Of a DNA stretch of 64,000 nucleotides, positions 1 through 64,000 are shown piece after piece. How positions within the stretch are numbered: the first letter of the stretch is position 1; every line of letters begins with the position of its first letter. Origin of the DNA: Vulcanimicrobium alpinum (GTDB taxonomy: Bacteria > Vulcanimicrobiota > Vulcanimicrobiia > Vulcanimicrobiales > Vulcanimicrobiaceae); assembly GCF_027923555.1 (NCBI RefSeq), contig NZ_AP025523.1, positions 930,001 through 994,000 on the forward strand, in the 5' to 3' direction. The notes under the pieces were generated by a model. That model ran no database searches, was not told the DNA's origin, and saw only the letters and a program-made list of their open reading frames with translations. The translations under genes and the position numbers were made by a program.

Positions 1-1025
1 ACGATCGCGCCGGCGCGCGACGCATCGCGCAGCCGCGCTTCGCCGGGTTCGACGTCGCGCGTCGCTTCGATGAGGCCGTCGGTGTAGAGCACCAGCATCG
101 CATCCGGCAGCATCGGGGTCGTGAGTGTCACCCGCGGGAGACGGCCCGGGACGCCGAGCGGCAAACCCTCCGCGGCGAGTTCGGTCAGCGTCCCGTCGGC
201 CGAGCGCAGAAACGGGCGAGGGTGGGCCGCCGATCCGTACGTGAGGAGCGAGGTCACCGGGTCGAAGACGGCGACGAAGGCGGTGGCGATCCGGTCGTTG
301 CCTTCGGCCTGCAGCGTCCGATCCGCGGCATCGAGCATGATCGCCGGGTCGGGATGCACGTGCGCGACCCCGCGCAGGACTTGGCGCAGGTTCGTCATCG
401 TGACCGCGGCGTCGATCCCCGATCCGCAGACGTCGCCGATCGAGATCACGATGCGGCCGTCGACGAGCCGCAGCGCGTCGTACCAGTCGCCGCCGACGCG
501 CGAGGCGTCGCTGGCCGGACGATAGTACGCGTCGAAGGCGAGGCCGGGCGTGCGCGGGAGCGCGTTCGGCAGCGCGGCCTCCTGCAGCGTGCGCGCGATC
601 CGCCGCTCGTGTTCGTAGCGTTGCGACATCTCGTGCAGCTTCAGCGAGAGCCGGCGTCCGCGCATCATCGTCTCGACGCGTGCGGTCAGCTCGACCCGTT
701 CCACCGGGCGCAGCAGCACGTCGTCGATCACGCGCCAGGCGTCGCGCGTGACGAGCCCGACGTCTCGGCGATCGCTGATCAGCAGGATCGGCAGCAGAAT
801 CGGTTCCTGCGCCGCGCGCAGCGCTGCGAGCGCCGACCAGCGTCGATGCAGGGTCAGGCCGTCGACGACGCAAAGGTCGACGCCCGCGTCGATCTCGCCT
901 TCGACGACGTCGTAGCGCTGAGCCAGCAGAGCGGCGAGCAGCCGCTGATTCGCCCGCGCCGCGAGTTGGACGAAGATGCGTTCGCGCGCCGGGCGCGGTT
1001 CAACTGGGGAGGACCAGCGGTTCAT
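1..1025 (-). CDS. Receiver-like domain fused to SpoIIE-type PP2C phosphatase (partial)
   Basis: Partial: the reading frame runs off the left edge of the window, so the C-terminus is missing; 341 codons are visible from ATG at 1025. The first ~120 residues resemble a response-regulator fold (DLCVVDG in the phosphoacceptor position, LLRPVE where a KP is usual), but the acidic pair expected after the first strand is absent, so it looks like a pseudo-receiver. A short helical stretch follows, then a RsbU/SpoIIE PP2C domain with VGGDWYDA, GDVCGSGIDAA and LYTDGLIEA, which carry the metal-binding Asp residues of the family. Such phosphatases dephosphorylate anti-sigma antagonists (STAS proteins); the partner here is not known. 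The start overlaps the KaiC gene by 26 nt, so the two are probably translated together. Confidence 0.85.
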   Translation of the reverse strand, partial: MNRWSSPVEPRPARERIFVQLAARANQRLLAALLAQRYDVVEGEIDAGVDLCVVDGLTLHRRWSALAALRAAQEPILLPILLISDRRDVGLVTRDAWRVIDDVLLRPVERVELTARVETMMRGRRLSLKLHEMSQRYEHERRIARTLQEAALPNALPRTPGLAFDAYYRPASDASRVGGDWYDALRLVDGRIVISIGDVCGSGIDAAVTMTNLRQVLRGVAHVHPDPAIMLDAADRTLQAEGNDRIATAFVAVFDPVTSLLTYGSAAHPRPFLRSADGTLTELAAEGLPLGVPGRLPRVTLTTPMLPDAMLVLYTDGLIEATRDVEPGEARLRDASRAGAI

Positions 1026-2469
1026 CGTCGGTCAGCGGAATGTTCGAGAAGATCGACTTCAACTGGAGCGGCGGCCCGATACGCACCCCCGACGCGGTGA
1101 TCGCGAACTCGCGCACGGTTTTCTCGAAGTCGCTGAGCCGTTTCTTCAACACGCCGATGCCGCGCCGGATTTCTACAGCGCCGTCGCTGACGCGTTCGAT
1201 ATAGCGCAGAAAGATCACGTTGTCGGCCAGATATCTGATCCCGACGTCGGTCACGCGAAAGTTGAGCAAGTCCTTGAGTTCGTCGATCAGGAGCACGGTC
1301 ACGCCGACGTTCTGCAGGTAGCGCCCGAGCGCGTGGATGCGCTCGGAGAGATCGTCGGAGACGGAGATCCGGTAGCCGCTCACGCTGTCGATCATCACGA
1401 TGCGCGTGTCGCGCTCTTCGACGTCGCGGCGGACGATGTTCGCGAATTCGTCCGGGCCGAAGCGGAGCGCTTCGAGTTCCACGACGCGCAGCTTTCCGGC
1501 GGCGATCATCGCGCGCACCGGGATTCGTACTGCCTCGCTGCGCCGGATCAGCGTCTCGGCGCGTTCGTCGAAGGTGTAGATCACGCACGAATCGCCGCGT
1601 CGCGCGGCCTCGACGACGAGCTGGATGCCGAGCGTGGTCTTGCCGACGCCGGTCGGCCCGCTGATCAGCGAGACGGTGCCGCGCTCGATCCCGCCGTGCA
1701 GCAGCGCGTCGAACTCCGCGATCCCCGACGAGAGCGGATGCGGTTCGAACGCCCGCCGGTGCGTCTCGGGGATGAGGCGCGGAAAGACCTTCGCGCCGTG
1801 GCGGTCGAGCGAGAGCGCGTGCATTCCGCCGCGAAACCCCGAGCCGCGAAACTTCGTCACCGCGATCTCGCGGTTGCGCTTGCCGAACCCGAGCTCGATC
1901 ACGCCGTCGGTGATGAATCGCAGATCGTCGTCGGGCGCTTCGCGCGTCGACTCGGAGGTGACGACGACCGAAGCCCCGTTCTCAGCGAGGAAGCGGAGCA
2001 AGGCAAGGACCTGCCGGCGAAATTGATAGGCGTCGGTGGTGAGATGACGCAGGTGCGTCATCGAGTCGACGAAGACGCGGCGCGGCTTCACGCGCCGCAC
2101 CGTCTCGAGGATCCGCGCCGTCGTCGGCTCCGACTCCACCTCGCGCGGGGAGAAGATGTCGTAGGCCTCCGCGTTCGCGAACACGTCGGCGCTCGGGCTG
2201 AGATCGAGCACGTCGACGCCCGCGGCGTCGAACCCCGACCGCTCCGCGTTTGCGCGCAATTCGGCCTCGGGTTCCGCGAAGCTGATGTAGACGACGCGCT
2301 CGCCGCGCTTGAGACCCTCGACCAAGTAGTGCCAGCCGATCGTGGTCTTCCCGCTCCCGGGAAGCCCGCTGATCAGATAGGTACGGCCCGGGACCAACCC
2401 GCCTTCGAGGACTTCGTCCAACCCCTCCACGCCCGTCGAGACCCGACCAGTATTCACAGGGTAGGGCAT
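1000..2469 (-). CDS. KaiC-family protein with two RecA-like ATPase domains
   Basis: 489 aa from ATG at 2469; a longer reading to 2553 exists, but KaiC homology begins at this Met. Two tandem KaiC domains are visible: Walker A GLPGSGKTT at ~35-43 with Walker B Asp at ~135, and GPTGVGKTT at ~271-279 with Asp at ~361. Each has the acidic stretch after the second strand (FAEPEAE ~64-70, FDERAE ~300-305) that contains the KaiC catalytic glutamates. Length and architecture match bacterial and cyanobacterial double-domain KaiC. No kaiA or kaiB is in the window. The gene overlaps the downstream pseudo-receiver/PP2C gene, so KaiC may set the activity of that phosphatase; this is inference. It is divergent from trxB with 66 bp between starts. 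Confidence 0.9.
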   Translation of the reverse strand: MPYPVNTGRVSTGVEGLDEVLEGGLVPGRTYLISGLPGSGKTTIGWHYLVEGLKRGERVVYISFAEPEAELRANAERSGFDAAGVDVLDLSPSADVFANAEAYDIFSPREVESEPTTARILETVRRVKPRRVFVDSMTHLRHLTTDAYQFRRQVLALLRFLAENGASVVVTSESTREAPDDDLRFITDGVIELGFGKRNREIAVTKFRGSGFRGGMHALSLDRHGAKVFPRLIPETHRRAFEPHPLSSGIAEFDALLHGGIERGTVSLISGPTGVGKTTLGIQLVVEAARRGDSCVIYTFDERAETLIRRSEAVRIPVRAMIAAGKLRVVELEALRFGPDEFANIVRRDVEERDTRIVMIDSVSGYRISVSDDLSERIHALGRYLQNVGVTVLLIDELKDLLNFRVTDVGIRYLADNVIFLRYIERVSDGAVEIRRGIGVLKKRLSDFEKTVREFAITASGVRIGPPLQLKSIFSNIPLTDDEPLVLPS

Positions 2470-2535
2470 CCCCCGGAATCGCCTGGTTCTATCCTGGGAA
2501 CCGGACGCGCCGGCGCACGGGTTGAATGGGGCGGA

Positions 2536-3492
2536 ATGTCTCCCGCCTCCCACGCCAAGGTCGCCATCATCGGGTCAGGTCCGGCCGGGCTCACCGCGGC
2601 CGTTTACGCGGCCCGCGCGAACCTGGCACCGATCGTCTTCGCCGGCCACATGTACGGCGGCCAGCTCATGCTGACCACCGAGGTCGAGAATTACCCCGGC
2701 TTCCCCGAGGGGATCATGGGCCCCGATCTCATGGAGGCGTTTCGCGCGCAGGCCGAGCGCTTCGGTTCCGTGATCCACAACGTCGACGTCACCGAGGTCG
2801 ACTTCTCGGTGCGGCCTTTCGTCCTGCGCACTGCCGAGGAGAACTATACTGCGGACAGCGTGATCGTCGCGACCGGGGCGAGCGCACGCTGGCTCGACAT
2901 CCCGGGCGAGGCGCGGCTGCGCGGTCGCGGCGTCTCGACTTGCGCGACGTGCGACGGCGCGTTCTTCCGGCAGAAGCACATCGCCGTCGTCGGCGGCGGC
3001 GACTCGGCGATGGAAGAGGCGCTGTTTCTGACGCGTTTCGGGAGCAAGGTCACGGTGATCCACCGGCGGGACGCGCTGCGGGCGTCGAAGATCATGGCCG
3101 ACCGTGCGCTGCGTCACGAGAAGATTGCGTTCATCTGGAACACCGCCGTCGAAGAGGTCATCGGCGAAGATGCGACGGCCGCGCTCAAGCTGAAGAACCT
3201 CGCGACCGGCGAGGAGTCGACGCTCGACGCCGATGCACTGTTCATCGCGATCGGACACGATCCGAACACGGCGATTTTCCGGGGTCAGCTCACCCTCGAC
3301 GACGCCGGCTACATCGTGAGCGACGACGGCGTGCGCACCAACATCGAAGGCGTGTTTGTCGCCGGCGACGTTTACGACATCCGCTACAAGCAGGCGATCA
3401 CGGCGGCCGGTTCGGGCTGCAAGGCCGCGATCGACGTCGAGAAATATCTCGAGGGTCTCGAAGCGGAGCACGCGGCCGCGGTTCCGGCCTGA
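2536..3492 (+). CDS. trxB: Thioredoxin reductase (NADPH)
   Basis: 318 aa, the usual length for low-molecular-weight TrxR. It transfers electrons from NADPH through FAD to thioredoxin in the cytoplasm. The N-terminal FAD site GSGPAG is at ~13-18, the redox-active pair CATC at 136-139, a second dinucleotide motif GGGDSA near 152, and the C-terminal FAD signature GVFVAGDV near the end. The start ATG at 2536 has GGCGGA just upstream; a much longer in-frame reading upstream is antisense to kaiC and is rejected. The stop overlaps the start of the thioesterase gene (TGATG), so they form a two-gene unit. Confidence 0.95.
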   Translation: MSPASHAKVAIIGSGPAGLTAAVYAARANLAPIVFAGHMYGGQLMLTTEVENYPGFPEGIMGPDLMEAFRAQAERFGSVIHNVDVTEVDFSVRPFVLRTAEENYTADSVIVATGASARWLDIPGEARLRGRGVSTCATCDGAFFRQKHIAVVGGGDSAMEEALFLTRFGSKVTVIHRRDALRASKIMADRALRHEKIAFIWNTAVEEVIGEDATAALKLKNLATGEESTLDADALFIAIGHDPNTAIFRGQLTLDDAGYIVSDDGVRTNIEGVFVAGDVYDIRYKQAITAAGSGCKAAIDVEKYLEGLEAEHAAAVPA

Positions 3493-4001
3493 TGTCGACC
3501 GAGATCGAGCGGCTCGGCGTCCCGGTAGGCGCGGCGTATCCCCACGCGATGGACATCTTCCGGCGCCTCGACGGGCTCGAGGCGTTGGGGATGATGCAGC
3601 GCGGCGAGGTGCCGGTCACCAACATCACGCGCTGGATGAACTTCTCGCTGGAGACCGTCGAGCGCGGGCACGTGACGTTCGGGATGGTCCCGCACGAAGA
3701 ACTCTACAACTTGATCGGCTCCGTCCACGGCGGGATCATCACGACGCTGATGGACAACGCGCTGGGCTGCAGCGTGCAGTCGATCCTCCCGGCAGGCCGG
3801 GTCGCGACGACGATGGATCTGCACACGCGATTCCACCGCCCGGTGACCGCCGCGACCGGCAAGGTGTTCGCCGACGCACGCGTCGTGCACAGCGGCCGCC
3901 GTACCGCAACCGCCGAAGCGCACCTGGTCGACGCCGCCGGAACCGTCTACGCCACCGGCACCTCGACCCTGATGATCCTCGAAGACCGCTCGACGACGTA
4001 G
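3492..4001 (+). CDS. PaaI-like hotdog-fold thioesterase
   Basis: 169 aa hotdog protein of the PaaI/YdiI type, expected to hydrolyse acyl-CoA thioesters such as phenylacetyl- or hydroxybenzoyl-CoA. The core has SVHGGIITTLMDNALG (~76-91), where HGG and the following Asp belong to the catalytic loop and central helix of this family, and the C-terminal strand ends in ATGTSTLMIL. Its start overlaps the trxB stop by one base. Substrate cannot be told from sequence; the abundance of acyl-CoA metabolism genes nearby fits a housekeeping thioesterase role. Confidence 0.85.
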   Translation: MSTEIERLGVPVGAAYPHAMDIFRRLDGLEALGMMQRGEVPVTNITRWMNFSLETVERGHVTFGMVPHEELYNLIGSVHGGIITTLMDNALGCSVQSILPAGRVATTMDLHTRFHRPVTAATGKVFADARVVHSGRRTATAEAHLVDAAGTVYATGTSTLMILEDRSTT

Positions 4002-4035
4002 CAACGCTGAGCGAAGTGTCACGCTGTCGACGGCG
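4002..4035. repeat. Short intergenic element between convergent genes
   Basis: The gap between the thioesterase (plus) and PII-like gene (minus) carries ACGCTG twice (4007-4012 and 4022-4027) around GAGCGAAGTGTC. It is built like the short interspersed motifs scattered in some high-GC genomes. It has no U-run and no convincing hairpin, so I do not call it a terminator. Confidence 0.3.
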
Positions 4036-4344
4036 CTACCGCGGCGGCGGGACGAGCCGGTTCTTGATCTCGGGGACGAAGTATTCGCCGCGCAGCACCT
4101 GCACGTCGGTGACGAGCACGACGCCGGAACGCGCGTTCAGCAAGGGAACGATTACATCGAGGATCGGGTCGAGGTGGTCGCGCGTCACGATCGTGACGAG
4201 CACGCACATGTCGCCCTGACGGTGCCCGTGGTGCCCGTATCCGGTCACCTCCGGGATCACGGTGTAGCCGGTCGCGTGCTGGTCGAGCAGTGCCGCAACC
4301 GCCGGCACCTGATCGTGCTCGAGCACGATCTCGATCCGCTTCAT
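4036..4344 (-). CDS. PII-superfamily protein with His-rich loop
   Basis: 102 aa from ATG at 4344 (MKRIEIVLE); an in-frame ATG at 4368 would add eight residues but aligns poorly with PII starts. The pattern of MKRIEIV, then VTGYGHHGHRQGD, then VTIVTRDHLDPILDVIVP, and a final ILVTDV-like strand is that of PII/GlnK-like trimeric sensors. The T-loop region is short and contains three histidines, and it lacks the uridylylatable Tyr context of GlnB. It may bind metal or a nucleotide rather than report nitrogen status; that is inference. No amtB or glnA is nearby. Confidence 0.7.
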   Translation of the reverse strand: MKRIEIVLEHDQVPAVAALLDQHATGYTVIPEVTGYGHHGHRQGDMCVLVTIVTRDHLDPILDVIVPLLNARSGVVLVTDVQVLRGEYFVPEIKNRLVPPPR

Positions 4345-4416
4345 CGTGTTGAGGATGCGGCGCCGCATGGCCGGTGATTCGCTGCCGCCGCGCCGTTCCC
4401 CAGGGCGATCCTGTTG

Positions 4417-4854
4417 TTAGCGGCGGTAGAAGAGCGTGACGTGCGGGTTTTGCGGGTCGGGCTGGTTCTGAATCGCGACCGCGAAGACGTTGCTCGGGTC
4501 CACGTGGTGACGCTGCACGTACTCGCTGAGCGAGTTCTGGTCTTCGCTCTCGCCGTTGGCGCGGTCGTTCGAGGCGACCGTCGCTTTGTCCATCGCAGCC
4601 CGCAGGGCGCTGCGGCGACGCGCGGTCAGCATGCGGCGCTCGCTCGGGCCCAGGCCCGAAACGGCGATCATGCTGATCTCGCCTTCGGAGATCTGATTGC
4701 GCATCGCGGCCAGCATCTGCGTCTCGCGGTCGATCCGGCTCACGGCGTACGAGGCGGTCGGGAGGCGGTGCTCGTCGGCTTGCGCGCCGGCCGGCGGCGG
4801 GCTCGCGGCCGCGGCGACGAGGAGCGCTGCTGCGAAAAGTGTGGAGCGTTGCAT
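4417..4854 (-). CDS. Exported protein of unknown function
   Basis: 145 aa. The N-terminus (MQRSTLFAAALLVAAAAS) is a clear signal peptide with a likely cleavage after AGA, so the mature protein is about 120 residues and probably periplasmic. The mature part is helical and charged (SERRMLTARRRSALRAAMDKA) and ends in a short strand (PHVTLFYRR). No family recognised. It lies between a PII-like gene and an acyl-CoA ligase on the same strand, with gaps of 51 bp to the ligase stop and 72 bp to the PII-like start, so it may stand alone. Confidence 0.7.
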   Translation of the reverse strand: MQRSTLFAAALLVAAAASPPPAGAQADEHRLPTASYAVSRIDRETQMLAAMRNQISEGEISMIAVSGLGPSERRMLTARRRSALRAAMDKATVASNDRANGESEDQNSLSEYVQRHHVDPSNVFAVAIQNQPDPQNPHVTLFYRR

Positions 4855-4905
4855 CGGAAGATTGTTCCCGGCGGAGGCTTGGCGCTACCGCCGACGAGCG
4901 ATCCC

Positions 4906-6702
4906 TTACACGTGGAGCAGCGCGTTGCGCTGGTGCAGATCTTCCGTGTACGCCTGCTCGATGAGCGCCGCGTAGCGCCGCTCAACCACGCGCCGCTTCA
5001 CCTTCAGCGTCGGCGAGAGTTCGTCGTCTTCGATCGTCAGGTCGCGCGGAAGAAGCGCGACCCGGCGCACCTGCTCGAACGCCGCCAAGTCGGCGGTGTG
5101 CGTCTCGACTTCGCGGATCACGAGCGTGCGCACGCGGTCGTCGGTCGCCATCGCGGCGGTCGTCATCGCGCCGAGTTCGAGTTCTTTGCGGATGAGATCC
5201 CAGTTCGGCGCCACCAGCACCGCCGGATGCGGCTTGTCGTCGCCGAACGCCATCACCTGACCGACGTAGATCGAGCGTTTGATCGCGGTCTCGATGCGTG
5301 AGGGCGAGATCCACTTGCCGCCGCTCGACTTGAAGAGTTCCTTTTTGCGATCCGTGATGACGAGATGCTCGCCGTCGAACCGTCCGATGTCGCCGGTCTG
5401 GAAGAACCCGTCGGCGGTGAACGGCTGTTCCGCGGGCGGCAATTGGTAGTAGCCGAGCATGACATTGGGCCCCTTGACGAGGATCTCGCCGTCGTGGGCG
5501 ATCTTCACCTCGACGTTGCGGATCGGCGTTCCGACCGTTCCCAATTTGACGTTCGACGGCCGGTTGACGGTGACGACGGGCGACGTCTCGGTGAGGCCGT
5601 AGCCCTCGCAGACCGGAAGCCCCAGCGCGGCGAGCGCGAGCGCTGTGTCGCGGTGCAGCGGCGCGCTCCCGCTCACGAAGTAGCCGAGACGGTCGAGGCC
5701 TAGCGCCGGCTTGATGCGTTTCAGAACGAGCGCCTGCGCGAGCGCGTTCTGCACGCGAAGCACGGGATTGACGAATCCGTCGCGCAGCGCGCGCTCGTAG
5801 GCGACGCCCGCTTCGATCGCCCACGGGACCAGCTTCGCTTTTACGCCGCCCTGGACGCGCGCGTTTCCGACGATGCCGGCGATCAGCCGTTCGAAGATGC
5901 GCGGCACGAACGCGACGTGACTCGGGCGGATCGCCCGGAGATCCTCGAGCAGCCGTTCCGGCGTCGTCACGTAGATCGTCGCGAGGTTGTAGAGATAGCC
6001 GAGCGCGTCGGTGTGCTCGAAGATGTGCGCGAAAGGCAGCACGGAGAGCGCGCTCTCGCCCTCCTTCAAGTCGCTGAGATCGGGGTCGAACGCGTCGTGG
6101 ACGTTGGAGCTGAGGTTGCGATGCGAGAGCATCACGCCCTTCGGCGTACCGGTCGTCCCCGACGTGTAGATGAGCACGGCGAGATCGTCGAGCGCGGTCT
6201 GCGCGGTAAACGTCGCCAGCTGCGAGGGATCGGCGTCGAGCAGGGCTTCGCCCTCGGCGACCAGCGCCTCGATCCCGAGCTCCGTATCGCCCGCGAAGCT
6301 GACCAGCGGCGGCGGCGCGGGGACCGCTTCGCGCACGTGAGCCGCGGCGCCGGCGTTTTCGACGAACGCGAACTTGGTTTCGCTGTTCGCGAAGATGTAA
6401 GCGATCTGGTCCTGGGCGCTCGTCGCGAACATGGGGACGACGACGGCGCCCGCGTAGAGGATCCCGAAGTCGGCGACCAGCCAGTCGACGCAGTTCTCCG
6501 AGAGAATCGCGACCCGATCGCCCCGCTCGATCCCGCGCGCCCGCAGGGCGCAAGCGATCGCGGAGGCACGCCGGTGGACGTCGCCGCTGCTGAGCGCCCG
6601 TGTCGTGCCGCCGTGCCGCTCCGCCAGGGCGATCGCGCGCGGCACGGAGAGCCGCTCGGCGATGAAGGCTGGAAGAGTGGGCAGCGGATCAGGGCGCGTC
6701 AT
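4906..6702 (-). CDS. Long-chain acyl-CoA synthetase (AMP-forming)
   Basis: 598 aa, typical of FadD/FACL enzymes that activate fatty acids with ATP and CoA. The ANL-family P-loop LIYTSGTTGTPKG lies near 177-189, the EGYGLTETSP motif in the middle, and GYYQLPP...FFQTGDIGRFD with ITDRKKELFKSSGGKW marks the hinge to the mobile C-terminal domain. The C-terminal catalytic Lys region SPTLKVKR is present. Start ATG at 6702. It is divergent from the padR beta-oxidation operon and probably feeds it with acyl-CoA. Confidence 0.92.
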   Translation of the reverse strand: MTRPDPLPTLPAFIAERLSVPRAIALAERHGGTTRALSSGDVHRRASAIACALRARGIERGDRVAILSENCVDWLVADFGILYAGAVVVPMFATSAQDQIAYIFANSETKFAFVENAGAAAHVREAVPAPPPLVSFAGDTELGIEALVAEGEALLDADPSQLATFTAQTALDDLAVLIYTSGTTGTPKGVMLSHRNLSSNVHDAFDPDLSDLKEGESALSVLPFAHIFEHTDALGYLYNLATIYVTTPERLLEDLRAIRPSHVAFVPRIFERLIAGIVGNARVQGGVKAKLVPWAIEAGVAYERALRDGFVNPVLRVQNALAQALVLKRIKPALGLDRLGYFVSGSAPLHRDTALALAALGLPVCEGYGLTETSPVVTVNRPSNVKLGTVGTPIRNVEVKIAHDGEILVKGPNVMLGYYQLPPAEQPFTADGFFQTGDIGRFDGEHLVITDRKKELFKSSGGKWISPSRIETAIKRSIYVGQVMAFGDDKPHPAVLVAPNWDLIRKELELGAMTTAAMATDDRVRTLVIREVETHTADLAAFEQVRRVALLPRDLTIEDDELSPTLKVKRRVVERRYAALIEQAYTEDLHQRNALLHV

Positions 6703-6745
6703 CCGATTGTTGAAAACTCCGGCGCAACATGGGTAGGCGGCGGCC

Positions 6746-6780
6746 TTGACGGCTTAACGCTAACCTATTATGAATAATAT
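6746..6780 (+). promoter_or_regulatory. Promoter with overlapping palindrome upstream of padR
   Basis: TTGACG (6746-6751), a 17-nt spacer and TATGAA (6769-6774) form a sigma70-like promoter. The -10 is embedded in ATTAT-GA-ATAAT (6767-6778), an inverted repeat in an AT-rich island that stands out in this GC-rich sequence. A PadR dimer bound there would block the promoter, so autoregulation is likely. A transcription start about 7 nt after the -10 would fall at the first ATG (6781), which would make the mRNA leaderless. Confidence 0.5.
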
Positions 6781-7233
6781 ATGCCAGCGCGGTCAAGGGC
6801 GGCGGCACCCGCTGCCATGGAGGCCCCGGGTCCCCTCGACTCCTCGAAGGGCGATTTTCCCACGGAACTCTGGGGTGACCGCGTCTTTACCGGGGAAGTC
6901 AAAACCAAGACGGTGTTCCCGGCACTGGTCCTGCAGCTTCTGCACGCGCAGCCGGACAGCGGCTACGGCCTGATGCAGCGCATCGCCACCCTCGGCGGTA
7001 TCTTCCCGGTTAACCCCAATACCATCTATCCGCTCCTGCGGCGGCTCGAAGATCGCGGCTTCATCCGCGGCGAGGCCGATGCGTCGACGAAACGCGGTAC
7101 GACGCTGTACCGCATCACCGACGCCGGCGAAGAACGGCTCGAGCGCATCAAGCACAATTTCCGCCCCTACCTCACCAATCTGATCGCGGCGCTGCAACGG
7201 CTGCGCGGCGACTTGTACGGAGAGACGTCATGA
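6781..7233 (+). CDS. PadR-family transcriptional regulator
   Basis: 150 aa if ATG 6781 is used; ATG 6817 (138 aa) is the alternative. The winged-helix core is plain: LVLQLLHAQPDSGYGLMQRI followed by VNPNTIYPLLRRLEDRGFI and LYRITDAGEERL, which is the PadR helix-turn-helix and wing. The ~30-residue N-terminal tail has no family equivalent. It is the first gene of the beta-oxidation operon and overlaps the acyl-CoA dehydrogenase start by 4 nt (ATGA), so it probably represses its own operon in response to an acyl-CoA or aromatic ligand; the ligand is inferred only. Confidence 0.9.
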   Translation: MPARSRAAAPAAMEAPGPLDSSKGDFPTELWGDRVFTGEVKTKTVFPALVLQLLHAQPDSGYGLMQRIATLGGIFPVNPNTIYPLLRRLEDRGFIRGEADASTKRGTTLYRITDAGEERLERIKHNFRPYLTNLIAALQRLRGDLYGETS

Positions 7234-9050
7234 GCACTTACCGCGCTCCGTTGCGCGACATGCAGTTCGTCCTGCGCGAATTGGCAGGCGTCGAAGAGAT
7301 CGCAAAGCTTCCCGGGTACGAAGAGACGACCGACGTGCTCGACGCGATCCTCGACGAAGCGTCGACGTTCGCGACGGAGGTGCTCGACCCGATAAACCAA
7401 TCGGGTGACCGCGAAGGCTGCACGTGGAACGACGGCGTCGTCACCACGCCCAAAGGCTTCAAAGAGGCGTACCACGCCTTCGCGCAGGCCGGCTGGATCG
7501 GTCTGCCGGTGCTCCCCGAATACGGCGGACAAGGGCTTCCGCAGCTGCTGCTCGGCCCGACGCTCGAGATGTGGAACGGCGCGAACGTCGGCTTCGCCAA
7601 CGGTCCGCTGCTCAATCAGGGCGCAATCGAGGCGATCGAGCTATACGCGAACGACGCGTTGAAGCAGGTGTACGTGCCGAAACTCGTAAGCGGCGAGTGG
7701 AGCGGGACGATGTGTCTCACCGAGCCGCAGGCGGGCTCTGATCTCGCGCAGGTGCGCAGCACCGCGACGCCCGAGGGCGATCATTATCGCATCAAGGGGC
7801 AAAAAATCTTTATCACGTTCGGCGAGCACGACATGACGCCGAACATCATCCATCTGGTCCTTGCGCGTCTCCCCGGCGCACCCGAAGGGACGAAGGGCAT
7901 CTCGATGTTCATCGTGCCGAAGGTGCTGGTGAACGCCGACGGGTCGCTCGGCGAGCGCAACGACGTCAAGTGCGCGGGCATCGAGCACAAGATGGGGATC
8001 AATGCGAACCCGACCTGCACGCTCAACTACGGCGAGAGCGGGAACGGCGCGATCGGCTACCTCGTCGGCGAAGCGAATCGCGGGCTCGAGTACATGTTCG
8101 TGATGATGAACGCCGCGCGCTTCAGCGTCGGCGTTCAAGGGCTGGCGATCGCCGATCGCGCGTATCAGCATGCCGTCGAGTACGCGAAGGAACGGATCCA
8201 GTTCCGCGACGCCGCCTCGCGCGATCCGAAGCCCGTCGCGATCATCAAGCACCCCGACGTGCGCCGCATGCTGCTCTTCTGCAAGGCCAACATCGAAGCG
8301 ATGCGGGCGCTCGCGTACGTCACCGCAGCATCCCTCGATTACGCGCACAAAGCGACCGACGAGAACGTCCGCAAGGAACATAAGGCGTTCGTCGAGCTGA
8401 TGATCCCGGTCGTCAAGGGCTGGCTGACCGAGAACGCCCAGACGGTGTGCTCGGTCGCGCTCCAGGTCTTCGGCGGGATGGGTTACGTCGAAGAGACGGG
8501 GATCGCGCAGCAGTACCGCGACGTGCGGATCACGACGATCTACGAAGGCACCACCGGGATCCAGGCGCTGGACCTCATCGGCCGCAAGCTGATCCGCGAC
8601 ATGGGCGCGTCGGCGACGAAGGTGTTCAAACAGATCTCGAAGTTCGCGAAGGAGCTCGAGTCCTCGGAGAATGCCGAGGTCAAAGCGCTCGCGCAGCCGC
8701 TCACCGACGCGACGAAGGCGCTGGCCGATACCTCGCAGTGGATCGGGATGAACGCAATGGGCGATCTGCGCAAGGCGTTCGCCAATTCGGTCCCGTTCCT
8801 GAACTTCTTTGGGATCGTCGCGGGCGGCTGGCAGCTCTTCCGCGGCGCGAAGATCGCCGCCGAGAAGCTCGCGGCCGGCGAGAACGACCCCTACTACACC
8901 GCCAAGATCCAGACCGCGACGTTCTACGCCCACAACATCCTCACGCAGTACGCGTACCTGCAGAAGCAGATCGTGGACGGTTCCGCCGGCGTGATCGCCG
9001 GCGACGACGAGATGTTCGAAGTCGAACGCCGCGCGCTCGCGACCGCGTAA
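7230..9050 (+). CDS. Acyl-CoA dehydrogenase (long form)
   Basis: 606 aa FAD flavoprotein that introduces the 2,3-double bond into acyl-CoA and passes electrons to ETF. Flavin and substrate signatures are seen: MCLTEPQAGSDLAQV, then RITTIYEGTTGIQALDLIGRK with the Glu that acts as catalytic base in this family. It is longer than the ~390-aa short-chain enzymes and has a C-terminal extension of the type found in DmdC-like and related long acyl-CoA dehydrogenases. Second gene of the padR operon, with 10 nt to the next gene. Confidence 0.93.
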   Translation: MSTYRAPLRDMQFVLRELAGVEEIAKLPGYEETTDVLDAILDEASTFATEVLDPINQSGDREGCTWNDGVVTTPKGFKEAYHAFAQAGWIGLPVLPEYGGQGLPQLLLGPTLEMWNGANVGFANGPLLNQGAIEAIELYANDALKQVYVPKLVSGEWSGTMCLTEPQAGSDLAQVRSTATPEGDHYRIKGQKIFITFGEHDMTPNIIHLVLARLPGAPEGTKGISMFIVPKVLVNADGSLGERNDVKCAGIEHKMGINANPTCTLNYGESGNGAIGYLVGEANRGLEYMFVMMNAARFSVGVQGLAIADRAYQHAVEYAKERIQFRDAASRDPKPVAIIKHPDVRRMLLFCKANIEAMRALAYVTAASLDYAHKATDENVRKEHKAFVELMIPVVKGWLTENAQTVCSVALQVFGGMGYVEETGIAQQYRDVRITTIYEGTTGIQALDLIGRKLIRDMGASATKVFKQISKFAKELESSENAEVKALAQPLTDATKALADTSQWIGMNAMGDLRKAFANSVPFLNFFGIVAGGWQLFRGAKIAAEKLAAGENDPYYTAKIQTATFYAHNILTQYAYLQKQIVDGSAGVIAGDDEMFEVERRALATA

Positions 9051-9060
9051 GGACGAATCC

Positions 9061-11166
9061 GTGAACGGAAGCAACGGCGCGCACGCCGACGGCGTGCAGG
9101 TCATTACCCTCGACAATCCGCCCGTCAACGCGCTGAGCTTCGCGTACTCCGCGAGTTTGCTCCGCGAGATCGAGGCGGCGGAGGCGAATCCGGCGCTCAC
9201 GACCGTCGTGATCGCCGGCGCGGGCGGCATCTTCAGCGGCGGCGCCGACGTCAACGATTTCGCGACCGAACCGACGCCCGAGACGAAAACCGTCCGCGAC
9301 GTGATCGCGGCGATCGAACGCGGGACGAAGACGTACGTCGCGGCGATCGACGGCAACGCGCTGGGCGGCGGCTTCGAGCTGGCGCTGGCGTGCGACTACC
9401 GCGTCGGCACCGCGAAGGCGAAGCTCGGACTCCCCGAGATCAAACTCGGCTTGCTGCCGGGCGCCGGCGGTACCCAGCGTCTGCCGCGCCTGCTCGGTGC
9501 GAACGACGCCCTGCAATTGATGCTCAAAGGCGAGACCGTCAAAGCCGCCGATGCGAAGGCGAAGGGGATCCTCGACGAGGTCGTGGAGGGTTCGGCGAAC
9601 GTCGTCGACGCGGCGAAAGCCTATGCCGGCAAGCCGCGCAACCGCATCGCGGAGCGCCAGGCGCAGCTCGGCGTGCAGGGGCTGGGCCTCTTCGCGACGC
9701 CGTTCGTCGTCGCGCAGGCGCACAAGATGGTCCCGCCGGAGACCAACGGCGGGTTCGCCGCGCACAAACTGATCGACGCGGTGCAGGCCGCGATCGAGCT
9801 GCCCTTCGAACGTGGACTCGCGCGCGAAGCGCGGCTGTTCGAAGAACTGGTCCGCTCGGCGCCGTCGGCGGCGCTGCGCCACGTCTTCTTCGGCGAGCGC
9901 GAGCTCTCCAAGATTCCGGGCCTGCCAAAGACCGAGCCGCTCGCGATCGCGAAGGCCGCGGTCATCGGCGGCGGGACGATGGGGACCGGGATCGCGATCA
10001 CGTTCGCGGAGGCCGGGATCCCCGTCATCGTCGTCGAGACGAAGTCGGAAGCGGTCGAAAAAGCGCGCGAGACCGTGTTCGGGATGTTCAAGTATCAGGT
10101 CGACAAAGGCCGGCTCACGCAAGAAGAAGCGTGGACGCGCGCCAACTCGATCACCTTCGAAGAAGCCTACGAGGAGCTCGGCGACGTCGATGTCGTCGTC
10201 GAGGCCGTCTTCGAGTCGATGCCGGTGAAGAAAGAGGTCTTCGGCAAACTCGACGCGCTCACCAAACCGTCGTGCATCCTCGCGTCGAACACCTCGACGC
10301 TCGACATCGACGAGATCGCCTCGGCGACGAGGCGGCCCGACAAGGTGCTGGGCCTGCACTTCTTCGCGCCCGCGAACATCATGAAACTGCTCGAGATCGT
10401 GCGCGGGAAGGCGACGTCCGCCGAAACGCTCACGACCGGGATCGCGCTGGGCAAGAAGCTGCGCAAGGTCGGCGTCGTCTCCGGGAACGCGTTCGGCTTC
10501 ATCGGCAACCGGATGCTCTTCGATTACGAAGCGCAGGCCGTCGAGCTCGCGGAAGAAGGCGTCCCGCTCGAGCGGATCGACAAGGTCATCAAGCGCGACT
10601 TCGGGATGGCGATGGGGCCGTTCGCGGTCGCTGATTTGTCGGGACTCGACGTCTACCACTTCATCTCGCAGTCGCAAGGCGGCGCGCCGCTCGGCCGGGT
10701 TCCGATCATCGCGAAGCTCGTCGAGCAAGGACGTCTCGGGCAGAAGACGATGAAGGGCTTCTTCGACTACGACAAGAGCGTCGGCAAAGGCCGCGAACCG
10801 ATCGCCTCGCCCGACGTCGCGGCGCTGTTCCGCGAACTGGCCGTCGCCGCCGGCGTCCCGCAGCGCGCGGACGTCACCGACGACGAGATCCTCGCGCGCT
10901 GCATCTATCCGCTGGTCAACACCGGCGCCGAACTGTTGCGCACCGGGATCGCGTTGCGCCCCGGCGACATCGACCTGGTGTGGATCTACGGCTACGGGTT
11001 CCCGCCGCATCACGGCGGACCGATGTGGTACGCCGACGAGATCGGCGTGCGGAACGTCGTCGCGGCGATGGAGCGTTTCGGGTGGACGCCCGATCCGCTG
11101 CTCGTCGAGATCGCCCGCAGCGGCGGCACCATCGCGAACTATTCCAAGGAGTTGGCACATGCCTGA
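9061..11166 (+). CDS. Bifunctional enoyl-CoA hydratase / 3-hydroxyacyl-CoA dehydrogenase
   Basis: 701 aa, length and order of the peroxisomal MFE1/FadJ type. An N-terminal crotonase domain holds [15 protein letters not shown] (~53-67) and [16 protein letters not shown]; the NAD domain begins at ~301 with [29 protein letters not shown] and [12 protein letters not shown] (~476) are signature 3-hydroxyacyl-CoA dehydrogenase segments. It hydrates enoyl-CoA and oxidises the L-3-hydroxyacyl-CoA. Start is GTG 9061 with AAGGA 7 nt upstream. The stop overlaps the thiolase start by 8 nt. Confidence 0.93.
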
Positions 11167-12340
11167 GGCGGCGATCGTCTCGGCCGCGCGCACCCCGATC
11201 GGGCGTGCGTTCCGCGGCGCTTTCAATCAAACGCACGGTGCGACGATGGCGGGTCACGTCATCGAGCACGCGGTGCAGCGCGCCGGCGTCGATCCGTCGG
11301 AAGTCGAAGACGTCGTGCTCGGCACCGGACTGCCGGAAGGCGCGACCGGCCACAACATCGGGCGTGTCGCCGCGCTGCGCGCGGGGCTTCCGCTCTCGAC
11401 CGCCGGGACCACGATCAACCGCTACTGCGCGTCGGGCCTGCAGGCGATTTCGACGGCCTCGCAGCGCGTCATCGTCGACGGTGCGAAGGTGATGGTCGCG
11501 GGCGGCGTCGAGTCGATATCGCTGGTGCAGAACGAACTCAACATGAAGTCGTTCAGCGAAGAGTGGATCATGCGCCACGATCCCGACATCTACATGCCGA
11601 TGCTGCAGACCGCCGACAACGTCGCAAAGCACTACAAGGTCTCGCGCGAGGCGCAGGACGCGTACTCGCTGCAGTCGCAGCAGCGCACCGCGGCGGCGCA
11701 GGCCGCCGGCAAGTTCGACGCCGAGATCGTCCCGCTGCCGACCTGGAAATACGTCGAAGACAAGGCGACCGGCACGTTCACCGAAGAGTTCGTCACGCTG
11801 ACGAAGGACGAAGGCAACCGTCCCGACACGACGCTCGAAGGGCTCTCCTCGCTCAAGGGCGTGCTCTCGAAAGATTCCTCGATCACCGCCGGCAACTCAT
11901 CGCAGCTCTCCGACGGCGCGGCGGCGGTCGTCGTGATGGACGCCGACGAAGCGCGCAGCCGCGGGATCCAGCCGCTCGGCTTCTATCGCGGGATGGTGGT
12001 GCGCGGTTGCGATCCCGGCGAGATGGGGATCGGGCCGGTCTTCGCGATCCCCGAGCTCCTCAAGCGTCACGGTCTCACGATCGACGACATCGGCTTGTGG
12101 GAGCTCAACGAAGCGTTCGCCGTGCAGACGATCTACTGCCGCGACACGCTGGGGATCCCCAACGAACGCTTCAACGTCGACGGCGGTGCGATCTCGATCG
12201 GCCATCCGTACGGCGTGAGCGGCGCGCGCATGGTGATGCACGCGTTGATCGAGGGCAAGCGCCAGGGCGTCAAGCACGTCGTCGTGACGATGTGCATCGG
12301 CGGCGGCATGGGAGCCGCCGGCCTCTTCGAAGTCGCCTAG
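11159..12340 (+). CDS. Acetyl-CoA acyltransferase (thiolase)
   Basis: 393 aa, standard thiolase length. The nucleophilic Cys is in [11 protein letters not shown] (C90), the GHPYGVSG loop carrying the catalytic His is near 348, and the second Cys is in [15 protein letters not shown] (C379). It cleaves 3-ketoacyl-CoA to acetyl-CoA and a shortened acyl-CoA, the last step of the operon. Start ATG lies inside the end of the preceding gene. The stop overlaps the end of the convergent RsbW-like gene by 4 bp, so no terminator space exists between them. Confidence 0.93.
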
Positions 12341-12756
12341 TCACCCCTCGACGAGCGTGACGCGGCATTGCGCCGCACCGGCAGGTCGACGACGACGCGC
12401 GCGCCGGCGCCGGGCGTGTTCTCAATCCGCACCCTCAGCGCGAGGGCTTCGACCAGAAACAGGCCGCGGCCGCCGGTGGCCGCGGCGTCGGGGACACGGC
12501 GCAGCGATGGGATTCCGGGACCGCGGTCGGCGACGATAAGCGTCGCACCGGCTCCGCACCAAGAAACGTGCAGGCCGATCGCGCCGGGAGCATGCTTCAC
12601 GACGTTGCCCACGAGTTCGCCGACGATCAGCTCGACGGCGTCGAGGTCCGACGCTTCGTCCGCTTGGGCGGCCAGGAACGAACGGATCGCACGGCGCGCG
12701 CTGAGCGCTTCCCGAGCATCCGGGGCAACCATCGACCACTCCGGTGCGTAGGTCAT
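12337..12756 (-). CDS. RsbW-like anti-sigma serine kinase (HATPase)
   Basis: 139 aa GHKL-ATPase of the RsbW/SpoIIAB type. The N box [10 protein letters not shown] (~50-59), G1 box DRGPGIP and G2 box [11 protein letters not shown] are all visible. Proteins of this size either sequester a sigma factor or phosphorylate a STAS-domain antagonist. No sigma factor or antagonist is adjacent; the STAS-like gene at 38084 and the PP2C gene at the left edge of the window are possible partners, by inference. Confidence 0.85.
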
Positions 12757-12807
12757 CGTTCCGGCTCTACCCCATTAGCGCCGAAGACCACGCAGGGTAG
12801 CCCGTGG

Positions 12808-14466
12808 TTATTCCGATTCGCCCTCGTTGAAAAGTTCGCCGTAGCGCGAGCGCAAATCGCGCTTGAGGAATTTGCCGACGCCCGTGCGCGGGATCGCGTC
12901 GATGAACATGATGCGATCGGGGGTCTGCCACTTCGCCAGCCGCTCGAGCATCCACGTCCGGATCGCCTCTTCGTCTTCCTCGTATCCTTCGCGCAGCACC
13001 ACGGCGGCGACCGGCCGTTCCTGCCAGCGCGGATGACTGATGCCGAAGACTGCCGCCTCTTTGACGCCGGGATGGCCCATCAGCAGGTTCTCGACCTCGA
13101 CCGACGAGATCCACTCGCCGCCGGACTTGATGAAATCCTTGACGCGATCGACGATCTCCATGTAGCCGTACTCGTCGACGGTCACCACGTCGCCGGTGTG
13201 GAACCAGCCGTCCGGTTCGAACGCCGTCGCGTTCGCCTCGTCGTTGTTATAGTACGAGCGCGCGATCGCGTAGCCGCGTACGAGCAGTTCGCCGCGCGCC
13301 TTGCCGTCGGCCGGCACGTCGCGGCCGTGCTCGTCGACGACACGCCACTCGACGATCGGTGAGAACTTCCCTTGCTTGTAGCGTTCGTTGCGCTGCAGTT
13401 CGGGGTCATGATCGAGCAGGCTCGTATCGGAGGCGACCGTGCCGACCGGCGACATCTCGGTCATCCCCCACGCGTGCACCGCTTTGATCCCGAGCGCAGC
13501 GAGATCGTCGAGGAGCGACTTCGGCATCGCTGCGCCGCCGATGACGATTCGCTCGACGGTGCTGAGCCGTTTCCCCGACGCCTGCAGCGCGTCGCGCACG
13601 CCCATCCACACCGTCGGTACGCCGGCCGACATCGTGACGCGTTCGCTCTCGCAGAGTTCGATGACGCCCGCCGGATCGAGCCGTTCCATCGGCATCACGA
13701 AATCGGCTCCGACCATCGGCGCCACGAACGGCGTTCCCCACGCGTTGACGTGAAAGAGCGGGACGATCGGCAGCAGCCGGTCGCGCTCGCGCACCGCAAG
13801 CGAGTCGGTGAGGCCGATCGCGAGCGCGTGCAGGTACGTCGAGCGGTGCGAGTAGAGAACGCCTTTGGGATCTCCCGTCGTCGCTGACGTGTAGCAGAGG
13901 ATCGCCGCCGCGCGCTCGTCGAGTTCCGGCCAGGCGAACGTCTCGGGTTCACCGGCGAGCAGCGTCTCGTAGTCGTGCGCGCCCTCGAGCGGTTCCGTCC
14001 CTTCGCCCATCACCACGAACGCGCGGTCTGCGTGCGGATCGAGGGCGATCGCCGGCTTGAGCGCCTTCACCAGCGATGCATCGACGAACACCGCGCGGTC
14101 GCCCGCGTGGTCGAGCACGTAGGCCGCCTGATCGGGAAACAGCCGGATGTTCACGGTGTGCAGCACCGCGCCGATCATCGGGACCGCGTAATAGAGCTCG
14201 AGATGACGATGCCCGTTCCAGGCAAACGATGCGACGCGATCGCCGGGACCGATGCCGAGTTTACGCAGCGCGTGTGCGAGTTTTGCGACACGCGCGGCGA
14301 ACTGCACGTACGTGAAGCGGACGATGCCCGCTCCGTCGCGCGAGATGACCTGCTTGCGCGGATGCGAGCGCATGGCGTGTTCGAGGATGTTGCGGATCAG
14401 CAGCGGCTGCTCCGACATGGTCGAAGCGATCGTCGCGCCCGGGGCCGGTGAGGGGATCGTCTCCAT
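12808..14466 (-). CDS. Fatty acyl-CoA ligase (AMP-forming, AlkK-like)
   Basis: 552 aa from ATG 14466, preceded by AGCGGGGG; TTG 14496 (562 aa) and ATG 14418 (MSEQPLLI, where family homology begins) are alternatives. ANL-family motifs: [46 protein letters not shown] and [16 protein letters not shown], ending in [13 protein letters not shown] with the catalytic Lys. The pattern is that of medium-chain ligases such as AlkK. One of four acyl-CoA ligases in the window. Confidence 0.92.
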
Positions 14467-14517
14467 GGCCCCCGCTTGCAGAGTCACCCGGCGCAAATCC
14501 TTCGCCGCCGGGCGGGG

Positions 14518-15369
14518 TCAGGCGGCGCGGCGGAACAGCGCCCGCAGCGCCTCGTCGAGTTCGGGGTGGCGGAAGACGTAGCCGGTCGCCTGCGTCCGCT
14601 CGGGGATGACGCACTGCCCTTCGTTGATCACCACCGCGCCTTCGCCGAGCAGCATCGTTCCCGCGAACGCCGGCATCGGTGCGAGCGTCGGGCGGCCGAG
14701 CGCGCGGCCGAGCGCGTGGGTGAAGTCGCGGTTGGTGACGGGGTTGGGTGCCGTGGCGTTGAGAACGCCGTCCGCGCCGTCGATCGCGTGCAAATAGATC
14801 CCGATCTGGTCGTCGATCGAGATCCACGAGTACCACTGCGCGCCGCTGGCGACGACGCCGCCCAGACCGAAGCGGAAGATCGGGAGCAGCTTCGCCAGCA
14901 CGCCGCCGTCGGAGCCGAGGACCAGGCCGGTGCGCACCTTCGCGACGCGCATCCCGAGGCCGGCGGCGGTGTCGGAGGCCGCTTCCCAGTCGACGCACAG
15001 CCGGGCCAGGAAGTCGGAGCCGGGCGGGCTCGCCTCCGTGAACCGCGCGGTTCGGCTGGTGCCGTAGTAGCCGACGGCCGACGCGCTGACGTACGCGCGC
15101 GGCCGGGATTCGACGCGCGCCAGCGCCGCCAGATACGCACGCGGCGCGTCGACGCGCGAGGTCACCATCGCGCGCTTCGCCTCGTCGGTCCAGCGAACCG
15201 AGACGGGCGCACCGGCGAGGTTGACGACGACGTCGCTGCCTGCACTCGCGTCGGCGGCGCGGGCCGGGTCGCGCAGGCTCGCGGTCACGACGACATCGCC
15301 GCGCGCGCGTAGCGCCGCGGCGAGGTGGCGGCCGATGAAGCCGGAGGCTCCGAGAATGGTGACGCGCAT
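14518..15369 (-). CDS. TIGR01777-type NAD-dependent epimerase
   Basis: 283 aa from ATG 15369 (MRVTILGASGFIGRHLA); a longer in-frame reading is Arg-rich and has no homology. The Rossmann motif GASGFIG is at 7-13, and the SDR-like YYG segment (SASAVGYYG) and the WISIDDQIGIYLHAI helix are typical of the YfcH/SulA-like TIGR01777 family. The C-terminal DUF1731-like tail is present (YVFRHPELDEALRALF). Physiological substrate of this family is unsettled. It stands between an acyl-CoA ligase and an exported protein, all on the minus strand. Confidence 0.88.
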   Translation of the reverse strand: MRVTILGASGFIGRHLAAALRARGDVVVTASLRDPARAADASAGSDVVVNLAGAPVSVRWTDEAKRAMVTSRVDAPRAYLAALARVESRPRAYVSASAVGYYGTSRTARFTEASPPGSDFLARLCVDWEAASDTAAGLGMRVAKVRTGLVLGSDGGVLAKLLPIFRFGLGGVVASGAQWYSWISIDDQIGIYLHAIDGADGVLNATAPNPVTNRDFTHALGRALGRPTLAPMPAFAGTMLLGEGAVVINEGQCVIPERTQATGYVFRHPELDEALRALFRRAA

Positions 15370-15421
15370 CGTTGATTCGACGCCGCGGCGGCGGACCGCA
15401 CTCCGCACCGCGTCGACGGCG

Positions 15422-15907
15422 CTACGGCTTCGGACTTCCGGCCGGGCTCGGGACCGGACTCTGCGGCGGCGCCGCCGGATTGTTCGGAATCGTTCCGGGG
15501 GCACCCGGCGCGGTCGCCGCGGGCAACGGCACCGGCGCGGCGGATGCCGGCGCGGTCGTCATCGGCATCGGCATCGAACCGTGCGGCATCGCGCCGCCCA
15601 TCGCGCCGTGCGGCATCGTGCCGCCCATCGCCCCGTGCGACATATGGCCGTTCATCATCATGTGGCCTGCGCTCATGTGCGCGCGATGCATCGCCTCGGC
15701 GCGGCATACGTACACGCCCTTGCCCCTGCCGAACATCGCCGAACTCTTCGCGTAGACGGCATGCATCGCCGGCACGTACCACATGACCGGTCCGGTTGCT
15801 GCCGTGCAGTGCGGCATCGTCGCTTTGGTCGCCGCGCCGGCCGCGCCCGGCAGTGCCGCGTTCGACGCCAACACCGCGCTCGCAATTGCCGAGAGAAGCT
15901 TGCCCAT
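15422..15907 (-). CDS. Exported Met/His-rich protein
   Basis: 161 aa with a signal peptide (MGKLLSAIASAVLASNAALP). The mature N-terminus has MPHC...GPVMWYVPAMHAVYAKSS and GRGKGVYVCRAEA, which resembles the small C-x-WVNTKS-x-VYH...GKYMCEAEA module seen in exported proteins of several phyla. The middle is extremely Met/His-rich (HMSAGHMMMNGHMSHGAMGG) with tandem nine-residue repeats, then a Pro/Ala tail. Met/His clusters of this kind bind Cu(I)/Cu(II) in CopC- and PcoE-like proteins, so a periplasmic metal-buffering role is plausible but unproven. Reading frames on the other strand lack a signal and are shadows. Confidence 0.7.
   Translation of the reverse strand: MGKLLSAIASAVLASNAALPGAAGAATKATMPHCTAATGPVMWYVPAMHAVYAKSSAMFGRGKGVYVCRAEAMHRAHMSAGHMMMNGHMSHGAMGGTMPHGAMGGAMPHGSMPMPMTTAPASAAPVPLPAATAPGAPGTIPNNPAAPPQSPVPSPAGSPKP
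15579..15642. repeat. 27-bp tandem repeat (about 2.4 copies)
   Basis: Units start at 15579, 15606 and 15633 with CCGTGCGGCATCG at or near the beginning of each; 27 bp equals nine codons. It encodes the GAMGGTMPH repeats of the Met/His-rich exported protein, so copy number can vary without breaking the frame. Confidence 0.75.
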
Positions 15908-16189
15908 CGAGTCGATCCTCCGTTGGCCATGTGCTCGTGCAGGGATCGTGCTAAGCGTCGACCGCCCGGCGTCTAGCGCAAGAACCGGGCCGGCGCATCG
16001 GGCGCGGAGGCGTCCCGGCGAGCGCGCCCTGGGACGCTTGCAGGTCGAGGCCGCGCAGGCGGCCGGAGCCCCAGGAGCCCGGCCGCGGCGGCGAGGGCGG
16101 CGACGCGCAGACGGCTTGGTGACTCGTGCTACGATAATCGGCCGGCGGAGCGCCTAGAGTAAGGCTACTGCAGGTTGCGGAGGACGGCG

Positions 16190-16975
16190 ATGGCGCTGAA
16201 GAACCGGCTCGCGAAGCTGATCATCGACCCGGCGTTCCGCCATCCGGGCTTCTTGAAGTTCGTGTTCGCGGTCGACGACCTCACCGGGATCGACGTCGTG
16301 AAGGCGCTGGCGCCGTTCAAAATGCTCCCCGCCTCCAAGCAGCTGTTCAGCCGGTGCTTCGCGCACTTCGTCTCGGGCGAAGAGATTTCGCTGGCCGCCG
16401 CGACCGAGCTCTCGACGTGCGCGCCCGCCTACGCCGAGCACAAATATCTGCTGCTGCAGGCGAGCGAAGAGCGCACCCATCTCGAACACTTCCGCGACAA
16501 GCTGGCGCAGTTCGGCTTGGGCGAAGCCCAACTCAACCGCTACGTCGCGCCGGCGTTCGCGCGCTTCGGTTCGCTGATCCGCGAACGGACCGGGCGCGGC
16601 GACTACGTCGCCGGCGTCATCGGCAACAACGTCGTCGTCGAGGGCTTGGCGATCTGCCTGCTCGAGCTGGGCTGCCGCGAGATGCGCGCGAACAGCGACG
16701 AGATCTCCGCGTTCATGGACTTCGTGCTCGAAGACGAACGCCACCACGTCCGGTTCGGCGAGCGAACGCTCAAGAAGCTTCACGAGAGCGACGCGATCGA
16801 CCACGCCGCGGCGGAAGACTTCTACGGCCGCATGTGGGACACGACGCGCGACGTCATCAACGACATCCCCGACGTGCTCGACGCGATGGACCTTTCGCCT
16901 GCTCCGTTGCTCCGCGATGTGAAAGCATTTTACGACGCGCGCCTTGCCGCGGCGGGACTCGTTTTCGCGGTCTGA
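16190..16975 (+). CDS. Ferritin-like diiron protein
   Basis: 261 aa from ATG 16190, with GGAGGA 6 nt upstream; an upstream TTG is less likely. Four-helix-bundle diiron ligands are visible in order: SGEEISLAAA, SEERTHLEHF (ExxH), VVVEGLAICLLELG, and EDERHHVRFGE (DExxHH). This is the carboxylate-bridged diiron pattern shared by ribonucleotide reductase R2-like oxidases and small oxygenases. The substrate is unknown. The 282-bp stretch upstream (15908-16189) holds no gene; TGCTACGAT at 16127-16135 is a possible extended -10 but no good -35 is seen. Confidence 0.75.
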   Translation: MALKNRLAKLIIDPAFRHPGFLKFVFAVDDLTGIDVVKALAPFKMLPASKQLFSRCFAHFVSGEEISLAAATELSTCAPAYAEHKYLLLQASEERTHLEHFRDKLAQFGLGEAQLNRYVAPAFARFGSLIRERTGRGDYVAGVIGNNVVVEGLAICLLELGCREMRANSDEISAFMDFVLEDERHHVRFGERTLKKLHESDAIDHAAAEDFYGRMWDTTRDVINDIPDVLDAMDLSPAPLLRDVKAFYDARLAAAGLVFAV

Positions 16976-17013
16976 CGCTAAGAAACGGCGGCGGTGTTGC
17001 CGAACATCGGGAG

Positions 17014-17283
17014 ATGGCTACCGGCGTCGCGCTCAACACGTGCGTCTTTCTCTTTGCTTTCGCGTCGATGTTTCTGCTCGGCGGAAAGCGTCCGCTGCTC
17101 GCACTTTCGACGCGCGGCCTGCTCGTCGTGCTGCTCGGCCTGGGCTTCACGTACGTCCTCGCCGCCGACGCGTGGTACCGTCCGTACGTCGGCGTCGCGA
17201 CGCTGATCGCGAACGTTCTGTTCGTCGCGTTCGCGGCGATCGATTTCCGCAACTGGCAGAATCGGCGCGCGGGCGAGCGCTAG
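17014..17283 (+). CDS. Small membrane protein, three predicted helices
   Basis: 89 aa from ATG 17014. Three hydrophobic segments are seen: ~5-23 (LNTCVFLFAFASMFLLG), ~33-52 (LLVVLLGLGFTYVLAADAWY) and ~59-78 (VATLIANVLFVAFAAIDF), followed by a basic tail (NWQNRRAGER). GC at the third codon position is high throughout, as in real genes here, while overlapping frames are Arg-rich. No family recognised. It lies 38 bp after the diiron gene and its stop overlaps the stop of the DUF2600 gene on the other strand. Confidence 0.6.
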   Translation: MATGVALNTCVFLFAFASMFLLGGKRPLLALSTRGLLVVLLGLGFTYVLAADAWYRPYVGVATLIANVLFVAFAAIDFRNWQNRRAGER

Positions 17284-18392
17284 CCCAGCGCGCTGAGCAG
17301 CGCGGCGCTCTCGCGATCGAGGCGCTGCTCGAACACTTTGGGATGCGTGAGGTAGAAGACGCACATCGCCTGTACGACGTAGGAATGACTCGTCGCGTCG
17401 GCGAGCGTTTGGACGCGCGCAAGCGTCGCGCGCACCAGGCGCCTCAGCGCGATCACCGCCTCTGCTGAATCGGCGTAACACGCGACGAAGTTCAACTCGC
17501 CGTGTTCGCGGTCTTCGGCCTGATCGATGAAATAATCGAGCAGGATGTGGATCGCGGAGACGCCGGGGAAATAAGCGGCGACCGTGGCGTCGATCTCGTG
17601 CGGCGCGAGCGTGTCGCGAGCGGCGAGTTCGATCAGCGCAAAGACCGGGAGCGACGACCCGCACGCCGCCGCGAACTCCCACCACGCGAGGCCGGGGAAG
17701 CGTTCGCGGTTGCGCGCGTACCACGCATCGCAGGCGCGTTCGCGCTCGCCGGCGGGACCGTGCTTGAGCACCTGCAATTCGGCATAGTACCGAGCAACGT
17801 CGACGAGCGTCTCGCGGACCGCGCCGTAGTGAGGCAGCGTCCGCAGCAGCCCGCGCGACCGTTCGACGAGCGCCCGCAGGTAGCCGCCGTCGTCCCCGGC
17901 CGGACCGTCGCGATAGTAGTCGTGGAGCGGCCGGCGGTCGTCGAGCGCATCGAGCAGCGATTCGTGCAGCGAGGCGAAGCCGCGCTGCGAGACGCCAGGC
18001 AGGCGATCGCACAGGTTGTCGAGATAGTCGTAGATCGTCTCGACGGCGGCGACGATCGCGATGTAGTGGTTCGCGCGCTCGCCGCGCATGAACGTCGCGA
18101 GGATCGCACCGCCCTGCACGTGATAGGCCTTGTGATCGATCGACGCCAGCGCCTGTTCGCGCAGCGCGGCGTCCGGGATCGCCTCCGCGCGCACGCGGAT
18201 GTCGGCGAGTTCGCGGCTCGCGCGCGGGATCACGGTCGCGACGAAACGCGCAGTCGCGTACCAGCCGCGGGGACCGAGCGCGAGAAAACGCCGCACCCGC
18301 GTCGGACGGCTGAAGACGGTCGCGATCGTCGTGCGGACGTCGCGCCAGAGCGCGTCCGGCACCGCGAACACGCCACGCAGTTTAGATCCCAC
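17280..18392 (-). CDS. DUF2600 (YtpB-like) terpene synthase family protein
   Basis: 370 aa from GTG 18392, which has GGGAGG 8 nt upstream and overlaps the preceding gene by 11 nt. The family is typified by Bacillus YtpB, which converts heptaprenyl diphosphate to tetraprenyl-beta-curcumene. The Asp-rich DYLDNLCDR (~122-130) and YFIDQAEDREHGELNF (~284-299) motifs are both intact, as are HVQGGAIL and the tail HPKVFEQRLDRE. These are expected to bind Mg2+ and the diphosphate. Product is not predictable. The close coupling to two GlcD/GlcE-like flavoprotein genes suggests oxidation of a terpenoid or its precursor, which is inference. Confidence 0.85.
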   Translation of the reverse strand: MGSKLRGVFAVPDALWRDVRTTIATVFSRPTRVRRFLALGPRGWYATARFVATVIPRASRELADIRVRAEAIPDAALREQALASIDHKAYHVQGGAILATFMRGERANHYIAIVAAVETIYDYLDNLCDRLPGVSQRGFASLHESLLDALDDRRPLHDYYRDGPAGDDGGYLRALVERSRGLLRTLPHYGAVRETLVDVARYYAELQVLKHGPAGERERACDAWYARNRERFPGLAWWEFAAACGSSLPVFALIELAARDTLAPHEIDATVAAYFPGVSAIHILLDYFIDQAEDREHGELNFVACYADSAEAVIALRRLVRATLARVQTLADATSHSYVVQAMCVFYLTHPKVFEQRLDRESAALLSALG

Positions 18393-19611
18393 CGACGAAG
18401 CCTCCCGGCGCGAGCGTTCCGTGCGGATCGAAGCGCGCTTTGAGCGCGCGCATCGTCCCGATCGTCGACGGCGCCGTTCCCCACGCGTCGATCTCGACGC
18501 CGGCGGGAAGATGCGACGCGACGATCTGCGCGCGGCCGAGCACGTCGCGCAGGCGCGCAACGCCGCGTGCGAGCGCGCCTGCGTCTCCTGCGATCCCCGC
18601 GACGACGTCGCCGGTCAGCAGGTCCGCGAGCGTGCGGACCGGCACGTTCGCGCCGAGCGCCGTGCGCGCGGCCTCGGCACGGTGCACCGCTTCGGAAGGA
18701 AGACCGCGCGCGAGCAGCGTCACCTCCTGTCCGTCGGCGGGTGCGACGACGGAGTCGATCGCGCGCTGAAACACCGCGGCGGCATCCGCTCCGTCGAGGA
18801 TCCGCGTCTCGGCGACGCCGGCGGCGCCGAGCGTCGAGCGGTAGTCGCGCACGCCGCGTTCGACGGAACTCTCCGACCCTTCGAAGAGCGCGACGATCTC
18901 GGGCCGGTGATCGCCCCGCGCGTCCCCGTCGAGCAGCGCCGCGAAACCGTCGCGGATCAGCAGCGCGACCGGCGGCACCATCAGCGCGTGAAGGCCGGCG
19001 TCGAGGCGCTCGCGCGACCCGGGATCGAAACGCGAGACGGCGAACCGTCGCGCCGGCGGCATCGGCAGCACCTTGAAGTTTGCGCGCACGAACGCGCCGA
19101 GCGTCCCGTGCGAGCCGACGTACAGCTTGCCCATGTCGTAGCCGGTGACGTTTTTCACCACCATCCCGCCGCTCGCGGCCAGCGTGCCGTCGGCGAGCGC
19201 GACCGTGCTGCCGATGAGCAGATCCCGCGCGCGACCGTATGCGCTGCGGCGCGGTCCGGTCCAGCCGGCCGCGAGCGTTCCTCCGATCGTTGCGCGCGCC
19301 GGAAACGGGGCGTCGAGCGGGAGGAACTGTCCGTGCTGCGCGAGCGTCTCCGCCAGCGCAGCGAGGGTCATCCCGGCGCCGGCGCCGATCGTGAGATCGC
19401 GCGGATCGTAGGAATGCACCGCGCACAGACGCGTGGTCGCGATGACGGCGTCGCAGCGGCGCGGCGGGTTGGCGGCGGCGAGCAGCGTCCCGCCGCCGCG
19501 CACGAGCACGGCCTCCCCGGCGTCGGCGGCCGCGCGCAGCGCCGCCGCGAGTTCGCCGGCATCTGCCGGTTCGACGACGCGCGGTGCCGACTTCGGCGAG
19601 CCGGCGATCAT
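18382..19611 (-). CDS. FAD-binding oxidase, GlcE-like subunit
   Basis: 409 aa from ATG 19611, which overlaps the stop of the GlcD-like gene (ATGA). FAD_binding_4 (PCMH-type) features: VLVRGGGTLLAAANPP, TIGAGAGMTLAALAETL, TIGGTLAAGWTGPRR and MVVKNVTGYDMGKLYVGSHGTLG, ending in KARFDPHGTLAPGGFVGG. This is the glycolate-oxidase GlcE subunit pattern. No glcF iron-sulfur gene is attached here, unlike the second set at 50701-54703, so its electron acceptor and substrate may differ. Confidence 0.85.
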   Translation of the reverse strand: MIAGSPKSAPRVVEPADAGELAAALRAAADAGEAVLVRGGGTLLAAANPPRRCDAVIATTRLCAVHSYDPRDLTIGAGAGMTLAALAETLAQHGQFLPLDAPFPARATIGGTLAAGWTGPRRSAYGRARDLLIGSTVALADGTLAASGGMVVKNVTGYDMGKLYVGSHGTLGAFVRANFKVLPMPPARRFAVSRFDPGSRERLDAGLHALMVPPVALLIRDGFAALLDGDARGDHRPEIVALFEGSESSVERGVRDYRSTLGAAGVAETRILDGADAAAVFQRAIDSVVAPADGQEVTLLARGLPSEAVHRAEAARTALGANVPVRTLADLLTGDVVAGIAGDAGALARGVARLRDVLGRAQIVASHLPAGVEIDAWGTAPSTIGTMRALKARFDPHGTLAPGGFVGGI

Positions 19612-21008
19612 GCGTGCACGGGCGGACCGACTTCGCCGCAGCGTGCGCCGGCCGGAAAGATCTTGTCGGGATTGAACGCGCGCGCCGGATCGAATACGGC
19701 GCGCACATTTCCCATCGCGGCGAGATCGTCGGGGGAGAAGACGAGCGAAAGCGACTCTTTCTTCTCGTAGCCGATCCCGTGCTCGCCGCTGATCGTCCCG
19801 CCCATCGCGATGCAGGTGCGCAGAATCTCGGTTCCCGCGGCGACGACGGCGTCGACTTGACGGCGCTCGCGGCGGTCGAAGATCAGCAGCGGATGGAGAT
19901 TGCCGTCGCCGGCGTGAAAGACGTTGCCGACCGGAAGCTGATGATCGCGCGCGATCGCGTCGATTTCGTGCATCACCTCGGGGAGGCGCGTGCGCGGGAC
20001 GCACGCGTCCTGGATGTAGTAGTTGGGCGCGATCCGGCCGATCGCGCCGGCGGCGCCTTTGCGCGCGGCCCACAGCGCGTCGCACTCGGCCTGATCGCGC
20101 GCGGCGCGCCACGAGAGCGCGCCGTGGTCTTTCGCGATGCGCGCCAGCAGCGCTTCGCCGGCGGCGACGTCATCGTGCGTGCCGGCGAGTTCCGCGAGCA
20201 GGACGGCGCCCGCGTTCTCCGGATAGCCGGCGTGGTAATGCGCTTCGACGGCGCGCGTGATCAGCGCGTCCATGATCTCCAGCGCCGTCGGGACGATCCC
20301 GGCGCCGATGATCGCGGAGACCGCCTCCGACGCCGACTCGACGTCGGCGAACGCGGCGACGCAGACCCGCACCGCCTCCGGCACGGTCATCAGCCGCACG
20401 TCGACCTCCGTGATCACGCCGAGGGTTCCTTCGGAGCCGACCAGGACGCCGGTGAGATCGTATCCCGGATCGTCCAGCGAGACGCGGTGGACGGCGCCGT
20501 GCGTGTCGACGTATTCGAGCCCGAGGACGTGATTGGTCGTCGTGCCGTATCTCAGGCAGTGCGCGCCGCCCGCATTGGTGCCGACGTTGCCGCCGATCGT
20601 CGAGATCTTCTGACTCGACGGATCGGGGGCGTAAAACACTCCCTGGCTCGCGATCGCGTGCGAGAGTTCCAGGTTGATCAGGCCCGGCTGGACGCGTGCG
20701 CGCCGATTGCGCACGTCGAGCTCGAGCAGCCGGTTCATCCGCGCGAACGAGATCACCAGACCGCCGCGCGAGGGGACCGCGCCGCCGCACAAGCCCGTTC
20801 CGGCGCCGCGCGGGACGACGGGTTCGCCGCATTCCCGTGCGATCGCGATCGCGCGCGCGACCTCGCGCGCGTTGCGCGGGATGACGGCCGCCGCCGGGAG
20901 CCGGTCTTCGCTGTATGCGTCGAACGCGAACACGGCAAGGTCCTCGGGCTCGGTACGGACCACGTCCGGGCCGAGTGCCTCCAGCAGACGCGAGGTGAAG
21001 GCGCTCAC
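19608..21008 (-). CDS. FAD-linked oxidase, GlcD-like subunit
   Basis: 466 aa, GTG start at 21008. FAD_binding_4 domain (VVPRGAGTGLCGGAVPSRGG; DPSSQKISTIGGNVGTNAGG; GSEGTLGVITEVDVRL) and the C-terminal FAD-oxidase domain (VFHAGDGNLHPLLIFDRRE and ISGEHGIGYEKKESL, with the HxD/H metal-like residues of the family). About the length of glycolate/D-lactate oxidase GlcD. It heads the minus-strand set GlcD-GlcE-DUF2600. A second paralogue at 50701 sits in the glyoxylate locus. Confidence 0.88.
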   Translation of the reverse strand: MSAFTSRLLEALGPDVVRTEPEDLAVFAFDAYSEDRLPAAAVIPRNAREVARAIAIARECGEPVVPRGAGTGLCGGAVPSRGGLVISFARMNRLLELDVRNRRARVQPGLINLELSHAIASQGVFYAPDPSSQKISTIGGNVGTNAGGAHCLRYGTTTNHVLGLEYVDTHGAVHRVSLDDPGYDLTGVLVGSEGTLGVITEVDVRLMTVPEAVRVCVAAFADVESASEAVSAIIGAGIVPTALEIMDALITRAVEAHYHAGYPENAGAVLLAELAGTHDDVAAGEALLARIAKDHGALSWRAARDQAECDALWAARKGAAGAIGRIAPNYYIQDACVPRTRLPEVMHEIDAIARDHQLPVGNVFHAGDGNLHPLLIFDRRERRQVDAVVAAGTEILRTCIAMGGTISGEHGIGYEKKESLSLVFSPDDLAAMGNVRAVFDPARAFNPDKIFPAGARCGEVGPPVHA

Positions 21009-21114
21009 GCATCTGCGCTACGGAGGGCGAACGGGAAGTTCCTGGAACGAAAACTGCCTGGTGTTCTTCTGGCGCCGATCGAAGCGCCGCAAACCGCCGG
21101 TACGCGCGACGATC

Positions 21115-21567
21115 ATGGAGCTGCAGCGCCGCAGCTATCGTGCTGCGGGCGAGTTTCCGGTCGTCTACACCGTCAAGGGCCGCAGCGGGAACCATAATGC
21201 GCTCGCGAATTATCTTTCGGCCGGCGGCCTGCGGCTCATCGGTGACGAAGAGGCTTGCACCGGACGCGCTCCTCGAAACGCGCTTTACGCTTCCCGACGA
21301 GCTGATCCGCGGCGTGCAGCTGGAGAAGGAGATCGTCCAGACGACGGCGCTCGATCCGCACGCGCAAGGTCATGGTGCCGCCGGAACCGTTCGGGGAGAT
21401 CGTGCTGCAGGGCCGCGTCGTCGCGCTCTTCGACCGCACGCGCGTCGCGTTCGTCCACGGCGTGCGCTTCGAGAACCTCTCCGATCGCGACGCCGCTGAA
21501 CTCGAACGCTTCATCCATCTGTGGCAGGTCCGTCAATTGCGCGCGCGCGTCCCAGCGCGGCCTCTGA
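21115..21567 (+). pseudogene. PilZ-domain protein, frameshifted
   Basis: The PilZ fold can only be read by changing frame twice. From ATG 21115 the frame gives RRSYRAAGEFPVVYTV (the RxxxR c-di-GMP motif region) and LSAGGLRLIGDEE; removing one G near 21251 continues with LAPDALLETRFTLPDELIRG; skipping a base near 21362 continues with GEIVLQGRVVALFDR and ERFIHLWQVRQLRARV. All blocks are in PilZ order and no block is missing, so the gene was recently intact or the assembly has two one-base insertions here. The C-terminus is uncertain. PilZ proteins bind c-di-GMP. Confidence 0.75.
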
Positions 21568-21654
21568 AGCGGTCGCCCCGGCCGCGGCTACTCAGTTTTG
21601 AGTATGCCCGCCTCCGCGGCGGCCGGCGCATCCTCCGACGAGGAGGAGAAGGAG

Positions 21655-23036
21655 ATGGATTACAAGCGCTTCCTTGCGGTGCCGCTGGCGCTGCTGTTCG
21701 TTGCGATCTCGGCGTGTACGGGCGGTGGCCGCTCGGGCAGCACGAGCCCGGTGCCGCAATCACGCGCCCGCGCCGACGCCGCGAGCCTTACCGACACGTC
21801 GATCAACCTCGACCTCACCGCCGACGCTCCGGCGACGCAGAGCAGCGGCAGCGGCTCGGGGACCTCGTCGATGCCGTTCCCGCCGGTGCCGGATTCCGAC
21901 CCCTTTTACGCGCAGCCCTCGCCGTTCCCGAACCTCAAACCGGGGACGATCCTGGCCTCGCGCGCAGTCACGTACGCACCCGATGCCGTGCCCCAGCCGA
22001 ACCCGGCATGGCAGATCGAGTTCGTCTCGCGCAACCTGCGAGGCAACCCGATCGCCTCGGTAGCGACGGTCGTGCGGCCGCTGGTCCCGTTCGGCGGCGG
22101 CGCGCAGCCGCTCGTCGCGGTGCCCTACTACGAGAACTCGCTGGGGTCGAAATGCGCACCCTCGCACTCCACGACCGGCTCGACCGCGAACAACCCCAGC
22201 AATACCTAGGGTTCGTTCCCGCTGCAAGGTCTCGCGCAGGGGATGACGCTGGTCTTCCCCGACCATCTCGGTCCGTACACGGAGTAGGTGTCGCGCTGCT
22301 GCACGCGCGCGTCACGCTCGACGCGATTCGCGCCGCGCCGGCGTTCACGCCGCTCGAACTCAACGCGTCATCGCCGGTCGGCATCGAAGGCTACTCCGGC
22401 GGCGCGATCGCGACCGCGTGGGCGGCGACGATCCGCAAGGCGTACGCTCCAAAGATGAACGTCGTCGGCGTCGCATCGGGCGGCACGCCGGCGAACTTCA
22501 AAGACGTCCTCGAACAGTTCGACAACAACACCGCGGCCAACGCGCTCTCCTCGATCGGCCTCGATCTGATGCTCGGCATCAACGGCGCGTGGCCGAGTTT
22601 CCTCACGCCGTATCTCAATCAGAAAGGGATCGACGCGGCGAACGCGCTCAAGGACGGCTGCGGCGGCCAGCTTTCACAGACGGGTGCAGACGTGCCGACC
22701 GGACACTTCGCCGACTACACCAACGTCGCCGATCCGCTGAACGTGTCGACGATCGACGCGATCCTCCCGAAGAACGATCTGCCGAACGGCCGCAACCCGA
22801 TCGATCCGATCTACGTGTATCACTCGCAGGTCGACGAACTGGTGCCGATCGGCGACACCAACTCGCTCGTGCGCACCTGGTGCGCCGCGGGCGTGCACGT
22901 CGCGTACTATCGCGGCCTGCAGGGCGATCACGTGAGCTTCGACGCGACGATGGCGCCCACGGTCTTCACCTACCTCGCGTCGCGTTTCCGCGGCGGTCCG
23001 GAAGCGACGCCGGCCGGGACGACGACGTGCAACTAA
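21655..23036 (+). pseudogene. Secretory lipase-like lipoprotein, interrupted
   Basis: ATG 21655 follows a strong AGGAGGAGAAGGAG. The N-terminus (FLAVPLALLFVAISAC) is a lipoprotein signal with Cys at the lipobox. The reading frame stops at TAG 22207, yet family-like sequence continues in the same frame (GLAQGMTLVFPDHLGPYTE) to TAG 22285; one missing base there restores the frame that ends at 23036 (VTLDAIRAAPAF, VGIEGYSGGAIATAWAA with the GYSGG nucleophile elbow, YVYHSQVDELVP with the Asp, and GDHVSFD with the His). The whole catalytic triad is thus encoded. Either a pseudogene or sequence errors. Confidence 0.8.
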
Positions 23037-23046
23037 GCCGTCGCGT

Positions 23047-24270
23047 TCAGCGAGCGTACAGCAGTGCGCCGGCGCGCAACGCGCGATAGGCGGTAAGTCC
23101 GGGCTTCCATGCCGCGACGATCGCGTCCGCCGGCGCGCCTGCGAGGAGCGACGTCCGCACGGCGTCGGTCCCCCAGTCGCGGTCCATGCTGGCCGCGTGC
23201 GCGATCGCAAGTTTCCCTTGCGCGCGCGCCGCGACCAGCAGTTCGACCGCCGTGCGCACGTTCGGAAAGGCGTGCGGATCGGTGACATTGATGGCGACGC
23301 CGTGGAGCGTCTTGTTCGCCCAGAACCCGCGCGCGGGGGTCCAGTCCGTCGGCTCGAACTCGACGCCGGGGATCGCGCGCGCGGCGAGCGTATCACGGAA
23401 TGCGGCCGCGTCGAACCCGAACCCGCCCGCGTACTCGAACGGACGGTCGGTTCCGATCCCGTTGTTTACGCCGGCCTCGTCGATGAGGCCGGTGGCGAGA
23501 TAGACCATCGTGGTGCGCGCGTAGGGGATGTTCGGTGACGTCGGGATCCAGGTGAGCCCCGTATCGCTCCACAGCATCTCGCGCGACCAGCCCTCCATCG
23601 GCACGACGTGGAGGCTGCAGCCGATGCCGAACCGCTCGTTGGCGAGCTTCGCGAATTCACCGATCGTCAGGCCGTGGCGTTCGGGGATCGGGTAGAGACC
23701 GATGAACGATTTGAACTTCGGGTCGAGCACCGGACCGTCGAGCGCGACGCCGCCGATCGGGTTCGGCCGATCGAGGACCCAGACCGATTTGCCGTACTGC
23801 GCCGCGGCTTCCATCACGTACGCGAGCGTCGAGAAATACGTGTACGGCCGCGCGCCGACGTCCTGGATGTCGAAGACGAGGACGTCGATCCCGTCGAGCA
23901 TCGCCGCGGTCGGCCGCCGCGCCGCACCGTAGAGACTGTGGACGGGGAGTCCGGTCTTTTCGTCCACGGACGAGCCGACAGTCTCGCCGGCACCGACGGT
24001 CCCGCGGATTCCGTGTTCGGGACCGAAGAGCGCCTTCACGGCGATCGCGCCGTTGCGATGGACGGCGTCGATCAGCGACTCGCCGGTCGAGAGCGTGCCG
24101 GTGGGGTTGGTGACGATCCCGATCGTGCGGCCGCGCAGTGCACGCCACGCATCCCGGACGAAGACGTCGTCGCCGAGCGCGACCGCCGGACGCGCGGCGC
24201 GAGCAGGCTCGCCGAACGCCGGGGCCGTCGCGGCGGCCGTGACCGCGGCGAGGAACGCACCGCGCCGCAT
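23047..24270 (-). CDS. namZ: DUF1343 exo-beta-N-acetylmuramidase NamZ
   Basis: 407 aa from ATG 24270, one base overlap with the mqnD stop (TGATG). The N-terminus MRRGAFLAAVTAAATA is a signal peptide with a twin-Arg and may use Tat. DUF1343 motifs are seen: GIVTNPTG, FGPEHGIRG, DVLVFDIQDVGARPYTY, VLDRPNPIGG and TSPNIPY. NamZ of Bacillus removes terminal MurNAc from peptidoglycan fragments, which fits a secreted wall-recycling enzyme. Being the last gene of the mqnB-mqnD set is unusual and may only reflect shared transcription. Confidence 0.85.
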   Translation of the reverse strand: MRRGAFLAAVTAAATAPAFGEPARAARPAVALGDDVFVRDAWRALRGRTIGIVTNPTGTLSTGESLIDAVHRNGAIAVKALFGPEHGIRGTVGAGETVGSSVDEKTGLPVHSLYGAARRPTAAMLDGIDVLVFDIQDVGARPYTYFSTLAYVMEAAAQYGKSVWVLDRPNPIGGVALDGPVLDPKFKSFIGLYPIPERHGLTIGEFAKLANERFGIGCSLHVVPMEGWSREMLWSDTGLTWIPTSPNIPYARTTMVYLATGLIDEAGVNNGIGTDRPFEYAGGFGFDAAAFRDTLAARAIPGVEFEPTDWTPARGFWANKTLHGVAINVTDPHAFPNVRTAVELLVAARAQGKLAIAHAASMDRDWGTDAVRTSLLAGAPADAIVAAWKPGLTAYRALRAGALLYAR

Positions 24271-25112
24271 CAGACGAACTCCGGCAGGGCGCCGGACGGG
24301 ATCAGTCCGGCGCGCGCTTCGCGCGCGAACAAGTCTTCGACCGCCGCGATCCCCTTCGTTCCGACGTCGTCGCTGAACTCGTTGACGTAGAGCCCGATGT
24401 GCGCGCGCATCACGTCGTCGTTCATCTCGAAGGCATGCGCGCGCACGTAGTCGATGATTTCGCCTTCGCGCTCGCGTGCGAACTGTAGGCTGCGGCGGAT
24501 CGCGCCGTCGATCGCGCGCGCGTCGTCTTCGGCGACGTCGCGCCGCACCAGGATCGCGCCGAGCGGGATCGGGTTCCCCGTCTCGCGCTCCCACCAGTCG
24601 CCCAGGTCGAGCAGGCTGACGAGTCCCGCCTGCTGGTAGGTGAAGCGCGACTCGTGGATGATGAGCCCCGCGTCGACCTCACCGCTCGCGACGGCGTCGA
24701 CGATCCGGTCGAAGCGCATCTCGACCGTCGTCGGCGTGCGGCCCAGCGCCAGACGTAGCAGCGCGAACGCCGTCGTCAGCGGGCCGGGGATCGCGAAGAC
24801 CGCGTCGTCGTCGAGACCGCTCAGCGTTCGGACTGCGCCGCTCGCGCCAGGCCGCGCGATCACCAGCGGCCCGCAGCCGCGGCCCAGCGCGCCGCCCGCG
24901 CGCAGGATGCGATAGCGGTCCAGCAGATAGGGGATCGCGCCGTAACTGACCTTCGTCAGTTCGTAGCGGCCCTCACGGGCCGCGTTGTTGAGCGCCTCGA
25001 CGTCGTCGAGGACGACCTCGACGTGCGGCGCGGCGTCGAGCAGCCCGTTGGTGAGGGCGGCGAAGATGTACGTGTCGTTGGGGCAGGGCGAATAGGCGAG
25101 CGAATACGTCAT
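24270..25112 (-). CDS. mqnD: 1,4-dihydroxy-6-naphthoate synthase
   Basis: 280 aa from ATG 25112 (MTYSLAYSPCPNDTYIFAAL), overlapping the mqnB stop by 4 nt. MqnD acts late in the futalosine route to menaquinone, turning cyclic dehypoxanthine futalosine into dihydroxynaphthoate. Periplasmic-binding-like fold hallmarks: SPCPNDTYIF at the N-terminus, VSYGAIPYL, IPGPLTTAF and GLIIHESRFTY. With mqnB upstream it shows that this organism makes menaquinone by the futalosine route. mqnA, mqnC and mqnE are not in the window. Confidence 0.92.
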   Translation of the reverse strand: MTYSLAYSPCPNDTYIFAALTNGLLDAAPHVEVVLDDVEALNNAAREGRYELTKVSYGAIPYLLDRYRILRAGGALGRGCGPLVIARPGASGAVRTLSGLDDDAVFAIPGPLTTAFALLRLALGRTPTTVEMRFDRIVDAVASGEVDAGLIIHESRFTYQQAGLVSLLDLGDWWERETGNPIPLGAILVRRDVAEDDARAIDGAIRRSLQFAREREGEIIDYVRAHAFEMNDDVMRAHIGLYVNEFSDDVGTKGIAAVEDLFAREARAGLIPSGALPEFV

Positions 25113-25729
25113 GTGTCCGTCTGCAGAACGTCGAGCAGGGTCGCGGTCGTTGCGGCCGCGGCGGCCGCGCCCGCGCGAAAGTTCCATTGATTCGTCGCCC
25201 GGTCGCCGACGACGTTCGAGACGCCGCGCAGTTCGATCGCCGGGACGCCGGCGTCGATCGCAGCGCGCAGCACCGCGAACCCTTCCATCGACTCGACGCC
25301 CGCGCCGTAGCGCGCGCCGAGGGCCGCCGCGCGCGCGTCGCTCGACGTGACCGTCGCCGACGTCACGCCCGTGAGAACGCGCGCACGCGCCAGGCGCGCA
25401 CGCGCGGCGGCGAGCAGGACGGCATCCGCGTCCGCGGTGCGCGCGAGCGCGAGTCCGCCCGGAAGCGCGAACGCGCTGCCGTCTTCGAGACCGAGTTCGA
25501 CGTAGTGCTCGACGTCGACGATCACCGCGTCGCCGACGGCGCAGCGGTCGCGAAAGCCGCCGCCGATCCCGGCGTTGACGACGGCACGATACCGCTTGCC
25601 GGCGAGCGCTCGCGCCGTCCCGGCCGCGGCCTCCACCGGGCCGACGCCGACCGCGACCACGTCGACGCCGGCGCGCGCGGGGAGCGCGGCGAGCTCCTGC
25701 GCGACGGCGCAGACGACGAGCACGTTCAC
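25109..25729 (-). CDS. mqnB: Futalosine hydrolase
   Basis: 206 aa from GTG 25729, overlapping the queE stop by 4 nt. It cleaves futalosine to dehypoxanthine futalosine and hypoxanthine. Nucleoside-phosphorylase-like features: VVCAVAQELAALPA, VVNAGIGGGF, VESMEGFAVLRAA and ELRGVSNVVGDR. Length fits MqnB. The TGA/GTG and TGA/ATG overlaps tie queE, mqnB, mqnD and namZ into one transcription unit. Confidence 0.9.
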   Translation of the reverse strand: MNVLVVCAVAQELAALPARAGVDVVAVGVGPVEAAAGTARALAGKRYRAVVNAGIGGGFRDRCAVGDAVIVDVEHYVELGLEDGSAFALPGGLALARTADADAVLLAAARARLARARVLTGVTSATVTSSDARAAALGARYGAGVESMEGFAVLRAAIDAGVPAIELRGVSNVVGDRATNQWNFRAGAAAAAATTATLLDVLQTDT

Positions 25730-26301
25730 CGGACGCCGATGAACTTGTGCGTCTGCAGCGAGAGCCGGAAACGCTCCGGCCGCCGCTTCGCTGCGTCGAC
25801 GGCGAGCGCGACGTTGGCGGGCTTGTTGCCTTCGGGCTGCAAGAAGATGCGCGTCTGCGGCGGGAACTCGGTCACCCATTCCTCGGGGACGCGGCCGTCG
25901 ACGATGAGCTTCGCTTCGTTCGCGCGGCGCGCCATCGCGGGCGCGAGCCGTTCTTTCGGCGAGACGGTCAGCCAGACGCCTTCGGGAAGTTCCGTCGCCA
26001 GCGTCCCGTTCGATTCGATGTGCACGTGCCGCCCGTCGGCGATCAGTGCGGCGATCAGCGCGGGCGTTTCGGACTGCGCGAGCGGCTCGCCGCCCGTGAG
26101 GATCACCATCTCGCAGTCGCCGCCCTCCGCGCGCACCCGCGCGACGACGTCCTCGACCGAGGCGAAGAACTTCAGCGCGTAGTCGGTGTCGCAGAAACGG
26201 CAGGAGAGATTGCAGCCGGCGAGGCGGACGAAGACCGCGGGTGTTCCGGTCCACGTCCCCTCGCCTTGGACGCTGTAGAAGATCTCAGCGAGCTGCAGCA
26301 T
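25726..26301 (-). CDS. queE: 7-carboxy-7-deazaguanine synthase
   Basis: 191 aa radical-SAM enzyme of queuosine/archaeosine-type deazapurine synthesis. EIFYSVQGEG opens the protein; the [4Fe-4S] cysteines are in GCNLSCRFCDTD (C30, C34, C37); LTGGEPLAQ and HIESNGT are SAM/substrate-binding segments. The enzyme contracts 6-carboxytetrahydropterin to 7-carboxy-7-deazaguanine. queD, which makes its substrate, is on the same strand 670 bp upstream, separated by an exported-protein gene. Confidence 0.92.
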   Translation of the reverse strand: MLQLAEIFYSVQGEGTWTGTPAVFVRLAGCNLSCRFCDTDYALKFFASVEDVVARVRAEGGDCEMVILTGGEPLAQSETPALIAALIADGRHVHIESNGTLATELPEGVWLTVSPKERLAPAMARRANEAKLIVDGRVPEEWVTEFPPQTRIFLQPEGNKPANVALAVDAAKRRPERFRLSLQTHKFIGVR

Positions 26302-26318
26302 TCCTCATCCGTCGAGCG

Positions 26319-26867
26319 CTAACGGGTGGCCTGACGCGCCGCGCGCAGGACCTGCACCGTCACCGGAGTGTTCGCCGGAATGGTGACGTTCTGCTTCGCG
26401 TTCTTCGCGTAGATGTAGCCGCCCGCGGCACCGAGCAGGCCTCCGGCGTTGGTGCCGAGCTTCTTGCCGATGATGTTGCCGACGATCATGCCGGCGACGG
26501 CGCCGCCGGCTTCGTTGACCGCATTCGACTTGGTGTTGACCTGCGCGCCGGTGATGCGGCCGTCGAGCGCGTACGTGTTCCCCGAACGGGTCTTGAGCGT
26601 GTCGGTGCAGACCTGCAGCTTCGCCGTGCGGCCCTGACCGGCGGCTTGGACATCGCAGACGTGCGCGTAGATCGTGGCGCCGGTGATGTTGTTGTCCTGC
26701 GAGTGCACGTCGGTGATGAGAACGCGCTGGCCCACGACCGCCGACTTGGAGTCGATGCTCTGGTTCATCGTGCCGACCAGGTTCGTCCCGGCCGAGACCT
26801 GGGCCGAGGCCGCCAGCGGCACGGCGGCGAGCGCGAACGCGGTGAGAAGGGTTGGAATGCGATTCAT
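26319..26867 (-). CDS. Exported protein with glycine-zipper-like segment
   Basis: 182 aa. Signal peptide MNRIPTLLTAFALAAVPLAA ends at ASA-Q. The mature part has a beta-rich N-terminus (VVGQRVLITDV, TIYAHVCDV, LQVCTDTLKT with two cysteines that could form a disulfide) and then a Gly-rich hydrophobic stretch (AGMIVGNIIGKKLGTNAGG) of the glycine-zipper kind found in outer-membrane-associated proteins, and a final strand VTIPANTPVTVQVL. Function unknown. It sits between queD and queE. Confidence 0.75.
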   Translation of the reverse strand: MNRIPTLLTAFALAAVPLAASAQVSAGTNLVGTMNQSIDSKSAVVGQRVLITDVHSQDNNITGATIYAHVCDVQAAGQGRTAKLQVCTDTLKTRSGNTYALDGRITGAQVNTKSNAVNEAGGAVAGMIVGNIIGKKLGTNAGGLLGAAGGYIYAKNAKQNVTIPANTPVTVQVLRAARQATR

Positions 26868-26971
26868 GATTGCGAAGATGCTCCTATCGATTAGCGAGGG
26901 GCCTACCGAGCCCTTACCCAGGCTCGCGGTGCTCCCCACCCCTGTTGAGAACGCGAGGAGCGACGGAAATC

Positions 26972-27349
26972 TCACCCGCCGCCGATGAGGGGGTCGCCTG
27001 AACGGAGGACGACGCAGGCGCTCCGCGTCTCCCACAGCGTGATCTGCTTGAGGCCGGGGAGATCGGGTGCGAGGTGCCGCCAGATCCACAGCGCGATGTG
27101 CTCCGCGGTCGGGTTGTCGATGAGTTCGTTGAGCGACCGGTGATCGAGCGCGTTGACAACCGATGTCTTGACGACGCGAGAGATCAGCTCGAAATCCTCG
27201 ATCATCCCGGCGGCCGGCCCGTCGGAGTGGAGCGGTCCGCTCACCGCGACCTCCAGACGGTACGAGTGACCGTGCAGGCGCGCGCACTTGCCCGGGTGAT
27301 GGGGGAGCACGTGCGCCGCCTCGAACGTGAACGCTTTGCGGATCTGCAC
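26972..27349 (-). CDS. queD: 6-carboxytetrahydropterin synthase
   Basis: 125 aa from GTG 27349 (VQIRKAFTFEAAHVLPHH); ATG 27388 would add a basic 13-residue tail. QueD converts dihydroneopterin triphosphate to 6-carboxytetrahydropterin. The zinc ligands are in FEAAH (H13) and LHGHS (H26, H28), with the catalytic Cys in GKCARLHGH (C22), and the ALDHRSLNEL and PTAEHIALWIW segments complete the T-fold. Length fits QueD. Confidence 0.9.
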   Translation of the reverse strand: MQIRKAFTFEAAHVLPHHPGKCARLHGHSYRLEVAVSGPLHSDGPAAGMIEDFELISRVVKTSVVNALDHRSLNELIDNPTAEHIALWIWRHLAPDLPGLKQITLWETRSACVVLRSGDPLIGGG

Positions 27350-27409
27350 GATCCGGCGTCTTCGCCGCCCGAGGGGACGTCGCCTCATCGCGTGGGAAAG
27401 GCATCGCTC

Positions 27410-28267
27410 GTGCGCACGAACCGTTCCCGCCTCGTCACGCAAATGCTCACCGGTCAGGTCGCCCCGCCGTCGCTGGGCTCCTCGCTCTACGAAGTCGGCG
27501 CCGACGGCGTGCCGCGCATCCTCCCCCAAGTCGGCGGGATCGCCCTCAACGTGCGGGTCGGCGACTCGGCGTTTGGCTTCGTCGCCGACCACATCGAACC
27601 GGCGGTCAGCGCGCATCATCCCGAGGAACGGGTGAACCGCGCGTTCTGCACCTTCGCCTGCGTCGGGAACGCCGCGACGGTGACGAGCGGCGAGGCGAAA
27701 GGCGCGCGCGGCGTGGTCACCGGCAAACACGGTGGCGTCGAGCACGTGATGATCGACTTCCCGCTCGACGTGCTCGAGCGGATGGAGTTCGGCGACCGCA
27801 TCCGCATCCGCGCCGTCGGCGTCGGGCTCGCCTTCGACGACGCCGGCGACGTGAAGATCTTCAACTGCGATCCCGATCTGCTGGAGAAACTCGTCGACCA
27901 CGACGACGACGCCCTCACCGTCGCGGTCACGACCGTCGTACCGGCGCGCGTGATGGGATCGGGTCTCGGGCGGCAGACCGTCGCGCGCGGCGACTACGAC
28001 ATCCAATGCTTCGATCCCGACGTCGTGGCGCAGCACGGGCTCGACAAGATCCGGCTCGGCGACATCGTGGCGATCGTCGATGCCGACAACACGTTCGGCC
28101 GCACGTTCCGCAACGGCGCGGTGACGATCGGCGTCGTCTCGCACGGCGCGTCGTTCCTCGCCGGCCACGGGCCGGGCGTCACGACGCTGATGACGTCGGC
28201 GTCCGGCAGCATCATGACGCGCATCGACGCCGCCGCGAACCTCGCGACGATCCTCGCGCTGCCCTGA
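27410..28267 (+). CDS. DUF4438-family protein
   Basis: 285 aa from GTG 27410 (VRTNRSRLVTQMLTGQV) with GGAAAGG 9 nt upstream; GTG 27392 is an alternative start. The whole length resembles DUF4438 (Thermotoga TM1086-like) proteins: NAATVTSGEAKGARGVVTGK, FPLDVLERMEFGDRIRIRA, ARVMGSGLG and GAVTIGVVSHGASFLAGHGPG are recurrent segments. Biochemical role of this family is not established. Divergent from queD with about 60 bp between starts. Confidence 0.78.
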   Translation: MRTNRSRLVTQMLTGQVAPPSLGSSLYEVGADGVPRILPQVGGIALNVRVGDSAFGFVADHIEPAVSAHHPEERVNRAFCTFACVGNAATVTSGEAKGARGVVTGKHGGVEHVMIDFPLDVLERMEFGDRIRIRAVGVGLAFDDAGDVKIFNCDPDLLEKLVDHDDDALTVAVTTVVPARVMGSGLGRQTVARGDYDIQCFDPDVVAQHGLDKIRLGDIVAIVDADNTFGRTFRNGAVTIGVVSHGASFLAGHGPGVTTLMTSASGSIMTRIDAAANLATILALP

Positions 28268-28273
28268 CCGCGT

Positions 28274-29710
28274 TCAGCGCACGGAGGTGCGCTTGGGCGG
28301 GGTGCGGCGCAGGTGCAGCAGGTTGGTGCGGTAGTCGAACCAGAGTTCGTCGCCGCGCAGCAGATCGGTGCCGACGATGCCGTCGATGTCGTCGGTTCCG
28401 AGATCGGCGTTCGCGACGTCGGCGATCGCGTCGCGCGTGACCAGGCCGCCGAGGTCGAAGGAGGGGATGCGCGCCGCTTCGGCGCTAGTGTAGCCGCCCA
28501 TCCCCCGCAGGTGCGTCGGCGCGCCGCTGCGGTCGGGCGCAAAGTCGGCCCGTTCGGCGAACGCAGTTTCGAAGATGCTGCGGTTGGCGCCGGTGTCGAT
28601 CACGACGCGGCCGCTCCCCGTGCCGACGCGCATCCGCACGGCCGGGGTCTTGTCGTCGAGGGCGACCGGGATCGTGCTCGCGTCGGCGGGCGCGCGGAAA
28701 CGCTCCGGAACGATCGCCTCGACGATCTCGCGATCGAGGTTGACGTGCACGACGGCGTCGGCGAAGAAGTCGAAACCGAGCAGGCCCATCACGCGCGTAC
28801 GCTCGTCGGGTCGGAACGGGATGGTCACGACGCGGCTCACGACGTTGCGCATCCGTAAGCCGCCGATCGTCATCTGCGGCACGATCGTCGTCGATTCGGG
28901 AAACGACCCCAGTGTCGAGCCGATTCGCGCACCGAGCCGTTCGAGACCCTGCTGCTCGAGGACGGCCGGATCGAGGACGATCCCCGCGGCGCCCGAGTCG
29001 AGCAAGAAATCGTACGCGCCGCGGCCGACGATGACGCGCACGATCGCCAGACCGTTCACCATCCGCACCGGGAGCCGGACCGCCGTCTGCTTCTCCGGGA
29101 ACTCCAGAACGCGGCGCGAGGCGGGGATCTCGACGTCGCGCGGGTCGGGCGTCGCGTCGAGCATGCGCGTGACGAGGATCTGTTCGCGCTCGTTGCCGAG
29201 CGAGTCGACGGTGCGGACGCGCGAGGGTTCGGGGACGCCTTCGACGAGGCGGTAATCGTCGTAACTCGTCGTATAGCGCCGGCGGCGCGCGATCCACTCC
29301 TTGCGCGTGAGAAAGCCGGTGCGCTTGTCGATGTAGAGCCACACGCGGCGGCCGCCGGGCGGATTGACCTCGACCACGTAGGAGTTCGTGCCGAGCGAGT
29401 CGCCCAGTAGGCGCACGTCGCGGTCGTCGCCGGCGTCGAGAAAGGCGCGATCGCTGACCTGGTCGCGCGCGTCGTGGACGCCGGGGTAGGTAAAGACGAT
29501 CCCGTTGCGGTTCTTCTCCCAGTGCACGCCGCGCACGACGCCGCGCTCGTAGGTGAGCGGCCCGAGCGTCGTGATCTCGCGGACGTCGTGGCCGAGCCGA
29601 TTCAGCTTGAACGCGCCGACGGTCCCGTCTTGAAAGAGCCGCCAGTCTTCCTCGACCGTCGCCGCCCGGGAATGCTCGTGCGGATGCGCGCGGTCGTACA
29701 GGGCGCGCAC
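28274..29710 (-). CDS. Secreted retropepsin-like aspartyl protease, two domains
   Basis: 478 aa from GTG 29710, but a signal peptide (RRAATALLTALVVVVSIPARA) is encoded in frame just upstream, between about 29827 and 29765, without any ATG, GTG or TTG before it. So the true start probably lies further up (around 29848, perhaps a rare start codon) or the start was lost. An N-terminal lipoprotein-carrier-like region (VWLYIDKRTGFLTRKEW, YDDYRLVEGV) is followed by two aspartyl protease motifs, FLLDSGAAGIVLD and VVIDTGANRSIF, each the DS/TG of a retropepsin half. It begins right after the E2 gene stop. Confidence 0.75.
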   Translation of the reverse strand: MRALYDRAHPHEHSRAATVEEDWRLFQDGTVGAFKLNRLGHDVREITTLGPLTYERGVVRGVHWEKNRNGIVFTYPGVHDARDQVSDRAFLDAGDDRDVRLLGDSLGTNSYVVEVNPPGGRRVWLYIDKRTGFLTRKEWIARRRRYTTSYDDYRLVEGVPEPSRVRTVDSLGNEREQILVTRMLDATPDPRDVEIPASRRVLEFPEKQTAVRLPVRMVNGLAIVRVIVGRGAYDFLLDSGAAGIVLDPAVLEQQGLERLGARIGSTLGSFPESTTIVPQMTIGGLRMRNVVSRVVTIPFRPDERTRVMGLLGFDFFADAVVHVNLDREIVEAIVPERFRAPADASTIPVALDDKTPAVRMRVGTGSGRVVIDTGANRSIFETAFAERADFAPDRSGAPTHLRGMGGYTSAEAARIPSFDLGGLVTRDAIADVANADLGTDDIDGIVGTDLLRGDELWFDYRTNLLHLRRTPPKRTSVR

Positions 29711-29838
29711 GCGCGCTAGCGTCGCGCTCGACGGGATGATGCCGCCCGGTTCGTCGTCGATCGCCGCCCGCGCCGGGATGCTGACGACGACAACGAGCGC
29801 GGTGAGCAGCGCGGTCGCTGCCCGCCGCGTGCGATACG

Positions 29839-31278
29839 CTAGAGCGATCCCGTCGGACCCATCGCTTCGAGCCGCTCCTTCAGATCAGAGAGAAAACCGC
29901 TCGCGACCGCGCCGTCGACGACACGGTGGTCGAGCGACATGCAGACGTTCATCATCGAGCGGACCGCGATCGAATCGTCGACGCGCACGACGGGACGCTT
30001 CACCACGGCTTCCGTGGTGACGATCCCCGTCTGACCCGGGACGAGGATCGGCGCCGAGAGGATCGCACCGTTCGCGCCGGTGTTGTTCACCGTGAACGTG
30101 CCGCCGGCGAGATCGTCGGCGCCGAGCTTGTTGCGGCGGGCCTTGTCGATCAGCTCGCCCGCCGCGAGCGCGATTCCCTTGATCGACAATTGATCGGCAT
30201 GGCGGATCACCGGTACGACGAGGTTGGATTCCGCTGCGATCGCGATCCCGACGTTGACGTCGCGGTGCACAGCGATCCCTTCGTCGGTGAACGACGAGTT
30301 CATCAGCGGGAACGCCGCGAGCGACTCGACGACGGCGCGGATGAAGAAGGGTAGGAGCGTGAGCTTCACGCCGTACGCGCGCTCGAACGCGTCCTTCTCG
30401 CGCGCGCGCCACCTCCACACGTTGGTGACGTCGACTTCGACCATCGTCCACGCATGCGGCGCGGTGTGCTTCGATTCGACCATTCGCTGCGCGATGATGC
30501 GCCGCGCCTGCGTGAGTGGGATCAGCTCGCCGGGCTGCGCGGTGCCGTACGTCGGTTTCGCGGACGCGGGCCTGGGAGGCGCGGCCGTCGCCGGCGCGGC
30601 GGCCGCGGTGAACTCCGGATTGTCGGCGCTGATCGTCGCCGCGACGCCGGCGCTCGGGCCGGCCTGCGCGGCGGCGAGGATGTCGTTGGCGGTGATGCGG
30701 CCGTGATCGCCCGTCCCGCGGACGTGCGCCAAATCGACGCGGTGTTCGCGCGCCAAGCGGCGCACGGCGGGCGAGGTGCGCACGCCGGCGTCACCCGGCG
30801 CTTGTCGAACGTCACCCTGAGCTTGTCGAAGGGCCGAGGCTCCGTTGCTCGCAGCCGACGGCGGAGCGTTGAACGACGCCGAGGGTACGCCCATGTTGCC
30901 GCCCGGCACCGGATCGGTCGCGCCCTGACGGTTCGCCTCGGCGGAGTGCGTCGGCGTCGCGTACGGCGCGGCAACCTGTTCCGAGGGCGAACCGCTCGCC
31001 GCCGGCGTCGACACGTCGTCTTGAGCTTGTCGAGGAGCGACGACTTCGTCGATGATGGCGATCGGCGCGCCGGTGGGAACCGTCTCGCCTTCCTTCGCGA
31101 TCAGTTCGCGGATGATGCCGGTGACCGGCGCGGGGACTTCCGCGTTGACCTTGTCGGTCGACACCTCGACGAACGCTTCGTATTTTTCAACGGAGTCGCC
31201 GGGTTTCTTGAGCCACTGCGCGACGGTCCCTTCCGTGACCGTCTCGCCGAGCTGCGGCATCGTGATCGTCGTCGCCAT
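29839..31278 (-). CDS. 2-oxoacid dehydrogenase E2 (dihydrolipoyl acyltransferase)
   Basis: 479 aa from ATG 31278. N-terminal lipoyl domain with the lipoylated Lys in VSTDKVNAEV (K43), an Ala/Pro-rich linker (~80-165), an E3/E1-binding segment (RTSPAVRRLAREHRVDLA), a second linker and the catalytic acyltransferase domain ending in SLDHRVVDGAVASGFL with H451 and D455. It carries acyl groups from E1 to CoA. The first linker includes repeat-derived RQAQ segments (see the repeats at 30800 and 31022). E1beta stops 2 nt upstream. No E3 gene is in the window. Confidence 0.93.
   Translation of the reverse strand: MATTITMPQLGETVTEGTVAQWLKKPGDSVEKYEAFVEVSTDKVNAEVPAPVTGIIRELIAKEGETVPTGAPIAIIDEVVAPRQAQDDVSTPAASGSPSEQVAAPYATPTHSAEANRQGATDPVPGGNMGVPSASFNAPPSAASNGASALRQAQGDVRQAPGDAGVRTSPAVRRLAREHRVDLAHVRGTGDHGRITANDILAAAQAGPSAGVAATISADNPEFTAAAAPATAAPPRPASAKPTYGTAQPGELIPLTQARRIIAQRMVESKHTAPHAWTMVEVDVTNVWRWRAREKDAFERAYGVKLTLLPFFIRAVVESLAAFPLMNSSFTDEGIAVHRDVNVGIAIAAESNLVVPVIRHADQLSIKGIALAAGELIDKARRNKLGADDLAGGTFTVNNTGANGAILSAPILVPGQTGIVTTEAVVKRPVVRVDDSIAVRSMMNVCMSLDHRVVDGAVASGFLSDLKERLEAMGPTGSL
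30800..30833. repeat. Interspersed repeat copy inside E2 linker
   Basis: GCTTGTCGAA occurs at 30800-30809 and again at 30821-30830, the second inside GTCACCCTGAGCTTGTCGAA. The reverse complement (TTCGACAAGCTCAGGGTGAC) is a short repeat familiar from many high-GC genomes, usually intergenic. Here it is translated as part of the flexible linker. Confidence 0.6.
31021..31035. repeat. Second, partial copy of the GAGCTTGTCGA repeat
   Basis: TGAGCTTGTCGA at 31022-31033 is identical to 30818-30829. It lies at the start of the same E2 linker, directly after the lipoyl domain, and encodes RQAQDD in frame. Confidence 0.55.
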
Positions 31279-31280
31279 GG

Positions 31281-32291
31281 CTAGAACTTCGCCAGCGAGC
31301 GCATCGCCTCGACCATCGCATCGGTGGAGATCATGAACTCTTCTTCGAGCGGCAGGGCGTAGCCCATCGCGGGGACGTCGGGGCCGCACAGGCGGCGGAT
31401 CGGTGCATCGAGGTCGAACAGCGCTTCTTCGGCGACCATCGCGCTGATCTCCGCGCCGATCCCGCCGAACTTGTTGTCTTCGTGGATGATGAGCAGCTTG
31501 CGCGTTTTGCGCACGCTCTCGAGGATCGTCGTCTTGTCCATCGGCCGGATCGAACGCAGATCGATCACTTCGACCGAGACGCCTTCCCCTTCGAGCCGGT
31601 TCGCCGCGTCGAGCGCCTGATGCAGGTTGTAGCCGTACGACACCACCGAGACGTCGCGCCCGGTTTTCTTCACGTCGGCCTTGCCGATCGGGATCGTGTA
31701 GTAGCCGCACGGGACCTCGCCCTTGACGCTGCGGTACGTCTTCTTGTGTTCGAGGAAGAGCACCGGATCGGGGCACTCGATCGCCGCGTTCAGCAGACCC
31801 TTGATGTCGGCCGGCGTCGACGGCGCCAGAATCGTCAGTCCCGGCACGTGATAGAAAAGCGCCTCGATCGAGACCGAGTGCGAAAGCGCGCCGCGGACGC
31901 CGCCGCCGTATGGGGTGCGGATCACCAGCGGGCACGTGTAGTCGCCGTTGGAGCGGTAGCGCGTCTTCGCCGCTTCGCCGACGATCTGGTTGAACGCCGG
32001 ATAGATGAAGTCGGCGAACTGGATCTCGGCGATCGGCCGCAGCCCTTCCATCGCCATCCCGATCGCGACGCCGACGATCGAGGCTTCGGCGAGCGGCGTG
32101 TCGATGATGCGCTCGGGTCCGAACTCCTCGAAAAACCCTTTGGTGATGAGGAAGACGTTGCCGCGCGATCCGACGTCCTCGCCCATGATGAGCACGCGCT
32201 CGTCGCGCGCGAGCGCGTCGTGCAGGGTCGTGCGCACGGCTTCGACGTTGGTCATGACCGACGTGCCGGTCTGCTGTTCGGTGGCGGTCAT
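31281..32291 (-). CDS. 2-oxoacid dehydrogenase E1 beta subunit
   Basis: 336 aa, the usual size for transketolase-like beta subunits of branched-chain or pyruvate dehydrogenase. Segments EDVGSRGNVFLITKGF, DTPLAEASIVGVAIGMA, ADFIYPAFNQIVGEAAKTRYR and RTPYGGGVRGALSHSVS are the expected TPP-fold and subunit-interface regions. Start ATG 32291 is 7 nt past the E1alpha stop. Whether the complex acts on branched-chain 2-oxoacids or pyruvate cannot be settled from sequence; the alpha2beta2 layout and E1alpha sequence lean to the branched-chain type. Confidence 0.92.
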   Translation of the reverse strand: MTATEQQTGTSVMTNVEAVRTTLHDALARDERVLIMGEDVGSRGNVFLITKGFFEEFGPERIIDTPLAEASIVGVAIGMAMEGLRPIAEIQFADFIYPAFNQIVGEAAKTRYRSNGDYTCPLVIRTPYGGGVRGALSHSVSIEALFYHVPGLTILAPSTPADIKGLLNAAIECPDPVLFLEHKKTYRSVKGEVPCGYYTIPIGKADVKKTGRDVSVVSYGYNLHQALDAANRLEGEGVSVEVIDLRSIRPMDKTTILESVRKTRKLLIIHEDNKFGGIGAEISAMVAEEALFDLDAPIRRLCGPDVPAMGYALPLEEEFMISTDAMVEAMRSLAKF

Positions 32292-32298
32292 GCGGGGG

Positions 32299-33330
32299 CT
32301 ACTCCTGCCACGGGCGATAGTCGCCCGCGACGACGTTCGTGTAGAGGGTATCGGGGGCCGGATACGGCTGGGCTTCGGCGGCGTCCGTTGCTTCGTTCGT
32401 CTCGCGCAGCACGTCGTTGCGCAGTTTCTTCGCGGCGGCCGCGTCGATGATCCCCGCGGCGATCAGGCGTTCTTCGAAGCGCGGGACGGGATCGTGCTTG
32501 CGCTGTTCTTCGACTTGATGGCGGTCGCGGTAAGTGCGGTCGTCGTCGTCCGTCGAGTGCGAGAGGAAGCGGTAGCACTTCGCCTCGACGATCGACGGGC
32601 CGCCGCCGGAGCGCGCGCGTTCCATCGCCGCGTGCACGGCGCGATAGGTCGCGACCGGATCGGTGCCGTCGCAGACGGTCCCGGGGATCCCGTAGCCCGC
32701 GGCCTTGTCGGCGACGTTTGCGACGCGCATCTGCATCGTCTGCGGCGTCGAGATCGCCCACTGGTTGTTCTCGACCAGGAACACGATCGGGAGGGTGTGG
32801 ACCGACGCGTAGTTGACCGCCTCGTGCCACTCGCCTTGCGAGGTCGCGCCTTCGCCGGTCGGGCACAGCACCGCGCGCCCGCTCTCCTTGCGATAGCGGA
32901 AGGCCGCCGCGATCCCGGTCGCATGGGTGCAATGGCCGGCGATGATCGACGAGATCGACGCGACGCCGAGTTCGTGGTTCGTGTAGTGGTTGGGGAACTG
33001 GCGGCCGCCGTTGCGATCCGTCTGCCGCGCGAACAGCGAGGAGAGGATCTCGAACGGCGACATCCCGACGCCCAGCGCCAGACCGAGATCGCGGTAGTAG
33101 GGCACCAGGACGTCGCGTCCGCGCCGGAAGGCCATCGCCGCGCCCGACTGCACCGCTTCATGTCCCTCGGAGCCCAGCGCGAAGGGGATCTTGCCCTGGC
33201 GGTTGAGCTGGAAGCCGCGGTTGTCGAGCTGCCGCTGGAGCAGCATGTTGCGAAGGATCGCGGTGAGCTGCTCGTCGGACAGGCCGGCGCGCTCGAGTTC
33301 CGGACCGCGCGCGGTCGTGGTTTTCGCCAT
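32299..33330 (-). CDS. 2-oxoacid dehydrogenase E1 alpha subunit
   Basis: 343 aa from ATG 33330; upstream in-frame sequence is Arg-rich and not homologous. It decarboxylates the 2-oxoacid with thiamine diphosphate. The TPP motif starts at GEGATSQGEWHEAVNYA and ends with NNQWAIS; FLSHSTDDDDRTYR is the phosphorylation-loop region of the alpha subunits. First gene of the E1alpha-E1beta-E2 operon, with a 134-bp gap to the divergent acyl-CoA ligase, which must hold both promoters. Confidence 0.92.
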   Translation of the reverse strand: MAKTTTARGPELERAGLSDEQLTAILRNMLLQRQLDNRGFQLNRQGKIPFALGSEGHEAVQSGAAMAFRRGRDVLVPYYRDLGLALGVGMSPFEILSSLFARQTDRNGGRQFPNHYTNHELGVASISSIIAGHCTHATGIAAAFRYRKESGRAVLCPTGEGATSQGEWHEAVNYASVHTLPIVFLVENNQWAISTPQTMQMRVANVADKAAGYGIPGTVCDGTDPVATYRAVHAAMERARSGGGPSIVEAKCYRFLSHSTDDDDRTYRDRHQVEEQRKHDPVPRFEERLIAAGIIDAAAAKKLRNDVLRETNEATDAAEAQPYPAPDTLYTNVVAGDYRPWQE

Positions 33331-33464
33331 CGATTCGACCCCTGAAACGAGGAAGTGAGAACCGCGGATACTCGCGCGCGGAGCGCCGCGACTCCTGCGC
33401 CGCGCCGTTCGCACCGTCCCCGGGGACCCACAGGGCAACCGTGCGGGGAGTCCAAGGTTCCGGC

Positions 33465-35048
33465 ATGTCGAGTGATCGTATGACCAGCCCGGGCGACGCG
33501 GCGCGCCGTGACAGCGTCGGCGCGGGGCTGCGCCGGTCTGCGCTGCGGCGCGCCTCCGCGGTCGCGCTGCGCTTCGGCGATCGTACGTGGACGTACGCGG
33601 CGTTCGATCGCGCGGCGGATCGCATCGCGCGCGCCTTCGTCGCGGCGGGGCTGCGTCCGGGCGACCGCGTCGCGGCGTACGGCCGCAACTCGGACGCGTA
33701 CCTGCTGACGTGGTTCGGTGCGACGCGCGCGGGGCTCATCCACGTGCCGGTCAACTATGCGCTCCGTCCCGACGAACTCGGCTACATCGTGCGCCAGTCA
33801 GGCGCGTCGGCGCTCATCGCCGACGTCGCGCTGATGCCGAGCGTAAATGCCTGCACGGATGCCGCGCGGCTGGCGCTGCGCGGCACGTTCGCGGCCGGCG
33901 AGGGCGCGTTCGACGTCCTCGCCTTCGCGCAGGAGACGGCCGGCGACGACGCGCCGATCGATCTGGCGAACGGCGAAGGGATCGCGCAGATCCTCTACAC
34001 CTCCGGGACGACCGCGGACCCGAAGGGCGCGGTGATGACGCACGCGGCGTTCGCCGCGCACTACGCGAGCTGCATCGCCAGCGCCGACATGTTCGCGCAC
34101 GACCGGTCGCTCGACGCGCTGCCGCTCTATCACTCCGCGCAGATGCACGTCTTCATGAACCCGCATCTCCAGCTCGGCGCCGAGTCGGTGCTGATCGAAG
34201 CGCCCGAGCCGGCGCTGGTGCTGCGGCTGATCGAAGAGCACCGCATCACGTCGTTCTTCGCGCCGCCGACGGTGTGGATCGCGCTGCTGCGCCACGACGA
34301 CTTCGACCGCCGCGACCTGCGCAGCCTCGAGCGCACCTATTACGGCGCCTCGATCATGCCGGTCCCGGTGCTCGAAGAACTGCGCCGCCGGCTTCCCGGC
34401 GCGCACGCCTACAATCTCTACGGGCAAAGCGAGATCGGGCCGCTCGCGACGGTGCTGCGGCCTGAGGAGCACGACGCGCGGCCAGCGTCGTGCGGACGGC
34501 CGGTGCTCAACGTCGAGACGCGGGTGGTCGACGAGGCGATGAACGACGTCGCGCCCGGGGGCGCGGGCGAGATCGTGCACCGTTCGCCGCAGCTGCTGCT
34601 GCGCTACTGGGACAAGCCCGAGGAGACGGCCGAGGCGTTTCGCGGCGACTGGTTTCATTCCGGCGACGTGGCGATTCGCGACGACGACGGCTATCTGTTC
34701 GTCGTCGACCGCACCAAGGACATCATCAACACCGGGGGCGTGACCGTCTCGAGCCGTGAAGTCGAGGAGGCGCTGTTCACGCATCCGAGCGTGTACGAGG
34801 TCGCGGTGATCGCCCTCCCCGACCCGCGTTGGGTCGAGGCGGTCACCGCGGTCGTCGCCGTACGGCCCGGGGCAGCGGTGAGCGAAGACGAGCTGATCGC
34901 GCACGCGCGCGGTACGCTCGCGCCGTTCAAAGTCCCTAAGCGCGTGCACTTCGTCGACGCGCTCCCGCGCAACACCGCCGGCAAACTCCTCAAACGCGAC
35001 CTCCGCGCAAAATACGCGTCACCCCTGATCCCGTCATCCCGAGGGTGA
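33465..35048 (+). CDS. Acyl-CoA synthetase (AMP-forming)
   Basis: 527 aa from ATG 33465; ATG 33480 is an alternative. ANL-family motifs: ILYTSGTTADPKGAVMTH, YNLYGQSEIGPL, GDWFHSGDVAIRDDDGYLFV, DIINTGGVTVSSREVEE and the end RNTAGKLLKRDLR with the catalytic Lys. The last residues (SPLIPSSRG) and the stop come from a CCCGTCATCCCGAGGGTGAC-type sequence, suggesting that a short repeat was captured at the 3' end. It is convergent with the next ligase gene, whose stop is at 35049, with no gap. Confidence 0.9.
   Translation: MSSDRMTSPGDAARRDSVGAGLRRSALRRASAVALRFGDRTWTYAAFDRAADRIARAFVAAGLRPGDRVAAYGRNSDAYLLTWFGATRAGLIHVPVNYALRPDELGYIVRQSGASALIADVALMPSVNACTDAARLALRGTFAAGEGAFDVLAFAQETAGDDAPIDLANGEGIAQILYTSGTTADPKGAVMTHAAFAAHYASCIASADMFAHDRSLDALPLYHSAQMHVFMNPHLQLGAESVLIEAPEPALVLRLIEEHRITSFFAPPTVWIALLRHDDFDRRDLRSLERTYYGASIMPVPVLEELRRRLPGAHAYNLYGQSEIGPLATVLRPEEHDARPASCGRPVLNVETRVVDEAMNDVAPGGAGEIVHRSPQLLLRYWDKPEETAEAFRGDWFHSGDVAIRDDDGYLFVVDRTKDIINTGGVTVSSREVEEALFTHPSVYEVAVIALPDPRWVEAVTAVVAVRPGAAVSEDELIAHARGTLAPFKVPKRVHFVDALPRNTAGKLLKRDLRAKYASPLIPSSRG
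35030..35048. repeat. GTCATCCCGAGGGTGAC-like element at gene end
   Basis: The stretch resembles the GTCATCCCGAG short repeats that recur in many bacterial genomes. It supplies the last residues and the TGA of the ligase gene and lies exactly at the junction of two convergent genes. Confidence 0.35.
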
Positions 35049-36710
35049 CTAGGCGGTTACGACGGCGGCGGCGCGTTCGAGCCCGAGCGTGCGGATCGAT
35101 TCCTCGCGCATCTTGTATTTCTGCACCTTGCCGCTCACCGTCATCGGCCAGCCGTCGACGAACATCACGTAGCGCGGGATCTTGTAGTGCGCGATCTGCC
35201 CGCGGCAGAACTCGCGGATCTCGTCGGCGGTCGCGTTTGCGCCGTCGTTGAGCACCACCCACGCGCACAGCTCTTCGCCGTACTTTTCGTCGGGGACGCC
35301 GACGACTTGCACGTCCTTGATCGCCTGATGCGTGTAGAGAAATTCCTCGATCTCGCGCGGGTAGATGTTCTCGCCGCCGCGGATCACCATGTCCTTGATG
35401 CGCCCGCTGATGTTGACGTAGCCGTCGTCGTCCATCGTCGCGATGTCGCCGGTGTGCATGTAGCGCGCGCTGTCGATCGCGCCGGCGGTCGCCTCGGGGT
35501 TTTCCCAGTAGCCGAGCATCACGCTGTAGCCGCGGGTGCAGAGCTCGCCGGGCGTGTTGCGCGGGACGATCTCGCCCTCCGCGTCGACGATCTTCACCTC
35601 GATGTGCGGGTGGACGCGGCCCACGGTGCCGGTGCGCTTCTCGACCGGATCGTCGGTGAGCGTCTGCGTCGAGACCGGCGACGTTTCGGTCATCCCGTAG
35701 CAGATCGTCACCTCGGGCATGTGCATCTCGTTCTGCACGCGCTTCATCACTTCGACCGGGCACGGCGAGCCGGCCATGATCCCGGTGCGCAGCGTCGAGA
35801 GGTCGTACGACGCGAAGTTCGGCAGCGCGAGTTCGGCGATGAACATCGTCGGGACGCCGTAGAGCGAGGTGCATCGTTCCGCCTGCACGGCTTCGAGCGT
35901 GAGCGCCGGGTCGAAGGTCCAGTTCGGGATCACGATCGTGGCGCCGTGCGTCGTGATCGCGAGGTTGCCGAGCACCATCCCGAAGCAGTGATAGAACGGC
36001 ACGGGGACGCAGACGCGGTCGGCGTCGGTGTAGCGGCAGCCCTCGCCGATGAAGAAGCCGTTGTTGAGGATGTTGTGGTGCGAGAGCGTCGCGCCTTTGG
36101 GGAAGCCGGTCGTCCCCGAGGTGTACTGGATGTTGATCGCCTCGTCGAACTGACAGCGCGCTTTGCGCGCGGCGAGCGTCGCATCGTCGCATTCGGCGGC
36201 GCGCGCGAGGTAGGCGTCCCACTCGCGCTCGCCGTCACCGGGCGGCTCGTCGCCGACGATCACCACCTCGCGCAGCAGCGGCAGCGCGCCGCGCACCTCC
36301 CGCACCATCGTCAGATACTCGCTGGTCTTGTAGCGGTCGAGGACGATGAGTGTCGAGACGCCGCTCTGCTGCAAGGCGTACTCGACTTCGTGCAGGCGGT
36401 AGGCTGGGTTGACGTTGACGAGCACCGCGCCGCACTTCGACGTACCGTATTGCGCGAGCACCCATTCCAGCGAGTTCGGCGACCAGATCCCGACCCGTTC
36501 ACCGTGCTGCACGCCCGAGGCGATCAGCGCCTTGGCGAGTCGGTCGGTCTCCGCCGCAAACTCCCGATAGGAGAGGCGGCGGTTCTGATGGACGGCGACG
36601 ACGGCATCGCGATCGGGGAACCGCGCCGCGATGCGGTCGAGGTTGTCGCCGATCGTCTCGCCCAGCAGCGGGACGGAACTCGCACCGTGAGCGTAGCTCG
36701 GCAGCGGCAT
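35049..36710 (-). CDS. Fatty acyl-CoA synthetase (AMP-forming)
   Basis: 553 aa from ATG 36710, with AAGGAGA about 8 nt upstream; longer readings are non-homologous. Motifs: [62 protein letters not shown] and the tail [13 protein letters not shown] with the catalytic Lys. The GGENIYP form is typical of the acetyl/medium-chain ligases of beta-oxidation gene sets. Divergent from an M20 hydrolase; 85 bp separate the starts. Confidence 0.92.
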
Positions 36711-36795
36711 TGGCGCGTTCTCCTTGGAGCGGCGGTGTGTGCGAACGATCCGACGCTCGCAGGCGATATTCCTCACCCCGCGCGAAAGTGATGCC

Positions 36796-37950
36796 ATGAC
36801 GACGCTCGCCATCCCCACCGACACGCTGATCTCGGTGCGGCGCCGGCTGCACGCGCAGCCCGAGCTCTCGATGGTCGAGCACGCGACGGCCGCGTTCGTG
36901 GCCGAGCAGCTCGGGGCGCTCGGGCTCGACGAGGTGCGCACCGGAATCGGCGAAACGGGGGTGCTGGGGACGCTGCAGGGCGGCAAACCGGGTCCGGTGA
37001 CGCTGCTGCGCGCCGACATGGACGCGCTCCCGATCGCCGAGCTCAACGACGTGCCCTATCGCTCGCAGCATCCCGGCGTGATGCACGCGTGCGGTCACGA
37101 CGGTCACGTCGCGATCCTCCTTGCGGCGGCGGCGACGCTCGCGGCGCGCCGCGCCGAGGTGCCGGGGACGCTGGTGTTCTGCTTCCAGCCGGGTGAAGAA
37201 GGCCACGCGGGCGCGCAGAAGATGATCGACGACGGTGCGCTCGAGAACCCGCACGTCGACCGCACCTTCGCGCTGCACCTGTTCAGCGGGCTCGACGTCG
37301 GGAAGATCGGCGTGCGCGACGGCGCGTTCTTCGCCTCCGCCGACGAGTTCGATCTCACGATCCGCGGAAAAGGGGGGCACGGCGCGATGCCGCAGCTCGC
37401 GGTCGATCCGATCGCGGCGGGCGCGTATCTGATCACCGCCCTGCAGACGATCGTCAGCCGCGAGGTGGCGCCGAAGGACCCGGCGGTGATCACGGTCGGC
37501 CAATTCGTCAGCGGGACGACGTTCAACGTGATCCCGGATCAGGCGACGATGAAGGGGACGGTGCGCGCGTTCGACGCCGAGGTGCGCCGCTCGATGCCGC
37601 AGCGGATGGAGCGGATCCTCAAGGGGCTCGCCGAGGCGATGCGCTTCGAGTACGAGTTCGCCTATCACTGGTCGTATCCGCCGACCGTCAACGCGCGCGC
37701 GATGAACGACGTGGTGCGCGAGGTGGGGCGCGCGGAGCTCGGCGCCGGCGACGTCGTCGAACACGACATCGTGATGTGGGCGGAGGACATGTCGTTCATG
37801 CAGGAGCTGCGTCCCGGCGCATATTTCGTGGTCGGCGCGCGCGGCGGCGAGTCGACGTCGTTCCCGCACCACAACGCCCGCTTCGACATCGACGAGCGCG
37901 CCCTCGACGTCGGCTACCGCATGATGGTCGCACTCGGCCTGCGCGGCTGA
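36796..37950 (+). CDS. M20-family amidohydrolase
   Basis: 384 aa from ATG 36796. Metal-dependent peptidase/amidohydrolase of the hippurate hydrolase (IAA-amino acid hydrolase) group. Metal ligands appear in [28 protein letters not shown] and near the end [27 protein letters not shown] is the dimerisation-domain His. [12 protein letters not shown] is the usual opening. Likely removes acyl or aryl groups from amino acids. Expressed divergently from the acyl-CoA ligase. Confidence 0.92.
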
Positions 37951-37981
37951 GCGCGATGTCGCGCTCTCCGTGACCGGGTGA

Positions 37982-38030
37982 TCTCAGCCACTTCTCAGGC
38001 GGCTCTCATCCGGCGCTCAAACTTTTCTCA
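37982..38030 (+). promoter_or_regulatory. Five 11-bp-phased TCTCA repeats
   Basis: TCTCA at 37982, 37993, 38004 and 38026, and GCTCA at 38015, are spaced by exactly 11 bp. One helical turn per repeat on the same face is the layout used by PhoB/OmpR-type winged-helix response regulators. A TACATT at 38042-38047 is a plausible -10 just downstream, so an activator bound to the array could recruit polymerase to the STAS-like gene. No response regulator with a DNA-binding domain lies in the window. Confidence 0.6.
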
Positions 38031-38083
38031 GTTCTCGGGCGTACATTCGGGAGACCGACGATCTCTGCCGAGGAGTGTTTTTC

Positions 38084-38461
38084 GTGTATGCACCCCAGCC
38101 GCTGGCCGTTCCCCGCCCGGTATCGCTTCGGCTGATCGGCGTGCTCGATGACGATCTCGTGCGTTCGTTCGCGGCGCTGGAGCGCGGGATGTCGGGCTTC
38201 GCGGGCGCGACGGTGATCGTCGACGTGCGCGATCTGCAGATCCGCGACGAGGCGGAGATGGACGCGCTGGCCGGTGCGATCTGCGCGGCCCGTGCACAAG
38301 GACGCGACGTTCGGCTCGATGCCCGGACGGTGCCGTGGCGCCGCGTGCTCAAGAAGAATCTCTCCGCCCAGCCGCCGGTCGATTCGGCACTTCGTTCCGA
38401 CGTGCGCCGCACCGCGATCATCGCGCACAGTGCGCAGCCAAGCAAGCGCATCCGCAAGTAA
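38084..38461 (+). CDS. STAS-like (anti-sigma antagonist fold) protein
   Basis: 125 aa from GTG 38084 with CGAGGAG 8 nt upstream; GTG 38075 would leave no spacing for that site. The core PVSLRLIGVLDDDLV, GATVIVDVRDLQIRDEAEMDAL and AQGRDVRLDARTVP follows the beta-beta-alpha order of STAS domains. The usual phosphorylated Ser is not evident, since the loop reads IRDEAE. It could still be an anti-sigma factor antagonist that pairs with the RsbW-like kinase at 12337, which is speculation. The array of 11-bp repeats precedes it. Confidence 0.55.
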   Translation: MYAPQPLAVPRPVSLRLIGVLDDDLVRSFAALERGMSGFAGATVIVDVRDLQIRDEAEMDALAGAICAARAQGRDVRLDARTVPWRRVLKKNLSAQPPVDSALRSDVRRTAIIAHSAQPSKRIRK

Positions 38462-38533
38462 ACCGCAGGGGCTCACGCTTCGCCGTTTGTCGAATGACAG
38501 CGGCGCCGTTCTGGCCTATCGTAGGGACTTCCC

Positions 38534-41500
38534 ATGCGCTTCGAAGAGCATGACGCCTGCGGGGTCGGATTTCTCGCCGACCTCGGCAGTCGCGCCTCCC
38601 ATCAGATCGTCTCCCTCGCGCTGACCGCGGTCGGAGCGATGGAACACCGCGGTGCGCGCGCCGCGGACGGCCGCACCGGCGACGGTGCCGGCATTCTCCT
38701 CGAGACGCCGCGCGCGCTGTTCCTGCGCGAGCTCGCGCTCGCGCACGTGCGCGTCCCCGAGCGTCACCTTGCCGCCGTGTGCGTGTTCTTGCCGCGCGAC
38801 GAAGACGGCGCCGCCGCAATGCGGGCCCGCGTCGAGCAGGCCGTCCGCGGCGAGCAGGTCGCACCGATGCGCTGGCGCGTCCCGGAGGTCGATCCCTCGG
38901 TTCTGGGGACGCAGTCGGCGGCGTCGGCGCCGTCGTACGAGCAGCTGCTGGTCGACATGGGGCCGGGGAACGCGCACGAGCGGATGCGCGCCGTCCGCCG
39001 TGCGGTGATCCGCGCGCTGCGCGAGGAGAACGATCGCGCGACGCTGGTGAGCGCGTCCCCGTCGACGGTGGTCTACAAAGGTCTGCTTTCGTCGAGCGAA
39101 CTCGGCGCGTACTTCGCCGACCTGCGCGATCCCGCGTGCGCATCGCGCTTCGCGGTCTTTCATCAGCGCTTCAGCACGAACACCGCGCCGAGCTGGCGGC
39201 TCGTGCAGCCGTTCGGCGCGATCGCGCACAACGGCGAGATCGACACGATCACCGGTAATCGCGCCTGGATGCGCGCGCGCGGGATCGTCTCGCCGCGCGG
39301 CGCCTCCGACTCGCTCGAGTTCGACGTCGCGCTCGACGCGATGGTCGGCGCCGGCTACCGCGTCGACGAGGCGGTCGACATCATGCTCTCGCCGGCGATC
39401 GACGACGACGACCGTCTGCGCGCGTACTACGACGCGCACGTTCCGACCGTGGAGCCGTGGGACGGACCGGCGGCGATCGTGTTCGCCGAAGGCGATCGCG
39501 TCGGGGCGGCGCTCGACCGCAGCGGGTTCCGCCCGCTGCGCTGGTGCCGCACCGCGTCAGGCAAGATCCTCGCCGCGTCGGAAGCCGGGATCGTCGACTT
39601 CGGCGACGATCCGATCGTCGAGCGCGGCCGGCTCGGCCCCGGCGAACGCATCGTCGTCCGCTTCGCGACGGGCGAACTGATCCGCCCCGAGACGTTCCGC
39701 GCGTTCCGGCGCGACGGGTCCGACTTCCGCGCGACGGTCGCTTCGTGGCGGTTCGATCCGCCGGCCGACACCGCGCCGCGCGACGTCGAAGCCGGCGAAC
39801 TGCGTCGCGATCTCGTGCGCTTCGGCTACACGCAGGACGAGCTCAAGCAGGTCGTCTCGCCGCTCGCCGCCGGCGCCGAGCCGGTCTCGTCGATGGGCGA
39901 CGACGCGGCCCTGCCGTTCTTCGAACGGCGGATGCCGGTCACCGAATACCTGCGTCAGCGCTTCGCGCAGGTGACGAACCCGCCGATCGACGCGCTGCGC
40001 GAAGGCTTTGTGTTCGACGTGCGCGCGTGGGTCGGCAGCGGCGCGACCAACGGCGACGTCCCCGCACCCGGGAGCATCGTCAACGTCGACACCGCCCTGC
40101 TCGAAGAGGGCGCGTTCGACGCGCTCGCCTACGACACGCGGCTGGTCACGGAGCGCTTCGCGCTCGACTGCGCCGGGACGTCGCTGCGCGCGCGCATCAC
40201 GGCGATCGCCGACGAAGCCGAGCGCAAAGTCCGCGAAGGCGCGACCTATCTCGTCCTCGACGACCGCGGTGCCGCGCTTCCCGTCCCGGCGATCCTCGCC
40301 GCGGGCGCCGTCCACCAGCGGCTCACCGACGCGGGTCTGCGCCTGCAGGCGTCGATCGCCGCCTGCGACGGGTTCGCGCGCGACGCGCACGCCTGCGCGG
40401 CGTTGATCGCGTCCGGTGCCAACATCGTCACGCCGTGGCTCGCCGCGCGCGCCGCGATCGCCGAAACGGGGAGCGCGACGCCGTATCTCGACGCACTGCG
40501 CACCGGGCTGGTGAAGATCCTCGCGAAGCTCGGCATCTGCACGCTGCGTTCGTACGTCGGCGCGCAGACGTTCGAAGCGCTCGGGCTCGCGCGCGAGGTC
40601 GTCACCGCGTGCTTCCCGGGGATGGCGGCGCACGTCCCGACCCTCGGCTTCGACGAGTTGGAAGAAGACCTGCGCTCGTGGAGCGCGCTCGCCGCCGAGG
40701 GCGCTGAGCCGCCGCAGCGCGGGATGTTCCGTTTCCGGCGCGACGGCGTGCGCCACGCGTTCGACCCGCCGCTGCTCAAGGGACTGCGGAAAACGATCGT
40801 CGCGCGCGACGAGGCGGCCTTTCTCAAGCTCTCCGACGATCTGGAAGCGCGCGAAGCGATCAATTTGCGCGACCTCATCGAGCCGGTCGCGATCGGCGAT
40901 CCGCTCGCGCTCGATCAAGTCGAGCCCGAGAGCGCGATCCTGGCGCGCTTCGTCACCGCGGCGATGTCGCTCGGGGCACTCGGACCCGAGGCGCACGAAG
41001 CCGTCGCGCTCGGCGCGAAAATCGCCGGCGCGCGCAGCAACGGCGGCGAAGGCGGCGAGGATCCCGCCCGCACTCTCAACGCGATCAAGCAAGTTGCGTC
41101 GGCGCGCTTCGGCGTGTCGGCCGAATACCTGGCGACCGCGGAAGAGCTCGAGATCAAGATCGCGCAGGGCGCGAAGCCCGGCGAGGGCGGGCAGATTCCG
41201 GGCTTCAAGGTGACCGCCGAGATCGCGTGGCTGCGCGGCGCGGCCCCCGGCCAGTCGCTGGTCTCGCCGCCGCCGCACCACGACATCTACTCGATCGAAG
41301 ATCTCGCGCAGCTGATCTACGACCTGCGCCGCGCGAACGCCAAGGCGAAGATCGCCGTGAAGCTGGTGGCGCAGTCCGGGATCGGCTACGTCGCAAGCGG
41401 CGTCGCGAAAGCGCGCGCCGACGTCGTGCACATCGCCGGCCACGACGGAGGCACCGGCGCCTCACCGCTGGGTTCGATCAAGCACGCCGGCCTGCCGTGG

Positions 41501-42682
41501 GAACTGGGTCTGGTCGAGACGCACCACACGCTGGTCGCCAACGGCCTGCGCGGTCGCGTGCGGCTGCGCGTCGACGGCGGGTTCAAGTCCGGCCGCGACG
41601 TGATCGTCGCGTCGATGCTCGGCGCCGACATGTTCGGCTTCGGCAGCGCCCTGCTCGTCGCGCTGGGCTGCATCTACGCGCGCCAGTGCCATCAGAACAC
41701 GTGTCCGGTCGGCATCGCGACCCAGGACGCCGCGCTGCGCAAGAAATTCCCCGGCACCGCCGAGGATGCCGAGACGTTTCTGCGCTTCGTCGCCCGCGAC
41801 GTGCGGCGGCGCCTCGCGGCGCTTGGGGCGCGCTCCCTCGACGAGATCCAAGGCCGCAGCGATCTCGTGCGTCCGCGCTACGAGCGCGCGAAGGGGATCG
41901 AACTCGACGAAGTGCTGCGCCTCCCCGAGACGCGCGCACCGTACGACTCGGCGCGCATCGACAACGCGCACCTCGACGACGAGGCGATCCCCGGCGGAAC
42001 GCAGCGCATCACGCCGGCCGACCGCGCCGTCGGCGCACGCCTGGCCTACGACGCGGTCGTGCGCAAAGCGCGCGGCGAGTACGTGGGGCCGGCGACGTAC
42101 CGCTACGCGGGAAGCGCGGGACAAAGTTTCGGCGCGTTCCTCGCGGCACCGCTGACGCTCGAGCTCGACGGCGAAGCGAACGACGGTGCCGGCAAGGGGA
42201 TGAGCTCGGGCGTGCTGGTCGTCCGCGGTGCCGGGAATCCGGGCGAGCCCGCGATCGGCAACGCGTGCTTCTACGGCGCGCGCGGCGGCGACGCGTACAT
42301 CCGCGGCAGCGCGGGCGAACGGCTCGCGGTGCGCAACAGCGGCGCGACGATCGTCGTCGAAGGCGCGGGCGACCACGCCTGCGAGTACATGACGAAGGGG
42401 ACCGTCGTGATCCTCGGCGCGACCGGACGCAACCTGGCGAGCGGGATGACCGGCGGCGAGCTCTACGTCCTGCGCGATCACGCGCAGCGGCTCGGCCCGA
42501 CGCCGCTCGTTCCTCACGACCTCGACGACGCGGGCCGCGCCTCGCTGCGCGTCCTGCTTGCGGAACACGCGTTGCGCACCTGCTCGGCACGCGCGCGCGA
42601 ACTGCTCGCCGGCGACCTCGACGGTTTCGTCCGGATCGCGGTCGCGGTCGCGACGCCGGCGGCGTACGCGACCGCGCCGTAA
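38534..42682 (+). CDS. gltB: Glutamate synthase large subunit
   Basis: 1382 aa, slightly shorter than the ~1500 aa of enteric GltB. The glutaminase nucleophile is Cys9 in MRFEEHDACGVGF, so an eight-residue propeptide must be removed. Then the central domain, the FMN synthase domain (GGEGGEDPAR, PGEGGQIPG, GHDGGTGASPL) and the [3Fe-4S] cysteines C1046, C1052 and C1057 (CIYARQCHQNTC). The C-terminal beta-helix (GANGAG-like repeats) ends the protein. It makes glutamate from 2-oxoglutarate and glutamine; gltD is not adjacent. Its stop is 2 nt from the target site of the insertion sequence. Confidence 0.95.
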   Translation: MRFEEHDACGVGFLADLGSRASHQIVSLALTAVGAMEHRGARAADGRTGDGAGILLETPRALFLRELALAHVRVPERHLAAVCVFLPRDEDGAAAMRARVEQAVRGEQVAPMRWRVPEVDPSVLGTQSAASAPSYEQLLVDMGPGNAHERMRAVRRAVIRALREENDRATLVSASPSTVVYKGLLSSSELGAYFADLRDPACASRFAVFHQRFSTNTAPSWRLVQPFGAIAHNGEIDTITGNRAWMRARGIVSPRGASDSLEFDVALDAMVGAGYRVDEAVDIMLSPAIDDDDRLRAYYDAHVPTVEPWDGPAAIVFAEGDRVGAALDRSGFRPLRWCRTASGKILAASEAGIVDFGDDPIVERGRLGPGERIVVRFATGELIRPETFRAFRRDGSDFRATVASWRFDPPADTAPRDVEAGELRRDLVRFGYTQDELKQVVSPLAAGAEPVSSMGDDAALPFFERRMPVTEYLRQRFAQVTNPPIDALREGFVFDVRAWVGSGATNGDVPAPGSIVNVDTALLEEGAFDALAYDTRLVTERFALDCAGTSLRARITAIADEAERKVREGATYLVLDDRGAALPVPAILAAGAVHQRLTDAGLRLQASIAACDGFARDAHACAALIASGANIVTPWLAARAAIAETGSATPYLDALRTGLVKILAKLGICTLRSYVGAQTFEALGLAREVVTACFPGMAAHVPTLGFDELEEDLRSWSALAAEGAEPPQRGMFRFRRDGVRHAFDPPLLKGLRKTIVARDEAAFLKLSDDLEAREAINLRDLIEPVAIGDPLALDQVEPESAILARFVTAAMSLGALGPEAHEAVALGAKIAGARSNGGEGGEDPARTLNAIKQVASARFGVSAEYLATAEELEIKIAQGAKPGEGGQIPGFKVTAEIAWLRGAAPGQSLVSPPPHHDIYSIEDLAQLIYDLRRANAKAKIAVKLVAQSGIGYVASGVAKARADVVHIAGHDGGTGASPLGSIKHAGLPWELGLVETHHTLVANGLRGRVRLRVDGGFKSGRDVIVASMLGADMFGFGSALLVALGCIYARQCHQNTCPVGIATQDAALRKKFPGTAEDAETFLRFVARDVRRRLAALGARSLDEIQGRSDLVRPRYERAKGIELDEVLRLPETRAPYDSARIDNAHLDDEAIPGGTQRITPADRAVGARLAYDAVVRKARGEYVGPATYRYAGSAGQSFGAFLAAPLTLELDGEANDGAGKGMSSGVLVVRGAGNPGEPAIGNACFYGARGGDAYIRGSAGERLAVRNSGATIVVEGAGDHACEYMTKGTVVILGATGRNLASGMTGGELYVLRDHAQRLGPTPLVPHDLDDAGRASLRVLLAEHALRTCSARARELLAGDLDGFVRIAVAVATPAAYATAP

Positions 42683-42684
42683 GG

Positions 42685-42688
42685 CTAG
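42685..42688. repeat. Target-site duplication CTAG, left
   Basis: CTAG immediately before the left inverted repeat of the IS; its partner is at 44006-44009. A 4-bp YTAR duplication is reported for the IS5 group. Confidence 0.75.
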
Positions 42689-42708
42689 CAGCCCCGTGAA
42701 AAAATCGG
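42689..42708. repeat. Left terminal inverted repeat of IS
   Basis: CAGCCCCGTGAAAAAATCGG; matches the right end at about 16 of 20 positions with one gap. The 116 bp from 42709 to the transposase stop contain no gene. Confidence 0.8.
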
Positions 42709-42824
42709 CGCTTGGTTCGCGAACTGCCCGTTCAGCACGGTTTTCGGGAGGTCGGCGGACCCCTCGAAGCCCGTTGCCGAGCGGTTCATCTCGAAAACGC
42801 CCCTCGGGTCAGCATCACTTCGCA

Positions 42825-43907
42825 TCATGTCGCGGCCCTCAGATTGCGTATCCTGATCAAGTTGTACGCCGCGGCCGTCCAGCGCACAATGTCGCCGACC
42901 AGATCAAGCCCGCGGAAATGCACCTTGCGCAATCGGCCGATCGTCTTGCCCCACCCGAAGCTCTCCTCGATCAACTTGCGCCTGCGTTGACTAACCGTGT
43001 AGCCCGGATGGCGGATGGTTCGGCGGTCGATCGCGCTGCGGCGACGGGTCGTATTTTGAGCAACGTGCGGCGTCACGTTGAGCGCTCGCAACGCCTCGAC
43101 AAAGTCTTTGGTATCGTACGCCTTGTCGGCACCGAGCGTGATTCGGTTGCTTCCGCTGACCCCGCGAATCAATTCCAGCGCTGCTTCGCGTTCGGCGATC
43201 CCGGTCGCGCGAGTGGTCTTCACGCCGACGATCAAGCCGTTGCGATTCTCCATCAGAGCATGTCCGAGATAGCCGAGAATCGCCGGCGCGCCGCTGCTCT
43301 TGCGGTACAACCGCGCGTCCGGATCGGTACTCGAGACGTGCGTCTCGTTGCTGCGCGGCCGGCCACGAAAGTTCACGCCCTCGTTGCGACCGCCGCTCGA
43401 GGTCGGCGGTTCGTCGTCCGACTTGGGCCGAAAGCTCTTGTGGCTGGCCCACGCCTCGATTAGCGTCCCATCGACGGTGAAATGCTCGTTCGAGAGCAGT
43501 TCGTCGGCACGCGCCCGCTCGACCACGGCGGCGAAGAACCGCTCGGAGATTTCGCCATTCAAGAACCGATCGCGGTTCTTGCTGAACGTCGAGGGGTCCC
43601 AGATCTTGTCGTCCATGCTCAAGCCCACGAACCAACGAAAGAGCAAATTGTAACGCAACTGCTCCAGCAGCATCGGCTCGCTGCGGATCGAGTAGAACAT
43701 TTGCAACAGCAAGGCTCGCAGCAGCTTCTCCGGCGCGATCGATGGCCGGCCCCGTCGGGAGTAGAGCTTGGAAAACTCCGGCGAGAGTTCGCGCAGAATT
43801 TCGTTGACCATCACGCGCATCGGGCGCAACGGATGATCGCCGGGCACGGTGTCTTCCGGCTGCAACGTCGTCCAAACGGATGCACGCTGCTCATCATGAG
43901 TCCGCAT
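42825..43907 (-). CDS. IS5-family transposase
   Basis: 360 aa from ATG 43907 (MRTHDEQRASVWTTLQPED), which follows GTGAGG; the in-frame ATG 43970 lies within the promoter and is rejected. The N-terminal DUF772-type helical domain (RGRPSIAPEKLLRALLLQMF, LRYNLLFRWFVGLSMDD, WDPSTFSKNRDRF) precedes the DDE catalytic core: HFTVDGTLIEAW (first Asp), TLGADKAYDTKDFVEALR (second Asp) and RKLIEESFGWGKTIGRLR (Glu). Complete and uninterrupted, so probably functional. Confidence 0.93.
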   Translation of the reverse strand: MRTHDEQRASVWTTLQPEDTVPGDHPLRPMRVMVNEILRELSPEFSKLYSRRGRPSIAPEKLLRALLLQMFYSIRSEPMLLEQLRYNLLFRWFVGLSMDDKIWDPSTFSKNRDRFLNGEISERFFAAVVERARADELLSNEHFTVDGTLIEAWASHKSFRPKSDDEPPTSSGGRNEGVNFRGRPRSNETHVSSTDPDARLYRKSSGAPAILGYLGHALMENRNGLIVGVKTTRATGIAEREAALELIRGVSGSNRITLGADKAYDTKDFVEALRALNVTPHVAQNTTRRRSAIDRRTIRHPGYTVSQRRRKLIEESFGWGKTIGRLRKVHFRGLDLVGDIVRWTAAAYNLIRIRNLRAAT

Positions 43908-43946
43908 CGGCCGCAACCTCACCAAGGTATGAGGAGACTTGCTCTT

Positions 43947-43975
43947 ATAATACGCGAAAAACGCCGTCACGCCAA
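43947..43975 (-). promoter_or_regulatory. Transposase promoter
   Basis: On the minus strand TTGGCG (43975-43970), a 17-nt spacer and TATTAT (43952-43947) form a good sigma70-like promoter within the right end of the IS, about 40 bp before the transposase start. Confidence 0.55.
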
Positions 43976-43986
43976 CATCAACTCGG

Positions 43987-44005
43987 CCGATTTTTCATCG
44001 GCCTG
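43987..44005. repeat. Right terminal inverted repeat of IS
   Basis: Read from the outside: CAGGCCGATGAAAAATCGG. With the bases just inside it also forms a hairpin (GGCCGAT / ATCGGCC around a short T-rich loop). Confidence 0.8.
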
Positions 44006-44009
44006 CTAG
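44006..44009. repeat. Target-site duplication CTAG, right
   Basis: The CTAG copy next to the right end. On the minus strand it contributes the TAG stop codon of the phasin gene. Confidence 0.75.
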
Positions 44010-44368
44010 GACTCTCCGGGCGGCTTGGGTTTGGCGGAGTTGACGGCGCTCAGCGTCGCGTCAGCCGCCTTCTTCGCTTGATCGGCGAAGGTCGCCAGGT
44101 GCTGCGAGGCGGCGGAGGTCCCCGCCTCGAGCACGGTCTTGCCGGTCGCGATGAACGTCCCGGCGTGCTCGAGCGCGGCGTTGTACTGTTCCTGCGCCGT
44201 GGCGGTGACGTGCGGCGCCTGCTCGACGAGCGTTTTCTGCAGTTCCTGCGCCTGCTTTACGCCCTGCGCGACGAGCGGCTGCGCCTGCTCGTAGCTCTTT
44301 TGCATCGCTTCGGCCGCGATTTGCTGCAGGGCCTTGGCCTGATCCAGCGCTTTGTTGAGAAAGTCCAT
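44006..44368 (-). CDS. Phasin-family protein
   Basis: 120 aa, almost wholly helical and rich in Ala, Gln and Glu, without Cys: DFLNKALDQAKALQQIAAEA, VAQGVKQAQELQKTLVEQ and HLATFADQAKKAADATL are amphipathic heptad-like stretches typical of phasins that coat polyhydroxyalkanoate granules. The tail (SAKPKPPGES) is unstructured. Its TAG stop is provided by the IS target site. PHA synthase is not in the window, so the link to storage granules rests on family likeness. Confidence 0.65.
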   Translation of the reverse strand: MDFLNKALDQAKALQQIAAEAMQKSYEQAQPLVAQGVKQAQELQKTLVEQAPHVTATAQEQYNAALEHAGTFIATGKTVLEAGTSAASQHLATFADQAKKAADATLSAVNSAKPKPPGES

Positions 44369-44375
44369 GCGGTGA

Positions 44376-44729
44376 CTACCTTTCCTCGGGACGATCGGAA
44401 CCGTGCACGGTGAGAACCCAGCGCAGGGCGCGCGCGTACTGGTCGAGCTCGCGCACGGTGCGGCGCAGCCAGCGGAACGCCGGATCGGCGCGCTCCTCCG
44501 TACCCGATGCGGTCTCGAGCTGTTTCACGTAGACGACGATCGCCGCGAGCTGCGTCTCCACCGTCTCCCAGCGCTCGTTCAACGTCGCCGCCGACGCGTC
44601 CGGCAGCAGGTCGAGCAGCGGCGGCGCCGGGCGCCGGTCGAATCGCATCGCGAACTCGAGCCGGGCCAGCGCGTAGTCCGACGAGCCGCGGATGAACGAC
44701 GCCAGCAGGTTCACCAGACGCGGATTCAT
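44376..44729 (-). CDS. Hypothetical helical protein next to phasin
   Basis: 117 aa from ATG 44729; a longer upstream reading is antisense to the FAD oxidoreductase. Predicted to be all-helical (LVNLLASFIRGSSDYALARLE, WETVETQLAAIVVYVKQLE, RTVRELDQYARALRWVL). No family recognised. It lies 7 nt upstream of the phasin gene on the same strand, so it may be a partner in granule organisation, which is inference. Confidence 0.6.
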   Translation of the reverse strand: MNPRLVNLLASFIRGSSDYALARLEFAMRFDRRPAPPLLDLLPDASAATLNERWETVETQLAAIVVYVKQLETASGTEERADPAFRWLRRTVRELDQYARALRWVLTVHGSDRPEER

Positions 44730-44789
44730 GCCGCCGCACCGAGTACGGTCGTAGGACGCGCCCCGCTGCGTGCGATAAACTGAGGAATC

Positions 44790-46034
44790 GTGGCTGATCG
44801 TCGATACGTCATCGTCGGGAACGGCTTTGCCGGGACCACCTGCGCGGAGCAGTTGCGCAAACTCGACCCTGCGTGCTCGATCATCCTCTTCGCCGACGAG
44901 CCCTACTGCCTCTACAACCGGATCGCGCTTCCGCCGATGCTGCGCAAACAGGTGACGGAGCAGAAGGTCATCATGCGCGACCTGGCGTGGCACGAGAAGC
45001 ACGGGATCGACCTGCGCCTTGGGACCCGCGTCGACGCCGTCGACACCGCCGGCAAGACGGTCACCGCGAACGGTTCGGCCTACCCCTACGACGCGCTGCT
45101 GCTCGCGACCGGCGGCCGGCCCAATCCGGCGGCGTCCCCGGGCGCGGCGGGCGCGCACAACGTGTACAACTTTCAATATCTCGACGAGACCAAAGCGATC
45201 TCCGAAGCGCTCGAGACGGCGAAGGTCGGCGTCTCGGTCGGCGGCTCGTTCATCGCCTACGAACTCGCCGAAGCATTCGTCTCGCGCGGGGTGGAGACGC
45301 ACTGGCTCATCCGCGGGCCGCGGTTTCTGCGGCGCATGCTCGACGAAGCCGCGGGCGAGCTGCTCCACGACGCGGCGCGCACCGACGGCGTGCACCTGCA
45401 CTTCGGCGAGGAAGTGCGCGAGATGGTGCGCAGCAACGGCGCGGTCTCGAAGGTCGTCACGACCAGCGGGACGACGATCGACACCGATCTGGTGGGGATC
45501 GGCCTCGGGCTGACGATCAACCTCGAGCTCTGCGAGGGGACGGAGATCCGCACGCGCACCGGGATCGTTACCGACGAGCATCTCGAGACCGACGTGAAGG
45601 GCGTGTTCGCCGCCGGCGACTGCGCCGAGTTCTACGATCCGATCGCCGAACAGCATTACCGGATGGGGACCTGGAACAGCGCCGGCGCGCACGGGAAGCT
45701 CGCGGCGCACAACATGGCCGCCGCCGCCAACGGCGCGGAGCGGAAAGTCTTCGACACGGTCCCCGAGTACTCGTCGCTCGTCTTCAGCGGCCAGACGATC
45801 ACGCAGTTCGGGCTCTCGCCCGAGTATCGCGACGACATCGAAACCGAGATGCACGTCGACCGCGACCGGGGCTGGTACCGCGCGCTCTATTTCCTCGAGG
45901 ACCGCTTCGTCGGCGCCGTGCTGATCGGCAAAGGCAACCGCGCCGGCAAACGCCGCTACCTCGACGCGATCAAAACGAAGGCGCGCTTCCCGAAAGCCGA
46001 CCGCAAAGCGCTGCTGGACTGGACGGCCGACTGA
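44790..46034 (+). CDS. FAD-dependent NAD(P)H oxidoreductase (NirB/rubredoxin-reductase-like)
   Basis: 414 aa from GTG 44790 with GAGGA just upstream. Pyridine nucleotide-disulfide oxidoreductase fold: FAD motif IVGNGFAGTTCAE (~8-20), PYCLYNRIALPPML, a second Rossmann SVGGSFIAYELAEAF, and the C-terminal FAD signature GVFAAGDCAEF. No CxxC redox pair is seen, which places it with NirB-N-terminal, rubredoxin reductase or ferredoxin reductase-type enzymes. Electron partner unknown. Divergent from the phasin pair with 60 bp between starts. Confidence 0.85.
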   Translation: MADRRYVIVGNGFAGTTCAEQLRKLDPACSIILFADEPYCLYNRIALPPMLRKQVTEQKVIMRDLAWHEKHGIDLRLGTRVDAVDTAGKTVTANGSAYPYDALLLATGGRPNPAASPGAAGAHNVYNFQYLDETKAISEALETAKVGVSVGGSFIAYELAEAFVSRGVETHWLIRGPRFLRRMLDEAAGELLHDAARTDGVHLHFGEEVREMVRSNGAVSKVVTTSGTTIDTDLVGIGLGLTINLELCEGTEIRTRTGIVTDEHLETDVKGVFAAGDCAEFYDPIAEQHYRMGTWNSAGAHGKLAAHNMAAAANGAERKVFDTVPEYSSLVFSGQTITQFGLSPEYRDDIETEMHVDRDRGWYRALYFLEDRFVGAVLIGKGNRAGKRRYLDAIKTKARFPKADRKALLDWTAD

Positions 46035-46092
46035 ACGCCCGGTCCCCCGCTGCGTTCAGCTCCGCGTCATCCGCACGGCGTAGCGTGAGAGC

Positions 46093-46416
46093 ATGAATCG
46101 TTCGTTCCTCGCCGCCGTCGCGTTGACGGCGGCCATCACCCCCCTCGCCGCATCTGCCGCAAGCACGTCGACCGTTCCGCCCGCTCTCGCCGCGAAGGCG
46201 AAGATCTCACTCGCCCAAGCGCGTAGGCTCGCGCTCGCGACCGTCCGCGGCACGATTGCCGGGGAAGAACTCGAGCGCGAGGCCGGTGGTCTGCGCTACA
46301 CCTTCGACATCACCACGCCGCGGGGGCAGCATGAGGTCGGCGTCGATGCAATCACCGCACGCATCATCGAGAACGTCGTCGAGAAACCCGCTACCGAAAA
46401 AGTCGAGCGAAAGTAG
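46093..46416 (+). CDS. Exported PepSY-domain protein
   Basis: 107 aa. Signal peptide MNRSFLAAVALTAAITPLAA cleaved near ASA. The mature protein is a single PepSY domain: KISLAQARRLALATVRGTI, then GEELEREAGGLRYTFDITT and HEVGVDAITARIIENV, which is the helix-strand-strand pattern of the family. PepSY modules inhibit proteases or act as membrane-associated sensors. It follows the FAD oxidoreductase by 58 bp on the same strand. Confidence 0.85.
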   Translation: MNRSFLAAVALTAAITPLAASAASTSTVPPALAAKAKISLAQARRLALATVRGTIAGEELEREAGGLRYTFDITTPRGQHEVGVDAITARIIENVVEKPATEKVERK

Positions 46417-46452
46417 CCCGGCTGAGTTTGTACGGCAAGCAGTCCCGATGGC

Positions 46453-47349
46453 TCAGCGTGACAGGGTCGCCGGCTCGGGGAGCGGGTAGCGGGTGCGCAG
46501 GGCACTGTGATCGCGTTCGCCGTCGCCGCGGGCGATGAGTTCGTCGAAGTCGCTGCGCACGAGTTTCGCGGCGGCGAGGTCGAGACCGAGCGCGTCGCCG
46601 GCTTCGGCGGCGATGTTCATGTCCTTGCGGTGCAGCTTCGCCTTGAAACCGGGGTTGAACGCGCGGTCGATCATGCGCTGGCCGTGCACTTCGAGGATCT
46701 TGCTCTGCGCGAAGCCGCCGAGGAGCGCGGCGCGCACCTTCGCCGGATCGACGCCGGAGTTCTCGGCGAGCGCGAGCGCCTCGGCGACCGCTTCGATCGT
46801 CACGCCGACGACGATCTGGTTGCAGGCTTTCGTCACCTGACCGGCGCCGCTCGGGCCGACGTGGACGATGTTCTTGCCGAGCGTGTCGAAGATCGGCTTC
46901 GCGCGTTCAAACGCCGCGTCGCTGCCGCCGATCATGATCGAGAGCGCCGCGTTGATCGCGCCCTGCTCGCCGCCGCTGACCGGCGCGTCGAGCGCGTCGA
47001 CGCCCTTCGCCGTCATCGCCTCGGCGACGCGTCGCGCGGTCTGCGGCGCGATCGTGCTCATGTCGATGTAGAGCGAACCGCTCGCGATCCCGCTCGCGAC
47101 ACCGTGTTCGCCGAGGACGACCGCTTCGACGTCGGGCGAGTCGGGCAGCATCGTGATGACGACGCCGCTCTTCGCCGCGACGTCCTGCGGCGTCGTCCCC
47201 GCCTGCGCGCCGTCGGCGACGAGTTCGTCGACCGGCCCGCGCGAACGGTTGAGGACGATCACCGGGTAGCCGGCGCGCAGCAGATTCCGCGCCATCGGCT
47301 TGCCCATGATCCCCAGGCCGATGAATCCGACGGTAGACTTCTCGCTCAA
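46453..47349 (-). CDS. garR: Tartronate semialdehyde reductase (2-hydroxy-3-oxopropionate reductase)
   Basis: 298 aa, TTG start at 47349 overlapping the hyi stop by 4 nt. 3-hydroxyisobutyrate dehydrogenase family: NAD motif GFIGLGIMGKPMARNL at the start, DAPVSGGEQGA substrate loop, GHVGPSGAGQVTKACNQ-like segment (VGPSGAGQVTKACNQ) with the catalytic Lys, and KLHRKDMNIA. It reduces tartronate semialdehyde to D-glycerate, the end of the gcl-hyi-garR unit. Glycerate kinase is not in the window. Confidence 0.9.
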   Translation of the reverse strand: MSEKSTVGFIGLGIMGKPMARNLLRAGYPVIVLNRSRGPVDELVADGAQAGTTPQDVAAKSGVVITMLPDSPDVEAVVLGEHGVASGIASGSLYIDMSTIAPQTARRVAEAMTAKGVDALDAPVSGGEQGAINAALSIMIGGSDAAFERAKPIFDTLGKNIVHVGPSGAGQVTKACNQIVVGVTIEAVAEALALAENSGVDPAKVRAALLGGFAQSKILEVHGQRMIDRAFNPGFKAKLHRKDMNIAAEAGDALGLDLAAAKLVRSDFDELIARGDGERDHSALRTRYPLPEPATLSR

Positions 47350-48140
47350 GACACGACCTCGTGCGCGCGCAGCGCATGCATCCAAGTGAAGGTGTCGGAG
47401 GTGGCGCGCGAGGGCTTGTATTCGAGCCCCACCCATCCGCCGTACCCGAGCTCGTCGAGCACGGGGAGGATCCGTTCGTACGCGAGTTCGCCGGTCCCCG
47501 GTTCGTTGCGGCCGGGACTGTCGGCGATCTGCACGTGGCCGATCCGCGCGATCTGCGCGCGCAGCGTCGCGATGATGTTCCCCTCGACGCGCTGCGCGTG
47601 GTAGATGTCGTATTGCAGGGCCACGTTCGGTACTGCGGCTTCGTCGATCAGCGCCAGCCCCTCAGCCGACGTCCCGATCAGAAAACCGGGCGTCTCGATC
47701 CGGTTGAGCGGTTCGACGACCAACTGCACGCCGTGTTCGGCCAGCGTCGTCGCGGCATAGCGGACGTTGTCGACCAGCGTCGCATGCGCCGCCGCCGGAT
47801 CGACCCCGGGAATCGCTTTACCGACCAGACAGTTGACCCGCGAGCATCCGAGATCGCGCGCCGCCGTCGCGGCCGCCGCGACGCCGCGCTTGAACTCGTC
47901 GACCCGCGAAGGGTCGGAGGCGAAACCGCGCTCGCCCGCCGCGAAGTCGCCCATCGGCAGGTTGATGAGCACTTGCTCGATCCGGTGCGCGCGCAGGCGG
48001 CGCGTCAGGTCGGCGATATCGCTCTCGTAGGGCGACATGTACTCGACGCCGGTGAAGCCGTCGGCGGCCGCCGCGTCGATCCGGTCCGGCAGCGCGTGCT
48101 CTTGATACAGGAACGACAGGTTGGCCGAGAAGCGCGGCAT
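47346..48140 (-). CDS. hyi: Hydroxypyruvate isomerase
   Basis: 264 aa TIM-barrel (xylose isomerase-like) enzyme from ATG 48140, with a one-base overlap with the gcl stop. It interconverts hydroxypyruvate and tartronate semialdehyde. Metal-binding acids are in LVVEPLNRIETPGF, VALQYDIYHAQRVEGN, HVQIADSPGRNEPGTGE and WVGLEYKPS, which is the Hyi/Gip signature set. Between gcl and garR as in E. coli-type glyoxylate operons. Confidence 0.93.
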   Translation of the reverse strand: MPRFSANLSFLYQEHALPDRIDAAAADGFTGVEYMSPYESDIADLTRRLRAHRIEQVLINLPMGDFAAGERGFASDPSRVDEFKRGVAAAATAARDLGCSRVNCLVGKAIPGVDPAAAHATLVDNVRYAATTLAEHGVQLVVEPLNRIETPGFLIGTSAEGLALIDEAAVPNVALQYDIYHAQRVEGNIIATLRAQIARIGHVQIADSPGRNEPGTGELAYERILPVLDELGYGGWVGLEYKPSRATSDTFTWMHALRAHEVVS

Positions 48141-49867
48141 CAGTACACCTCGTTGATCGCTGCGATCGACGTCCCCATCGCGGCGTTCTCTTTGTGTTCG
48201 GTGAGGATCTCGACGAGGACGGGGACGCTCTTCGCGTTCGACGTCTCGCGCGCCCATGCCAGCGCGGCGGCGATCTCGTCGGGATTGCGCACCCGGACCC
48301 CGGCGGCGCCCATCGACTCCATCGCCTTGACGTGATCCATCCCGTACCCGTCCTCTCCGTAGGAGATCGAGACTTCGTAGTCGTCGTTGAACCCGAACGA
48401 CTTGCGCTCGGCCTGGCGGATGAGTCCGAGGTGCGCGTTGTTGAGCATCACCAGGACGAACGGAATGCGGTACTGCACCGCGACCGCGATCTCTTCCATC
48501 AAGAACTCGAACGAGTAGTCGCCGACGACGCCGACAACTTCTCGGTCCGGGAACGCGAGCTTGATCCCGGTGCAGGCGCTGATCTCCCAGCCCAGCGGGC
48601 CCGCCTGTCCGCAGCAGAAGTAGCGTCGCGCCTTGTGCACGGTCTGGAACTGACCGCTCCAGATCTGATACAAGCCGATCGCGGTGACGAACGTCGTGTC
48701 GTCACCGTAGAACGCGTTGAGCTCGCCGAACACGCGCGGCCCCTTGACGGGAACGTCGGCGAAATCGGTGCGGCGGACCAGCGTCCGGCGGGCGTCGCCG
48801 ATGCGCTGCGTCCAGGCCTCGCGCCGCACGCCGTTCGGATACGCGCGCTTCGCTTCGGCGAGCATCGCCTGCAAGGTGAGCTTCGCGTCGGCGACGATCG
48901 CGAGGTCCGGTTCGAAGATGCGCCCGATCTGCGTCGCTTCCACGTCGACGTGGATGAAGCGGCGGTTGCCGCGATACGTCGCCAGATCGCCGGTGTGACG
49001 GCTCGCGAAGCGCGCGCCGATCGCGCACACGACGTCGCTCTCGAGGAAGAGCGCGTTCGCGTGCGGCTGCGAGGTTTGAATCCCGACGGTCCCGATGTGC
49101 AGCGGGTGATCTTCGTCGATCGCGCCTTTGCCCATGTAGGTCGGCGAGACGGCGCACTGCAGATGTTCGGCGAGCGCGACGAGTTCGTCCCACGCCTCGG
49201 CGATGATCACGCCGCCGCCGGGCATCAGGACGGGACGGTCGGCGTTGGCGAGCCACTCGACGGCGCGGCGGATCTTCGCCTCGGTCGGCGGCGCCTTGAA
49301 GACCGGGAGCGGCTCGTCATCGGTAGGATCGTAGGAGACGAGCTGCTGCTGCACGTCCTGCGGCAGGTCGATGTGCACCGGGCCGGGTCGGCCTTCGCGC
49401 GCGATGCGGAACGCTTCGCGGAAGACCCACGGGATCTGCGCCGCTTCTTTGCAGATGAACGAACGCTTCACCACCGGCTTGACGATCTCGCAGATGTCGA
49501 CGGCCTGGAAGCCTTCGCGATGGAGCTGGCCGACGGGGACCTGTCCCGTGATCGTGATGATGGGGATCGAGTCGGCCATCGCGGTGTAGAGCCCGGTCAC
49601 GAAGTTGGTGCCGCCCGGACCCGAGGTCGCGATCGCGATGCCGACCTTCCCGGTCGCGCGGGCGTAGCCGTCGGCGGCATGGGTGGCCCCCTCTTCGTGC
49701 CGGGTGACGATGTGGCGGATCGTCGACCCGCGTAGGGCGTCGTAAAGGGGCAGAATCGAGGCCCCCGGGATCCCGAACACGAGGTCGACCCCCTCGCTCT
49801 CCATCACGCGCACGGCGGCGGCGGCGGCGGTCATCGTCCGGGGCGGGGCGGAAGGCGTGGCGAGCAT
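48140..49867 (-). CDS. gcl: Glyoxylate carboligase
   Basis: 575 aa TPP enzyme from ATG 49867 with AAGGAG about 8 nt upstream. It joins two glyoxylates to tartronate semialdehyde and CO2. The PYR-domain region GIPGASILPLYDALR has the Gcl feature of a hydrophobic residue in place of the catalytic Glu of other TPP enzymes. GDYSFEFLMEEIAVAVQYRI with VLVMLNNAHLGLIRQ is the TPP-binding motif. First gene of the minus-strand arm, regulated from the shared region with gntR. Confidence 0.94.
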   Translation of the reverse strand: MLATPSAPPRTMTAAAAAVRVMESEGVDLVFGIPGASILPLYDALRGSTIRHIVTRHEEGATHAADGYARATGKVGIAIATSGPGGTNFVTGLYTAMADSIPIITITGQVPVGQLHREGFQAVDICEIVKPVVKRSFICKEAAQIPWVFREAFRIAREGRPGPVHIDLPQDVQQQLVSYDPTDDEPLPVFKAPPTEAKIRRAVEWLANADRPVLMPGGGVIIAEAWDELVALAEHLQCAVSPTYMGKGAIDEDHPLHIGTVGIQTSQPHANALFLESDVVCAIGARFASRHTGDLATYRGNRRFIHVDVEATQIGRIFEPDLAIVADAKLTLQAMLAEAKRAYPNGVRREAWTQRIGDARRTLVRRTDFADVPVKGPRVFGELNAFYGDDTTFVTAIGLYQIWSGQFQTVHKARRYFCCGQAGPLGWEISACTGIKLAFPDREVVGVVGDYSFEFLMEEIAVAVQYRIPFVLVMLNNAHLGLIRQAERKSFGFNDDYEVSISYGEDGYGMDHVKAMESMGAAGVRVRNPDEIAAALAWARETSNAKSVPVLVEILTEHKENAAMGTSIAAINEVY

Positions 49868-49893
49868 CGGGCGGGCTCCTTCGCGGTTAGTTT

Positions 49894-49908
49894 GGGATAC
49901 GGTATCCC
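49894..49908. promoter_or_regulatory. Probable GntR operator 1 (palindrome)
   Basis: GGGATAC-G-GTATCCC is a perfect 7+1+7 palindrome, 27 bp upstream of the gcl start and downstream of its probable -35/-10. Binding of the divergently encoded GntR/FCD protein there would block gcl transcription. Confidence 0.6.
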
Positions 49909-49941
49909 GTAAATCGAACCTTAGCGCACCGACGGCCATCC

Positions 49942-49947
49942 TGTCAA
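49942..49947 (-). promoter_or_regulatory. gcl promoter -35 box
   Basis: A perfect TTGACA on the minus strand (49947-49942). The -10 is weak: TAAGGT at 49923-49918 is the best candidate with an 18-nt spacer. It lies between the two operator-like sites. Confidence 0.45.
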
Positions 49948-49948
49948 T

Positions 49949-49962
49949 GGGATACGGGATAC
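49949..49962. promoter_or_regulatory. Probable GntR operator 2 (direct repeat)
   Basis: GGGATACGGGATAC holds two head-to-tail copies of the operator half-site, next to the gcl -35 and just before TTGACG (49967-49972), a possible -35 for gntR. Together with operator 1 it suggests joint control of both arms. Confidence 0.5.
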
Positions 49963-50002
49963 AAACTTGACGCCGCCGGGGCGGGTGGAGTAGCGTGGGT
50001 CC

Positions 50003-50704
50003 ATGCAGGTGAAGTCGCTCCAGCCGATCCGCCGGACGCTGCCGCTGCGGGAGCGGATCCACGACCGGCTCAGGCAGGCGATTCTCAGCGGGGACCTCGC
50101 CCCCGGGACGCCGGTGATCGAAGCGGAGCTGGCCGCCCGGCTCGGCGCGAGCCGCACCCCGATTCGCGAAGCCCTGCGCCGCCTCGAGGCGGAAGGACTG
50201 CTCGAACCGCGCGGCCTGCGCGGCACGGTGGTGCGCGAATTGCGCGAAGACGACGTCTCCTGCGTCTTCGAGATCCGCGAAGCGCTCGAATCGCTCGCGG
50301 CGCGTCGCGCCGCGCGGGTGATGCGCCCGGCGCAGCTCGAGAAACTCGAGGAGCACGTGGCGGCAATGGGCGAGGCGGTCGACGATCCGGCCGAGATGGA
50401 GCGCCAGGACACCGCCTTCCACGACGTGATCCTCGCGGTGGCGAACGGCGATCGCCTCAAGCGAATGCTGACCGAACTGCGCGAGGAGCTGATCGCGTAC
50501 CGGTTCCTCTCGCTTTCAGAACCGGAGCGCCGTCACGCGACGGTGCACGAACACCGCGCGATCCTCGAGGCACTGCGCGCGCACGACGAGGACGGCGCAG
50601 CCGAGCGCACGGCCGAGCACATCGCAAACGCGCGTGCCGCGGTGCTGCGCCTGGCGGCGGCGCGCGCCGCCGCCGCGGGTCTTCCCGAGGCGGTCGCGCA
50701 ATGA
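50003..50704 (+). CDS. GntR-family (FCD) transcriptional regulator
   Basis: 233 aa. N-terminal winged helix with LRQAILSGDLAPGTPVIEAEL, ARLGASRTPIREALRRLEAEGLL and a wing; C-terminal FCD helical domain with the metal-binding pattern DTAFHDVIL and EHRAILEALRAHDEDGA (Asp and His residues). It sits between gcl and glcD and overlaps glcD by 4 nt, so it is the likely regulator of glycolate/glyoxylate use, sensing glyoxylate or a related acid by inference. Confidence 0.92.
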   Translation: MQVKSLQPIRRTLPLRERIHDRLRQAILSGDLAPGTPVIEAELAARLGASRTPIREALRRLEAEGLLEPRGLRGTVVRELREDDVSCVFEIREALESLAARRAARVMRPAQLEKLEEHVAAMGEAVDDPAEMERQDTAFHDVILAVANGDRLKRMLTELREELIAYRFLSLSEPERRHATVHEHRAILEALRAHDEDGAAERTAEHIANARAAVLRLAAARAAAAGLPEAVAQ

Positions 50705-52176
50705 TCGTCGCCGCCGCACCCGCCGCGACGATGCAGCAGCGCTTCGCACGCATCGTCGGCGAGCGCAATGCGATCGCGGAGCCGAACGACCTGCGCACCT
50801 ACGAGTGCGATGGCCTGCTCGGGTTTCGCGTGCGTCCGGCGATCGTCGTCCTCCCCGAATCGACCGACGAAGTCGCCGCGTGCGTGCGGTTGGCGCGCGA
50901 ACTCGATCTGCCGATCGTCCCGCGCGGCGCCGGCACCGGGCTCTCCGGCGGCGCGCTTCCGACCGACGGCTGCGTGATGATCGGTCTCTCGCGGATGAAG
51001 CAGATCCTCGCGATCGACTACGCCAACCGAACCGCGCGTGTCCAGCCCGGCGTGATCAATCTCGACATCACGCGCGCGCTCGCTCCGCAGGGGTACTATT
51101 ACGCCCCGGATCCGTCGTCGCAGAGCGTCTGTACGATCGGCGGCAACATCGCCGAAAACGCCGGCGGCGCGCACTGCTTGAAGTACGGCTTCACCACCAA
51201 CCACGTGCTCGGCGTGACGATGGTGCTCGGCGACGGCAGCGTCGTTCATCTCGGTTCGCGCGGGGGCGAGCTCGACACCCTCGGCTACGATCTGGTCGGC
51301 GTCGTCGTCGGCAGCGAGGGGATGACCGGGATCGTCACCGAGGCGCTGGTGCGCATCATGCGCGCGCCGGAGCGCACGCAGACCCTCTTCGCGACCTTCC
51401 CGACCACCGACGAAGCCGGCGACGCCGTCGGACGGATCATCGGCGCCGGGATCGTCCCGGCCGCGATCGAGATGTGCGACAAGTTGGCGATCGAAGCGAT
51501 CGTCGCCGCGACGCACGTCGACTGGCCGCTCGACGTCGGCGCGCTGCTGCTGATGGACGTCGACGGCGTCGACGCCGAAGTCGAAGCGACCGCCGCGCAG
51601 GCGCGCGCGCACCTCGCCGCCGCCGGCGCGATCGAGATCCGCGAACCGAAGGACGACGCGGAGCGCGCGCTCGCGTGGAAGGGCCGCAAGGCCGCGTTCG
51701 CGGCGGTCGGCCGCATCTCGCCGAACTATCACGTGCAGGACGGCGTGATCCCGCGCAAGGACATCGCGCCGGTGCTGCGCGAGATCGCCGCGCTGGGCGC
51801 GGCATCCGGACTGCGCATCGCCAACGTCTTCCATGCCGGCGACGGCAACCTGCACCCGCTCGTGCTGTACGATGCGCGGATCCCCGGCCAGGAACACGAA
51901 GCGGAGCGCGTCGCGGGCGAGATCCTGCGGGTTTGCCTGCGCTACGGCGGTTCGGTCACCGGCGAGCACGGCGTCGGTCACGACAAGGCGTGCTATCTGG
52001 GCGAACAATTCAACGCCGACGATTTGGGGACGATGCAGCAGGTGCGCAGCGCGTTCGATCCCGAGCACCGTTTCAATCCCGACAAGGTGTTCCCGACCCC
52101 GCGGCTGTGCGGCGACAAACCGGGCGCCTACACGCCGCATGCCTCCGAACTGAGCGGTGAGGCGGGACGCGGGTGA
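50701..52176 (+). CDS. glcD: Glycolate oxidase subunit GlcD
   Basis: 491 aa FAD-linked oxidase, ATG in a 4-nt overlap with gntR. VPRGAGTGLSGGALPTDGC, DPSSQSVCTIGGNIAENAGG and GSEGMTGIVTEALVRI form the FAD_binding_4 domain; FHAGDGNLHPLVLYDAR and VTGEHGVGHDKACYL are the C-terminal cap and catalytic His region. It oxidises glycolate to glyoxylate with GlcE and GlcF. A paralogue at 19608 is in the DUF2600 locus. Confidence 0.93.
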   Translation: MIVAAAPAATMQQRFARIVGERNAIAEPNDLRTYECDGLLGFRVRPAIVVLPESTDEVAACVRLARELDLPIVPRGAGTGLSGGALPTDGCVMIGLSRMKQILAIDYANRTARVQPGVINLDITRALAPQGYYYAPDPSSQSVCTIGGNIAENAGGAHCLKYGFTTNHVLGVTMVLGDGSVVHLGSRGGELDTLGYDLVGVVVGSEGMTGIVTEALVRIMRAPERTQTLFATFPTTDEAGDAVGRIIGAGIVPAAIEMCDKLAIEAIVAATHVDWPLDVGALLLMDVDGVDAEVEATAAQARAHLAAAGAIEIREPKDDAERALAWKGRKAAFAAVGRISPNYHVQDGVIPRKDIAPVLREIAALGAASGLRIANVFHAGDGNLHPLVLYDARIPGQEHEAERVAGEILRVCLRYGGSVTGEHGVGHDKACYLGEQFNADDLGTMQQVRSAFDPEHRFNPDKVFPTPRLCGDKPGAYTPHASELSGEAGRG

Positions 52177-53387
52177 CGGCGGCCGGATCGGCGCACGGCG
52201 ATCTTGCGATCGCGGGCGTCATGCCGCGCGAGGTCGTGACGCCGCGCGATCGCGTCGAGTTCTCGCACATCGTCGCGGACCTGCACGCGGCGCGCAAAGC
52301 GTTCGCGTTCGTCGGCGGCGGGACGGAACTCGCGCTCGGCAACGCCCCGAGTGCGCTCGACACGGCGATCCGCACCAGCGCCCTCGACGAGGTCGTCGAC
52401 TACGCGCCCGAGGATCAGACGATCACCGTCGAGGCGGGGATGACGCTCGCCGACATCGATCGCGTCCTCGCGCCGCACCGTCAGATGCTCCCGCTCGACG
52501 TGCTCGACCGCGACCGCGCGACGATCGGCGGCGTCGTTGCGACGAACACGTCCGGCCGGCGCCGTCAGCGCTACGGTGCGGTGAAAGACCTGATCGTCGG
52601 CGTCTCGCTGGTGCGCCCCGACGGCGTCGTGGCGCGCGGCGGCGGCAAGGTCGTGAAAAACGTCGCTGGGTTCGATCTGCCCAAGCTGATGACCGGATCG
52701 CTCGGAACCCTGGGCGGAATCGCGACGGTGACGGTTCGTGTCTACCCGATCCCGGAATCGGTGCGCGCGATCGCGCTGACGGTCGACACGGCGGAGAAGG
52801 CCGCCGCGGCGGCGCGCGCCGTGCACGAACGCAAGCTCGAGCCCGAATCGGTCGTGCTCTACAATTACCGCACGCTGGTGCTGACCTTCGCGGGAACCGC
52901 GGCCGGCGTCGCCGAGCAGATGCGGACCGTCGAGCTCGCCGGCGACGAGATCGGTGCGGCCGCCGCCGAACTGACCGACCTCGAGCGCGAGTCGTACGAA
53001 CAGCGCGAACGCGCCGTCCGCCGCGACGGCGACTGGCGCGTGCGCATCGTCGCGCCGCCCTCATGTGCGGTCGCGACGCTCGGCGCGTTCGTCGCCGCGC
53101 CGCCTGTCGCGGTCCCCGTCGCGTATCCGCTGCTCGGCATCGCGCGTCACGCGTATCCGGACGCCGCCGGCGAGAACATCATCGGCGACCTGCGCCGCTA
53201 CGTCGCCGCCGCGACGAACGGCACCGGCCGCGTGATCGTCCACGCGATGCCCGACGCGGCGCGCGCCGCGGTCGACGCCTGGCACGACGAGCCGCTCCCC
53301 GAGCTCGCCGTGATGCGCGCGATGAAAAACCAATTCGATCCGCTCGGCCTCTGCAACCCCGGGCGCTTCATCGGAGGCCTCTCGTGA
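52173..53387 (+). CDS. glcE: Glycolate oxidase subunit GlcE
   Basis: 404 aa, GTG start overlapping glcD by 4 nt. FAD_binding_4 domain: AFVGGGTELALGNAPS, TVEAGMTLADIDRVLAP, TIGGVVATNTSGRRRQRYG and KVVKNVAGFDLPKLMTGSLG, with the short GlcE C-terminus ending QFDPLGLCNPGRFIGG. It is shorter than GlcD and lacks the GDGN cap segment. Middle gene of glcDEF. Confidence 0.92.
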   Translation: MTAAGSAHGDLAIAGVMPREVVTPRDRVEFSHIVADLHAARKAFAFVGGGTELALGNAPSALDTAIRTSALDEVVDYAPEDQTITVEAGMTLADIDRVLAPHRQMLPLDVLDRDRATIGGVVATNTSGRRRQRYGAVKDLIVGVSLVRPDGVVARGGGKVVKNVAGFDLPKLMTGSLGTLGGIATVTVRVYPIPESVRAIALTVDTAEKAAAAARAVHERKLEPESVVLYNYRTLVLTFAGTAAGVAEQMRTVELAGDEIGAAAAELTDLERESYEQRERAVRRDGDWRVRIVAPPSCAVATLGAFVAAPPVAVPVAYPLLGIARHAYPDAAGENIIGDLRRYVAAATNGTGRVIVHAMPDAARAAVDAWHDEPLPELAVMRAMKNQFDPLGLCNPGRFIGGLS

Positions 53388-54703
53388 CCGTCCCCGTCAC
53401 CGACCCGCACCCGCACGACGCCGGCGGCGACCAGCGCTCGTATCGCGACCTGATCGCGGACTGCGTGCATTGCGGCTTCTGTCTGCCGGCGTGTCCGACG
53501 TACAACTCGTGGGGCGAGGAGATGGACTCGCCGCGCGGACGGATCGATCTCATGCGCGGGATCGACGACGGCGTGATCCCGCTCGATTCCGTCGTCGCCG
53601 GGCACATCGACGCGTGCCTGGGCTGCATGGGCTGCGTCACCGCATGCCCGTCGGGCGTGCGCTACGACCTCTTGATCGAAGCGACGCGCGCGAAGATCGA
53701 AGAAGAACTGCCGCGCGACCCCGCCGACGGCGCGTTTCGCAATTTCGTGTTCGCGCTCTTCCCGTATCCTGGCCGCTTGCGTGCGCTCGCGCCGTTCCTG
53801 GCGTTCGCGACGAAACTCGGCCTGCCGCGGATCGCCGCCGGCCCGCTCGGGAAACTGCTGCCCGCGCGTCTGCGCCAGCTCGCGACGATGGCGCCGCCGG
53901 TCTCGCTCGTGCAGACGTTCGCGTCGCTCCCTGCGCGCACGCCCGCGCGCGGCGAACGGCGCGCGCGCGTCGCGCTGGTCGCCGGCTGCGTGCAGCGCGC
54001 GTTCTTCCCCGGCGTCAACGCCGCGACGCTGCGCGTCCTCGCCGCCGAGGGGTGCGAGGTCATCGTCCCCCCGGGGCAAGGCTGCTGCGGCGCGCTCTCG
54101 CTGCACAGCGGACGGCTCGACGAAGCGAAGCGTTTCGCGCAAGCCCTGATCGCCCGCTTCGAACGCAAGCAGGTCGACGCGATCATCATCAATGCGGCCG
54201 GCTGCGGCTCGACGCTCAAGGAGTACGGCGAGCTCTTCGCCGGCGATCCGGCGTGGGCCGCGCGCGGCGCCGCGTTCGCCGCGAAGGTCCAAGACATCAG
54301 CGAGTATCTGGCGGCGCTCGAGCCGCGCGCGCCGCGCGCGCCGCTCTCCCTGCGCGTCGCGTACCACGATGCGTGCCACCTCGCGCACGCACAGCGCGTG
54401 CGCGAACAGCCCCGCTCGCTGCTGCGCACGATCCCGGAGCTGCAATTGCTCGAGATCCCCAGCGGCGACCAGTGCTGCGGGAGCGCCGGGACGTACAACC
54501 TCTTTCAGCCGGAATCCGCGCACGAGATCGGGAGCCGCAAAGTCGACAACGTGCAGTCCGTCGCGCCCGACATGCTGGCCAGCGCCAACCCGGGCTGCAC
54601 GCTGCAGATCCAGTCGATCCTGCGCGAACGCGGCGCGACGCTGCGCGCCGCGCACCCGATCGAACTTCTCGATGCCTCCATTTGCGGCACGTCGCTCCCC
54701 TGA
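53384..54703 (+). CDS. glcF: Glycolate oxidase iron-sulfur subunit GlcF
   Basis: 439 aa, GTG start overlapping glcE by 4 nt. Two [4Fe-4S] motifs: CVHCGFCLPACP (C27, C30, C33, C37) and CLGCMGCVTACP (C78, C81, C84, C88). Two CCG domains follow (GQGCCGALSLHSG and AAGCGSTLKEY; DACHLAHAQ and DQCCGSAGTYN), as in GlcF and heterodisulfide reductase-like electron carriers. It passes electrons from the flavin subunits to the membrane quinone pool. Confidence 0.93.
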   Translation: MTVPVTDPHPHDAGGDQRSYRDLIADCVHCGFCLPACPTYNSWGEEMDSPRGRIDLMRGIDDGVIPLDSVVAGHIDACLGCMGCVTACPSGVRYDLLIEATRAKIEEELPRDPADGAFRNFVFALFPYPGRLRALAPFLAFATKLGLPRIAAGPLGKLLPARLRQLATMAPPVSLVQTFASLPARTPARGERRARVALVAGCVQRAFFPGVNAATLRVLAAEGCEVIVPPGQGCCGALSLHSGRLDEAKRFAQALIARFERKQVDAIIINAAGCGSTLKEYGELFAGDPAWAARGAAFAAKVQDISEYLAALEPRAPRAPLSLRVAYHDACHLAHAQRVREQPRSLLRTIPELQLLEIPSGDQCCGSAGTYNLFQPESAHEIGSRKVDNVQSVAPDMLASANPGCTLQIQSILRERGATLRAAHPIELLDASICGTSLP

Positions 54704-54729
54704 TCGCTGCTCCACCGCGTCGCGCCGGG

Positions 54730-55434
54730 TTACCAGATCGACGGTATCAGGCGATACCGCACGCGTTTCGTGTAGGCGGCATAGCCGCTCAACTTGCACC
54801 GCAGAAACCGCTCCTCGGCGATGATGCGCAGCACGATCAATCCGACCGCGGCGAGCGCGAGGATCGCCGCGGCCCACGATTCGAGCCATAGCGGGGTGCC
54901 GACGAAGACGAGCACGCCGCCGGCGTACATCGGATGCCGCACGATGCGATAGGGACCGCTTTGCACCACGGTCTTCCCGCGAGCACGCTGATCCTTGACG
55001 ACGGGAGTCGCGAACGCGTTCTCTCGCATCGCGCGATGAGCGAGCCACCACCCTGCGATGAACGCGGCAAGTCCGAGCGCGGAGGCGACGGGGTTCGCCT
55101 TCGGCAGAAGGTGCAGCCGAAACACGTCGAGCGGTGCAAGCGCGAGAACCGCGGCGAACGCGGCGACCATCGCCGGAAGCAGCACCTTGTCGGCCCGTGA
55201 TTGCCCCTGCTGGATCGGCGGCTTCATTCGCTCGGCGAGCAGCTCGGGGTTCGCGTCGAGGATGTTCAGCGACGAGCCGATCGTCCCGACGAGAACGGCG
55301 CCGAGGTAGACCCAAGCGCGCCACCACCCGAGCGTCCCCGCCGGCACGAACAGGAGCAGCGCGAACACGATCATCTCCGCGAGGGTCGAGACGATCAGCG
55401 TGACGATCAAGCCCCGGCGAGTTTCGGCGGCCAT
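54730..55434 (-). CDS. Isoprenylcysteine methyltransferase-family membrane protein
   Basis: 234 aa with several hydrophobic segments (VSTLAEMIVFALLLFVPAG; LPAMVAAFAAVLALAPLDV; AAFIAGWWLAHRAM; AAAILALAAVGLIVLRI). The ICMT/PEMT signature is clear: VVQSGPYRIVRHPMYAGG, then AEERFLRCKLSGYAAYTKRV. These enzymes methylate lipids or small molecules with SAM at the membrane; eukaryotic substrates are not expected here. Gene is alone, converging on glcF and divergent from mqo. Confidence 0.88.
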   Translation of the reverse strand: MAAETRRGLIVTLIVSTLAEMIVFALLLFVPAGTLGWWRAWVYLGAVLVGTIGSSLNILDANPELLAERMKPPIQQGQSRADKVLLPAMVAAFAAVLALAPLDVFRLHLLPKANPVASALGLAAFIAGWWLAHRAMRENAFATPVVKDQRARGKTVVQSGPYRIVRHPMYAGGVLVFVGTPLWLESWAAAILALAAVGLIVLRIIAEERFLRCKLSGYAAYTKRVRYRLIPSIW

Positions 55435-55596
55435 GCCGGTATCCTACCGCCCGCCCCCGGGTTTGTCGCCGCGTCCCCGCAGGCGGCCGCCTGCCGCCGG
55501 ACGGAACCAGGGGGGACGCGGGAAGCGTCTCTAACGTCGGGCTACGGGAAAACCCGTTGCCGCATGCCCGGCAGAGGCCGTACGCTTTAGGAGTCT

Positions 55597-57096
55597 ATGT
55601 CCGAGAACCAGACCGATATCGTCCTCGTCGGCGGCGGGATCATGAGCGCCACCCTCGCGGTGATGCTCAAAGAACTCCAGCCCGAGATGAACGTCGAAAT
55701 TTTCGAGATGCTGCCGTCGGCGGCCGAGGAGAGCTCGAACGCGTGGAACAACGCCGGCACGGGGCACGCGGCGCTGTGCGAGCTGAACTACACGCCGCAG
55801 AATCCCGACGGCAGCGTCGGGATCGCCCGCGCGCTGACCGTCAACACGCAATACGATCTGTCGCGGCAGTTCTGGGCTCATTTGGTGCGCACGGGCCGGA
55901 TGGACGCGCCCGAGACGTTCATCCACGACGTCCCGCACATCGCGTTCGTCTGGGGCGACGACAACGTCGCGTTCCTGCGCAAGCGCTACGAGGCGATGAG
56001 CGCGCACCACTGCTTCGCCGGGATGGAGTACAGCGAAGACCACGCGGTGCTCGCCGACTGGATGCCGTTGGTGATGGAAGGGCGCGATCCCGCGCAGCGC
56101 GTCGCCGCGACGCGGATGATCACCGGCACCGACGTCGACTACGGCGCCGTCACCCGCCAACTGCTCGCGCACTTGCGCGCCGTCGGCGGCGTCACGATCT
56201 CGTACGGACATAAGGTCACGGACCTGCGGCGCGAGGGAAACGGACGCTGGAACGTCTCGATCAAGGACGAGCAGAGCGGTGCGAAGCGGATGCTTTCCGC
56301 GCGGACGGTGTTCCTCGGCGCGGGCGGCGGCGCGCTGACGCTGCTGCAGAAATCCGGGATCGCCGAGGGCAAGGGCTACGGCGGCTTCCCGGTGAGCGGG
56401 ATCTTTCTGCGGTGCGACGACCCGTCGATCGTCGAACGGCACGAAGCGAAGGTCTACGGCAAAGCGTCGGTCGGCGCGCCGCCGATGTCGGTGCCGCATC
56501 TCGACACGCGCTTCGTCGACGGCAAGCGTTCGCTGCTGTTCGGGCCGTATGCCGGCTTCTCGACGAAGTTCCTCAAGCACGGCTCCTACGCCGACCTGTT
56601 CGGCTCCGTCAAACCCGACAACGTCGGTCCGCTGCTCGCGGTCGGACGCGACAACTTCGACCTCACCAAGTACCTCGTCGGTGAGGTGCTGGCGTCGAAA
56701 GAGAGCAAGTACGCGTCGCTGCACGAGTATTTCCCGAACGCCGACCCCGCGAAGTGGGAGTTCATCGTCGCCGGTCAGCGCGTTCAGGTGATCATGCCCG
56801 ACGCGAAGTCGGGCGGTAAACTCGAGTTCGGCACCAAGGTCGTCGCCGCCGGCGACGGCTCGATGGCGGCGGTGCTCGGCGCCTCGCCGGGCGCATCGGT
56901 CGCGGTTGCGGTGATGATCGATGTCATCGGCCGGCTCTTCAAGAACGAACTCCCGGGCTGGCACGACAAGCTCGTCGCGATGCTGCCGTCCTACGGCCGA
57001 TCGATCGCCGACGACGCCGAACTCTGCCGCACCGTGCGCGCCGACACGGCCGAGGCGCTCCACCTCACGAACATCGGCGAGACGCTGCGCACGTGA
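55597..57096 (+). CDS. mqo: Malate:quinone oxidoreductase
   Basis: 499 aa FAD enzyme from ATG 55597 with TTTAGGAG 5 nt upstream. It oxidises malate and reduces quinone at the membrane. [16 protein letters not shown] is the FAD motif; [32 protein letters not shown] and [18 protein letters not shown] are typical Mqo segments. Length matches. Stop overlaps the next gene by 4 nt. The ~160-bp gap upstream has CGGG-AAAA-CCCG near 55540-55551 but no clear promoter. Confidence 0.95.
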
Positions 57097-57878
57097 CCGG
57101 CGCCGCCGCGCCGTCGTACGACGAGCTCGCGGCGGCCTGGCGCGCACTGCGCGTCCGCGGGATTCACGTGCGGGAAGTGGCCTGTGTCGGCGCGCCCCGC
57201 ACCCTGCTCATGGCGGAGCTCGGCGAGAGCACCGCACCGGCGGTCACGATCGCGGCCGGCGTGCACGGCGACGAGCCGGCGGCTCCGTGGGCGCTGCTCT
57301 CGCTCGCGCGCGACGGACTGCTCGATCGCCGCTTCGCCTACCGGCTGTGGCCGTGCGTGAACCCGACCGGCTACGCGGCACACACGCGCGTCAACGCGGA
57401 GGGCGTCGACGTCAACCGCAGCTTTTCGCGCGGCGGCACGACGCCCGAAGCGCGCGCGATCATTACCGCGAATCGCGATCGGCGGTTCGTCCTCGCGCTC
57501 GACCTGCACGAAGATTTCGAAGCCGACGGCAGTTATCTGTACGAACCGCTCGCCCCGGACGCCGAGGATCGCTTTGCCCGGCCGGTCGTAGCCGCGCTCG
57601 AGGCCGCGGGTCTGCCGCTGCAGACGATCCCCGACGGTTTCGATCTGGGCACGCCCGAGGCCGAGACGCCGCCGTACCGGCTCGAGGTCGGGATCGTTCT
57701 CGTCGACGCCGATGCGGAACTGCGGATGTTCAGCGGCCTGCCGTCGTCGCTCTTTCACTATCGCCGCGGAACGCCGCCGCTGACGTTCGAATCGCCGCGA
57801 ACGCGGCCGTGGGACGAGCGGATCGCCGCGCACCGGATCTTCGTCACCACCGTCCTCACGCAGCTCGTATCGTCCTGA
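57093..57878 (+). CDS. M14-like zinc hydrolase (succinylglutamate desuccinylase/aspartoacylase group)
   Basis: 261 aa from GTG 57093. Zinc-site motif [15 protein letters not shown] (HxxE), followed by [10 protein letters not shown] and [13 protein letters not shown] (substrate Arg/Asn), and [15 protein letters not shown] (the third ligand). This is the AstE/ASPA branch of the carboxypeptidase fold. Substrate could be an N-acyl amino acid; not decidable here. Translationally coupled to mqo by a GTGA overlap. Confidence 0.82.
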
Positions 57879-57946
57879 CGCGACGAACGTCGCACCGCCG
57901 TTGACGGCCGGGGAGTGCGCCGCCGCGCCGCGAAGTCCAAACCGCT

Positions 57947-59602
57947 ATGGCACAGCGCGATTCCCTCGAAGTCGACGTCCTCTTCGTCGGCGCCGGTCCG
58001 GCCTCGCTTGCCGGCGCGATCCGGCTGCGGCAGCTCGCCGCCGCGTCGGGGACCGAGATCGCGGTGATGGTGATCGAGAAGGGCGGCGAGATCGGCAATC
58101 ACGGCTTCTCCGGCGCCGTCGTCGATCCGAAGACGCTGCGCGAACTCTTCCCCGATGAAGACATCGCCGCGGGGCTCGACGCGCCGGTCTCGAGCGACGC
58201 GCTGTGGTTTCTCACCAACTCCGGAAAGATTCAAGCACCGTTCACGCCCCCCGTCCTCAACAACCACGGCAAGTTCGTCGGCTCGCTCTCGAACCTCACC
58301 AAGTGGCTGGCGGCGAAAGCGGAAGAAGCCGGCGTCGACGTGTTTCCGTCGTTCCCCGGTCAGGAACTGTTATGGGACGGTGACCGCGTCATCGGCGTGC
58401 GCATCGGCGACAAAGGCGTCGCGCACGACGGCACGCACAAATCCAACTACGAGCCCGGCCCCGATCTGATGGCCAAGGTCGTCGTCCTCGGCGAAGGGCC
58501 GCGCGGCACGCTCGCCAAGGCGGCGATTCAGCGCTTACAGTTGGATGCGGACCGCGATCCGCAAGTTTACGCCGTCGGGATCAAAGAACTGTGGAAGGTG
58601 CCGGGGCGGCTTGCAGCAGGCAGCGTGATTCACACGCTCGGCGCACCGCTCTGGAACACGTTCGGCGGCGGCTGGATCTACGCGATGAACGGTGACGTCA
58701 TCGACATCGGCCTCGTCACCGGTCTCGACTACGCCGACCCGACGACCGATCCGCACGACAACTTCCAGCGCTTCAAGCTGCACCCGGCGATCCGCCCGCT
58801 GCTCGAAGGCGGCGAGATGATCCGCTACGGCGCAAAGGCGATCCCCGAGGGCGGACTGCACGCGATGCCGCGCTTCTATGCCGACGGCCTGTGCCTGATC
58901 GGCGACTCGGCCGGGTTCCTCAACGGCCTGCGTCTCAAGGGGATCCACCTGGCGATGAAGTCGGGGATGCTCGCAGCCGAGACGATCCACGACGCGCTGC
59001 AGCAGGACGACACGTCGGCAAGCGCGCTGGCGCCGTTCGAGCAGAAGTTCCGCGACTCGTGGGCGTTCACCGAACTGCACGCCGCGCGCAACTTCCACCA
59101 AGGCTTCAGCAGCGGGATGTGGGGCGGTCTGATCAACGCGCAGCTCGGCATGATGAGCGGCGGACGCGGCTTCGGGATCCACGACAAGCTCGCCGGCGAA
59201 CACGGCTACGCGCGGATGAAGAAGCTCTCGCAGATCGAGACGGTGCAGAAGACCAAGCGCGTCGTCCCCGACGGAAAGCTGACGTTCGATAAGCTGACCG
59301 ACGTGTTCAAAAGCGGGACGATGCACGACGAAGACCAGCCGCCGCACCTGCACGTCGCGGATACGAACATCTGCGCCGACCGCTGCACGGTCGAGTACGG
59401 CAACCCGTGCCAGTATTTCTGCCCGGCGAAAGTCTACGAACCGCACTTCAGCAAAACCGACGGCGCGCCGGCCGAAGGGCGCCTGCAGATCAACTTCTCG
59501 AACTGCGTCCACTGCAAGACCTGCGACATCATGGACCCGTATCAGATCATCACCTGGGTCCCGCCGCAGGGCGGTGAGGGTCCCGTGTACACCGGGATGT
59601 AG
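57947..59602 (+). CDS. Electron transfer flavoprotein-ubiquinone oxidoreductase
   Basis: 551 aa. FAD motif LFVGAGPASLAGAIRL at the N-terminus, GFSGAVVDP, GDSAGFLNGLRLKGIHLAMKSG, and a C-terminal [4Fe-4S] ferredoxin-like domain with CADRCTVEYGNPCQYFCP and INFSNCVHCKTCDIMDP. It takes electrons from ETF (fed by acyl-CoA dehydrogenase) to menaquinone. ETF subunits are not in the window. thiO starts directly after its stop. Confidence 0.94.
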   Translation: MAQRDSLEVDVLFVGAGPASLAGAIRLRQLAAASGTEIAVMVIEKGGEIGNHGFSGAVVDPKTLRELFPDEDIAAGLDAPVSSDALWFLTNSGKIQAPFTPPVLNNHGKFVGSLSNLTKWLAAKAEEAGVDVFPSFPGQELLWDGDRVIGVRIGDKGVAHDGTHKSNYEPGPDLMAKVVVLGEGPRGTLAKAAIQRLQLDADRDPQVYAVGIKELWKVPGRLAAGSVIHTLGAPLWNTFGGGWIYAMNGDVIDIGLVTGLDYADPTTDPHDNFQRFKLHPAIRPLLEGGEMIRYGAKAIPEGGLHAMPRFYADGLCLIGDSAGFLNGLRLKGIHLAMKSGMLAAETIHDALQQDDTSASALAPFEQKFRDSWAFTELHAARNFHQGFSSGMWGGLINAQLGMMSGGRGFGIHDKLAGEHGYARMKKLSQIETVQKTKRVVPDGKLTFDKLTDVFKSGTMHDEDQPPHLHVADTNICADRCTVEYGNPCQYFCPAKVYEPHFSKTDGAPAEGRLQINFSNCVHCKTCDIMDPYQIITWVPPQGGEGPVYTGM

Positions 59603-60733
59603 ATGGCGGACGTCTTCGTCGTCGGCGCCGGTCTGATCGGCCTCAGCACCGCGTACGAACTCGCGCAGCGAGGCGTCGCGGTGACGGTCTACGATCGCGA
59701 CGAACCGGCGCAGGCGGCGTCCTGGGCCGGTGCGGGGATGCTGGCGCCGTTCAGCGAGGCGACGCCCGATCGCGAACTCCTCGCGCTCTCCCGCGCATCG
59801 CTGGAACGCTACCCCGGCTTCGTCGACGGCTTGCGCGAGCGCACTGGCGTCGACGTGCGGCTGCGCCGCGACGGGACGATGCACGTCGCGCTCGGCGAAG
59901 CGCAGCTCGCCGCGCTCGCGGCGGTCGCCGACACCTTCCGCGCGAACGGCGGCGACGTCGCGCTGCTCGAACGCGGTGAGGTGCTCGCGCGCGAACCGTT
60001 CCTCGCGAAGGATCTCGCCGGCGCTTTGTACGTCGCGAACGAAGCGCAGGTCGACAACCGCCGGCTGGGGCGCGCGCTGCTCGCGGCGTGCCGCGGACTC
60101 GGCGTGCGGTTCGAGCGCGTCGACGAGATCGCGCTGGAGAGCGACGCGCGCCGCGTCCGCGGCGTCCGCACGCCGTACGGCTTCGCGGCGGCGCCGGTCG
60201 TCGTCAACGCGGCGGGCGCATGGGCCGGTGCGCTCGACGGCGTTCCGGAAAGCGCGCGGATTCCGGTGCGGCCGGTCGCGGGTGAGATGCTCGCGATCGC
60301 CCTCCCCCCCGCCGCGATGCGCTCGCTGGTGTGGCTGGGCCACCGGTACCTGGTCCCGCGCGACGACGGCCGTCTGCTCGTCGGAGCGACCGTGGTCGAA
60401 CGGGGCTTCGACGTGCGCGTCACCGCCGCGGGGATGCACGATCTGCTCGATGCGGCGCTCGCAGTCGCTCCCGCGCTGGCATCGTTCGCCGTCGTCGAGA
60501 CGTGGGCGGGCTTGCGCCCCGCGTCGCACGACGGGCGCCCGTATCTGGGCGCGACGCCGATCGAGGGCTATCTGGTCGCCGCCGGCCACTATCGCAACGG
60601 CATCCTGCTCACGCCGGTCACCGCACGCGCGATCGCCGCGCTGATCGTCGACGGTGCGGCACCGGAACTCGCGCCCTTTGCGTGTGCTCGCGTCGGGGGG
60701 CGCCTCGTCCCGGCCGCGAACCACACATCGTGA
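59603..60733 (+). CDS. thiO: Glycine oxidase ThiO
   Basis: 376 aa, DAO-family FAD oxidase with VVGAGLIGLSTAYELAQRG at the start, AASWAGAGMLAPFSEA and, near the end, TWAGLRPASHDGRPYLG and ILLTPVTARAIA. ThiO oxidises glycine to iminoglycine (dehydroglycine) for the thiazole of thiamine. The ATG directly follows the ETF-QO TAG. Start of the thiO-thiS-thiG-rhodanese set. Confidence 0.92.
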   Translation: MADVFVVGAGLIGLSTAYELAQRGVAVTVYDRDEPAQAASWAGAGMLAPFSEATPDRELLALSRASLERYPGFVDGLRERTGVDVRLRRDGTMHVALGEAQLAALAAVADTFRANGGDVALLERGEVLAREPFLAKDLAGALYVANEAQVDNRRLGRALLAACRGLGVRFERVDEIALESDARRVRGVRTPYGFAAAPVVVNAAGAWAGALDGVPESARIPVRPVAGEMLAIALPPAAMRSLVWLGHRYLVPRDDGRLLVGATVVERGFDVRVTAAGMHDLLDAALAVAPALASFAVVETWAGLRPASHDGRPYLGATPIEGYLVAAGHYRNGILLTPVTARAIAALIVDGAAPELAPFACARVGGRLVPAANHTS

Positions 60734-60930
60734 CGGTTTCGATCAACGGCGAATCGCGTGAGGTCGCCGACGGCGCGACGCTCGCCTCGCTCCTCGACAT
60801 GCTGGGCGTCCGTCGCGACGGCACCGCCGTCGCGCTCAACGACGACGTCGTTCCGCGCGCGCGTCACGACGATACGCGCGTGCGCGACGGCGACCGGCTC
60901 GAGATCATCGTCGCCGTCGCGGGAGGCTGA
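60730..60930 (+). CDS. thiS: Sulfur carrier protein ThiS
   Basis: 66 aa, GTG start overlapping thiO by 4 nt. Ubiquitin-like fold: [31 protein letters not shown] and [11 protein letters not shown]. The C-terminal GG is adenylated and turned into a thiocarboxylate for thiazole synthesis. thiF is not adjacent. Confidence 0.93.
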
Positions 60931-60932
60931 TC

Positions 60933-61730
60933 ATGTCCGACGATACGCTGCGCGTCGGCGCGTACGAGTTCGCGTCGCGCCTGTTCGTGGGAACGGGGAA
61001 ATACCCGTCGCTCGACGTGATGCAGGCCGCTCACCTCGCCAGCGGCGCGCAGGTGGTCACCGTCGCGATCCGCCGGATGCACCTCGACGACAAGAGCGGA
61101 AAGACGCTGGTCGACTACATCGAGCGCACGAAGATGACGCTGCTGCCGAACACCGCCGGCTGCTACACCGCGAAGGACGCCGTCCTCACCGCGAAGCTTG
61201 CGCGCGAAGCGCTCGGCACCGACTTGATCAAAGTCGAAGTGATCGGCGACCCCGAGACGCTCTATCCCGACACGCGCGAGACGATCGCCGCGTGCGAAGA
61301 ACTCGTGCGCGAGGGATTCACCGTCCTGCCCTACATCATCGACGACCCGGTCGCGTGCAAGCGCCTCGAAGAGGCCGGCTGCGCTGCGGTGATGCCGCTG
61401 GCCGCGCCGATCGGGAGCGGCCTGGGCGTCTGCAATCCGTATTCGATCAGCATCATCAAGGAACGCGCGAACGTTCCGGTGATCGTCGATGCGGGCGTCG
61501 GCACCGCATCCGACGCGACGATCGCGATGGAGCTCGGCGTCGACGCGCTGCTGATGAATACCGGGATCGCCGCCGCAGCGGATCCCGTGCGAATGGCGCG
61601 CGCGATGAAAGCCGCCGTCGAGGCCGGCCGCGACGCGTTCCTCGCCGGCCGCATGGCCAAACGTCTCTACGCCAATGCGTCGAGCCCGATGGAAAACCTG
61701 ATCGCAACCAAACACGCGGAGCGTGCATGA
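60933..61730 (+). CDS. thiG: Thiazole synthase ThiG
   Basis: 265 aa TIM barrel. It joins deoxyxylulose phosphate, dehydroglycine and ThiS thiocarboxylate to make thiazole phosphate. The Schiff-base Lys lies in [17 protein letters not shown], and [36 protein letters not shown] and [15 protein letters not shown] are signature segments. Overlaps the rhodanese gene by 4 nt (ATGA). Confidence 0.94.
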
Positions 61731-62044
61731 CCGAAATCTCCGTCCAGGATCTCAAACGGCGCCGCGACGCCGGCGAACCGGTCGTGCTCCTCGACGTCCG
61801 CGAGCCGGATGAGATCGCGACCGCAAAACTCGACGGCGCCACGTTCATCCCGATGCGCGAGATCCCGGCCCGCTTCGGCGAACTCCCGCACGACACGCCG
61901 ATCGCCGTCCTTTGCCACAGCGGCGGCCGCAGCGGTCGCGTCACCGACTTCCTCCACGCCAACGGCTACACCAACGCCGTCAACGTCGCCGGCGGCATCG
62001 ACGCCTGGTCCGCGACGATCGACCCGTCCGTCCCCCGCTACTGA
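61727..62044 (+). CDS. Rhodanese-like sulfurtransferase
   Basis: 105 aa from ATG 61727. A single rhodanese domain: [18 protein letters not shown], then the active-site loop [12 protein letters not shown] with the Cys, and [15 protein letters not shown]. Size and position after thiG suggest that it delivers sulfur to ThiS. The stop overlaps the end of the convergent methyltransferase gene. Confidence 0.9.
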
Positions 62045-62631
62045 GCCGCGGCCGCGGGTGCGTTTTTTCGCGCGATGACGAACCAGTGCACGCGTCGTGC
62101 GGGGTCGTCGTCGTCGTGCGCCCAGCGTCCGGCGATCTCGTTGACCGCGACTTCCTCGAGGCTTTCCACGGTGAAACCGAAGAGCGTTTCGATCACGCCG
62201 TCGCGGTCGAGATAGACGTGCGGAATCCCCGCTTCGTCGCCGTCGCCCGGCGCGAAGCTGCGCTCGTCGAATGGGAGTCCGAGCCCGTAGCGGTCGTCGG
62301 CGATCGATCCCAGGGTGAGAAACACCGCTGCGCCCGGACGCAGCACGCGCCGCAGCTCCGCAATCCCCGCCCGCAGCTTCGCGCTGGTGCCGTGCAGATA
62401 TGCATGGGTCGAGATCGCCGCCGCATAGGCGTCGCGGGCGCCGGGAAGCTGGGTGTACGGCGTTTCGTCGGGGACGGAGACCACCTCGAGACCTGCGGCG
62501 ACGAGGGCCCGCGTGTTGCGCCCCGAACCCGTGCCCACCTCGAGCACGGGCCCGTTGAGGGTATGCTCGCCGGCGTATGCGATCAAACGCCCGGCGAGTG
62601 GGTGCGCCCCCTGAGTCGATGACGTTGACAT
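62038..62631 (-). CDS. Class I SAM-dependent methyltransferase
   Basis: 197 aa. SAM-binding motif I GPVLEVGTGSGRNTRAL (~28-44), acidic loop after strand 2 (VVSVPDETPY), and RRVLRPGAAVFLTLGS as motif post-III. Substrate unknown. The ATG lies at 62631-62629 and shares bases with the ATG of the divergent channel gene at 62630, so the two genes have almost no 5' space. Confidence 0.82.
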   Translation of the reverse strand: MSTSSTQGAHPLAGRLIAYAGEHTLNGPVLEVGTGSGRNTRALVAAGLEVVSVPDETPYTQLPGARDAYAAAISTHAYLHGTSAKLRAGIAELRRVLRPGAAVFLTLGSIADDRYGLGLPFDERSFAPGDGDEAGIPHVYLDRDGVIETLFGFTVESLEEVAVNEIAGRWAHDDDDPARRVHWFVIARKNAPAAAAQ

Positions 62632-64000
62632 GAGTCCGATCCCTCTGATCCTGGTCGTGGGCGGCGATGCACTCGCCGTGCGCGTCTGCGAAGAGCTCTG
62701 CGCTACGCAGGGACACCGGGTCGCGCTGATCTGGATGCAGGACCACGACCTCAGCGCGAAGCTCGAACGGCTCGGCTGCGACTACTTTTCCTACGATCCC
62801 AACGACTACGATGCCCTCCGGATCGCCTGCGTCGGAGAAGCGGCGTCGATCATGACGCTCGCCGACGACGACCGGCTCAACCTGCAGGTCGCCCTCAAGG
62901 CGCGCGACATCAACCCGTCGATCCGCCTGGTGCTGCGCCAGTTCAACCGCACGCTCGGGGCCAAGCTCGAACAGAATCTCCCGAACTGCTCGGTGATCTC
63001 GCCGGCTTCGCACTCCGCCGCGACCTTCGCGGCGACCGCGCTCGATCCGGCGTGCTTCTACGCCTTGCAGTTCCCCGATCGCGGCGGCGTCCACGCCGGC
63101 TTCACACAGCGGCGCGCGGGGCAGCTGGGCGTCGCGGGAATGTCGGTGCGCGACGCCCAGCAGAAGCTGCGCGCGCGGATCGTGGCACGCAACGGATCGC
63201 CGGACGTGAGCGCCGACGACGCGTTCGAGGAGGCCGACACGCTGGTGGTGTTCGCGCTCGTCGAACACCTCGAGGCAACGTCCGGAACGCGGCAGTACGT
63301 GCGCGTTGAACGGCGCAAGCGTCCGCTCACGCGGATGCGCGTCGCGTTCGTGAAGCGGATGCAGCGCCTGCAGAATCTCGATCCGATCGTCCTGCGCGTC
63401 GCCGCGGTGACGCTGACGATTTTCATGATCGCAACCGCGTATTTCACGATCGCGCTGCAGCGCGACCCGTTCACCGCCGCATATTTCGTCATCACCACGG
63501 CGACGACGACCGGCTACGGCGACATTACGCCGGTTGGACACGGCTGGCCAACCATGCTCTTCGCGATGATCGTCATGGTTACCGGCGTCGCCGCGTCCGG
63601 GATCTTCATCGCTTTCGTCACCTCCGCGCTCACCCGCGCGCAGTTCATCGCGATGCAGGGTCTGCGGCAGATTCGTACCCGCGGTCACGTGCTCATCTGC
63701 GGCTCGGGGAACGTCGGCACGCGCGTGATCGACACCCTCGGCGCGCTCGGGGAGCGGGTTGTCGTCATCGACCGGTCGCCCGATCCGGCGCTCGTGGAGT
63801 GGTCGCGCACGCGCCGCATCGAACTGCTCACCGGCGACGCGACCGACGATCGCGCGCTGGATCTTTGCAACATCGCCAACGCGCGCGCGGTTGTCGCCCT
63901 TACCGACAGCGACACCGCCAACCTCGAGGTCGCGCTCGGCGCGCGCGCGCGCAACCCGCTGATTCCGGTCGTCATGCGCGTGCAGGACGACGTGTTCGCG
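62630..64000 (+). CDS. K+ channel with N-terminal and C-terminal RCK-like domains (partial)
   Basis: Partial at the right edge; 457 codons visible from ATG 62630. Residues ~6-120 form a TrkA_N Rossmann-like domain (LILVVGGDALAVRVCEEL, YDPNDYDALRIA, LADDDRLNLQVALKA). Two membrane helices (~250-275 and ~309-334) flank the selectivity filter TTTGYGD (~293-299). A second TrkA_N domain starts at ~353 (VLICGSGNVGTRVID, LLTGDATDDRAL). This is a K+-selective pore gated by ligands such as NAD(H) or ions in related proteins. A regulatory domain before the pore is less usual than the standard pore-then-RCK order. Confidence 0.88.
   Translation, partial: MSPIPLILVVGGDALAVRVCEELCATQGHRVALIWMQDHDLSAKLERLGCDYFSYDPNDYDALRIACVGEAASIMTLADDDRLNLQVALKARDINPSIRLVLRQFNRTLGAKLEQNLPNCSVISPASHSAATFAATALDPACFYALQFPDRGGVHAGFTQRRAGQLGVAGMSVRDAQQKLRARIVARNGSPDVSADDAFEEADTLVVFALVEHLEATSGTRQYVRVERRKRPLTRMRVAFVKRMQRLQNLDPIVLRVAAVTLTIFMIATAYFTIALQRDPFTAAYFVITTATTTGYGDITPVGHGWPTMLFAMIVMVTGVAASGIFIAFVTSALTRAQFIAMQGLRQIRTRGHVLICGSGNVGTRVIDTLGALGERVVVIDRSPDPALVEWSRTRRIELLTGDATDDRALDLCNIANARAVVALTDSDTANLEVALGARARNPLIPVVMRVQDDVFA

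Follow-up and report, generated by a model that had tools for sequence, protein, structure and literature searches.

In Vulcanimicrobium alpinum, the gene of a two-domain KaiC ATPase overlaps the next gene, whose product joins an N-terminal pseudo-receiver (pREC) to a SpoIIE-type PP2C phosphatase and an RsbW-type HATPase domain, and comparison of relatives indicates, at the level of sequence, that this PP2C is a rare output swap of a widespread KaiC+pREC pairing. KaiC with a receiver-like partner has already been described; the phosphatase/kinase output in Eremiobacterota is unreported in the literature searched, where we found no report of a PP2C or partner-switching output for KaiC. Our preferred reading, to which we give somewhat better than even credence, is that an ATP-driven KaiC ring would act on a partner-switching phosphatase/kinase by way of the pREC domain and the linker that follows it.

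Gene overlap and domain architecture

The window, by which we mean the whole 64,000-nucleotide stretch of DNA analysed, belongs to a genome of 3.51 Mb in a single contig (G000:C1 in our coordinates), which was searched by family and by stretch. Both genes lie on its minus strand, with the following features:

Window 1000..2469, minus strand: kaiC-like gene, 489 aa, two PF06745 matches
Window 3..1025, minus strand: part of the pREC-PP2C-HATPase gene inside the window (first 341 residues)
G000:C1:929445-931025, minus strand: whole pREC-PP2C-HATPase gene, 526 aa, running past the window start
Window 648..986, minus strand: pREC domain, residues 14-126, with the acidic pair and Lys replaced and D55 kept
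Window 561..647, minus strand: alpha-helical linker between pREC and PP2C, part of predicted helix 110-155
Window 3..461, minus strand: SpoIIE/RsbU-type PP2C (PF07228), residues 189-371, of which 189-341 are inside the window
Window 1000..1025, minus strand: 26-nt overlap between the kaiC 3' end and the start of the phosphatase gene (ATG at 1025)

An earlier note on this DNA had read here a two-domain KaiC whose gene overlaps by 26 nt that of a receiver-like/SpoIIE-type PP2C protein. The 489-aa product indeed carries two PF06745 domains (Pfam, E 4.4e-74), CI at about residues 10-231 and CII at about 246-466, each preserving the Walker A Lys and one catalytic Glu, and it matches KaiC in the PDB at E 2e-52. 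The overlap is borne out by the phosphatase ATG at 1025 and the kaiC end at 1000, and recurs at identical length in the relative G137. Both domains of the second product were found, but its gene is cut by the window, and the full 526 aa adds an RsbW-type HATPase, giving the order pREC, long helical linker, SpoIIE-type PP2C and C-terminal HATPase. Directly downstream of the phosphatase gene and outside the window lies a gene encoding an HTH (Cro-type) and a metallo-beta-lactamase fold (L006:10607-11446, minus strand), whose start shares 1 nt with the phosphatase stop codon; G137 has a counterpart, 84% identical, in the corresponding position downstream of its own phosphatase gene (L069:886-1743).

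The PP2C (Pfam PF07228, residues 189-371, E 3.7e-39) is of the SpoIIE/RsbU type and carries the metal-binding Asp motifs: GDVCGSG and YTDGL fall within the Pfam match, GGDWYD immediately precedes it, and the DD motif (DDVAV) lies slightly past the window edge. The HATPase_c_2 domain (PF13581, residues 388-493, E 2.3e-13), above the Pfam cut-off and under those of NCBIfam, has the N, G1 and G2 boxes of an RsbW-type kinase domain (ELVGN, DRGPGF and GRGLYI), and could have another substrate. None of the four full-length pREC-PP2C-HATPase proteins has lost a motif of either domain. Across the 526 aa of the window protein, Pfam found neither a STAS domain, as fused C-terminally in Rv1364c, nor HisKA, the SpoIIE and HATPase_c_2 domains being found instead.

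The N-terminal domain is a pseudo-receiver

Residues 1-126 of the phosphatase protein match no Pfam family at E <= 1. The structure prediction proposed in the earlier note returned a receiver fold (AlphaFold2, 53 sequences; five strands, pLDDT 92-98 over residues 11-130), which structural comparison aligns with RitR (Z 14.9, rmsd 2.0, 112 residues) and PleD (Z 14.4), and in which the last helix, spanning residues 110-155, continues as the linker; compared as a whole chain, the model has RssB and Rv1364c among its closest structural matches. We use the model for pREC and linker alone because the PP2C part, window-truncated and with few homologues, is unreliable. An R-x-L-S linker motif follows pREC in 44/76 partners only, and we therefore claim no universality for it.

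By the definition in PMC12632262, the domain is a pseudo-receiver. As the earlier note had stated, it lacks the acidic pair: the CheY D12 position is hydrophobic, as in nearly all of the 77 pRECs compared, and the D13 position, acidic in about 50 of the 77, is Ala22. With Arg106 at the conserved-Lys position, which is variable among the 77, the acidic pair plus Lys of canonical receivers is replaced in the window protein, and the pocket, whose incompleteness the note had staked its proposal on, is incomplete. The phospho-acceptor Asp is kept (D55 in the window protein, 75/77), as is Pro107 (77/77). Because the metal-binding pocket has been lost, we read pREC as a protein-protein adaptor and not as a phosphorylated receiver. 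It seems improbable to us that D55 is phosphorylated by a histidine kinase or small phosphodonor, with KaiC as the output or a passive neighbour. The near-universal D55, the frequent Thr/Ser at the T87 position of pRECs and the CheY-like receiver gene found between kaiC and the pREC gene at many loci would fit such phosphotransfer, but the incomplete pocket of the window protein, with its three replaced residues, weakens the case, and no histidine kinase gene was seen directly adjoining the Eremiobacterota pairs.

KaiC phosphosites and the absence of KaiB

KaiC residues are numbered after the S. elongatus sequence, and the key positions match PDB alignments. The S431/T432 equivalents of the window KaiC are Arg/Tyr, so that the phosphorylatable sites of the KaiABC oscillator are missing. 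Arg at the S431 position is found in the window KaiC alone; Ser occupies it in 71/75 relatives and is retained in the PP2C-clade KaiCs of G137, G116 and G107. Tyr occupies the T432 position in 69/75, the window KaiC included, and Thr or Ser the T426 position in 74/75. These residues bear on whether the PP2C might be the phosphatase of KaiC itself, forming with CII autophosphorylation a two-protein phospho-switch or timer. The adjacency of the two genes and the Ser and Thr/Ser so widely kept at the S431 and T426 positions would suit such a pair, which we nonetheless consider hardly likely. The loss of the phosphosites in the window KaiC weakens it, the PP2C is fused to an RsbW-type kinase, and STAS proteins are the normal substrates of SpoIIE-type PP2Cs; moreover, since the KaiC family pairs mostly with histidine kinases, a phosphatase is not needed for the KaiC cycle.

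The earlier note had seen no kaiA or kaiB near kaiC. KaiB (PF07689) is absent from all seven pair-bearing or related genomes searched (the own genome and six others, some of them incomplete), and the Synechococcus control was detected. KaiA is reported in cyanobacteria only (PMC5520375). Because kaiB is absent and S431/T432 are Arg/Tyr, a phospho-clock is unlikely, and a clock function for the window KaiC is unsupported. We regard a timing system, circadian or hourglass, with sigma-factor partner switching as its output as very unlikely: KaiC homology and the hourglass proposed for the histidine kinase form of the pair in Ramlibacter (PMC3164672) speak in its favour, against which stand the lack of KaiB, the lost phosphosites and the absence of any evidence of rhythm.

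Conservation within Eremiobacterota

In a set of 148 genomes from the phylum, orthologues of the window KaiC, at 57-74% identity, occur in G066, G137, G116, G107 and G130, which all belong to the same family. The earlier note had made conservation of the gene order in relatives a test of its proposal, and the order is kept: the next gene is pREC-PP2C in 6/6 genomes, our own included, with a 26-nt overlap in our own and G137, a 4-nt overlap in G107 and G130, and a gap of 3-6 nt in G116 and G066. Contig ends leave the phosphatase genes of G137 and G116 incomplete and divide the KaiC of G130. In the more distant G018 of the same phylum, a KaiC of 49% identity adjoins a pREC-PAS-histidine kinase.

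In another family of the phylum (G017 and G051; L074 and L076), a KaiC of 34% identity is followed within 1-7 nt by a pREC-bearing protein of 622-649 aa, and these loci are another branch of the KaiC+pREC pairing. Elsewhere in the phylum, KaiCs of 27% identity (L083, G028:C1:861000-879000, 6530-9908; L082, G008:C264, 7938-11675) have PP2C neighbours without pREC, a PocR-PP2C-HATPase (20-nt overlap) and a PAS-PP2C-HATPase, possibly a second, independent KaiC-PP2C coupling.

The pairing across bacteria and archaea

A KaiC-alignment scan of 85,000 species genomes gave the best 80 loci, a biased sample since these are the best hits, from cyanobacteria, Ktedonobacteria and other Chloroflexota, haloarchaea, Nitrospirota, Bacteroidota, Armatimonadota, Myxococcota and Pseudomonadota. 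Tested with a pREC profile built from the Eremiobacterota proteins, the neighbours of KaiC include a pREC gene in 71 of the 72 testable distinct loci at about 39% identity or more, the exception being L108; for this count, L152 and L158 end at a contig edge, L088 duplicates L070, and L130 was counted in after its pREC frame had been confirmed directly downstream. L155, marginally below the 39% line, also has a pREC gene, and no pREC gene adjoins nine others, of 34-38% identity (Rhizobium, Sphingobium, Opitutaceae and others). Outside the scan, two KaiCs encoded on plasmids, of Acaryochloris and Haladaptatus, have pREC genes nearby. Distance matrices of KaiC and pREC correlate (r 0.86, 0/2000 permutations), which is a parallel divergence that also reflects shared ancestry and joint transfer and fits co-evolution and common descent alike. 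Chance adjacency of an abundant PP2C-HATPase gene and an unrelated kaiC is a reading of negligible probability, which we reject: such genes are very numerous throughout the phylum, but kaiC has the same orthologous pREC-bearing neighbour in all six Eremiobacterota genomes, and 71/72 relatives, bacterial and archaeal, likewise have a pREC gene beside it.

The arrangement of the pair varies among these loci. Throughout the haloarchaeal group, including Halorubrum, the KaiC and pREC genes are divergent neighbours (L132, L135-L140, L142-L146). Between kaiC and the pREC gene, L091, L098, L105, L111-L114, L116, L118 and L119 carry a separate gene for a CheY-like receiver (about 122 aa), which the Eremiobacterota pairs lack. 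On the Acaryochloris plasmid pMB01 (L115, L225), two different pREC genes flank KaiC, one on each side, and a single KaiC may serve two outputs there.

Exchange of the output domain

Pfam on the 72 pREC partners finds HATPase_c in 55, HisKA in 48, GGDEF in 9 and SpoIIE in 5, with HisKA_3 (4), EAL (2), HD (2) and Bat/HTH_10 (1) as rarer outputs. The five SpoIIE partners are four Eremiobacterota proteins and one from a Labilithrix MAG (L133), which has the PP2C and no HATPase. When the top candidates per genome were scored, pREC-PP2C turned up in one of 284 Myxococcota genomes, that of L133 itself, and among 301 Chloroflexota genomes there was no convincing case, the candidate loci examined looking like ordinary REC-PP2C.

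In a quick KaiC tree (86 rows, IQ-TREE PMSF, SH-aLRT supports only), the PP2C-type KaiCs of Eremiobacterota form a single clade (SH-aLRT 100) within the histidine-kinase-coupled KaiCs, and the KaiC of L133 is placed elsewhere, in a weakly supported region. From these positions it follows that the output was exchanged at least once; a second exchange, making two in all, is probable from the sequences.

Partner-switching candidates in the genome

The genome holds seven STAS matches, none of them at the kaiC-phosphatase locus, where no STAS gene was found. One belongs to a cassette about 2.4 Mb away from the pair, listed here with the candidate kinase of the window:

About G000:C1:3,363,134-3,364,750 (L218:2635-4248), minus strand: cassette of STAS, RsbW-like kinase and SigB/SigF/SigG-family sigma factor
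Window 12337-12756, minus strand: stand-alone RsbW/RsbA-type HATPase_c_2 gene (PF13581, E 1.7e-13)

The cassette STAS (114 aa, at about G000:C1:3,364,400-3,364,750) carries a DSTG motif, and the sigma factor scores 277.8 bits against a cut-off of 234.35 (TIGR02980). With this rsbV-rsbW-sigB/F cassette the genome contains machinery for such a PP2C to feed, and the cassette is a plausible predicted target of the window phosphatase; many other PP2C-HATPase proteins could feed it too. As possible partners inside the window, the earlier note had pointed to an RsbW-like kinase at 12337 and a STAS-like protein at 38084. The first is the HATPase_c_2 gene listed above; the second, an ORF at 38075-38461 on the plus strand, has zero Pfam or NCBIfam matches and was rejected as a target. 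The proposal that the KaiC-PP2C coupling feeds partner switching thereby loses its STAS partner in the window and keeps the gene order, the PP2C/RsbW-type anatomy and the sigB/F cassette.

Proposed mechanism

In the preferred reading, KaiC would form an ATP-binding double ring, as its family suggests, with its nucleotide state as the input. The neighbour protein would dock onto this ring by its pREC, as the near-universal adjacency and the parallel divergence of KaiC and pREC lead us to infer, and KaiC binding or ATP state may alter the order of the linker such that the PP2C is dimerised or activated, by analogy with the action of RsbT on RsbU. The PP2C would remove the phosphate from a STAS protein of the RsbV/SpoIIAA type, and the RsbW-type domain at the C-terminus would either put it back or bind a sigma factor, as in Rv1364c, the likeliest target being the distant rsbV-rsbW-sigB/F cassette described above. 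In other lineages this KaiC+pREC front end would drive a histidine kinase, or less often a GGDEF/EAL/HD output, the output having presumably been swapped in the Eremiobacterota clade.

Comparison with known systems

The earlier note had seen in the PP2C output a design different from known KaiC systems; the PP2C output stands, as one variant of a widespread pairing of which the histidine kinase form has been known since 2011 (PMC3164672). De Luca et al. described KaiC + Nt_HK (RtaNt) pairs in Ramlibacter and others: in their 'dark-blue' group, the gene after kaiC systematically encodes a histidine kinase whose N-terminus is conserved and receiver-like (RtaNt), the two genes are cotranscribed in Ramlibacter, and the RtaNt domain was proposed to bind KaiC (PMC3164672). 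Those pairs resemble ours in the Tyr at the T432 position (SY/TY class), the absence of kaiB and the receiver-like N-terminal domain in the next gene, and differ in their output, a histidine kinase there and PP2C plus RsbW-type HATPase here. RtaNt and pREC, compared by description (gene position, KaiC class and receiver likeness), are likely the same family.

In RsbT/RsbU and RsbQ/RsbP, too, an N-terminal regulatory domain and a helical linker precede the PP2C, the partner controls the linker, and the front end is exchangeable between PP2C, histidine kinase and GGDEF proteins, in keeping with a published model of linker-based sensor-domain exchange among PPM phosphatases, histidine kinases and GGDEF proteins (PMC12143880). 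Here, in contrast, the partner is a KaiC ATPase, the sensor a pseudo-receiver and the kinase fused C-terminally. KaiC+pREC before histidine kinase, GGDEF and PP2C is consistent with that model, in which it would be a third interchangeable front end.

The same fusion of PP2C and then RsbW-type HATPase is found in Mycobacterium tuberculosis Rv1364c (PDB 3ke6), the top match among solved sequences (E 3.5e-19). The input domain of Rv1364c is a PAS, and a STAS is part of the fusion, whereas our protein has pREC at its input end, lacks the STAS and lies next to KaiC. Pseudomonas aeruginosa RssB (PDB 3eq2, 3f7a) shares the receiver-linker-PP2C architecture, but the solved protein has no HATPase domain, and we know of no KaiC partner of RssB. 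KaiC-like ATPases have reportedly been cast as archaeal signalling hubs by Makarova, Galperin and Koonin in 2017 (cited in PMC5847659); KaiC-family ATPases are there likewise tied to two-component-type domains, and in the text searched we found neither the bacterial/haloarchaeal KaiC+pREC pairing nor a PP2C output. With cyanobacterial KaiABC and its SasA/CikA output, our system has in common a two-domain KaiC and the use of a pseudo-receiver, which in CikA binds KaiB (PMC12632262); it differs in lacking KaiB, the S431/T432 phosphosites and a histidine kinase output, and in the N-terminal position of its pREC.

Implications

Non-cyanobacterial KaiCs are common and their signalling targets largely unknown, and a survey concluded that clocks outside cyanobacteria, if there are any, must use another output pathway (PMC5520375). 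That nearly every KaiC of one clade has a pREC beside it, in bacteria as in haloarchaea, makes pREC the candidate docking partner. As the expected output of the PP2C form is the loss of phosphate from an RsbV-type protein, which is readily assayed, control by KaiC is directly testable. More tentatively, and on balance doubtfully, the KaiC ring may serve as a timer or energy gauge of a general-stress-type sigma factor, through a pREC adaptor that, in bacterial and archaeal evolution, moves freely among outputs by histidine kinase, by cyclic-di-GMP and by Ser/Thr phosphatase. If the proposed mechanism is true, it would be the third natural case, after RsbT/RsbU and RsbQ/RsbP, of a sensor module exchanged between phosphatases, histidine kinases and diguanylate cyclases.
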